Shown here: positions 1 to 36,787 of the stretch, piece by piece
Numbering within the stretch: the stretch's first letter is position 1
How the letters are laid out: each line of letters begins with the position of its first letter
Source of the DNA: Rhodospirillaceae bacterium
Lineage (GTDB): Bacteria > Pseudomonadota > Alphaproteobacteria > Rhodospirillales > Rhodospirillaceae
NCBI GenBank assembly: GCA_029245025.1
Contig: JAQWQC010000030.1
Coordinates: forward strand, 1 to 36,787
Reading direction: 5' to 3'
DNA: 36,787 nt
Made by a program: the position numbers and the translations under genes
The notes under the pieces: model-generated
Database searches by the model: none
Told to the model about the DNA's origin: nothing
The model's input: only the letters and a program-made list of their open reading frames with translations

Positions 1-778
1 GCCTTAGTTGCCCATCTCCTTTAATTGACCGGCCCGACAAACGCCGAGCTTTTACGCGGACCAATGCCAATGCGAGTTGATTGGAAAGCAGTTCGTCGTA
101 AGCGAGCCGATTGCGGATAGGACTAGTGGCGTCCAATTCAAAACCAGTTTCTGGATGATGAGCTGAAGTGAGAGCGTCTTTCCAAGGAGGCCACTGGTCA
201 CGGCTGATTTGTGTCGAATCCAGCCATTCCGGAACATTCGGTAAACACCCCATGGCGCCGTCAATCGCTTTGACCAACGTCTTCGGCGACAATCCCGCCG
301 TCAGGGGGTAGACCGGCTCAACCCTTTGAATGGCGTCTCTTTGACTCTCGGTAACGATATGATCGGGATGGGCCATTTGCCGTTGCCCTTCGAACACCTC
401 AATTTTGCCACTAATCACGCGTGTTTCGCCGATTGGTAAAGTCTGAGCGAGAAAGTCTCTCTGGGCGTGGAAAAAGGTGAGGGTGATCCGTCCCGTGTCG
501 TCACCGCAGGTAACCTTGTAGGGAAGACGGGAGTTCCGACTAGGCGGCGGGCTATGGGCCAAGACCTCGACGGTCAGGGTGCAAATACGACCCGGAGGGG
601 CATCACCGACTTTGGGTGAGAAGCGCCGATCAATGAGACCGTTTGGGAGATGCCAGATGAGATCAATCAATCGATTTCCTGTCAGTTTTTCCAATAACTT
701 TGCTATGCGCGGCCCTATGCCTGCCAGCGTGTCAACTGCGGCAAAGAGAGGGTTGAGAATGGTCGGGCGAAGGGCCAT
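1..778 (-). CDS. recG: ATP-dependent DNA helicase RecG, N-terminal part (cut by window edge)
   Basis: RecG remodels stalled replication forks and Holliday junctions in the cytoplasm. The minus-strand frame is open from an ATG at 778 to the window edge, about 259 codons, with no stop. The visible protein is the N-terminal wedge/OB region: a LAGIGPRIAKLL helix-hairpin-like motif near residues 17-28, LWHLPNGLIDRR shortly after, and VYPLTAGLSPKTL, PEWLD and AYDELLSNQLALALVR further on, all typical of RecG. Walker A and the other helicase motifs lie beyond the edge and cannot be checked. It is divergent from sdhE with about 140 bp between them, so both promoters should lie in 779-921. The recG / sdhE / mfd order is a usual alphaproteobacterial arrangement. 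Confident from motifs and context. Confidence 0.93.
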   Translation of the reverse strand, partial: MALRPTILNPLFAAVDTLAGIGPRIAKLLEKLTGNRLIDLIWHLPNGLIDRRFSPKVGDAPPGRICTLTVEVLAHSPPPSRNSRLPYKVTCGDDTGRITLTFFHAQRDFLAQTLPIGETRVISGKIEVFEGQRQMAHPDHIVTESQRDAIQRVEPVYPLTAGLSPKTLVKAIDGAMGCLPNVPEWLDSTQISRDQWPPWKDALTSAHHPETGFELDATSPIRNRLAYDELLSNQLALALVRVKARRLSGRSIKGDGQLR

Positions 779-921
779 GGCGTTCTTTTAAGTATCCAGT
801 ACGGGTCAATTGCGAAGCGGTTCAGACATGGTTATACCCTGCTTCGGACCGGCAGCCTTGGGAAAGAAGTTCCCTTTTTGGCGTGAGCCGGAGTTTTGGA
901 TTCTGGAACTCGCATTCTGCC

Positions 922-1188
922 ATGGACAGAGACATTCAACGCAAGCGGCTCAAGTATCGGGCGACGCACCGCGGAACTAAAGAGGCCGATGCCATTCTCG
1001 GTGGTTTTGTTGCCGCCAATATCCAGACCTTAAGTGACAATGAACTTGATGCACTAGAGACTTTTCTGGAGTGTCCGGACCCCGACATCTCAGACTGGCT
1101 TCGCGGCGCGGTGGCTAAGCCAGAAGGTGAATTGGGAGCCGTCTTAGAAATTATTATAAGTTATCAGAAAAGCCTGCTAACGGATTGA
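922..1188 (+). CDS. sdhE: Succinate dehydrogenase flavinylation factor SdhE (DUF339)
   Basis: Small cytoplasmic assembly factor that promotes covalent attachment of FAD to the SdhA subunit of succinate dehydrogenase. From the ATG at 922 the product is 88 residues, the normal family size. It carries the diagnostic RGxxE motif as RGTKE (residues 17-21) and the acidic, Trp-containing C-terminal half (ECPDPDISDWLRG). An in-frame GTG at 883 would add 13 residues with no family counterpart; a purine-rich GGGAAAGAAG lies upstream of it, so the longer form cannot be excluded. The next gene, mfd, begins only 4 bp after the stop, so the two are very likely co-transcribed and translationally linked. Confidence 0.9.
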   Translation: MDRDIQRKRLKYRATHRGTKEADAILGGFVAANIQTLSDNELDALETFLECPDPDISDWLRGAVAKPEGELGAVLEIIISYQKSLLTD

Positions 1189-1192
1189 ATTT

Positions 1193-4100
1193 ATGAATGA
1201 AATACAGCAGGTAAAGCGGCGAGTAATTGCCGGTGCTCCCGAGGGTGTTGATGCGCTCGTGTTGGCAGATCAAGCGCGCCAAAATCCAAATGGACACCTC
1301 CATATTGTATCTGACGATATGCGGCTTTCTGGCCTAAAGGATAGCCTGCGATTCTTTGCGCCTGATGTCGCCGTACTTGTTTTTCCTGCCTGGGATTGTG
1401 TGCCCTATGACAGGGTTTCGCCCCATGCTGATGTTGTTGCGCGGCGCATGGATGTCTTGTTGCGCTTGGCGGCTGTCGGGGAGAGTTCAGAGACCGGTTC
1501 ACGGCTGCTGATTACCACAGCTAGTGCGATCCTCCAGCGCGTGCCGCCCGTCTCAGCCTTTCGCGGCATGGCGCGGGATATCAAGCCTGGTTCAAGACTA
1601 AATTCCAGCGAGCTTGCCGTGGAGTTGGGACGAGTTGGGTATCAACGCGCAGAACAGGTGATGGAGCCGGGTGAATTTGCCATTCGAGGCGGATTGATCG
1701 ATCTCTACCCGCCCGGGCATGAAGACCCCGTGCGGATCGATTTATTTGGGGATGAAGTTGAGACCTTACGGTCCTTTGATCCGGTAGATCAGCGTACCAC
1801 AGGCAAAATAAATTCTTTGCGCCTCAAGCCTATGAGTGAAGTGATTCTATCCACGGACGCCATAGAGCGCTTTCGAACGGGGTATCGGGAGTTATTTGGC
1901 GCTATTTCTAGCAACGACCTTCTTTATGACTCGGTTTCCAATGGCCAAACCTACCCGGGTTTTGAGCACTGGTTGCCTCTATTTCACCCTGGGCTGGATA
2001 CCCTGTTTGCCTACCTTCCAGACAGTGGTTTGTCCTTAGACTATCAGGTTGAAGAAGCCATTAAGGCTCGCTTGGACCTGATACGCGATTATTACGAAAG
2101 CCGAAGAATTGCAGACCCATCCAGCGGCGGCGCCAAACTAGGATTAGAGGAAGGCGGAGCGGTTTATCACCCTATACCTCCAGGTAAATTGTTTTTGGAT
2201 GAGAAGGAATGGTCGCGGAAGTTGCAAGCGGGCGGTCCGATAGATATTCGCCCCTTTGAGCCGGCAGATGTTGATGACTCCGCAGAAGATGCCGGCGGGA
2301 GACCGGGTCATGATTTTACGGATGTTCGGACCCGGCCAGACGGCAATGTGTATGACGCCTTTAAGCTACAAGCGACTGAACAGAGAAATGCAGGACGCAA
2401 AGTCGTGGTCGCGGCTCATACGGAAGGCTCTCGCCGCCGTTTGATTGGATTGTTTCACGATCACAATCTGCCAACGGCAAAAGCTGTCGATAGCAGTGAC
2501 GTCCTGAGTAACGGTCCTACCACTGATATTGCTGTGATTGTACTGCCGCTGGGTCGCGGTTTCGTCACCGAGACAATGGCGCTCACGACGGAGCAAGATT
2601 TACTCGGAGAGCGTTTGGCCCGCCGCACCCGTCACCGCAAGGCGGAGGCTTTTATTGTTGATGCCTCACAACTGGGAGAAGGGGATATTGTCGTTCATCT
2701 CGAACATGGCATTGGCCGTTATGGCGGCCTGGTGACCCTGGACGTCGGCGGCGCTCCTCATGATTGCCTAAAGGTTAGTTATCACGGTGATGACCGCCTG
2801 TTTGTGCCTGTAGAAAACATCGAAGTGTTGTCCCGTTTCGGTGCTGAACAGGAGAACATGGCTCTGGATAAGCTGGGCGGTGTTGCCTGGCAGGCTCGCA
2901 AGGCTAAGCTCAAAGAGCGCATCCGAGAAATGGCCGAGCAATTGATTCAGGTTGCAGCGGCGCGGGAACTAAAGGTGGCTGAAACTTTTGTGCCGCCAGA
3001 AGGGGCATACGACGAATTTTGTGCTCGGTTTCCGTTTTCAGAGACCGATGACCAAGTGCGCGCCATCGCCGATGTAATGGAGGACTTCGGCAAAGGGCGA
3101 CCGATGGATCGGCTGATCTGCGGCGATGTCGGCTTTGGCAAAACAGAAGTCGCGTTGCGAGCAGCTTTTGTGGCTGCGTTGACCGGTGTTCAAGTTGCAG
3201 TGGTCGTTCCGACGACGCTGTTGGCACGGCAACATTTCTCGACTTTCAAAAGCCGATTTGAAGGCTTTCCGATCAAAGTGCGACAGCTATCTCGTCTGGT
3301 GACAACCACTCAAGCGAACGACGTTCGGGAAGGACTTAAGTCTGGGGCTGTTGATATAGTGATCGGAACTCACGCGCTACTCGCTAAGTCCGTGGATTTT
3401 GCAGATCTTGGGCTTTTGATTGTTGATGAAGAGCAGCACTTCGGCGTCGGCCACAAAGAACGGTTAAAGCAGATCAAAGCCGATGTTCACGTCCTGACTC
3501 TTACAGCGACACCAATTCCGCGCACGCTGCAAATGGCGCTGACAGGAGTTCGTGATCTCAGTCTTATGGCCACGCCGCCGGTTGATCGCTTGGCTGTGCG
3601 GACCTTCTTATTGCCTTATGACCGTGTGGTCATTCGGGAAGCGCTTATGAGAGAGCGTTTTCGTGGGGGGCAATCTTTCTATGTTTGCCCACGCTTGGCA
3701 GACCTAGACGCGGTGGCATCACAGCTTCGTAAATTAGCCCCTGAGATAAAGGTGACTATTGCCCATGGGCAGTTGGCACCGGCGGCTCTAGAAAATGTAA
3801 TGACGGCTTTTGCCGACGGTGAATATGATGTGCTGTTGGCGACAAACATTATTGAGTCAGGTTTGGACCTGCCGCGGGTCAATACAATCATTATTCACCG
3901 CTCAGACATGTTTGGGCTGTCACAATTGTATCAATTGCGTGGCCGTGTTGGGCGATCCAAGACACGGGCGTATGCTTACCTAACGGTTCCCGCCAACAAG
4001 AAGCTAACTGAAACCGCTGAAAAACGCCTGGATGTGATGCAAACCCTCGACAGTCTAGGAGCCGGGTTCTCACTGGCCAGTCATGATCTAGATATTAGAG

Positions 4101-4702
4101 GGGCAGGCAACTTGCTCGGTGATGAGCAATCCGGACACATTAAAGAAGTCGGTATAGAGTTGTATCAACAGTTGCTTGAAGAGGCGGTCGTTTCGGCCCG
4201 TGAAGGTGGAGGACGACACGCTGTCGATGTCGAAGATAGTTTCTCGCCTCAAATTACGCTTGGCGCACCAGTTCTTATTCCTGAAAAATATGTCAGAGAC
4301 CTTGGCGCTCGCTTGGCTTTGTATCGGCGCGCTGCTGATCTTGCTGATCAGAATGAAATAGATGACTTTGCAGCGGAGCTTGAAGATCGTTTTGGTAAAG
4401 TCCCCTTAGAAGTTGAGAACCTTTTGCAAGTCGTTGCGATCAAAGCGTTGTGTCGTTTAGCTCATGTTGAAAAAGTTGATGCTGGCCCTAAGGGAGCCGT
4501 GTTGAGCTTGTACAAAAATGAGTTTCCAAATCCCGCTGGGTTAATCGAGTTTATTTCCCAGCAAGCCGGAACTGTAAAAGTTCGACCCGATCATAAAATT
4601 GTAATTATGCGGCTTTGGGGGGACGTGGATGAACGAATGACTGGGATAAAACGGGTGGTCGGCCGTTTGGCTGAATTGGTCGCTGTCGACACCGAAAGAT
4701 AG
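1193..4702 (+). CDS. mfd: Transcription-repair coupling factor Mfd
   Basis: Mfd removes RNA polymerase stalled at DNA lesions and recruits UvrA for nucleotide excision repair. The 1169-residue product is full length for the family. In order it shows the UvrB-like N-terminal module (FPAWDCVPYDRVSP near residue 65), the CarD-like polymerase-interaction domain (EGDIVVHLEHGIGRY, about residues 493-510), Walker A GDVGFGKTE (about 644), the DEEQ box (IVDEEQHFG, about 743), motif III TATPIPRTL (about 771), motif VI QLRGRVGRS (about 915) and the TRCF C-terminal domain. The start follows the sdhE stop by 4 bp. No damage is seen. The long minus-strand frames under it are shadows. Confidence 0.98.
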   Translation: MNEIQQVKRRVIAGAPEGVDALVLADQARQNPNGHLHIVSDDMRLSGLKDSLRFFAPDVAVLVFPAWDCVPYDRVSPHADVVARRMDVLLRLAAVGESSETGSRLLITTASAILQRVPPVSAFRGMARDIKPGSRLNSSELAVELGRVGYQRAEQVMEPGEFAIRGGLIDLYPPGHEDPVRIDLFGDEVETLRSFDPVDQRTTGKINSLRLKPMSEVILSTDAIERFRTGYRELFGAISSNDLLYDSVSNGQTYPGFEHWLPLFHPGLDTLFAYLPDSGLSLDYQVEEAIKARLDLIRDYYESRRIADPSSGGAKLGLEEGGAVYHPIPPGKLFLDEKEWSRKLQAGGPIDIRPFEPADVDDSAEDAGGRPGHDFTDVRTRPDGNVYDAFKLQATEQRNAGRKVVVAAHTEGSRRRLIGLFHDHNLPTAKAVDSSDVLSNGPTTDIAVIVLPLGRGFVTETMALTTEQDLLGERLARRTRHRKAEAFIVDASQLGEGDIVVHLEHGIGRYGGLVTLDVGGAPHDCLKVSYHGDDRLFVPVENIEVLSRFGAEQENMALDKLGGVAWQARKAKLKERIREMAEQLIQVAAARELKVAETFVPPEGAYDEFCARFPFSETDDQVRAIADVMEDFGKGRPMDRLICGDVGFGKTEVALRAAFVAALTGVQVAVVVPTTLLARQHFSTFKSRFEGFPIKVRQLSRLVTTTQANDVREGLKSGAVDIVIGTHALLAKSVDFADLGLLIVDEEQHFGVGHKERLKQIKADVHVLTLTATPIPRTLQMALTGVRDLSLMATPPVDRLAVRTFLLPYDRVVIREALMRERFRGGQSFYVCPRLADLDAVASQLRKLAPEIKVTIAHGQLAPAALENVMTAFADGEYDVLLATNIIESGLDLPRVNTIIIHRSDMFGLSQLYQLRGRVGRSKTRAYAYLTVPANKKLTETAEKRLDVMQTLDSLGAGFSLASHDLDIRGAGNLLGDEQSGHIKEVGIELYQQLLEEAVVSAREGGGRHAVDVEDSFSPQITLGAPVLIPEKYVRDLGARLALYRRAADLADQNEIDDFAAELEDRFGKVPLEVENLLQVVAIKALCRLAHVEKVDAGPKGAVLSLYKNEFPNPAGLIEFISQQAGTVKVRPDHKIVIMRLWGDVDERMTGIKRVVGRLAELVAVDTER

Positions 4703-4834
4703 AATTTTGGCACATTCACGGGATTCGGCTAGTGACCAGGTTTTAAGTCAACTAGGGGTGAGTAGCGTCTCACTTTTGCTTGCGTTCGTGAAGTAAATGC
4801 GCACACTTAGCAACGGGGTAGGACCGCTAGTTAA

Positions 4835-5743
4835 GTGAACAATGAAAGGTTTCTGCACGTGCCAAAGAGTAGTCTTGGCTGCGGCCCCAAGCAGCGTTTT
4901 ATTCGCAACTGTTTGTTCCTTTTATTAAGACTATTTATATTTCTCGGTATGACGGCACCGGCCAATGCCCAAGGCTGGAACATGAATGTCTTGGAATCCG
5001 CTTACGATGATTTTGCGGCATATCTCGAGCAGATGGGAGAATTTTCGCCAGATGACTGGCAATACAAGATCGGCGTAGCCGTTGGCACTGTGCCGGATTA
5101 CTCTGGCTCAAACCAATACGAGGCCAAAGGTCTCCCTATTTTTCAGATCCGCTACAAAGATGATATCTGGATTGATCCCCTGGGTGTGCGGGTCAAGGTT
5201 TGGAGTTCAGGTTGCTGTCGACTTTTGGCTCAAGCAGGTATAGCTACGGGGCGAAGCCCTGATAAAGATAGTCGGGCATTCTTTCTTCCTGATATTTAGA
5301 CTGGCGCTGATATAGGTTTCACCTTTGAAGGTCAGATTGCGAGATTCTTTGCATTTCGTTTGAGAGCACGACAAGAAGTCGGCGGTGGCCATGGCGGCAC
5401 CGGACTTTCTGCATCTTTCGGTACGATTATCGATAGGGGAATGGTGCGCGTAATTCCTGAATTCGGTACAGAGTGGAAAAGCAACAAATACATGGATGCG
5501 TATTATGGCGTGTCAGCCTCTGCGACTGCACCAACGGGTTATACCGCCTATGACCCGGAAAGTGGCTTCGAAGATATCTCTTTTCGTTTGACCTCTTTCT
5601 ATGATCTGAACCACCAGTGGCAGTTAATCATGCGTGGTGAAGCAAAGTTGTTGTTCAGCGAGGCTAAGAACGCCCCCTTTATTGTGCAGGATGGCGACAG
5701 CTTCCAAGGCTTATTTGGCGTAGGCGTGCTGTACACATTTTAG
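4835..5743 (+). pseudogene. MipA/OmpV-family outer-membrane protein gene interrupted by one TAG
   Basis: MipA/OmpV proteins are outer-membrane beta-barrels, some of which scaffold murein enzymes. A GTG start at 4835 gives a signal peptide (hydrophobic FLLLRLFIFLGM, then an ANAQ-type cleavage site). The frame runs 154 codons to TAG at 5297-5299, then continues in the same frame without further stops to 5743. The downstream half holds the family's C-terminal features: GVSASATAPTGYTAYDP, a Y-x-L-N-x-x-W strand pair, NAPFIV and the terminal LYTF ending in the aromatic residue typical of barrels. The TAG falls where members usually read a short PDI-D-TGAD stretch, so a single point change would restore the gene. 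It may be a young pseudogene, a strain polymorphism or a sequencing error. Readthrough is possible but unsupported. Confidence 0.72.
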
Positions 5744-5755
5744 CTGAGCTAAAAT
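5737..5755. terminator. Short palindrome spanning both converging stop codons
   Basis: ATTTTAGC-TGA-GCTAAAAT is a perfect 8-bp inverted repeat. It contains the TAG ending the MipA-like frame on the plus strand (5741-5743) and the TAG ending the minus-strand methyltransferase-like gene (5749-5751). It could act as a weak bidirectional stop structure. The stem is AT-rich and no clear T-run follows on either strand, so terminator function is uncertain. Confidence 0.4.
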
Positions 5756-6645
5756 CTAAATTCTAAGAGTTGAACTGACTCGTTTATTCTTGGGTGTTTT
5801 AGAGTCTTTGCTCCGATTGATTCAAAATAGCCTACAGTTTCGTTCACATACCGATGAGCAACGTCGAGTAAAACTTGACTTTCGGTCTCGAGTGACCTGA
5901 AAAGCGAATCATATGAGTCTACTCCATACAAAAAGCCACATGATCGAATAGAAAGCACAAGGCTAGGTGGATTTCCATAACCAGTCCACTCTTTCGAAAA
6001 GGCAGTATGTGTCAGGTCGTGAATGCTTATCTGTTCACTTATGGAAAGTTCTGGAGCAGGATCTATATCGATCAAGCTGGCTGGAGTACAATTTCGTTTG
6101 CCCTGTAAGAAGGTACCGTCGAACAATCCACATCCACAGCCGAGGTTTACATATCCAGTCAGCTCATCGGGTAAATGTGTTTCCAGATCTAAAATATCAG
6201 TCACAAGCCAAAGTGCTGCGTAGACATCGCCTGGAACAACATCAAGGTTTCCTTGGCCGTCCATGTATGTTTTGCTTAAATGGGTGTATCGCTCTTGAGC
6301 GAGAGCTCTGTTTTTATGAAAGGTGTCTGATCCATCCTTCCAATGTTCAAGAAACGCACATGCGTTCGCTCCATACTGAATCTTGAAAGGATGCTTATGT
6401 GTAAATTGGGCGAGATCAATCGTTACTAAATCATCACCGCGTATGCGTTGAATTAGTACTTTTTGCAGTGCAAATTGAATTGCCATTTCGTTGTGAACAA
6501 GCCGTGCATGTTCATGCTCAAGCCTCATCTTAAGAGCGCGATCTTTGTGATTTCTAAGTAGATCCAGATATATCTGAATAGCTTCTACGAAAGCCATAGC
6601 GTCAAATGCCTTTATCGCTTCGAGATACTTCTGTTCAAAGTTCAT
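5749..6645 (-). CDS. Putative class I SAM-dependent methyltransferase-like protein
   Basis: The family is not recognised with confidence. The 298-residue product has an alpha-helical N-terminal half (about residues 1-160, rich in charged residues). It is followed by a Rossmann-like segment with a glycine-rich loop YVNLGCGCGLFDG at 165-177 that fits SAM motif I, an acidic strand end (LIDIDPAP, about 191-198) and RSCGFLYGVDSYDSLF, which resembles a segment seen in some putative sugar O-methyltransferases. No signal peptide or membrane span is seen. It stands alone, convergent with the MipA-like gene and divergent from the Rieske gene. Upstream of the ATG at 6645 there is no good Shine-Dalgarno. 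The function is not predictable; the methyltransferase fold is the best reading. Confidence 0.6.
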   Translation of the reverse strand: MNFEQKYLEAIKAFDAMAFVEAIQIYLDLLRNHKDRALKMRLEHEHARLVHNEMAIQFALQKVLIQRIRGDDLVTIDLAQFTHKHPFKIQYGANACAFLEHWKDGSDTFHKNRALAQERYTHLSKTYMDGQGNLDVVPGDVYAALWLVTDILDLETHLPDELTGYVNLGCGCGLFDGTFLQGKRNCTPASLIDIDPAPELSISEQISIHDLTHTAFSKEWTGYGNPPSLVLSIRSCGFLYGVDSYDSLFRSLETESQVLLDVAHRYVNETVGYFESIGAKTLKHPRINESVQLLEFRF

Positions 6646-6846
6646 GCTTAGGCAATCTGTTGCTAGTGGCTTGGTAACCGGCGATGAATCTAAGCTGGAA
6701 ATTAACCATTGTATCTCCTTGTTATCCAGTAATATTTTTTGTCATGGATATTCCACCGTCACCGTTTGTTACCGAAACCCCTTTGGGATAAGACGGTCTT
6801 AGGCGTAGAATTTTTATTGTCAGACATGAAGTCAGAGAGACACGCC

Positions 6847-7959
6847 ATGTTTATCAATTTCTGGTACGCAGCTGGCCGTTCAGAAGATATCACCAACGAA
6901 GCCCCCACAAAGGTTCGGATGCTCGGAATAGACTTCGTTGTCTTTAGGGATACATCTGGCCAAGTTCATTGCCTCAGCGATACCTGCGTTCACCGGGGTG
7001 GATCTCTCGGCAACGGAAAGATCCAGGACGATTGTATACAGTGTCCCTATCATGGCTGGGAGTTTGACGGCGAGGGAGCCTGTCAAAAAGTGCCGTCCCT
7101 AGGAACAGGCGGTAAACCACCAGCGCGAGCACGGACGGATTCGTATCCGGTCCAAGAAAAGTATGGCCTGGTACACGTTTTTCTTGGTGACCTACCTGAA
7201 GCTGACCGCCCACCCATTATGGAAATACCCGAATACGGTGCTGAGGGGTGGCGCACGACAATTCAACAATATGACTGGGTTATTGATTATCAAAGGTCAG
7301 TCGAGAATGCTCTCGATCCAGCTCACAATGAATTTGTGCATCCTACTCATGGGTTCTCAGGAGCTGATCCAGATTACCATGTACCACCGCTAAACATTGA
7401 AGAAACGGATTGGGGAACTGGATTTCTAATTGAATATAAAGCGCCTCCACTGGCCGATAATAAAATGCGTGAAGGCACTGGGCGCGACAGGAAGGCTGTA
7501 ATCACTGCAGGTAGTTGGTCGCATGGACCAACGTGCAATGCCACACGCATCAACCCGATGCCCGACAAACACATACATCAGTACAGTTTCAAAACTCCAA
7601 TTGATGATACACACTCTCGTTCTTATCTCATCAACCTTAGAAATTTTGTTATCGAGCCTGAGAACGATGTTCGGATGATGACCCGAAATGACGTTGTTGC
7701 TGGACAAGATGGGGGGATTCTTGAGTACATGAACCCACTGGTTACTCCGCCAACCAACTCCAAGGAGATATTCGTGCCTGCCGACGGTGCCATTGCCCGA
7801 TACAGAGAAATACTTAAAGGTTGGGAAGCGAAAGGCTGGAAGATCGACATAGACAAAATCGAAGCCACCCGTAAGAAAGTGGCCTATACCATTCCAAGCC
7901 CAGCGCGGCGTGGTACAAAAGGTTGGGTGCTCGACACTGCGCCGATGGTTGAGGTTTAA
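6847..7959 (+). CDS. Rieske non-heme iron oxygenase, catalytic subunit
   Basis: Aromatic-ring-hydroxylating or O-demethylating type oxygenase (vanillate demethylase A-like organisation); the substrate is unknown. From the ATG at 6847 the product is 370 residues. The N-terminal Rieske [2Fe-2S] site is complete: Cys47-x-His49 and Cys66-x2-His69 (CVHRGG and CPYHGW). The mononuclear iron site is NALDPAHNEFVHPTH, giving His160 and His165 with bridging Asp157; a C-terminal Asp in the EPENDVRMM region may finish the facial triad. The ATG is preceded by AGAGAG. An in-frame upstream ATG at 6739 would add 36 residues that do not resemble the family. No ferredoxin or reductase gene is adjacent, so electrons must come from elsewhere. 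Confidence 0.9.
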   Translation: MFINFWYAAGRSEDITNEAPTKVRMLGIDFVVFRDTSGQVHCLSDTCVHRGGSLGNGKIQDDCIQCPYHGWEFDGEGACQKVPSLGTGGKPPARARTDSYPVQEKYGLVHVFLGDLPEADRPPIMEIPEYGAEGWRTTIQQYDWVIDYQRSVENALDPAHNEFVHPTHGFSGADPDYHVPPLNIEETDWGTGFLIEYKAPPLADNKMREGTGRDRKAVITAGSWSHGPTCNATRINPMPDKHIHQYSFKTPIDDTHSRSYLINLRNFVIEPENDVRMMTRNDVVAGQDGGILEYMNPLVTPPTNSKEIFVPADGAIARYREILKGWEAKGWKIDIDKIEATRKKVAYTIPSPARRGTKGWVLDTAPMVEV

Positions 7960-8340
7960 GATGCTAGCGGCGTGAAGTAAGCCTCGGAGTACGGGGTGTC
8001 CCCGCACTACCCATCTTTGTATTCGGGGCGGTAAGGTGTGGCACCTCAACTGTCGTTTCATTCCTCAAAGCGCATTCAGAAGCGTTTGTGCTTTATGAGG
8101 TAGGTTTTTGCCTAGCCAAGGATGCCAGTTTGCGGAACCATAAGTTTGGCGCGTGGATCCCAGAGACCTAGGTTCTGTTTGGACAACCTAATGCGTCCTA
8201 TTCTGTAGTTGAATGCGCGGCATTGTCTGGCCTTCGCAAATATAATCTCCCAATGTCGGTAAAAAGTTATCTAAACGCGCAACCAGTTCAATGTACACCC
8301 ATTGATAGGTGTCCAGAGAACAATAAGGAATTTGCTAGTT
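7960..8340. other. Long non-coding stretch after the Rieske gene
   Basis: No convincing coding frame on either strand; the 211-codon minus frame reaching into it mostly mirrors the Rieske gene. It contains a small GC hairpin (CGGGG-TGT-CCCCG, 7992-8004) and the longer stem described separately at 8063-8100. The remainder shows no recognisable structure. Confidence 0.6.
8063..8110 (+). terminator. Possible rho-independent-type terminator downstream of the Rieske gene
   Basis: CCTCA-AAGC at 8063-8071 can pair with GCTT-ta-TGAGG ending at 8100, giving a roughly 9-bp interrupted stem. A five-T run follows at about 8106-8110. The loop is long and the T-run is offset by several bases, so this is only a plausible terminator for the Rieske transcript. 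Confidence 0.35.
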
Positions 8341-8412
8341 GTAAGCATGCACGATAGATGCCTAATTAATAAGCATATAAAGTATATGCCACTAATATGT
8401 GCATATATATGC
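8341..8412 (+). repeat. Three direct repeats with 28-bp period, each a GCAT...ATGC palindrome
   Basis: GCAT cores begin at 8345, 8373 and 8401, an exact 28-bp spacing. The central copy is a perfect inverted repeat GCATATA-AAG-TATATGC (8373-8389). The first copy shares TAAGCAT and ATGCC with it, and the third is GCATATATATGC (8401-8412). The array lies about 110-175 bp upstream of the sigma-54 promoter at 8521, where enhancer-binding activators usually sit. The cores do not match the NtrC consensus (TGCAC-type arms) well, so the protein that binds here is open. Confidence 0.6.
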
Positions 8413-8520
8413 GGCATGTTGAGTTACTTCATCAAACTTAGGGTTTAACCAAGCTAACTAACCCATTGTTATAACGTACTTATGCAATCTCATTGGTCTT
8501 GTTTAGGCGGTCTCTAATAT

Positions 8521-8536
8521 TGGCACGAAGTTTGCA
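8521..8536 (+). promoter_or_regulatory. Sigma-54 (RpoN) promoter for the torF-glnK-amtB locus
   Basis: TGGCACG-AAGT-TTGCA matches the -24/-12 consensus (TGGCAC-N5-TTGC) at every conserved base, with correct spacing. It lies 64 bp before the torF start codon, so transcription would begin near 8547. Sigma-54 control is the known mode for glnK-amtB, which supports the call. It implies activation by an enhancer-binding protein such as NtrC under nitrogen limitation. Confidence 0.85.
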
Positions 8537-8599
8537 ATTAATTAGTCGAACCAGCGCGTTCAACCTGTTTTTACTATTCAAGCTCTAAGGGATTGCGCC

Positions 8600-9304
8600 A
8601 TGAAGACGAGACAATTGATAACTGCCACAGCGTTACTTGCCAGCTTAGGGTTAGCGGCTCCGGCTTTAACACAAGAATTACCTGGAGAGTTCTCAGGTAA
8701 CGTTGCGCTAACAACCGACTACGTCTTTCGGGGTTTTACACAAGCTAATGAAGACCCCGCCGTACAAGGTGGCTTGGACTGGGACTCTGGTGCAGGGTTT
8801 TATATTGGGACATGGGGCTCCAACGTTAACTTCGGTGATGGCGATGAAACCAGTGTCGAACTTGATATCTATGGCGGCTATGCGGCGGAGATAAATGGCC
8901 TCTCTTACGATGTGGGCTTTCTTTATTATTGGTATCCGGGTGCGGTCAGCACGTTGAGCTATGACTTTTGGGAAGTATACGGCTCACTCGGATACGACTT
9001 TGGTCCGTTAGCGGTATCGTTCGGCCTTGCTTACACCCCAGAAAACTTCGGCGGTACCGATAACGGCCTCTACCTTCAGAGCGGAGTGAGTTTGCCGCTT
9101 GGCGATATGTTCGGCGTTGACGCCAACTTGAATTATTCCGATGTCGATCCATCTTTTGGGGATGATTATCTTGATTGGAATGTTGGTCTTACAGCTTCTC
9201 TAGAATGGTTCGATGCAGATCTTCGCTACATCGACACGGATATTTCTGGCTGTGCAAGTGTTTGTGATAGTCGGCTAGTATTTTCTATTTCGCGTAGCTT
9301 CTAG
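8600..9304 (+). CDS. TorF-family putative porin
   Basis: Outer-membrane beta-barrel of the TorF (TIGR02001-type) family, often found next to glnK-amtB in Proteobacteria and presumed to help small nitrogen compounds cross the outer membrane. The product is 234 residues with a Sec signal peptide (about residues 1-25, ending ALTQ). The family N-terminus follows, with VALTTDYVFRGFTQ, then DPAVQGGLDW and alternating aromatic strands; it ends with a terminal Phe (ISRSF), as expected for a BAM substrate. The ATG at 8600 lies behind the sigma-54 promoter with a leader of about 50 nt. The PII remnant begins 13 bp downstream, indicating one transcript. Confidence 0.88.
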   Translation: MKTRQLITATALLASLGLAAPALTQELPGEFSGNVALTTDYVFRGFTQANEDPAVQGGLDWDSGAGFYIGTWGSNVNFGDGDETSVELDIYGGYAAEINGLSYDVGFLYYWYPGAVSTLSYDFWEVYGSLGYDFGPLAVSFGLAYTPENFGGTDNGLYLQSGVSLPLGDMFGVDANLNYSDVDPSFGDDYLDWNVGLTASLEWFDADLRYIDTDISGCASVCDSRLVFSISRSF

Positions 9305-9317
9305 AGGGGCGAAGCAG

Positions 9318-9653
9318 ATGAAATTTATATTCGCAATTATTAAACCCGGAAAGCTTGACGACGAGCGAAAAGCGCCTGCAGGGCTAGGTATTCAAGACCT
9401 AACTGTTAGCGAAGCCCGGGGCTTTGGACGCTAGATGGAGCACAAGGAAATCTAACTAGGTGCGGAACATGAGGTTTCGTAAGTGCCTAAAATACAAATC
9501 GAGATTGCTGCCGGTGTTGACCAGGTCGAATCGATTACAGAAGCGATTGCTTATACCACAAGAATCGACAGCATCGGCGACGGTAAAGTTTTCGTTCTCA
9601 ATGTTGAGGAAGCTCTTCGTATTGGTACCGGTGAAACCGGCACGGGTGCGTTG
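9318..9653 (+). pseudogene. glnK: Nitrogen regulatory protein PII (GlnK/GlnB) pseudogene
   Basis: PII proteins sense 2-oxoglutarate, ATP/ADP and uridylylation, and gate AmtB. Read in a single frame with no insertion or deletion, 9318-9653 matches a complete 112-residue PII: MKFIFAIIKPGKLDD at the start, GIQDLTVSEARGFGR, PKIQIEIA, then IGDGKVFVLNVEEALRI and GTGETG. Three codons are stops: TAG at 39 (9432-9434), TAA at 46 (9453-9455) and TAA at 55 (9480-9482). All lie in the T-loop segment. Tyr51, the usual uridylylation site, is His. The stop expected after residue 112 is also gone, so the frame runs on into amtB. The body of the protein is otherwise well conserved, so the loss looks recent. 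No intact PII is in this window. Confidence 0.9.
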
Positions 9654-9688
9654 AAACGCTTGGCTCTCCAGCAAAGGAATAATCACGT

Positions 9689-11041
9689 ATGTATACTCTA
9701 ATTAAAATACCAATGGCGGTAGCGGGCGCAGGGGGCGCTCTGGTCCTTCTGAACACCCCCGCGCTTGCTGCCGTATCCGACGAAACCGCCTATGTACTGA
9801 ACACCTTTTCATTTCTTGTGCATGGGTTTCTCGTCATGTTGATGGCGGCTGGCTTTGCGATGCTGGAATCCGGTTTGGTTCGGACAAAGAATACAGCTGC
9901 AATTTGTCTTAAGAACATAGCGCTCTACTCTATAGCGGGCCTGATGTTCTACATCGTTGGTTACAACGTGATGTACACGGATGTTGGTAGTTATGTGGGG
10001 ACATTAAGTTTTCTCTATAACCCGTCTGGCGCTGAATTGGATTTAATCAACGCTGAGGAGGCAACTGCAGACCATGTTGCTGCTGTTGTGGAGAATGGCT
10101 ACTCAGTATCATCTGATTGGTTTTTCCAGATGGTATTTGTTGCAACTACTGCCTCAATTGTTTCTGGTACGCTGGCCGAACGCATCAAGATCTGGCCCTT
10201 TTTGATTTTCGTAATCGTACTTAGCGGGTTTATTTATCCCATCCAAGCGTCTTGGACATGGGGTGAAGGTTGGCTCTATGACATGGGCTTCTCTGATTTT
10301 GCGGGATCAACACTAGTACATAGTTGTGGAGGTTGGGCTGCTTTGGTTGGCGCTCTGATTCTCGGTGCGCGGAAAGGGCGGTTTACGGATGCTGGTATTC
10401 GCCCAATACCGGGTGCCAACTTGCCGCTTGCAACTCTTGGAACATTTGTCCTGTGGTTCGGCTGGTTTGGTTTCAACGGAGGTTCGCAATTGGCCTTAGG
10501 CAGCGCTCTCGACGCCACCACGATCTCAATTGTGTATGTTAATACAAATCTCGCCGCAGCTGCCGGTGTGGTTACGGCGATGCTCATGACTCAGGTATTA
10601 TACGGCAAAATAGACCTCACTATGTGCCTAAACGGAGCATTGGCTGGTCTAGTTGCGATAACAGCAGGACCAGACTTGCAGAATCATGTCATTGCCATAA
10701 TCGTTGGTGGAATTGGCGCGGCGCTAGCGGTTCTTTCTGTGCCCTTGCTGGATAGGTTCAAAATTGATGACGTCGTCGGTGCTATACCCGTACATTTAGT
10801 AGCCGGAATTTGGGGCACGCTAGCTGTTGGCATTTTTGGCTCAGGTAGCCTCAGCACCCAGGCTATTGGCGTTCTTGCGGTCGGTGTATTTGTCTCCGCT
10901 GTCAGTGGAATCTTCTGGTTTGCGCTTAAAGTAACTGTCGGTCTTCGCGTTTCAGAAGAAGAAGAGGATTTGGGTCTTGATCGTGCCGAACTGGGGCTCG
11001 AAGCCTATCCCGAATTCGGACGCGGGTCACAGAAGATATAG
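9689..11041 (+). CDS. amtB: Ammonium transporter Amt family
   Basis: Inner-membrane ammonium channel of 450 residues. A cleavable-looking leader (AGGALVLLNTPALA) precedes about eleven membrane segments. Key residues are visible: the FAGSTLVHSCGG segment with the conserved Asp and first pore His, FGWFGFNGGS, and DDVVGAIPVHLVAGIWGTL with the second pore His. AERIKIWPF is the usual cytoplasmic motif. The ATG at 9689 is preceded by AAAGGA at about 9673-9678. It is the last gene behind the sigma-54 promoter. Because the adjacent PII gene is broken, gating would depend on a PII encoded elsewhere or be absent. The gene itself looks fully intact. Confidence 0.96.
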   Translation: MYTLIKIPMAVAGAGGALVLLNTPALAAVSDETAYVLNTFSFLVHGFLVMLMAAGFAMLESGLVRTKNTAAICLKNIALYSIAGLMFYIVGYNVMYTDVGSYVGTLSFLYNPSGAELDLINAEEATADHVAAVVENGYSVSSDWFFQMVFVATTASIVSGTLAERIKIWPFLIFVIVLSGFIYPIQASWTWGEGWLYDMGFSDFAGSTLVHSCGGWAALVGALILGARKGRFTDAGIRPIPGANLPLATLGTFVLWFGWFGFNGGSQLALGSALDATTISIVYVNTNLAAAAGVVTAMLMTQVLYGKIDLTMCLNGALAGLVAITAGPDLQNHVIAIIVGGIGAALAVLSVPLLDRFKIDDVVGAIPVHLVAGIWGTLAVGIFGSGSLSTQAIGVLAVGVFVSAVSGIFWFALKVTVGLRVSEEEEDLGLDRAELGLEAYPEFGRGSQKI

Positions 11042-11130
11042 CTCGCCAATATGCGAAAAGTTGGGTTTGACGTGAATGAGCGGGTGCGCGGGCGTCTGTT
11101 CTTTGAAAATCTGACCGGCACAAAGAAAGC

Positions 11131-11748
11131 CTAGATCGAAAAGAGTGCGGGGATTACGGCGGCTATCATCAAAGCGGCTGCCGTTATACTAAAGAGTCGG
11201 TATCTTGCTGGCGAATCTAGAATGCCAGCGATCAATCTGCCGCCACTGGCCCAGAGGAAACTGCTGGGTAGGCCAATCAGCAAAAAGACACCGGAAAACC
11301 CGAGGACGGTGCAGACTGTATCTGCAAACAGAAAGCTGTAAGTCCCGACAGCTGCTACTGCGACAGCCCAGGCCTTAGGATTGACCCATTGGAAGAGCGC
11401 AGCCTCAAGCATTCCGATCGGTCGTCCATCTGCATGATCCGTTTTGTTTAGTGCAGGAGCAGGGGCCGTACCTATGCGCCATGCCAAAAAAAGGAGATAG
11501 GCGAAGCAAATAATTCGCAATACGTTGGCGGCATTTTCGATCTGTGTGAGTACTATTGTCGACCCGAGCGCGATAACGGTCATCATCACTGCAAAGCCAA
11601 ATTGAATACCAAGGATCATTGGGACCGTTCGGACTATGCCATAGCGCGCACCCGAATGGAGAGTCATGATGTTGTTAGGCCCAGGCGTCGTGATCGAAAT
11701 CACCACGAAGATTGCGTAGGCCAAGTAAGACGCGAGACCGTGGTCCAA
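11131..11748 (-). CDS. LysE/RhtB-family amino-acid exporter
   Basis: Inner-membrane exporter of the LysE superfamily, which typically expels amino acids or derivatives. The 205-residue product has about six hydrophobic segments. It carries the family signature TTPGPNNIM near residues 20-28, and QWVNPKAW in the second half, also characteristic. The likely start is a TTG at 11748, immediately after the TAA of the upstream VOC-domain gene (sequence TAATTG). A GCAGG sits just before it, so it is probably translated by coupling to that gene. The substrate cannot be told. Confidence 0.85.
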   Translation of the reverse strand: MDHGLASYLAYAIFVVISITTPGPNNIMTLHSGARYGIVRTVPMILGIQFGFAVMMTVIALGSTIVLTQIENAANVLRIICFAYLLFLAWRIGTAPAPALNKTDHADGRPIGMLEAALFQWVNPKAWAVAVAAVGTYSFLFADTVCTVLGFSGVFLLIGLPSSFLWASGGRLIAGILDSPARYRLFSITAAALMIAAVIPALFSI

Positions 11749-12849
11749 TTAGGCCTGCACGATCTCGAAAAGCTCACCGACTGCGCCGCGAATTGTGAAT
11801 CCATCAGGCCTGTCGCTTTCCGGGTTGGGCAACGCGCCTTTGCCAACCGGTTCTATCCCAGCATCAGCACACATAGAGCGACATTTATCTAAATCATTTA
11901 CACGGATCGTCAGCATGGCTAAGCCGGTTTTGTCGAGAGAGCAGGGATAAACCGTTCCTGATTCTGCTTTGACCTCCCACACTTCAATAGACACTCCAAT
12001 ACCAACATTGCCCCAGAGGAAGTAGCTGCCTTCAGTAGCTCCGATAAGTTCGTCTGTATTCTTTTGATAGCATTCCATTTGAGATGTGCGCTTAAGGCCA
12101 AGGGCTTTCTCAAAGAACTCGTTCACGGGCCGCTGATCAAGACTGGTAATCGCGGCATTAGAAAAACCACTATGGACAAAAGGTGAGCGCGGAGATGGCC
12201 GGTCACCGCGAATGTTAGCGGTAATAAACATTTGCTCGCCACCAGGCCCAAAGGGAGCGTAACTCATGACGTCGACATCGCGTCCCCACATGGTATTGCG
12301 GAAGTAGTAGTAACGCGGAGGTGAGATCATCGGTGTCCCGGCGCTGGCCAAGGCATGGTATGATTCAGCTGGGTCTCGGGTGCTCCCTTCCATAACCAAT
12401 AGGCCTGGATCGTTTGGTCCAGAGATAGGGCGCGGTCGTATTTCAGACGCTCCAGGTGGCGCTTCAAGTATACGCACGGCAGCGCTGCGCTGTGATTTAG
12501 GCATCGTGAGCAGAATATGTCGCCGATCTCTGCGCCCCATTCCCGGCGCTGAACTCACAGAAGGAGACAGCAAAGAATCACTCTGCACTGTCATGCCTAT
12601 AACATCTCGATAGAAGGTGACACTGGCATCCACATCTGAAGACACCGTGGTGAACGTAATGATTTTTGCCTCAAGCGGATTTGACTCTGAATCCGGCGCA
12701 AAAGTTTCACCTTTGAGTGTCATTTCTTGCTCTGGTGAAGAGATAGCATTAGATTCATTTGCCCTTGCGACCTGCGGGTCAGTTATCGTGGTTGCTGCAG
12801 CGCCGGCGATACTTGCTTTCAACGCGTTACGACGTCCAATCTTGTCCAT
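11749..12849 (-). CDS. Exported protein with tandem VOC (glyoxalase/dioxygenase-like) domains
   Basis: The ATG at 12849 has a good Shine-Dalgarno (AAAGGAG, 7 nt upstream) and gives 366 residues; an upstream ATG at 12897 lacks one. The N-terminus has a Tat-like signal, GRRNALKASIAGAAATT, followed by a low-complexity linker. Two vicinal-oxygen-chelate modules follow: TFTTVSSDVDASVTFYRDVIGM (about residues 69-90) and a second around SNAAITSLD...FFEKALGLKR (about 230-260), closing with GAVGELFEI. VOC proteins often bind a metal and act on vicinal oxygens, but metal ligands cannot be assigned here. It is coupled to a LysE exporter gene and divergent from the PepSY-type gene. The function is unknown. 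Confidence 0.75.
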   Translation of the reverse strand: MDKIGRRNALKASIAGAAATTITDPQVARANESNAISSPEQEMTLKGETFAPDSESNPLEAKIITFTTVSSDVDASVTFYRDVIGMTVQSDSLLSPSVSSAPGMGRRDRRHILLTMPKSQRSAAVRILEAPPGASEIRPRPISGPNDPGLLVMEGSTRDPAESYHALASAGTPMISPPRYYYFRNTMWGRDVDVMSYAPFGPGGEQMFITANIRGDRPSPRSPFVHSGFSNAAITSLDQRPVNEFFEKALGLKRTSQMECYQKNTDELIGATEGSYFLWGNVGIGVSIEVWEVKAESGTVYPCSLDKTGLAMLTIRVNDLDKCRSMCADAGIEPVGKGALPNPESDRPDGFTIRGAVGELFEIVQA

Positions 12850-13051
12850 AACACAACTCCTTTGACTATTAAGCCGCATCGAAGAATGAATACACATGGT
12901 TCGAAATTGCTTCCGGGCTTTCCTGCCACGGCCAATTAACGAAGTCTAAGCATTGCAAAACAGCCTCCTGTCAGAATTAGGTTTGCCGTCCCTATAATGG
13001 ATTGCCCAGTACCGGGCGGCAATGACAGGATGGCGCGCGAGGGGAGAGAAA
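12850..13051. promoter_or_regulatory. Divergent promoter region between the VOC and PepSY genes
   Basis: About 200 bp between two divergent start codons must contain promoters in both directions. The VOC gene's Shine-Dalgarno (CTCCTTT on this strand) is at 12856-12862, and the PepSY gene's GAGGGGAGAG is at 13039-13048. No -35/-10 pair or operator stands out enough to place. Confidence 0.45.
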
Positions 13052-14137
13052 GTGCTCAAGAAAGTCCTATTTCAAGTTCATCTCTGGTGCGGATTGATCA
13101 TTGGTCTTTTCTTGGTCTTTCAAAGTGTGACCGGGTCATTCGTCGCCTATCGTCATGCGGGCAATCATTGGCTTCATGCCGATGAGATGATTGTAGAGCC
13201 TAAGGAAAAAGACATCATTCCCGTCTCTCAGGTTTTAGAGTCATTTAGTGTAAAGTTCCCTCATATTCCGCACAATGTTTTAAGTGTGGTTTATCCACGC
13301 GCTCCAGATCAGGCGTACTTCATTCGTGTGTGGGACTCTGCGCCAGCGCCCAACATGTATGTGAGCATGAATCCTTACACGGGAGAAATCACCGGATGGG
13401 GTAGCAAATATAAGTATCCGTTCGAGCTTATGTTTCGCCTGCACGAGCAAATTTCCATGGGCACACCCGGCATTAATGCGGTTCATCTCGGAAGTTTACT
13501 GATGTTGCTGATGGCACTGTCGGGAATCTACCTGTGGTTACCCCGGCGTGAGACCTTGAAACAATCCCTAACCATTAAGCGACGTCCTTTGCAGAGGTTC
13601 TTGTTTGGCCTTCACCGCGTGTCAGGTGCGTATTCCTTTGTGCTGCTTTTCGTTGTCGCATTATCGGGCAAGATGATTTTTGGTCTCCTGACTTTTCCCG
13701 AGTTTGGGTCAAATTCTTCTAACGGTTTTGGTGCGTTTGTGGCGCCTGGCGTAAGCGCGGACACCTTTGGTGAGGCAGTACCAATCGATACGCTCATCGA
13801 AACAGCGCGCGCAAGTTTTCCCAACGACCCTATTCGGGATTTAAGTTACATCCGCCTCGCGCGATCCATCTGCGTTGTCACTTTTCTGGATACGGATAGC
13901 CCAAATGTTCGGGCCCTTAATCGCGTCTTCATTGAGCGAGATACAGGACGTGTTCTCTTTGTACGTGATTGGGATAATCTTGAGGGTGTTCCACTCGCCG
14001 AAGACTGGGCGTTTGCAGTCCATTCCGGTGAAATTATCGGAAACTTTGGGCGATTTCTGGTTCTGTTGTCGGGGCTGATTATGCCATTCTTGTTTATCAC
14101 GGGGGCTTGGCTGTGGTGGAAAAAGCGGCAGGCTTAG
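13052..14137 (+). CDS. PepSY-associated TM-helix membrane protein (PiuB-like)
   Basis: Four-helix inner-membrane protein of the PepSY_TM group, some members of which are ferric-siderophore or other reductases linked to iron uptake. From the GTG at 13052 it has 361 residues. TM1 (LWCGLIIGLFLVFQSVTGSF) contains the His-Trp pair at its start, a PepSY-like periplasmic segment follows, TM2 is LLMLLMALSGIYLWLPRR, TM3 lies around YSFVLLFVVALSG, and the last is VLLSGLIMPFLFITGAWLWW. Conserved histidines before TM1, in RLHEQI, FGLHRVSG and AVHSGEI could bind haem. The GTG is chosen because GAGGGGAGAG lies just upstream; an ATG at 13022 adds ten residues without a ribosome site. It overlaps the convergent gene by 4 bp. 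No TonB receptor is nearby. Confidence 0.8.
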   Translation: MLKKVLFQVHLWCGLIIGLFLVFQSVTGSFVAYRHAGNHWLHADEMIVEPKEKDIIPVSQVLESFSVKFPHIPHNVLSVVYPRAPDQAYFIRVWDSAPAPNMYVSMNPYTGEITGWGSKYKYPFELMFRLHEQISMGTPGINAVHLGSLLMLLMALSGIYLWLPRRETLKQSLTIKRRPLQRFLFGLHRVSGAYSFVLLFVVALSGKMIFGLLTFPEFGSNSSNGFGAFVAPGVSADTFGEAVPIDTLIETARASFPNDPIRDLSYIRLARSICVVTFLDTDSPNVRALNRVFIERDTGRVLFVRDWDNLEGVPLAEDWAFAVHSGEIIGNFGRFLVLLSGLIMPFLFITGAWLWWKKRQA

Positions 14138-15645
14138 CGGCGATCTAACGTAATGCGATCGTACAGAATAAAATTGTTGATCACTTCAACACCGTCCACA
14201 CCCGCAATGCTGCCAGCAAATCGCGGTGCTTGATACATAAATAGGGACGCCCAATCATTACGGTAAAATGCCATAACATCTTGGCGCAATTTTAAATTCT
14301 TTTCGGGGTCGAGTTCTTGTTCAGCCTGGGCAATGAGTGGCATCACCTCTTCGCGGCAGTACCAGGGATGGCGCCATAAACACGAATTGGTATCTAAGGC
14401 ACGAAGCGCCTCGACTGACGGTTCAAAATTGTAGTGCAAGCCAAACGCGTCAACGTCCCAAGTGCCTTCGACCACATTACGAATGATTTGGTTGACATTG
14501 ACGGTGCGGATTTCCATCTCAATGCCGACTGCGGCCAGATATTGGGCAACAGTAAGATTGACGGCGCTATCATTTGCGCTAGATCCGGCCGTGGCCTCAA
14601 TCACCATTTTGAAACCGTCGGGGTATCCGGCATCCGCCAAAAGGGCACGCGCACGATCTGGGTCGTAAGTAATAGAGGGCAATTCAGGGTTAAATCCATA
14701 GACCAATTTAGGTGCGGGTTGAGTTGCAGGGGCAGTCGCTCCATCTAACAAGGCATCGATTATGGCCTGACGGTCGATAGCAAGATTCAAAGCTTCCCGA
14801 ACACGAATATCAGCCAATGCGGGGTGGACATCGTCGATGAAGTGGTAGGCCCAATTTGCCGCGTCGCGCCATGAGAATTTATTGCCGCCATCAGCGACGA
14901 TGGCATTGACTTCGTCAGGTCCAATCCCGACAGCCACATCGAGTGTGCCAGCGCCAATGGACATGGTGCGCGTCGCCATATCTGGTAAAGAGAGCAACTC
15001 CATACGCTCAACATTAGGAGGGCGCCATCCGGCTTCAAAGGCACGAAGCGCCATGCGTTCAGGGCGAATGTCCTCAACAATAAAAGGACCAGTTGCGATA
15101 GGATCCTGGGCAAATGCTTCCAGCCCCAACTGAGAAAAATGATCTGGTTCAACGACGTAAAGCTGGGGCAGAAACCGGGGGAGAAGTGGTGTTGGCCGAT
15201 TGGTGGTAATTTCAACAGTATGGGACCCTATCGGTCGTGCACTCTTGAGGAAACGGAGCATCCGCGCCACCGTCTCCCCCTTGGCATCATCGCTGGTTAA
15301 AAAATCGATGGCGGCGACAACCGCGCGGGCCGTCATCGGCTTGCCGTTTGAAAACGTCACGTCTTTTCTGAGTTCTAGAACCCAGGTAACAGGGTCAATA
15401 CGCTCCCAAGCGGTGGCAAGCCAAGGCTGTAGATTTCCATTGGCGTCGATAGAGGTGAGGCCGTCGAATACGGCGCTCCACGTATAGACGTAGGGAAGCC
15501 CAGTATTACGATAGGGATTGAAAAGCGTCGGTGGGAGTGCCTGCAGACCGACCCTAAGAGGTTGCGGGCCTTGAGCCGCACCAGGCTGGGCGCTCAGGAC
15601 CATAATCCAGATAAAGAGGGCTACGCGAGCAAGTGACCTAATCAT
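14134..15645 (-). CDS. ABC transporter substrate-binding protein, family 5 (peptide/nickel type)
   Basis: Periplasmic solute-binding lipid- or secretion-type protein of the SBP_bac_5 family. From the ATG at 15645 it has 503 residues with a Sec signal peptide (ARVALFIWIMVLSAQPGAAQ). Domain landmarks include PLRVGLQALPPTLFNPY, FDGLTSIDANG, WVLELRKDVTFSNGKPMTA (the family signature region, about residues 90-110), IATGPFIVED, REALNLAIDRQAII and the late MYQAPRF strand. An alternative ATG at 15660 adds five residues; neither start has a clear Shine-Dalgarno. No permease or ATPase gene is adjacent, so it is an orphan binding protein in this window. The ligand is likely a peptide or similar solute but is not determinable. 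Confidence 0.88.
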   Translation of the reverse strand: MIRSLARVALFIWIMVLSAQPGAAQGPQPLRVGLQALPPTLFNPYRNTGLPYVYTWSAVFDGLTSIDANGNLQPWLATAWERIDPVTWVLELRKDVTFSNGKPMTARAVVAAIDFLTSDDAKGETVARMLRFLKSARPIGSHTVEITTNRPTPLLPRFLPQLYVVEPDHFSQLGLEAFAQDPIATGPFIVEDIRPERMALRAFEAGWRPPNVERMELLSLPDMATRTMSIGAGTLDVAVGIGPDEVNAIVADGGNKFSWRDAANWAYHFIDDVHPALADIRVREALNLAIDRQAIIDALLDGATAPATQPAPKLVYGFNPELPSITYDPDRARALLADAGYPDGFKMVIEATAGSSANDSAVNLTVAQYLAAVGIEMEIRTVNVNQIIRNVVEGTWDVDAFGLHYNFEPSVEALRALDTNSCLWRHPWYCREEVMPLIAQAEQELDPEKNLKLRQDVMAFYRNDWASLFMYQAPRFAGSIAGVDGVEVINNFILYDRITLDRR

Positions 15646-15808
15646 ACCGCAGCATACCAAGCTTGGCCGCCCTGTGTAATACGTTCAAATCTTGGCTTCC
15701 CCTGTTTTAGCATTTCAGTGGATATCGTTTTTGAGCTCGAAATCTGCCGAAATTAGGGCCACTGCTCATTTGTAATGTCCGAATATCGACTTTGAGCAGG
15801 ACAAAACC

Positions 15809-16300
15809 ATGATAGATCATGCTGTAGTGCCTCACCAAGAATGGATTGAAGCGCGCAAACCTCTTTTGGCAAAGCAGAAAGACCTTTCGAGACTTCCCGA
15901 AGACATCAGCCAAGCTCGAGGAGACTTACCGTGGGAGCGCGTGGATACCGACTACGTTTTCGATGGACCCAATGTGCAAGAGATTTTCTCTGACCTGTTT
16001 GATGTTAACAGCCAACTCATCGTCTACCACTTTCTATTTGGACTTGATTGGGAAGAAGGGTGTAAGAGCTGCTCGTACATGGCGGATTATTTCAATGCCG
16101 CAATCATTCATCGCATTGCGCGGGGCATTACAAATACAAAGATCAGAGCTTTCCCATGACAGACGCCCCAGGCATTAGCGTGTTTTTTAAAGATGAGGAT
16201 GGTTCGTTATGTCACATCTATTCGGCATAGGCCCAGAGGGTTAGACCGTATGTTGGCCGCCTATCAATATATATGGATTTGGTGCGGCGCTTCTGCCAGA
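15809..16300 (+). pseudogene. DUF899 (thioredoxin-like) gene remnant
   Basis: The first frame (15809-16159) gives typical DUF899 sequence: LLAKQKDLSRLPEDIS, DLPWERVDTDYVFDGP, LFDVNSQLIVYHFLFG and EEGCKSCSYMADYFN, then ends early. A segment of roughly 40-60 residues expected next (the RMGW region) is absent. After a frame change at about 16156 the family sequence resumes as GISVFFKDEDGSLCHIYSA followed by TAG. A further one-base shift gives ARGLDRMLAAYQYI, and another shift gives DLV near 16275. At least one deletion, two shifts and one stop make this a clear pseudogene. DUF899 proteins are thioredoxin-like and of unknown role. The 3' limit is approximate. Confidence 0.8.
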
Positions 16301-16537
16301 AGACGGGTCTATCATCCAACGCATACAGGATTTTGCGTTGGAGAAACTCCAAATGATCTGGGTCGTTTGGATCAATAACACTGGGAGTGGGGAGGAGGGT
16401 CAATTTGTTCGCTTGAACGTTGGGTAAGATATTGGAATAAAAGTATTATTTATGCTGTGATCGCGGCGACTTTGGCAACTCGCGGACAGCTTATAAAAGC
16501 GTTATACTGCCACAAATGGTATTCAAGGAGATGACTC
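16301..16537. other. Intergenic stretch before the methyltransferase operon
   Basis: Beyond the DUF899 remnant no coding signal is convincing. The 61-codon minus frame (16218-16403) overlaps the remnant and is probably a shadow. The operon promoter must lie here; the AT-rich stretch at 16430-16455 is a candidate location, but no confident -35/-10 can be named. The Shine-Dalgarno AAGGAG of the first methyltransferase is at about 16525-16530. Confidence 0.4.
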
Positions 16538-17740
16538 ATGTTGGACCGCCGAACGTTATTTGGGGCTGCTGCAGGAATAGGGACGGCCGCTGCGTCGCTG
16601 CTGACAGGTCGGAAAGCAACAGCTAAAACCTCTGCCAAGAACACTTTGCCTGATATTGAGAAACGGGGCGCTTTGGGTCGCTTAGAGCGCCTACCCACAC
16701 TTGACGCAGAAGGTCGTGACGACTTTCTCACTGGCTTCCGTAACTGGCGGGGATCAACTGTTCAGCGAGCGGCGAAGGTCCGTTTTGAAAAGGTGCTCAG
16801 CGAAGCAGGCTATGATCCGAAGCAAGAACTGCCTATGGATAAAATCCATGAGTTGATTGAAGACGATCACGTGGTCGGCACTGAAGGCTTAATGAGAGTT
16901 TATAGTCAGCGCTTTGCACACAGAAATTTTTACCTCGCGTTTGCGGATGACGCCGATACCTACCTCGGTGAGATGGAAGCCTATGACAAGATAGGACCGG
17001 GGACGCTTAAACTTAATCCAGACCTCGATATTCCAAGCTATGCCCGGCATGAAATTCATATGCAACCGGGTGGCTATGTCGGCAATCCGTTTGCGGGGCA
17101 TCTCTATCACTACGGGACGAATGCGTTTTATTCAGCCCGGGCGACTGACAATTACCAAGACCAACATCATGCACGGCTAGCAGAACAAATACCGACCCCA
17201 GAAGATGGCAAGGTCTTACGTATCCTCGATGTGGGGTGTGGTTTGGGTCAGCTCACGGTCGCTCTAAAGGAACGTTTTCCGGATGCTGAAGTCTGGGGTG
17301 TTGAAGTGGGTGGGCCGATGATTAGATATGGTCATATGCGCGCCGTCGATGAAGGGATTGATGTCAATTTTGTTCAAGGCCTGGCTGAGGATACAGATTT
17401 CCCTGACGGCCATTTTGACATTGTGACCAGCTATATCCTTCATCATGAGATACCGGCAGATATTAGTCGGGCTGTATTTAAGGAAGCGCACCGTGTATTG
17501 CGTAAGGGCGGTCTTTATTTTCCAATTGATTTTTATACTGGTGGACGCCGCGGCGTGCCGGGAGCGTACTCACAGTATCAGGAATGGAAAGACCACCGCT
17601 GGAACAACGAGGTCTGGCGTATTGACTATAAAGAGATGGACTTTGCTGGTGACATGGAAATTTCTGGCTTTGATGTAAACAAAGAGGGTTCGCCAGCCTG
17701 GTATAGCAATCGCAATATCTTTGGCACGAAACCTGCCTAA
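16538..17740 (+). CDS. SAM-dependent methyltransferase with N-terminal Tat-like signal (cassette gene 1)
   Basis: The product has 400 residues. The first 33 form a Tat-like leader: DRRTLFGAAAGIGTAAASLL, then a possible ATA-type cleavage site. A family-specific N-terminal domain (about 45-220) contains RLERLPTLD, DFLTGFRNW, LDIPSYARHEIHMQPGGY and NPFAGHLYHYGTN. A class I methyltransferase domain follows: motif I ILDVGCGLGQLT at about 229-240, an acidic partner in EVWGVEVGGPMIRYGH, then DFPDGHFDIVTSYILHHE and VLRKGGLYFPIDF. The leader is absent from the neighbouring paralogue, which otherwise aligns along its whole length. SAM is cytoplasmic, so an exported methyltransferase would be unusual; the leader may instead be a membrane anchor or a relic. 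The Shine-Dalgarno AAGGAG is well placed, and gene 2 follows after 14 bp. The substrate is unknown. Confidence 0.85.
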   Translation: MLDRRTLFGAAAGIGTAAASLLTGRKATAKTSAKNTLPDIEKRGALGRLERLPTLDAEGRDDFLTGFRNWRGSTVQRAAKVRFEKVLSEAGYDPKQELPMDKIHELIEDDHVVGTEGLMRVYSQRFAHRNFYLAFADDADTYLGEMEAYDKIGPGTLKLNPDLDIPSYARHEIHMQPGGYVGNPFAGHLYHYGTNAFYSARATDNYQDQHHARLAEQIPTPEDGKVLRILDVGCGLGQLTVALKERFPDAEVWGVEVGGPMIRYGHMRAVDEGIDVNFVQGLAEDTDFPDGHFDIVTSYILHHEIPADISRAVFKEAHRVLRKGGLYFPIDFYTGGRRGVPGAYSQYQEWKDHRWNNEVWRIDYKEMDFAGDMEISGFDVNKEGSPAWYSNRNIFGTKPA

Positions 17741-17754
17741 AGCTGGAGAGAGCA

Positions 17755-18867
17755 ATGGCGTCTAAACTAAAATTTGACCAAGAGCCTCGCGGTTCGAAGG
17801 GGCGTTTAGAACGCCTTGCGACCCTAGACGTGGAAAGCCGGGATGATTTTCTCACTGGCTATCGCACTTGGGGCTCCAGCCGCGCTATTCCTGCAGCCGT
17901 CAAGCGGTTCGACAAACTGCTTGAGGAAGCAGGGATCGACCCGAAGTCAACCGACACGCCAATGGAAGAGATATTTGCCGCAATTGACGGTGACCCGATC
18001 ATTGGCGTGGCTGCCCGTTACCGAGCGGGTGTTCATGACGTCATGCACCGCAATTTTGACGAAGAATTTAAGTCGAACGCGGATTACTACCTGGCTGAAA
18101 TGGAAGAATTTGACAACAGAGGGCCGGGAAGTTTGGAGCTATACCCTGATTTAGATATTCCCGATTACGCCCGCTATGAGATTCACACCCAACCGGGTGG
18201 CTATGTTGGTAATCCCTTTGCCGGACACATTTATCACTACAGCACCAACAATTTTTATAACGCCGGCAAGCTTTTCAACTACCAGGACGAGCTGCACACG
18301 CGGCTTGGGAATCAGGTTCCTGAACCTGAAGATGGCAAAGTTACACGAGTTCTCGATATCGGATGTGGCATCGGCCAATTGGCCGTTGCCATGAAGGAAC
18401 GATTTGTCGATGCCGAAGTGTGGGGCATTGATGCCGGTGGGCCAATGATTCGCTATGGACATATGCGGGCCGTGGAGCTTGATGTAGCAGTGAATTTCGC
18501 TCAACGCATGGCAGAAGATACCAAGTTCCCTGACAACCATTTTGATATCGTGGCATCCTATATTCTTCACCACGAAGTGCCGGAAGAGATTTCCAAAGAT
18601 ATCACCAAAGAGGTGCACCGTATCTTGCGTCCGGGCGGTGTGTTTTTTCCGATAGATTTTCAGACCGGCTCCTCTCCAGGCGCTCGTTCGGCCTATGCCA
18701 AGTATAGTCAGTGGAAAGATCACCGCTGGAATGAAGAAGTCTGGCGCCAGGAGTATGCGCGTTTTGATTTCCCTGAGGCGATGGCTGATGCGGGATTTGA
18801 GGTCACACGCGAGGGACCACCGGCGTGGCGTAGCCGCTACAACTTGTTGGGCACAAAGAAGGCCTAG
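17755..18867 (+). CDS. SAM-dependent methyltransferase (cassette gene 2, no leader)
   Basis: Paralogue of the preceding gene, 370 residues, starting directly in the shared domain (GRLERLATLDVESRDDFLTG) without any signal peptide. It shares the N-terminal family landmarks LDIPDYARYEIHTQPGGY and NPFAGHIYHYSTNNFYN. Motif I is VLDIGCGIGQLAV at about residues 199-211, followed by EVWGIDAGGPMIRYGH, KFPDNHFDIVASYILHHE and ILRPGGVFFPIDF. It is preceded by GGAGAG 5-8 nt before the ATG and lies 14 bp after gene 1, hence one operon. Tandem duplication with later gain or loss of the leader is the simplest history. Substrate and product are unknown; the HHE and RYGH motifs may mark the active-site region. 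Confidence 0.87.
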   Translation: MASKLKFDQEPRGSKGRLERLATLDVESRDDFLTGYRTWGSSRAIPAAVKRFDKLLEEAGIDPKSTDTPMEEIFAAIDGDPIIGVAARYRAGVHDVMHRNFDEEFKSNADYYLAEMEEFDNRGPGSLELYPDLDIPDYARYEIHTQPGGYVGNPFAGHIYHYSTNNFYNAGKLFNYQDELHTRLGNQVPEPEDGKVTRVLDIGCGIGQLAVAMKERFVDAEVWGIDAGGPMIRYGHMRAVELDVAVNFAQRMAEDTKFPDNHFDIVASYILHHEVPEEISKDITKEVHRILRPGGVFFPIDFQTGSSPGARSAYAKYSQWKDHRWNEEVWRQEYARFDFPEAMADAGFEVTREGPPAWRSRYNLLGTKKA

Positions 18868-18892
18868 TTGGGCTCGCTAGGGCACACCCGTC

Positions 18893-20092
18893 ATGCTTGA
18901 GGAAAACAAAGACTTCCCTAATATTTCTGAAGTGATGGCCTTCAGTCAGACAGAATTGTCTCGGCAGGGGTTTGTGAGTGCGTTGCGTAAACACATCATG
19001 GTCGACTTAGCATCCGAGATGCGTCGGGACTATGAGTCCAATGTCAAACCCTCGCATACCGCAAAGACAGGAGCCGAACCCTCTACGCCGCGCGACGTTA
19101 AGAAGGCAATGGAGAGTCGAACCCGTTACCGGATGTGGAGTTCGCTTAGATACAACGCACAAGAAATGGTTTGGGCCTCGGTGCAGCATGGAGTTGAACG
19201 CGCTTTACCGGAGATGATTGATCTGGCTAAAGGCGCTGCTGCCATGAACCCAGCAGGCGGTTCGCTCCGTCTCGATCCTCAGCTAGAAATTCCACGCTAC
19301 GTTTCAGCACTTGATGTGCATCTCATGCCTGGATGCTTCCATACAGAACATACTCAACATGATGTCGCGCAGGGGGCTGTGCAAGTCGCTGGAGGGGATG
19401 TCTTTCGAGGTGGGTTTCGGCATCGTAAAGGCAACCCAGGTGGGGTTGGGGAGTCGATTGCGCATTATCTCAAACTAAAACACCCTGAGTTCAACCCTCA
19501 GCGCATTCTTGATCTAGGTTGCAACACCGGAAAAAACCTTTTTCCTTATCTTGACGTTTTTCCAGATGCGGAAGCTCATGGCATCGATGTCGGTGCACCT
19601 TTGCTTCGTTATGGGCATGCGGTCGCATCACATGAGGGACGTCCGGTGCATTTTTCTCAACAGAATGCAGAACATTTAGACTTTGAGGACGATAGCTTTG
19701 ACATCGTAACCTCGAGCTTCTTCCTCCACGAGTTGCCGGTTAAATCTACACAGGCCATCTTTAAGGAAGCTCACCGCGTTCTTAAACCTGGTGGGCTCAT
19801 GGTCCATATGGAATTGCCGCCAAATTCTGAAGTGGATCCTTACTACGCGTTTTACTTGGATTGGGACGCAGGCTCCAACAACAATGAACCTTTCTATGCC
19901 GAATTCAGAAATCAAGATGTTCTCGAGATTTGTTCCGAGGCGGGGTTTCAGGCTGAGAAATCTTTGAAATTCCTCATTCCCAACTATTCTTCCTTCGGGT
20001 GCGATAAATTTGAGGCATTTGTGAATGGAGATATGCCAGCGCCGCAGCATGGTAATGGCGCGAGTTGGTTTATCTTCGGCAGCTGGAAGTAA
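18893..20092 (+). CDS. Divergent SAM-dependent methyltransferase (cassette gene 3)
   Basis: Third, more distant member of the same cassette, 399 residues, no signal peptide. The N-terminal ~190 residues differ from genes 1 and 2 but keep a matching LEIPRYVSALDVHLMPGCF segment in place of their LDIP-YAR-EIH-QPGGY. The methyltransferase core is clear: motif I ILDLGCNTGKN at about residue 204, AHGIDVGAPLLRYGH, LDFEDDSFDIVTSSFFLHE and VLKPGGLMVHME. The shared RYGH element and the FD-I-V-x-S-x-x-L-H-E stretch tie it to its neighbours. It follows gene 2 by 25 bp and ends 5 bp from a convergent gene. Three related enzymes may methylate successive positions or act as a heteromer; this is inference. 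Confidence 0.83.
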   Translation: MLEENKDFPNISEVMAFSQTELSRQGFVSALRKHIMVDLASEMRRDYESNVKPSHTAKTGAEPSTPRDVKKAMESRTRYRMWSSLRYNAQEMVWASVQHGVERALPEMIDLAKGAAAMNPAGGSLRLDPQLEIPRYVSALDVHLMPGCFHTEHTQHDVAQGAVQVAGGDVFRGGFRHRKGNPGGVGESIAHYLKLKHPEFNPQRILDLGCNTGKNLFPYLDVFPDAEAHGIDVGAPLLRYGHAVASHEGRPVHFSQQNAEHLDFEDDSFDIVTSSFFLHELPVKSTQAIFKEAHRVLKPGGLMVHMELPPNSEVDPYYAFYLDWDAGSNNNEPFYAEFRNQDVLEICSEAGFQAEKSLKFLIPNYSSFGCDKFEAFVNGDMPAPQHGNGASWFIFGSWK

Positions 20093-20097
20093 TCGAG

Positions 20098-20808
20098 TTA
20101 ACGAGGCTTCGGCAGTTCGGCCGTGAGCACTATCACTTCCATCCCGGCGTCTCTGAGAGGGATGGCGGCCTTATACTTCGGATCAGACATAAACGCGTCA
20201 ATCGCGGCCAGACTGGGCCATGAAGATATTTCGATTGTAAACTCCGGCGTCGATCCTTCCAAGACGGACATATCCTCGGGCCGTACCATGGCAATAATGC
20301 GTCCGGGAGACGAAGAAATCGTATCCTGCGCCGCGGCCATGTATTCCATGGCCTTATCGCGATTGATCATCTTTATGTACGTGAACATGTATGCGGGCTG
20401 AACGTCATTCTGAGCAGAGTAAGGCTCTATACCCGTTCCGGATAAGCCCAAGACGTCGAATTGCCCTGCTCCATCTCTCAAGGGGACAACTGCTCGATAT
20501 TCATCTGACCACCAAAATTTCTCGACATCTGCGAGGCTATCGAACTCAGCAAAAATTACGGACTCATGTTGTAGGCTACCAGCCAATGGCGTGATGCCGC
20601 GCCCAACACCGCCAAATATTAAATATCGACCGCCGTACTTAGCGTAAACGGGGGGTAGAGCGGCGCCGTAGGCACCTAATTTTTGTGTGTCTGTTACCGT
20701 AGCATTGACGAAAAGAAAGCCAGGTGAATCCTCGGCACGCACAACGTCCATCAAGGGGCTGCACAGCACAAAAAACGTTAGTACCGCAGTTGAGAACTTA
20801 GTTTTCAT
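20098..20808 (-). CDS. Secreted protein with two DUF1330 domains
   Basis: The ATG at 20808 has a Shine-Dalgarno-like AAGGGG and gives 236 residues with a Sec signal peptide (STAVLTFFVLCSPLMDVVRA). Two ferredoxin-like DUF1330 repeats follow: FLFVNATVTD...YGGRYLIFGG...FAEFDSLADVEKFWWSDEY...VPLRD and YMFTYIKMIN...FTIEISSWPSLAAIDAFMSDPKY...IPLRD. Each has the family's (W/F)-S/D-x-x-Y strand-helix ending before the xPLRDAG or xPLRDGAG motif. DUF1330 belongs to the dimeric alpha/beta-barrel group; tandem copies in one chain can form a pseudo-dimer. The function is unknown. The in-frame extension upstream of 20808 is a separate remnant. Confidence 0.82.
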   Translation of the reverse strand: MKTKFSTAVLTFFVLCSPLMDVVRAEDSPGFLFVNATVTDTQKLGAYGAALPPVYAKYGGRYLIFGGVGRGITPLAGSLQHESVIFAEFDSLADVEKFWWSDEYRAVVPLRDGAGQFDVLGLSGTGIEPYSAQNDVQPAYMFTYIKMINRDKAMEYMAAAQDTISSSPGRIIAMVRPEDMSVLEGSTPEFTIEISSWPSLAAIDAFMSDPKYKAAIPLRDAGMEVIVLTAELPKPR

Positions 20809-20810
20809 AA

Positions 20811-21099
20811 CACCCCTTACGCTTAGTATTTTTCCAGACCACGGAATGATGGCGTCTAGAACCCGAGCTAATAATCCCATTTTACGCATCTTAGCAGATG
20901 CTTTTGCTTTAATCGCGTCGCGCTTCGCCTGCAACTCTTGGTCATCATTATCTTCTCCTACTGACGCTTATGCGTCAGACGCTTGTTCGTGATCTGGAAT
21001 TGTCTCGCTTGTGAGCTCAGAGATGGCCTTATTCGCTGCCACCTCATCCTCTGTCTAATTTTCCATTTTGGATTGATCGTGCTGCGATTTTTCCGCCAT
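20811..21099 (-). pseudogene. Possible remnant of a small charged protein gene
   Basis: Reading minus from an ATG at 21099 gives MAEKSQHDQSKMEN, then TAG (21055-21057). The same frame continues TEDEVAANKAISELTSETIP to TAA (20968-20970), then EDNDDQELQAKRDAIKAK and AKMRKMGLLARVLDAIIPWSG up to the DUF1330 start, in frame with it. The amino-acid composition is acidic then basic and looks protein-like, but I do not recognise a family. Two stops in about 95 codons suggest a decayed gene, or simply an open non-coding stretch. It could not be told from sequence alone. Confidence 0.35.
20962..20977. repeat. Perfect inverted repeat TGACGC-TTAT-GCGTCA
   Basis: Six-base arms with a four-base loop, lying between the divergent DUF1330 and hydrolase genes and overlapping the second stop of the remnant frame. 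It could be an operator or a short hairpin. No T-run follows, so a terminator is unlikely. Confidence 0.5.
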
Positions 21100-21184
21100 T
21101 TCAAGCTTGCCCCCCGGGACATATTGACCGACCCTATAACCAGGGCTCAAGACCGAGATTTATACTAGAGAAGGTGCATATACG

Positions 21185-22009
21185 ATGTCCGATGTATCGA
21201 CACTTCCAGGATTTTCTGAGGGGCATATTCCTGTCGTCGGCGGGAGAATTCATTATGTTGTGGGCGGGCAGGGTGATCAGACTGTTCTTCTTCTTCATAA
21301 GCTTGGCGGCTGGACCTCAGAATGGCGCTGGGTCATGCCCATTCTCGCAACACGTATGCGGGTCATGGCTGTCGATCTAACCGGACACGGTAGCTCAACC
21401 ATGAACGGGGAGGCCCCCTTCATCGCGACCCAGGAAGAGCTGGCGTCTCACCTTATGGCGACGCTCAACGAGGTCGATGAACACACTGTGAGTATCGTTG
21501 GAAGTTCGATTGGTGGCTGTGTCGGCGCTGTGTGCGCAAGTCTTTGGCCAGAGAGGATCCGTGCATTGATTACTGTTGGTTCAGCTTTAGGAGGGAGCGT
21601 GCCTCACTCTTCTCTGAAGTCGGACGCAGCTAAAGCCATCGCAGATGGTCTTTTTGATAGTAATGAGGTTCCGTTGCCACGCCCTCACTCCTTTATGGAA
21701 AATATATTTGGAATGCGCGACCCCGCGCATATGGAAGAGATGACACTCAGTCGCCAAGCAGCAGGGCGGTGGATTCAACCCTGTGCGAGGGGTGTGGCAT
21801 TGTATGATTATCTCAGTATTCTTCCGCGCATCGACGCGCCTGTTCTCATGGCCTACGGCACAAACGGAAATTACGGTCGCTTCGCTGAACCAGCGATCGC
21901 ACTAATGAAGAACGGACAGTCTGAGGCAATTCAAGATGCGAGTGCGTTCCCTCATCAAGACAAGCCGGAAGACACGGCAACTTCCATTATGTCTTTCTTG
22001 GGCGTTTAA
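21185..22009 (+). CDS. Alpha/beta hydrolase with Ser nucleophile
   Basis: The 274-residue protein has the alpha/beta-hydrolase fold: TVLLLHKLGGWTSEW (oxyanion region, with HK in place of the common HG), AVDLTGHGSS and the nucleophile elbow VGSSIGG with Ser108. A C-terminal His lies in AFPHQDKPE. The usual acid position reads YGTNGNYG, so the catalytic Asp is not obvious. There is no signal peptide, so it is probably cytoplasmic. The ATG at 21185 has GAGAAGGTG about ten bases upstream. It is convergent with a second hydrolase gene 5 bp away that lacks the Ser. Likely an esterase, lactonase or C-C hydrolase; substrate unknown. Confidence 0.82.
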   Translation: MSDVSTLPGFSEGHIPVVGGRIHYVVGGQGDQTVLLLHKLGGWTSEWRWVMPILATRMRVMAVDLTGHGSSTMNGEAPFIATQEELASHLMATLNEVDEHTVSIVGSSIGGCVGAVCASLWPERIRALITVGSALGGSVPHSSLKSDAAKAIADGLFDSNEVPLPRPHSFMENIFGMRDPAHMEEMTLSRQAAGRWIQPCARGVALYDYLSILPRIDAPVLMAYGTNGNYGRFAEPAIALMKNGQSEAIQDASAFPHQDKPEDTATSIMSFLGV

Positions 22010-22014
22010 AGCCC

Positions 22015-22818
22015 TCAGCCTTTGAGAAAGTTTGCGACTGCTTCGACCCATTCCTTGGGCATTTGATCGGTTATGTCGATACCTCCGCCTTTGAGTTCAC
22101 AAAATTCAAAGTCTGGTCGTATCTCGTGCGCTTTTTTCGCGTGTTCGTAGATGATATCGCCAGTATTGATCAGAATCATCGTGCGATGATTGATCTTTGG
22201 GAGAGTAACATTGTGGTCGTATGCAAACGCCGCATTGTGTCCGTACCAAAATGGTCCATAGCCCTGCAGTTGCTCGACAACATACCGAGTTACTAAGGCG
22301 GGATCTGTATCTTCATCCGCCCATTCCCACCGTCGAGCGAACAATTTGCTTAAGTGTGTGCCATCTTTTTTGTGCTCGAAGTTTTTCTCGAACTTTTCAA
22401 CAAACCCATTCCATTCAACAATCTCTTCCGGTGTGAAGGGGGAGGGACCATTGATAATCAAGTTGCGTACGCGATCTGGGAATTGAAGGGCGACTTCAGT
22501 CGCAATCAACCCGCCAGTGTGATGCCCCAGAATATCTGTTTGCGTAATCGCAAGGTGATCGAGGACAGGCGGTATTGCAGTCGCGTATTCTTCCACCGTC
22601 GGAACATGATCGGGCTCGTCAGACAATCCAAATCCCGGTGTATCAATACCAATGGCCCGAATACCCTCAGCAGCGAGAAGCGGATAGACCGTGTCGTATT
22701 GACGAGAGGTAATGGGAGCTTGGTGGCAAAGAATGAGGGGGAATCCGTCACCACCCGTGTCCTGAAAATGGATCTGGCCAAAAGGACCATCGGTGTATCC
22801 GCGGCGGGGTCGTGTCAT
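22015..22818 (-). CDS. Alpha/beta-hydrolase-fold protein lacking nucleophilic Ser and catalytic His
   Basis: From the ATG at 22818 (GAGGAGATATCCTG before it) the product is 267 residues. The fold is clear: PLILCHQAPITSRQYD, AIGIDTPGFGLSDEP, VPTVEEYA and DRVRNLIINGP. The nucleophile elbow reads GHHTGG (98-103), so His100 sits where Ser, Asp or Cys normally is. The position of the catalytic His near the C-terminus reads GGGIDITDQMPKEW with no His. A Asp remains in INTGDIIYEH. Related proteins with HHTG or YHTG elbows exist as I recall them, so this may be a real subfamily with altered chemistry or a non-catalytic binder. It may share a control region with the divergent MFS gene. Confidence 0.8.
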   Translation of the reverse strand: MTRPRRGYTDGPFGQIHFQDTGGDGFPLILCHQAPITSRQYDTVYPLLAAEGIRAIGIDTPGFGLSDEPDHVPTVEEYATAIPPVLDHLAITQTDILGHHTGGLIATEVALQFPDRVRNLIINGPSPFTPEEIVEWNGFVEKFEKNFEHKKDGTHLSKLFARRWEWADEDTDPALVTRYVVEQLQGYGPFWYGHNAAFAYDHNVTLPKINHRTMILINTGDIIYEHAKKAHEIRPDFEFCELKGGGIDITDQMPKEWVEAVANFLKG

Positions 22819-22975
22819 CAGGATATCTCCTCGTATTTCACTGTATTTCCTTAAAACCACTATACCGAGCCCAGGTCAATTCTGCGCCACGCGAACACGG
22901 CAATTTCCTCACCCTTGCGTACTGCCTGTCAAAGAGGTCAAATCCGTCTCCATTGATTATCTAGCCAGGTTCTTC

Positions 22976-24250
22976 GTGTCCTCATCTCCTACAGAAGCGT
23001 CGCCACCCGTCATATCCGTCGACGGCAAACTGCCATTTCAAGTCAGCGCGTCTCTCTTTTACGCAGTTATGATCATGATTGTGGGGCAGGCATTTCTGTT
23101 CACGATTTTGCCTCCTATCGGCCGACAAGTAGGCATGGCGGACTACCAAATTGGTTTGGTTATGTCTGTCCACGGCCTTTTTATGTTGTTTACCGGACCG
23201 ATGTGGGGCGCCGCGAGCGAAACTTGGGGACGGCGGCGAGTGATCATCATCGGCTGTTTCGCTTTCGTGATATCCGTCGTGATGTTTGGTTTGATCGTTG
23301 ACGCGGCGATTAGCGGGCTAGTTTCGGGAATGGCCATTTTGTGGATGCTCGTGGGCTCAAGAGCTTTGTTCGCTTTGGGGGCTGGGGCTGTTACTCCGTC
23401 GGCTATGGCCCTGGCCGCCGATATGTCCTCTCCAGAGATGCGCCTGCGTGCAATATCTATGTTGACCGCAGCTACAAGTACGGGGGCTATATTAGGACCG
23501 TCAGTATCCGCATTCTTTACCGGCTTTGGGTTATCTGCACCGTTTTACATCATCGCAGTTACGGGACTCTTTTCGGCTATATTCGCAAGATTATTCTTAC
23601 CGAAAACGCGATCGTCGACTAGCGCGACAAATGTTCGTTATCGTCATCTACTAAAAGGACCGATACTCAAAATCGCGGTTAGCGCTGTGTGTTTCTTGGT
23701 AGGCACCTACGGTACGTTCTCCATTGTAGGCTTTTTTGTACAAGATCGTTTTTCTTTAGAACCAGTTCCAGCTGCCCAAGCAATGGGGCTAGGCCTTATG
23801 TGCGCTGCGGCTGCAAATGTGTTTATCCAGGCATTTGTTCTACGACGCATAAACCAGAGCGCAAAAACACTCATAGTCATCGGCGTAAGCGTGACATTAC
23901 TTTCCATAGGGTTGCTATGGACAAGCTCGACCCAGGCAATGTTTATAGCCGCTATGGTGTGTAATGGACTTGGGCAGGGTTTCTCAATGCCGGCAATAAA
24001 CACCTCTCTTTCCCTCGCTGCTGGTCCTGACGCTCAGGGCCGTTTGGCCGGCATTTCAACATCGACTCAGTCAATCGCCTTCCTTGTTGCACCGGCTTCA
24101 GCGGCAGCGCTTTATCAAACCGCAAATTGGCTCCCGTTCGGGATTGCCAGCGTGATTACCGTCGTTGCTCTTGTTCTCTTTCTCAGTACGCCAATAGTTG
24201 ACGGTCGACGTCGAGACACCGCTGATGTCAAAGACAGTGTGACGCCATGA
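22976..24250 (+). CDS. MFS transporter 1
   Basis: Twelve-helix major facilitator superfamily protein. The GTG at 22976 starts about 20 residues before TM1 and gives 424 residues, the usual MFS size; the frame stays open upstream to 22793 but that stretch overlaps the neighbour's 5' end and reads unlike protein. Visible landmarks are the inner-loop motif A region GPMWGAASETWGRRRVIIIG after TM2, PSAMALAADMSSPEMRLRAIS in the TM4-5 region, and a typical second half ending FGIASVITVVALVLFL. No substrate class is evident; drug/H+ antiporter-like architecture is possible. The stop overlaps the next gene as ATGA, so the two transporters are translationally coupled. Confidence 0.85.
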   Translation: MSSSPTEASPPVISVDGKLPFQVSASLFYAVMIMIVGQAFLFTILPPIGRQVGMADYQIGLVMSVHGLFMLFTGPMWGAASETWGRRRVIIIGCFAFVISVVMFGLIVDAAISGLVSGMAILWMLVGSRALFALGAGAVTPSAMALAADMSSPEMRLRAISMLTAATSTGAILGPSVSAFFTGFGLSAPFYIIAVTGLFSAIFARLFLPKTRSSTSATNVRYRHLLKGPILKIAVSAVCFLVGTYGTFSIVGFFVQDRFSLEPVPAAQAMGLGLMCAAAANVFIQAFVLRRINQSAKTLIVIGVSVTLLSIGLLWTSSTQAMFIAAMVCNGLGQGFSMPAINTSLSLAAGPDAQGRLAGISTSTQSIAFLVAPASAAALYQTANWLPFGIASVITVVALVLFLSTPIVDGRRRDTADVKDSVTP

Positions 24251-25479
24251 TAGAGTCATCCACATCCGATACAGCAAACAGTATTAAGGTAACGGGTCTC
24301 ATCAGTCTTGCTCATCTATACAGCCATTTCTTTTTTTTCGTTCTACCGCCGCTATTTCCACTCTTAAGAGCCGATCTCTCCGTCAGCTATACGGAATTAG
24401 GATTGCTCATTGTTGTGTTCAATGTTGTGAGCGCTTTGACCCAGCTGCCAATGGGCATGCTGGTCGACCGGCTAGATGCACCGAAGCTGCTTACTGCCGC
24501 TGTTGCCCTTCAGGGACTGTCATTGATTGTAATGGGACTTGCGTCCTCATATTGGATTTTATTGGTCATGATGGTGCCAGCAGGCCTAGCCAACGCTGTA
24601 TACCATCCCGCAGATTATTCCATACTTAATCGCACTGTTGCCCCAGAGATGATGGGCCGCGCTTTTAGCGTCCACACGGTCTCTGGCTTTGCCGGTAGCG
24701 CAACTGCACCTTTGATAATGGTGATACTCGCCACCACAATTAATTGGGAAACAGCAGTAGTTCTCATAGGCGGTGGAGGCCTTGTAATTGCGGGGATTCT
24801 TCAAGTCTGTGGCCATATCTTGGTGGACCCAGAGACGCCAGACCCTGCGAATGAAGGGGAGCGGCGAGAATCAGGTGGTACGCTGAAACAGACCGCAGGT
24901 TTATTGCTGTCACTGCCCATCCTGATGGGCTTCATTTTTTGGCTGTTCATCTCAGTCGCTCACACCGGTGTTTCTTACTTTTCTGTTTCCGCGTTCGATC
25001 AGATGTATGAAATGCCGCTTGCCACCGCGAATATTGCACTCACGGTATTCTTGGCGGCGAGTAGTTTCGGAATACTTTTTGGAGGTGTGCTTAGTGACCG
25101 GACTCATCGTCACGATCTGATCGCTATCTACGGAACTGTATTCTCAGGAGTAGCGATTCTGACCATGGGTTTAACAGAAATGACCTTGGTAACCATCATA
25201 GTTGCAATGTCCGTAGCTGGCTTTGCATCCGGAATGACAGCGCCGTCTCGTGACTTGCTCGTAAGAGCCGTAACTCCAAAAGAGTCTATGGGAACGGTAT
25301 TTGGTTTTGTGTCCACAGGGCTTAACGTCGGAGGAATAGTGGCACCTATCGTATTCGGTATTTTATTAGACGGTGGAAGGGCAGAAAACGTTTTCTTGAT
25401 TTCCGGTGTATCTCAAATTGCGATTATTCTAACAGTCTTTGGTATGCAGAGAGCGACCCGCTTAAGGTCAGAGGTTTAA
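24247..25479 (+). CDS. MFS transporter 2 (fosmidomycin-resistance-like)
   Basis: The 410-residue MFS protein is coupled to the preceding transporter by a 4-bp ATGA overlap. The N-terminus SLAHLYSHFFFFVLPPLFP and the TM4-5 segment GLANAVYHPADYSIL resemble the Fsr/fosmidomycin-resistance branch of MFS. The LPMGMLVDRLDAPKLL loop is motif A-like. Two adjacent, non-identical MFS genes suggest paired import and export or two related substrates rather than a heterodimer, though this is inference. There is no regulatory gene beside them; the closest control region is upstream of the first MFS gene. Confidence 0.86.
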   Translation: MIESSTSDTANSIKVTGLISLAHLYSHFFFFVLPPLFPLLRADLSVSYTELGLLIVVFNVVSALTQLPMGMLVDRLDAPKLLTAAVALQGLSLIVMGLASSYWILLVMMVPAGLANAVYHPADYSILNRTVAPEMMGRAFSVHTVSGFAGSATAPLIMVILATTINWETAVVLIGGGGLVIAGILQVCGHILVDPETPDPANEGERRESGGTLKQTAGLLLSLPILMGFIFWLFISVAHTGVSYFSVSAFDQMYEMPLATANIALTVFLAASSFGILFGGVLSDRTHRHDLIAIYGTVFSGVAILTMGLTEMTLVTIIVAMSVAGFASGMTAPSRDLLVRAVTPKESMGTVFGFVSTGLNVGGIVAPIVFGILLDGGRAENVFLISGVSQIAIILTVFGMQRATRLRSEV

Positions 25480-25930
25480 GGCTTAGGAGCGCAATGTTCT
25501 TTTTGGAATGACCGACATGCACCTTGATTATTTCGCTAGCGACTCATGCCGGCGAAACGCCCTTTCAGACGCATCAATAACTGCTGCTGCTGAATACGAC
25601 TATATCTATGAAATGCAGGGACAATGGGGACTTTCCTTCTCGATGAACTAGCGAAAACATGAGTAGAGACCGGATAGGCCACTCGGCAAGCTCTTACCCA
25701 AGCAGTTTTCAGGGCAAACAGCATGAGCATAGATTTCAATTTCCCATCTTAGCAGTGGGTTAGTTCTGGGGGTAAGGTCTGCCCGCCCAAGAAATGGTGC
25801 CCTTGCCATTCCCATAAACCAATGAGTATGGCTAACTAGTGGACGCGGGCATATTGGGTAAACCGGACTGCTAAACACTGATCTATCGTACCTGAAATAT
25901 TCTGGTTTATTCGTTGACAAGGAGCCTAAC
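25480..25930. other. 451-bp gap before the nitrilase pair
   Basis: No convincing gene. A plus-strand frame 25508-25651 (47 codons from ATG) starts MTDMHLDYFASDS and has no match I recognise; it might be a fragment. A 90-codon minus frame (25648-25920) lacks a ribosome site and looks like chance. The promoter of the nitrilase pair should be in the last 100 bp; the stretch before AAGGAG (25918-25923) is AT-rich, but no motif is clear. Confidence 0.45.
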
Positions 25931-26968
25931 GTGATTGATCCGTGGCGCGCGACCTGTATGCAGGTCTACACCCGCATTCTTAATCGGGTATCGACCCGCG
26001 ACGATGCAATGGCAATCGTACATAAAAGTCTCGACCGTTGGACAGAACTGGTCGGGGCCGCCAAGCGTAGCGACGAAAAACAGCTGATGTTGTTTCCCGA
26101 ATTTGCGCTGCAAGGATTTCCGATACATGAGAGTGCCGACGAATGGATTGCCAAAGCATGCTTTGAGATTCCAGGACCTGAGACAGAGCGCCTCCAAAAA
26201 CTAGCTCAGGACAATAAAATTTTTATCGGTGCAAATAGTTACGAAACGGATCCAGAGTGGCCCGGCCGTTATTTTAACTGTTCGTACCTGATAGATGATT
26301 CCGGCGAGATTATTCTGAAATACCGGCGCATCAACACTGCCCATTCCGCATCGCCTCATGATTTTCTCGACAAGTACCTCGACAAGTACGGGATCGAGGG
26401 CATGTTTCCTGTCGCTAAAACCCCGCTTGGCAATATAGGAATGATGCCCTGCGGTGAAGTTATGTATCCCGAAGCAGCAAGAGCGTTGGCCTTTAGGGGA
26501 GCTGAAGTCATCCTCCATCCAACATCTGATTATGGCGCAGACGATAATTGGAGTTGGCAATCCGCAAAGAAGGTCCGTGCCTCAGAAAACATGGTTTACT
26601 TTATCTCGGCAAACGCTGGCGGTATGCCAGAAGCCTACCGCGGCATTAACGATATCGCTGGGCAATCTAGAATCTTCGACTGGGAAGGAAGAGTTCTGAC
26701 GCAAGGTCCTACACCAGGGGAATCGTTACGATGCTCTTCGCTGATCGACGTTGAGGCGTTGCGTCGTGTGCGCTCTACACGGGGCGGTTTCAACCGATTG
26801 GCGCAATCCCGTCCAGAAGCGTATGCAGCCTTATACGCCTCCACTTCAATTTACCCTGTAAATAGGTTTGCAGAAAAACCAATGGAATCTCGTAAGGCGG
26901 TCAAAGAGGCGCTAAACGTTGCCTTAGATAACATGGTCAATAACGACATGCTGCCACCACGCAAGTAA
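25931..26968 (+). CDS. Nitrilase/amidase-superfamily hydrolase 1
   Basis: Carbon-nitrogen hydrolase of 345 residues with the full Glu-Lys-Cys triad: Glu57 (LFPEFAL), Lys130 (ILKYRRIN) and Cys174 (MMPCGEVMYPE). Other family landmarks are EIPGPETERLQKLA, PGRYFNCSYL and EVILHPTSD. The start is GTG at 25931 behind AAGGAG. It is cytoplasmic with no signal. The CGE after the catalytic Cys and the long C-terminal extension (about 300-345) set it apart from typical aliphatic amidases; whether the substrate is a nitrile, amide or carbamoyl compound cannot be decided. The next gene, 23 bp away, is a close paralogue. Confidence 0.9.
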   Translation: MIDPWRATCMQVYTRILNRVSTRDDAMAIVHKSLDRWTELVGAAKRSDEKQLMLFPEFALQGFPIHESADEWIAKACFEIPGPETERLQKLAQDNKIFIGANSYETDPEWPGRYFNCSYLIDDSGEIILKYRRINTAHSASPHDFLDKYLDKYGIEGMFPVAKTPLGNIGMMPCGEVMYPEAARALAFRGAEVILHPTSDYGADDNWSWQSAKKVRASENMVYFISANAGGMPEAYRGINDIAGQSRIFDWEGRVLTQGPTPGESLRCSSLIDVEALRRVRSTRGGFNRLAQSRPEAYAALYASTSIYPVNRFAEKPMESRKAVKEALNVALDNMVNNDMLPPRK

Positions 26969-26991
26969 CGAATATACACTAGGAGAGAGTC

Positions 26992-28035
26992 ATGGTTCAG
27001 CCTTGGACAGCGACCTGCATGCAGGTCTACACACACACCGTCAACAGCGCGACCAATCGCGAAGAAGCGATGGCGATTGTAAACAAAAGCCTCGATCGCT
27101 GGGTGACTCTCGCGAAGGGAACTGCAAGGGGGGTAGGGCCCTACGTACTATTGTACCCGGAGTTTGCTCTAACTGGCTTTCCACTTCTTGAGTCGGCGGA
27201 GGAGTGGATTGATAAAGCGTGTATTGAGATTCCTGGCCCTGAAACAGCCAAGCTTCAAAAAGCAGCACAGGACCTTAAGTGTTATATCGGCGCGAACAGT
27301 TATGAAAAAGATCCTGATTGGCCGGGACGCTATTTTAATTGCTGCTACCTAATTGACCCATCAGGCGACATCATTCTTAAGTATCGCCGTATTAATACGG
27401 TTCATACCGCATCACCCCACGACTTCATGGATGCGTATTTGGACAAGTATGGCCTAGAGGGCACGTTCCCGGTCGCTAAGACCCCATTAGGCAACATCGC
27501 AATGATGCCCTGTGGAGAGATCATGTATCCGGAAGCCGCCAGGATGTTCATGTTTAGAGGAGCTGAAGTGCTGCTTCACCCGACCTCTGATCATGGAGCT
27601 GCAGATAAATGGGGCTGGGAATCAGCTAAGAAAGTTCGGGCCTCAGAGAACATGATGTATCTCATCTCAACAAATGCGACGGGACAAATCGGAGCCTTTA
27701 TTCCAGAGGGGCAAACGCTTGGTCACTCCAAAATCATCGACTTTCACGGACGTATTCTTGCTGATGTCGGTGGCCCTGGAGAGAGCACTGTGGCGTCAGC
27801 AACTATTGATGTCGAAGCGTTGCGTCGCGAACGACGTATACCGGGAGCAGGCAATAGGCTTTTGCGCCAACGTATTGAGATGTATCGACCATTGTACAAT
27901 GAGTCTTCATTCTACCCGCCGAATGCATTTGCAGATGCTCCAATGGATTCAAAAGCGAGAATCATGGAACTGCAAGAGGAGGCCTTGGGCAAGATGGCCG
28001 AGGCAGGCGTGGTGAATCTACCTGATGACAAATAG
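26992..28035 (+). CDS. Nitrilase/amidase-superfamily hydrolase 2
   Basis: Tandem paralogue of the preceding gene, 347 residues, collinear without gaps through the catalytic region: Glu57 (LYPEFAL), Lys130 (ILKYRRIN) and Cys174 (MMPCGEIMYPE). Long segments such as PHDFMDAYLDKYGLEG and TPLGNIAMMPCGE are shared almost word for word. The main differences lie around residues 42-52 and in the GQIGAFIPEGQT loop, which probably tune substrate choice. AGGAGAGA lies before the ATG. Both triads are intact, so both enzymes should be active. Nitrilase-superfamily enzymes are usually oligomeric, and mixed oligomers are possible. Confidence 0.9.
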   Translation: MVQPWTATCMQVYTHTVNSATNREEAMAIVNKSLDRWVTLAKGTARGVGPYVLLYPEFALTGFPLLESAEEWIDKACIEIPGPETAKLQKAAQDLKCYIGANSYEKDPDWPGRYFNCCYLIDPSGDIILKYRRINTVHTASPHDFMDAYLDKYGLEGTFPVAKTPLGNIAMMPCGEIMYPEAARMFMFRGAEVLLHPTSDHGAADKWGWESAKKVRASENMMYLISTNATGQIGAFIPEGQTLGHSKIIDFHGRILADVGGPGESTVASATIDVEALRRERRIPGAGNRLLRQRIEMYRPLYNESSFYPPNAFADAPMDSKARIMELQEEALGKMAEAGVVNLPDDK

Positions 28036-28043
28036 GAAACAGG

Positions 28044-28703
28044 TCAGCCTGTACTTTGCAGAGTTGGTTGCTCAGCTTCCTGCGCAGACGCCATATCAAG
28101 CATGCGGACAATGATTTCTGGCTCCTGGGCACCTGAAATCGCTTTGCTTTCGTCAAAGATGTAACATGGCACGCCTGTAACGCCGAGCCGATGCATCCGG
28201 GCATTCTCATTAAAGACTGAGTTGAGGTCGCTCTCACTTAGCATGTGTTTTGTCGCAACCTGTCGGTCGAGTCCAATTTCCTCTGCTAGTTGGATCAGCA
28301 CCTCCGGATTACCAATATCCATGCCGCGTTCGAAGTAGGCGGCAAATAGCGCGTCTACTGCTTGCCCCTGGACACCGATGGTTTGAGCCAGCCGAACCAA
28401 CCGATGAGAGTTTGCTGAATTGGGGGTGCGATCTATTTTATCTAAAGCAAAATTTATGCCTTCACCTTTGCCCGTAAATATAAGCGTTTCAATGACCCGC
28501 TCGTAATGATGTGAAGACCCAAACTTACGTTCCAAAAATTCTTGGCGATCAACGCCATCAGCTGGAAGGTCGGGGTTCAATAAGAAGGTACGATATTGAA
28601 TCTCTGGCTTTAGATTTGGCCGCAATTTTAACGCGCTATCAAATCGGCGCTTTCCCACATAGCACCAAGGACAAACTGTATCGAAAACAATATCAATGCG
28701 CAT
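28044..28703 (-). CDS. DsbA-family oxidoreductase, FrnE-like
   Basis: Cytoplasmic thioredoxin-fold protein of 219 residues with no signal peptide. The active site CPWC is at residues 11-14 (FDTVCPWCYVGKRRF) and the cis-proline loop is GVTGVPCYIFDE. The inserted helical domain and the HRLVRLAQ segment are those of the FrnE / HCCA-isomerase-like branch, whose members act as disulfide isomerases or glutathione-linked isomerases in aromatic catabolism. CPWC rather than a lone Ser favours a redox role. Its stop lies 8 bp from the converging nitrilase gene. Confidence 0.88.
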   Translation of the reverse strand: MRIDIVFDTVCPWCYVGKRRFDSALKLRPNLKPEIQYRTFLLNPDLPADGVDRQEFLERKFGSSHHYERVIETLIFTGKGEGINFALDKIDRTPNSANSHRLVRLAQTIGVQGQAVDALFAAYFERGMDIGNPEVLIQLAEEIGLDRQVATKHMLSESDLNSVFNENARMHRLGVTGVPCYIFDESKAISGAQEPEIIVRMLDMASAQEAEQPTLQSTG

Positions 28704-28709
28704 AATGAA

Positions 28710-28907
28710 CTACTTTTCTTCACTTAGAAGGCTCAGCAACTTGTAATGACCGGTTATCTTCAAGGTAAAGGTGCGGAGCGCACCAAAAGGGGCTTCCGTC
28801 TCTACATATTCACGCATAGTTGCGGGAAGATCTTCTAACTTATCATATCTCCAAGTCACCATATCATTAGTAGCAGGCTTCCCATTGTTGAAAGGCGTAA
28901 GAGTTCT
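28710..28907 (-). pseudogene. Unidentified gene fragment
   Basis: A minus frame open from 28907 to TAG at 28710-28712 reads LTPFNNGKPATNDMVTWRYD, then LEDLPATMREYVETEAPFGA, LRTFTLKITGHY and LLSLLSEEK. The composition is convincingly protein-like, but the only ATG is at 28862 (50 codons) and no Shine-Dalgarno is seen. Upstream frames contain several stops. It looks like the 3' end of a decayed gene; I do not recognise the family. The rest of the 28704-29120 gap shows nothing else apart from the next gene's GAGGAG ribosome site. Confidence 0.4.
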
Positions 28908-29120
28908 TCACCGCACCCAGGTCAAGTGATATCGAGCAGACCTAATCCTACTCGTCCTCAAACCATGAGCCAATAGCGTTCTATGAGACAACATCTCTGT
29001 CCACATAAAGAACAGACGAAGATGCTCCGTTGCGCCTATCGTTTAAATAATAGCCGATAGAGCGGAAGATGTGGCGAAATCTCTACACGTGTATGGGATA
29101 TTAATGAGGAGACGGGAACC

Positions 29121-29843
29121 ATGATCACGATTGGTTATTCGATCATCACAGTAATGTGCCTGGTCGCTTTGTATTACTCAGTCAAGCTATGGCTGGAACG
29201 AAAGGATGCGATGAGTCTTCTCATTCTCGCCGCCCTATCCATGTTGTGGCTGGATAACTTTGCCATTGCGGTCGGCGCGTATGTCGGCGAGGGCGCCTTA
29301 CTTACGGCAATGAGCTACACTCGGTATTTCATGCACTGGCAGGTCCTTCCAGTCTTGATGATTGTTGCCGGCATTCTATTGCGTAAGAGTGGCTTTGCTT
29401 TTGTCCAGAAGAAGGTTGTTATGGGGTTGTTCTGCGTCGTGGCCATTGTTTTCATGGCGATGGACGTGCCCTACATCTTCCAGGTCGACTTTTACCCAGC
29501 CTGCTACGGAGAGACATTTCGGCTGGTGACCAATGTTCCAGCCGGTCAAATCTGTGATCCTGCCAATCCACCCCCGGAAGGTATTTCAGTCGCCCCCATC
29601 CCTGCGATCTCTATCAACGTCACTCTGATGCTCGTTGGATTTGCACTTTGGATAAGGCATGGCTTTAAATGGCTGGCCCTCTGCTGCCTATTTATGTTTG
29701 TCGCAGCAGGCTTATCGCAGATGCCTGGATTCTATTATGGCCAAATTCTGGGGAATTTTGGGGAGCCCATCTTTAACGCGGGCTTAATAGCTGCAGCGTA
29801 TAGATTTGGAGGCAGGGATGAGAGAGACTTAGGAGAAGCTTAG
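29121..29843 (+). CDS. Polytopic membrane protein of unknown function
   Basis: The 240-residue protein has about seven hydrophobic segments: ITIGYSIITVMCLVALYY, LLILAALSMLWLDNFAI, VLPVLMIVAGILL, VVMGLFCVVAIVFMAM, a loop with two cysteines (PACYGETF and QICDPANPP) that may form an extracytoplasmic disulfide, then INVTLMLVGFALWI and ALCCLFMFVAAGL. His86 and other histidines are few, so haem binding is uncertain. GAGGAGACGG lies before the ATG. It is the first gene of a co-directional block that includes the DUF1838 protein and the molybdenum enzyme. I do not recognise the family. Confidence 0.75.
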   Translation: MITIGYSIITVMCLVALYYSVKLWLERKDAMSLLILAALSMLWLDNFAIAVGAYVGEGALLTAMSYTRYFMHWQVLPVLMIVAGILLRKSGFAFVQKKVVMGLFCVVAIVFMAMDVPYIFQVDFYPACYGETFRLVTNVPAGQICDPANPPPEGISVAPIPAISINVTLMLVGFALWIRHGFKWLALCCLFMFVAAGLSQMPGFYYGQILGNFGEPIFNAGLIAAAYRFGGRDERDLGEA

Positions 29844-29885
29844 AATCCAACGCAACGATCATAAACGTAGTAAGAGGGCGCCAGC

Positions 29886-30728
29886 ATTCCAATTCTTTCT
29901 AGACGACACCTCGGTGCGACAGCGGCGCTTGGCGCAATCACACTCTTGTCCAGTGGTCTAAGGAGTCCAGCAGCGACCTCATTGAAATGGGGAGAACCTG
30001 CCGATCGTTTAGACAAAATAATTCGTATGATGGGCCGAACGGATGGAAAAATTGCCATCCGGTGGACCTATGGCGTCTTGTCAGCAATCATTGAACAAGA
30101 GACCACCCAACTAATGGGCATATCGCAGCAGGTCTTTACACGTCATCGACGTCGCGAAGACGGCAGCTACGTGGCTGTATACTTTGAATTCGTATTCTTC
30201 ACTGACCTTAAGACTGGCGCAGTGATGGAAATATGGAACAACCCGTACACCGACCGAACAGTCACAGTGCCTGCGCAAGTACTAGGCCCAACTCGCTTCG
30301 AAATTCCTCTCGACCTCAAAATCATAAATGAACCCTACACTATGGAAGGTGTGGTCAACACGCATTGGTTAGAACCACTGCCAAGTGTCGGTGGGGATAT
30401 GATGTTTAATGAACGTATTGACTCATACGTTCCACCGATGACGGACGGAGGAGCGCCGCTCAAATTTCATGAGGTGTTCGCTTTCCGGGCGGACGCCAAT
30501 GCTCTTGTTAATAGTTCAATATCTCACGTGCCAACAACCGTTGATAAAGTGAATATCATCAGTTGGCGGCCTTGGATGGATATGGCCGAAATCCATGGTG
30601 TTACAATGTCTCGTGGAGCGGGACGGGTCATCGCTGATTACGAAGAACTGCCAAGCGATCTTGCCCGAAATAACCAGATACATTTTCCGGACATAGTTAA
30701 AGAGTTAGACGATTACCTCGAATTGTAA
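29886..30728 (+). CDS. Tat-exported DUF1838-family protein with probable ATT start
   Basis: DUF1838 proteins are uncharacterised and often found with catabolic genes. The frame contains a complete Tat signal, LSRRHLGATAALGAITLL (29895 onward), but no ATG, GTG or TTG lies between it and the in-frame stops at 29862-29873. The best start is ATT at 29886 with AGAGGG eight bases upstream, giving 280 residues. A TTG at 29946 would cut off the twin-arginine motif. Family landmarks include RTDGKIAIRWTYGVLSA, the YFEFVFFTDLKTGAVMEIWNNPYT block and SWRPWMDMAE. It follows the membrane protein by 42 bp. Either the start is a rare codon or the original ATG has mutated. Confidence 0.75.
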   Translation: MPILSRRHLGATAALGAITLLSSGLRSPAATSLKWGEPADRLDKIIRMMGRTDGKIAIRWTYGVLSAIIEQETTQLMGISQQVFTRHRRREDGSYVAVYFEFVFFTDLKTGAVMEIWNNPYTDRTVTVPAQVLGPTRFEIPLDLKIINEPYTMEGVVNTHWLEPLPSVGGDMMFNERIDSYVPPMTDGGAPLKFHEVFAFRADANALVNSSISHVPTTVDKVNIISWRPWMDMAEIHGVTMSRGAGRVIADYEELPSDLARNNQIHFPDIVKELDDYLEL

Positions 30729-30886
30729 CCTAAATTAAGACCTCCCCAGTACGCGCTCCTATGCAATTTAGGCAGGCCAGACATTGGTTCGCAGGTATTG
30801 CCAAAGCTTGGCCAGCGCATTTAGGTTGGTATTCAAGAAAATACCGCGCAGACGGCCAAATACCGTGCGCGTACCAGGAGATGTTA

Positions 30887-33844
30887 ATGAAGTTTTCTGT
30901 CATTCTATGGGGGTTGGTTCAGGCCCTCCGTATAGCAACCCGTATTTATCCTAAGTTCGCTGCTCGTGTGAAAGAGCGGGACGTCATTGCTCAGTTCAAA
31001 CTGAAAGATAATTCAGCGGGACGTTGGATTCAGTTCATGAACGGTAAAATTAAGTCAGGGAGCGGAATTCATAAGAATCCAGATCTCTCCCTCTTCTTTC
31101 ATAACAAGGCAATTGCGGCCGAATTTCTAACGCCTCCATTTGACCAATTGACCCGCATTGATGCAGCGAAAAACTTCAAAGTCGGCATGGAAGGACCTGA
31201 CGAACTCGTCGTCTGGTTCGCCTCCACTTTGACTTATATGACTACCGTGGGTTGGAAGAGCGGCACCGATATGGGCAATGGTGTCACCCGGTACACCAAC
31301 GGTACAAATGGCGGCCCCATCTTTGTCTACGTCAAAGAAGGTAAAATTATTCGAATTACACCGATGGAATTCGATGACGACGACGCAGAGTCGTGGACTA
31401 TTGAAGCGCGGGGCAAGAAATTTACGCCACCTCGTAAGACCTCATTGGCAGCGCATGGCTTGGCCCTGAAGTCGATGGTCTATTCCGAAGATCGGATCAT
31501 GTCACCGATGAAGCGGGTGGATTTTGATGTCGATGGCGAACGCAATATTCAGAACCGCGGCAAATCTGAGTTTGTCCCGATCAGCTGGGATGAAGCTCTC
31601 GATATAGTAGTAAAAGAAATCAAGCGCTCCAAGGCGAAGGGCCGCGGCGCAATATTTGCGAACTCAGGATCACACCATCAATGGGGTAACTTTGGTCACT
31701 ACCTGAGTGCGTTTGGAAGATTCACCAATCTTCTAGGCTGCACAAAAATGATGGGCAGCCCCGATAGTTGGGAAGGCTGGTTTTGGGGAGCGATGCACCA
31801 CTGGGGCAATAGCATGCGCCTCGGTACGCCAGAATTTTATGGCACAGTAGAAGACTGCCTTAAAGAAGCAGAGATGATGGTTTTCTGGTCAAGCGATCCA
31901 GACAAAACCTATGGCTATGAAGGAACCATCCGACGGGCCTGGGCAAAGGAACTGGGCATCAAAATGGTGCACATTGATCCTTATCTCAATCATACGGCAG
32001 CCCTAATGGGCGGTAAGTGGTTCGCACCAAAACCAGGAACAGATGCCGCATTAGCACAAGCTTTATGTCATGTCTGGATCACCGAAGGAACTTACGACAA
32101 AGAGTTTGTAGAGAAGCGAACCGAGGGCTTTGAGGAATGGAAGGACTACATTCTCGGCCTCTCAGATAACACGCCTAAAGATCCAGATTGGCAAGAAAAG
32201 GAAACGGGCATCCCGGCGCGCGACGTGCGAGCCCTTGCACGAGAGTGGGGTCGTAAAAAAACCTATCTTGGCGCCGGAAGTTGGGGCTGTGGTCTCGGTG
32301 GAGCAGGGCGTGGTCCCATGGGGGCGCAATGGGCCCGGATGATGACTATTCTCGGCGCCATGCAGGGCTATGGACGACCAGGTGTTAACTTTGGCAATCT
32401 CCAGTTCGGCGCACCCGTAGATTTCTCTTTCTATTTCCCGGGATATGCCGAGGGCGGCATGTCTGGCGAACTGACTCAAAGCGCAAATGCGGCCAACAAC
32501 TATCAACGCATGCCGCATATCGTCACCATGAGTACGGTGCGACAAGCGATTCCGCGGAAGTTTATTCCTGAGGCTATTCTTGATGGCGTCGCACTTGGTC
32601 ACTTGACCGATGTGTCTACGGTTCAAGGGCAATTCATGAAGGTTGGCTATCCTGCGCCTGGCCACGCGAAGATTGAGATGATGTATAAGTATGGCAGTTC
32701 ATCTATGGGCACACAGATGGACTCCAACCGCTACATCAAGATGTATCAGTCGGAAAAACTTCCCTTCGTGGTGAACCAATCAATTTGGTGGGAGGGAGAA
32801 ACAAAGTACGCTGATATAGTTCTTCCGGCCTGCACGGTCTTTGAACACGATGACATAGGTGAGTGGTACAACGTAGGCGCGGGTTATGTTCATCACATGT
32901 ACTCAATGAACAATCACCGCGTAATATCTATGCAGCACAAGTGCATAGAACCCCTTGGGGAATCGAAATCAGATCACGACATTTTCTTAGAGATTATGAA
33001 ACGCCTTGATATGGGGGCTATGTATTCTGAAGGTGGAAATACTGAACTAGATTGGTGTAAGCGCGCATTTGATTCATCAGACATGTCTAAGCACATTACG
33101 TGGAAGCACTTCCTCAAGAAGGGTTACTACGTTGTGCCGCCGGTATCTGAAGGAACGCGCGCCCCGACAGGAAACCGCTGGTTCTATGAAGGGCGTAAGA
33201 AAGACACACCAGAACCGTATCCGTTGCCCGCTGACTACAAGGGTAATTTTGGTGAAGGCTTACAAACGACGTCCGGTAAATTTGAGTTTGTCGCGAGTTC
33301 CCTCAAGAACATTGATGATTCCGGACGCCCGCCACTGAATAAGTATATGCCGACCTACGAAGATCCAGAGAGAGACGAGCACTTGGCTGGCTTTCCTCTC
33401 CAGCTTCTTACCCCGCACACCCGTTATCCTTTTCATATTATGGGGGATGAGAAGGGCTGTACGATCAGAGACATCAAAGATCATAGGTTAAGAGTAGACG
33501 GCCACGAGTATTTGGTTGCGACGATCAGCGGCAAAGATGCGCGAAATAGAGATATTTCAAGCGGTGATCTGATTCGTTTGTGGAATCACCGTGGATCTGT
33601 TGTTTGTGCCGCCTTTGTGACGGACCGTGTTCAGCCAGGCGTGGTGAGCGCCCCAACGGCATCAGCTGAATATAGACCAGCTGGAGAGCCAGGAAATTCT
33701 ACCGACCTTGGTGGCTGCGTGAACATGCTCAACTCGAGCGAAAATATGACGGAGCATACCCACAGCATTAAGCCCAACACGACCTTAATCCAGATGGAGA
33801 AATGGACCGGCGTCGATACGTGGCAACGGGCGGAGGCGGTCTAA
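30887..33844 (+). CDS. DMSO-reductase-family Mo enzyme, transhydroxylase-like large subunit with N-terminal SCP2-like domain
   Basis: The 985-residue protein starts at the ATG at 30887, which has AGGAG six bases upstream; an earlier frame start at 30761 lacks a ribosome site. Residues 1-20 are a hydrophobic helix. About 20-125 resemble an SCP2 sterol-carrier domain (AQFKLKD, MNGKIKSGSG, LTRIDAAKNFKVGMEGPDELV). The rest is a bis-MGD enzyme: GGPIFVYVKEGKIIRI, VFWSSDPDKT, KPGTDAALAQAL, TKYADIVLPACTVFEHDD, LTPHTRYPFHIMGD and a C-terminal beta-barrel ending GGCVNML. SHHQWG (His263-His264) and PDSWEGWFWG (Asp293-Ser294) match the active-site pattern of pyrogallol-phloroglucinol transhydroxylase, where Ser ligates Mo. 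There is no N-terminal Fe-S motif and no Tat signal. The partner subunit overlaps by one base. The substrate is unknown, perhaps a hydrophobic phenol. Confidence 0.85.
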   Translation: MKFSVILWGLVQALRIATRIYPKFAARVKERDVIAQFKLKDNSAGRWIQFMNGKIKSGSGIHKNPDLSLFFHNKAIAAEFLTPPFDQLTRIDAAKNFKVGMEGPDELVVWFASTLTYMTTVGWKSGTDMGNGVTRYTNGTNGGPIFVYVKEGKIIRITPMEFDDDDAESWTIEARGKKFTPPRKTSLAAHGLALKSMVYSEDRIMSPMKRVDFDVDGERNIQNRGKSEFVPISWDEALDIVVKEIKRSKAKGRGAIFANSGSHHQWGNFGHYLSAFGRFTNLLGCTKMMGSPDSWEGWFWGAMHHWGNSMRLGTPEFYGTVEDCLKEAEMMVFWSSDPDKTYGYEGTIRRAWAKELGIKMVHIDPYLNHTAALMGGKWFAPKPGTDAALAQALCHVWITEGTYDKEFVEKRTEGFEEWKDYILGLSDNTPKDPDWQEKETGIPARDVRALAREWGRKKTYLGAGSWGCGLGGAGRGPMGAQWARMMTILGAMQGYGRPGVNFGNLQFGAPVDFSFYFPGYAEGGMSGELTQSANAANNYQRMPHIVTMSTVRQAIPRKFIPEAILDGVALGHLTDVSTVQGQFMKVGYPAPGHAKIEMMYKYGSSSMGTQMDSNRYIKMYQSEKLPFVVNQSIWWEGETKYADIVLPACTVFEHDDIGEWYNVGAGYVHHMYSMNNHRVISMQHKCIEPLGESKSDHDIFLEIMKRLDMGAMYSEGGNTELDWCKRAFDSSDMSKHITWKHFLKKGYYVVPPVSEGTRAPTGNRWFYEGRKKDTPEPYPLPADYKGNFGEGLQTTSGKFEFVASSLKNIDDSGRPPLNKYMPTYEDPERDEHLAGFPLQLLTPHTRYPFHIMGDEKGCTIRDIKDHRLRVDGHEYLVATISGKDARNRDISSGDLIRLWNHRGSVVCAAFVTDRVQPGVVSAPTASAEYRPAGEPGNSTDLGGCVNMLNSSENMTEHTHSIKPNTTLIQMEKWTGVDTWQRAEAV

Positions 33845-34695
33845 TGAGTAAGAAGTGGAATCTGGTCGTTGATGTTGCCCGCTGCGACAATTGTCGCAAT
33901 TGTTTTCTTGCCGCTAAGGACGAGCACATTGGCAATGACTTTCCAGGGTACGCGGCGGCTCAGCCTGAGAAAGAGCACAGTTGGGTTGATATCCGCCACA
34001 AGGAGCGGGGAAGCTACCCAATTGTAGAAGCTAATTTTATGCCCGTGATGTGCAATCACTGTGATGATGCGCCGTGCATGAAGGTTGCTAAAGACGGTGC
34101 TATCAAAAAACGCTCTGACGGCATTGTTATTATCGATCCAGAAAAATCCAAAGGGCAAAAAGAAATAGTCGATGCCTGCCCATATGGCGCCGTTTACTGG
34201 AATGAAGAGAAGCAAATACCTCAGGCTTGGATATTCGACGCCCATCTATTGGATTCAGGCTGGACCAAGCCCCGCGCACAGCAGAGTTGCCCAACAAATG
34301 TCTTTGAGACTCTGAAAGTCAGCGATGCTGAAATGCAGCGGATCAAAGGGGCAGAAGAGCTAGACGTGCTTCTTCCCGAGGAGGGCACAAAGCCGCGCGT
34401 TTATTACAAAAACCTGCATTTGATGAATAGCTGCTTTGTAGCCGGTTCTGTTGTCACCATGATCGATGGCGTCGACGAATGCGCGGAAAATGCCACTGCC
34501 GTTTTGTCCCAAAATGGAAGTGAAGTCGCTCGCGCGTCGACCGATGTTTTTGGAGAATTCAAACTGGACAAGTTGGCACCCGGAAGTGGCGCCTATGATC
34601 TTGAGATTAGCGAGGACTCAGGTGGCAAATACTCTGCCAAAGTCGAGGTTCAAGAGGAGAGTCTCTATCTCGGCACATTGATGCTTGAGAGATAA
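33844..34695 (+). CDS. Transhydroxylase-like small subunit: [4Fe-4S] ferredoxin plus beta-barrel domain
   Basis: The 283-residue partner of the Mo subunit starts at an ATG overlapping its stop (TAATG) with GGAGG upstream. Cysteines for clusters are C14-x2-C17-x2-C20, C70-x2-C73-x4-C78, C112 (ACPYGA) and C149 (SCPT), enough for two [4Fe-4S] clusters. The usual fourth position of motif I reads FLAAKDEH, and the position of a CxxC before AHLLD reads WIFD (129-132), so this chain has fewer ligands than the anaerobic transhydroxylase small subunit as I remember it. GTKPRVYYKNL leads to a C-terminal transthyretin/CnaB-like barrel (about 197-283; STDVFGEFKLDKL). The three-part layout identifies the family well. 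Confidence 0.88.
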   Translation: MSKKWNLVVDVARCDNCRNCFLAAKDEHIGNDFPGYAAAQPEKEHSWVDIRHKERGSYPIVEANFMPVMCNHCDDAPCMKVAKDGAIKKRSDGIVIIDPEKSKGQKEIVDACPYGAVYWNEEKQIPQAWIFDAHLLDSGWTKPRAQQSCPTNVFETLKVSDAEMQRIKGAEELDVLLPEEGTKPRVYYKNLHLMNSCFVAGSVVTMIDGVDECAENATAVLSQNGSEVARASTDVFGEFKLDKLAPGSGAYDLEISEDSGGKYSAKVEVQEESLYLGTLMLER

Positions 34696-34839
34696 TGTAA
34701 CGCTTGTTGCTGTAGGCAAGGAATCTGGTATTGATCCAGAACTTTGGTGTAGTCTCAAATTGTTATCTACACTCTTCCATAAACAGCATTATTCAGCCAA
34801 ATTTAAGCTCATTCTGGGGCCTTCGTCAGGGGATAGACT

Positions 34840-35541
34840 ATGACCGAATTTGCGTACGATCTTTTTCTCATCTTACACCTCTTGGGCTTTGTGTACTGGC
34901 TCGGTGGCGACATCGGCGTCTTCTATTCCAGTGGCTTCGTTATCAATCCGAAGTATTCAGCTGAAACACGGCTGACCGCTTCAAAAATTATGATGGATTT
35001 GGATCTGATCCCGAGAATCTGCATGACGCTTATGTTGACGATCGGTGCGCAATTGGCCAGCTTTCAAGGTGTTGATCACTATCCGGGACAGATGATCGCC
35101 CTCTGGATTTTATCTCCGGTCTGGTTGTTCATGGTGATCTACATGCATTTCAACCACGGCAATCCACTCGCCAAAACAATGGGGGTCGTAGACACCTGGC
35201 TACGTCGTATTTTAATCGCAGGAATAGCGTTGTCGGTGGCGTACACGCTTTACACCGGTCGTCTGGCTGATACGCCATGGCTAACAGCAAAAGTGGGACT
35301 GTTTGGCTTGTTAATCTTGTGTGGCGTTATGATCCGGCGGCACCTGCCAGACTATATTGCTGGCATACAAGCATTGGCCAAGGGCTCAATTACTGATGAA
35401 GAAAACACCAAAATGGCCGCCGGTCTAAAGAACGCGAAACCATGGGTGCTGTTTATCTGGTTTATCGTTTTCCTAGAGGCGGTATTGGGCGTGGTTAAAC
35501 CAGGTAACGAAATGGTGCTGAAATTCGCGGCTATGTTCTAG
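34840..35541 (+). CDS. Polytopic membrane protein, possible cytochrome-b-like electron-transfer partner
   Basis: The 233-residue protein has about six hydrophobic segments: FAYDLFLILHLLGFVYWLGG with His in the helix, CMTLMLTIGAQL, ALWILSPVWLFMVIYMHF with His, ILIAGIALSVAYTLY, KVGLFGLLILCGVMI and WVLFIWFIVFLEAVLG. The LHLLGFVYWLGGD start resembles CopD- or HemJ-type small membrane proteins, in which histidines in helices can bind haem. AGGGGA lies before the ATG. It is 144 bp after the iron-sulfur subunit and in the same direction, so it may link the Mo enzyme to the quinone pool; this is inference. Confidence 0.68.
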   Translation: MTEFAYDLFLILHLLGFVYWLGGDIGVFYSSGFVINPKYSAETRLTASKIMMDLDLIPRICMTLMLTIGAQLASFQGVDHYPGQMIALWILSPVWLFMVIYMHFNHGNPLAKTMGVVDTWLRRILIAGIALSVAYTLYTGRLADTPWLTAKVGLFGLLILCGVMIRRHLPDYIAGIQALAKGSITDEENTKMAAGLKNAKPWVLFIWFIVFLEAVLGVVKPGNEMVLKFAAMF

Positions 35542-35570
35542 GGCAGGTCCGCTTAAATCAGGTTAAGTAC

Positions 35571-36671
35571 CTAATTTGAGCGACATGGCGGAAGAGGTCT
35601 CTCAACTCTATAGGCTGTTGTCGTTAGCGCCCATTCGTCGATATCCCAGCCCAGCATCGCCTCTAGTGTTCCTTCTGTTGCAATCCGGCCATCATCTCCA
35701 TTGACCAATCGAATACTCGAAACGACGAAAAGTGCAGTATTGCCCTTCTCAGACCTGTGAAGATCCACCTCGTTCCGAGTCATTAAGATAGCGTTTGGGC
35801 TGTCGCTGGTGGTTCCTTTCACCTCGACCTTCATAGTCGTCCCATCCCGTTTCGCTTCAAAATCATAGGGCCGATTAGATGACGTATCTTTGACCTGGTA
35901 ACCTTCGTTCTTAAGCCAGTCTCTGACTAGCTCCATAGCCCGGTTCTCAACTTGCTTTCGTTCTTCCACCGAAAGACCGTAACCTTGGCCCTTTGTTCTC
36001 GAGTTGGGGCGCACGGTTTGGATGACCTCTAACTCGTCAAGGTCAGCAGGGCTTAGGTCCCGTCCATCTGACTCAGCCTCATATACATGGCGTAAACACT
36101 TTGCTGCACGGACCAACAATTCGTCTAGGTCGACCTCTCCTAACTGCTCCACCCCGATACGCTTTACTATCGCAGTCGCCCGCTGAAAAGAGAGAGGCAA
36201 AGGTCGCGTTGCACCGTAATCAGGACTATCAGTGAAAGGTTCTAGCGACCCTTGAGAATCTTGTATGACTTGTCGTGCCCATAATGTTCGCTGGTCAAGT
36301 TCATCATCGCCCAGCGTTACGAATGATCCGTTTTGGAACTTGGAGGAACTGCAGCCAATTGTGATGTTTACGGCCGAGCCATCAGTAGAGAAATGCAGGA
36401 CACAATAGTAACCCTCCGTAGGCTTTGGCGACATGCCCTTAGAACAAAACCGGATCCACGGTAACTCTGTTTTCCGGCCAATACCGTCCGACGCATCAAC
36501 ATGGAAATCCTCACCAAATCTGCCGAGAGCTGTGGCCAGAGACGGCGATAACCCTCGGATATAATCCGCAACATCATGCCGAATAAGGTGCCCCCGCTCC
36601 TGCATTTCAGGCGTGTTGTCGGGCGTATAGCTTGGCTGGAGTTCGCAGATACGTCTAAGGGCGTCCTTCAT
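35571..36671 (-). CDS. DUF3578 (MrcB-like N-terminal) + DUF3883 putative nuclease
   Basis: The 366-residue protein has two modules. The N-terminal half (about 1-170: ADYIRGLSP, FGEDFHVDASDGIGRKTELPWIRFCSKGMSPKPTEGYY in part, FSTDGSAVNITIGCSS) fits the MrcB-type DUF3578 domain, which in McrBC relatives reads modified DNA. The C-terminal part (about 240-345) is DUF3883: NRAMELVRDWLKNEGYQV, RPYDFEA and KVEVKGTTSD, then ILMTRNEVDLH. The D-x(n)-E-V-K pattern fits a PD-(D/E)xK nuclease core. This architecture is that of a stand-alone modification-dependent restriction protein. It starts 37 bp from tRNA-Ser, a common island insertion point. GAGG precedes the ATG. Confidence 0.8.
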   Translation of the reverse strand: MKDALRRICELQPSYTPDNTPEMQERGHLIRHDVADYIRGLSPSLATALGRFGEDFHVDASDGIGRKTELPWIRFCSKGMSPKPTEGYYCVLHFSTDGSAVNITIGCSSSKFQNGSFVTLGDDELDQRTLWARQVIQDSQGSLEPFTDSPDYGATRPLPLSFQRATAIVKRIGVEQLGEVDLDELLVRAAKCLRHVYEAESDGRDLSPADLDELEVIQTVRPNSRTKGQGYGLSVEERKQVENRAMELVRDWLKNEGYQVKDTSSNRPYDFEAKRDGTTMKVEVKGTTSDSPNAILMTRNEVDLHRSEKGNTALFVVSSIRLVNGDDGRIATEGTLEAMLGWDIDEWALTTTAYRVERPLPPCRSN

Positions 36672-36708
36672 AGGGCCTCACAAAAATTTCTAAAGGGATT
36701 TCCGTGAA

Positions 36709-36787
36709 TGGCGGATGGGGTGGGATTCGAACCCACGAGACGCTTTCACGCCTGCTGGTTTTCAAGACCAGTGCCTTCAACCGCTCG
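36709..36787 (-). tRNA. tRNA-Ser(UGA), 5' end beyond the window
   Basis: Read on the minus strand, the anticodon stem CTGGT/ACCAG encloses loop CTTGAAA with anticodon TGA (36762-36764). It is followed by a long variable arm, characteristic of serine tRNA, a T-arm GTGGG-TTCGAAT-CCCAC and an acceptor strand ending GCCA, so the 3' CCA appears to be encoded. The D-arm sequence CGAGCGGTTGAAGGC is present. Roughly the first 11-12 bases (5' acceptor strand) lie outside the window. Confidence 0.95.

Follow-up and report, generated by a model that had tools for sequence, protein, structure and literature searches.

The window analysed here, a stretch of 36,787 nucleotides, makes up the entire contig G000:C15; the genome, 98% complete, comprises 3.09 Mb in 36 contigs. 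It carries an operon whose features all lie on the plus strand. The operon is preceded by a sigma-54-type promoter element, TGGCACG-N4-TTGCA (8521-8536), which was found by a pattern scan and is the sole match in the window, on both strands, to the pattern used, built on the sigma-54 consensus. The first gene (8600-9304) is intact and encodes a TorF family putative porin (TIGR02001 / Gcw_chp), as judged from Pfam and NCBIfam matches, with orthologues in two genomes of the same genus, G006 and G004. It is followed by a glnK (PII) pseudogene of 112 codons (9318-9653), a Shine-Dalgarno-like sequence AAAGGAA (9673-9679), the letters of which are identical in G006 and G004, and amtB (9689-11041), a gene for a marine-subtype ammonium transporter (TIGR03644). 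The glnK frame is thus directly upstream of amtB and on the same strand, in the operon order typical of this pair. The profile matches, the open frame and the concentration of changes at third codon positions indicate that amtB is intact and under purifying selection; its intactness had already been stated in the first-pass annotation of this DNA. The C-terminal tail of AmtB (VSEEEED...GSQKI) is identical to that of G006. A sigma-54-type site also occurs upstream of the porin gene in G006, G004 and G009, a genome of an outgroup genus, and directly upstream of amtB in the congener G001.

The family assignment of the broken gene rests on translation, on the congener alignment and on a match to Pfam P-II (PF00543). 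With X placed at the stops, the match scores 63.2-63.4 bits against a cut-off of 25 and covers profile positions 1-102 of 102. All 112 codons can be aligned to the intact orthologues of G006 and G004 with zero indels. The frame contains three premature stops, TAG at codon 39 (9432-9434), TAA at codon 46 (9453-9455) and TAA at codon 55 (9480-9482), and the normal stop is gone as well, leaving no translatable open reading frame of the kind expected of the PII family. Lys is encoded where the glnK stop is expected, after codon 112, and the frame remains open to the TAA at 9699-9701, beyond the start of amtB at 9689. At codon 51 (9468-9470) His replaces Tyr, which is the uridylylation site of the E. 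coli PII according to the available part of the source (PMC4274968). The indel-free frame, the positions of the stops, the change of Tyr51 to His and the lack of a stop after codon 112 had been described in the first-pass annotation, and translation together with the congener alignment confirms each of them.

The condition of the protein was assessed against 93 distinct intact PIIs, a set limited to matches of more than 100 positions, without the copies of the window gene and with no exclusion on account of a stop. In the T-loop (codons 37-55), Tyr51 is found in 89 of the 93 relatives and Arg47 in all of them; the window gene has His and Leu at these places. Residues Gln39, Gly41, Lys58, Lys90, Arg101 and Arg103 are described as nucleotide/2-oxoglutarate contacts of an archaeal GlnK in the part of the source that was available (PMC8395244). 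With this numbering, assumed from the conserved alignment to carry over to the window, the window gene has a stop at position 39, Glu at 41 and Gly at 103, and keeps the residues at 58, 90 and 101. The loss of Arg103 (9624-9626), present in 93/93 intact PIIs, is damage to the body of the protein. It is accompanied by other changes of this kind, as the window residues at positions 16, 20, 27, 60, 81, 83 and 103 were not found at their places in any of the 93. The nucleotide-binding body, initially described as preserved, is evidently not preserved.

The changes of the window lineage were polarised with G004 as the outgroup and G006 as the nearest relative. In glnK, 32 changes over 336 bases are distributed over the three codon positions as 9:12:11; the corresponding counts in this lineage are 8:5:54 for amtB and 14:4:36 for the porin gene (glnK versus amtB, Fisher p=1e-5). 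The changes of glnK in the G006 lineage are distributed as 4:1:9, and the comparison of the two lineages on glnK alone (21:11 versus 5:9 for first and second against third positions) showed no significant difference (p=0.10). The codon model fitted to six taxa gave a dN/dS of 0.51 for the window branch of glnK (0.575 and 0.457 for its two halves), compared with 0.04 and 0.086 elsewhere. The hypothesis that this branch shares the purifying background was rejected (2dlnL 18.7, p=1.5e-5), and neutrality was not rejected (2dlnL 0.52, p=0.47). If glnK died only after part of the branch had elapsed, its dN/dS should be below 1. Both the codon model and the codon positions reveal that, compared with intact orthologues, the gene is no longer under the purifying selection that would distinguish it from a bacterial pseudogene. 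The first and second positions of glnK are changed at 21 of 200 sites, versus 29 of 75 four-fold sites of amtB in the window lineage; together with the fits, a very rough dating on this basis would place the death of glnK about a quarter to half of the branch back towards the split from G006. There may be a somewhat higher overall rate of evolution in the window lineage: amino-acid changes on its side and on that of G006 number 15 versus 4 in the porin (p=0.019), and the differences are not significant in AmtB (14 versus 8, p=0.29) and in a neighbouring oxygenase (15 versus 7, p=0.13).

Since intact orthologues occupy the same operon in G006 and G004 and the codon-position pattern is of the decay type, the decay of glnK in the window is considered real, in agreement with the earlier claim that the PII gene is dead. 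The same data bear on the suggestion that an intact gene only seems to carry the stops, through a local error of sequencing or assembly. The decay is known from one genome of the species, which leaves some room for an error of this kind, but the 32 polarised substitutions extend across the 336 bases with no indel and are of many types (21 of the 32 are transitions), and the flanking genes of the operon are open and show the third-position pattern. An artefact is therefore extremely improbable.

The three stops all fall in the T-loop, and on this basis it had been claimed that all the damage is located there. This holds for the nonsense codons only: the substitutions are equally dense in the T-loop (6 of 43 testable sites) and outside it (26 of 210; Fisher p=0.80). 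The accompanying argument, that damage from random decay should be scattered, is correct, and scattered damage is what this gene shows; the stops alone cluster. A related proposal is that the T-loop, which serves uridylylation and AmtB plugging, was the first part to be released from selection and the body was still kept, so that GlnK would have gone on sensing without signalling and the stops came later. It draws on the location, within codons 39-55, of the three stops and of the changes at Gly41, Arg47 and Tyr51. In addition, where at least 95% of the intact PIIs share a residue, the position is changed in 5 of 7 cases within the loop, compared with 3 of 19 elsewhere (Fisher p=0.014), and at these conserved positions a small bias towards the loop is conceivable. 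An earlier three-taxon codon fit also gave a lower dN/dS of 0.27 for the C-terminal half, where neutrality was at the edge of rejection (2dlnL 3.82, p about 0.05). Against these points stand the equal density of nucleotide changes inside and outside the loop, the body residues matched in none of the 93 intact relatives, and the joint six-taxon fit, in which the two halves are alike on the window branch (2dlnL 0.25, p=0.62) and a model of purifying selection for the C-terminal half taken by itself is rejected (p=0.012). It seems very unlikely that relaxed selection began in the loop, as the first-pass annotation had proposed among its readings.

In the three-taxon fit the halves of the gene were fitted apart, the length of the window branch drifted (0.03 in one half and 1.02 in the other), and for both codons 1-55 and amtB the window-branch dN/dS reached its upper bound. 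Because of this bound, selection on amtB was read from the codon positions. The constrained C-terminal half suggested by that fit was rejected, as the difference between the halves vanished in the joint fit of six taxa.

The clustering of the stops was considered separately, with G006 as a stand-in for the ancestor. The T-loop holds 11 of the 34 pre-stop codons of the gene and 14 of the 38 one-step routes to a stop. The p values that follow are nominal, as the pattern was seen first and tested afterwards. Given three stops, the probability that all three lie in codons 37-55 is 0.027-0.040, depending on the weighting, and 0.023-0.038 in simulated decay. For a cluster of the three stops anywhere in the gene, with a span of at most 16 codons, the probability is 0.048-0.093 across the weightings and mutation numbers that were tried, and at least three stops appear with a probability of 0.013-0.092 in decay simulated with 22-40 random substitutions. 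The number and place of the stops, taken together, are mildly odd. Because the p values are nominal and post hoc, the cluster is treated as mostly chance helped by the codon make-up. Clustering of stops in a functional loop can reflect codon composition and not selection on the loop.

Directly after the third stop, a GTG begins a residual open frame of 72 codons (9483-9701), which comprises the C-terminal half of the gene and an overlap with the start of amtB. A GAGG ends 8 bases before this GTG, and one might imagine a programmed or dual product, in which an N-terminal peptide of 38 residues is made together with the 72-residue fragment restarted at GTG, or else a read-through of the stops. 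Programmed use of this kind implies stops shared among relatives and a conserved body. Among 108 PII matches in 41 genomes, however, the window gene is the only one with an internal stop, and its body is not conserved. On the window branch, the C-terminal half (dN/dS 0.457), the part for which such an estimate had been suggested, is compatible with neutrality, and a nucleotide contact in it is lost. Moreover, neighbouring genes use both codons as their stops, the porin gene and amtB TAG and the oxygenase gene TAA (7957-7959), which indicates that both are read as stops here. The residual frame is judged non-functional on these grounds, and a dual or programmed product, another of the readings first offered, has next to no probability.

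The stops are absent from the relatives compared, a point raised at the outset. Among named relatives, the highest AmtB identities are those of two uncultured alphaproteobacterial assemblies (77% and 71%), followed by Kiloniella laminariae (70%). In the sample of the genus, which comprises seven genomes with that of the window (G000) included, AmtB of the window type (83-93% identity) was found in G006 (93%), G004 (87%) and G001. An intact glnK lies between the porin gene and amtB in G006 and G004, and so beside amtB in two of the seven genomes. At the G001 site (locus L045, 4101-4175) the porin gene and glnK are absent, and amtB is directly behind the sigma-54-type site. Deletion is the simplest reading for G001, because G009, although of another genus, has the porin gene, glnK and amtB. 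It appears that G001 lost glnK by a clean deletion and not by point decay, to judge from a site where nothing of glnK is left. In G002 and G003 the porin gene is present and neither glnK nor amtB was found in the stretches read; these two genomes encode only a distant Amt (35-37%) and have one PII match each. The sole Amt of G005 is likewise distant (38%), and a single PII match occurs in this genome.

The rpoB protein tree joins G000 and G006 as sisters (100/99), and likewise G004 and G005 (100/99), and places G001 as the first branch in the genus (92/94), with the row of G005 43% filled and the rpoB of G004 pieced together from three frames. These three frames lie on one contig of G004 (C6:45184-49319; L132, L135 and L136), and the split looks like the result of assembly errors in the genome that serves as the outgroup here. 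With vertical descent and assemblies complete at this site, glnK would have been lost or broken at least three times in the genus, and four times on the tree as drawn.

In the family, 27 AmtB loci at 60% identity or more were found in 73 genomes. At 26 of them there is a PII match in the stretch examined, and 25 of these matches are stop-free, so that the only exceptions to the intact glnK-amtB pair are the window and G001, the pair being intact at 25 of the 25 other loci. Excluded from the 27 as falling below 60% identity were L162 (43%, with PII alongside) and L164 and L165 (45-47%, with none alongside), as well as two without a locus. In a wider set of AmtB loci, some with short flanks, a PII match was present in the stretch examined at 37 of 80 and absent at 43. 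The parallel loss, by point decay in the window and apparently by deletion in G001, is the mildly interesting part of this distribution. One might suppose that loss of GlnK with retention of AmtB is favoured in the genus, leaving AmtB unplugged or gated by GlnB alone, but this is considered rather unlikely.

The arrangement can be compared with described systems. The glnKamtB gene pair was reportedly treated by Thomas, Coutts and Merrick in 2000; the window shares the linkage, but its glnK is a pseudogene. In Herbaspirillum seropedicae, as described in the available part of the report, the nlmA-glnK-amtB operon is NtrC-dependent, glnB lies elsewhere, and a laboratory deletion of glnK left amtB expression unchanged (PMC3023670). 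The window resembles it in the order of membrane protein gene, glnK and amtB and in having glnB elsewhere, with a sigma-54-type site where the H. seropedicae operon depends on NtrC. In contrast to the window, glnK is intact in that bacterium, and its deletion strain resembles the natural state of the window. G001 is like the window in keeping amtB behind a sigma-54-type site without GlnK, but has no glnK remnant at the site. Similarly, AmtB relatives that include SAR11 (Pelagibacteraceae) have amtB without an adjacent working PII gene, but no glnK remnant was matched beside amtB in those without PII alongside, SAR11 among them. A description of the present case was not found among the open-access papers on glnK pseudogenes or glnK loss returned by the terms searched, as far as their available parts extend.

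The genome of the window has one other PII match, which is stop-free; whether further PII genes exist was a question posed by the first-pass annotation. The product of this gene, GlnB, has a standard T-loop, and the gene is located directly before a glutamine-synthetase-like gene, named glnA from its sequence. GlnD and NtrC also score above their cut-offs. As the genome keeps glnB-glnA, glnD and ntrC, GlnB probably covers the role of GlnK, and it may gate AmtB. With amtB under selection and glnB intact, this natural glnK knock-out is a test case for a possible gating of AmtB by GlnB alone in an alphaproteobacterium.

The observations are best explained, with a probability of about 0.9, by a young and ordinary glnK pseudogene, in which decay has spread over the gene beside an intact and selected amtB, with GlnB as the remaining PII. 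GlnK plugs AmtB when nitrogen is plentiful. The ancestral operon would have consisted of the sigma-54-type promoter, the TorF porin gene, glnK and amtB. The need for glnK was probably lost at a point very roughly a quarter to half of the distance to the split from G006, counted back from the present, and since then the gene would have gathered mutations evenly along its length. The three stops presumably fell in the T-loop because many of its codons can turn into a stop by a single change, and with some luck. The amtB gene has retained its own ribosome-binding-site-like sequence and remains under selection. NtrB/NtrC signalling is most likely served by GlnB, which would also be the protein to gate AmtB if any does.

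The neighbourhood of the operon is also eroding and losing DNA, as the alignment with relatives reveals. Directly behind amtB lie the last 27 codons and the stop of a methyltransferase gene (11051-11134, plus strand), the rest of which has been deleted. The remnant is 93% identical over 27 residues to the C-terminus of a 401-residue protein of G003. The gene is of full length in relatives (a match over 400 residues in G006 and the 401-residue frame in G003), and 1304 bases of G006, located between two aligned blocks at the methyltransferase, are missing from the window. Between the oxygenase and porin genes, 275 unaligned bases of the window (8227-8501) replace about 2 kb of G006; in G006 this part holds one gene resembling acetyltransferases and another resembling glyoxalases. 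At 16526-19969 the same methyltransferase protein of G003 is matched three times in succession (54%, 55% and 31% identity), by a tandem family near the operon. The oxygenase gene (6739-7959) encodes a Rieske/VanA-type protein, for which all seven genomes of the genus have matches, between 3 and 8 per genome.
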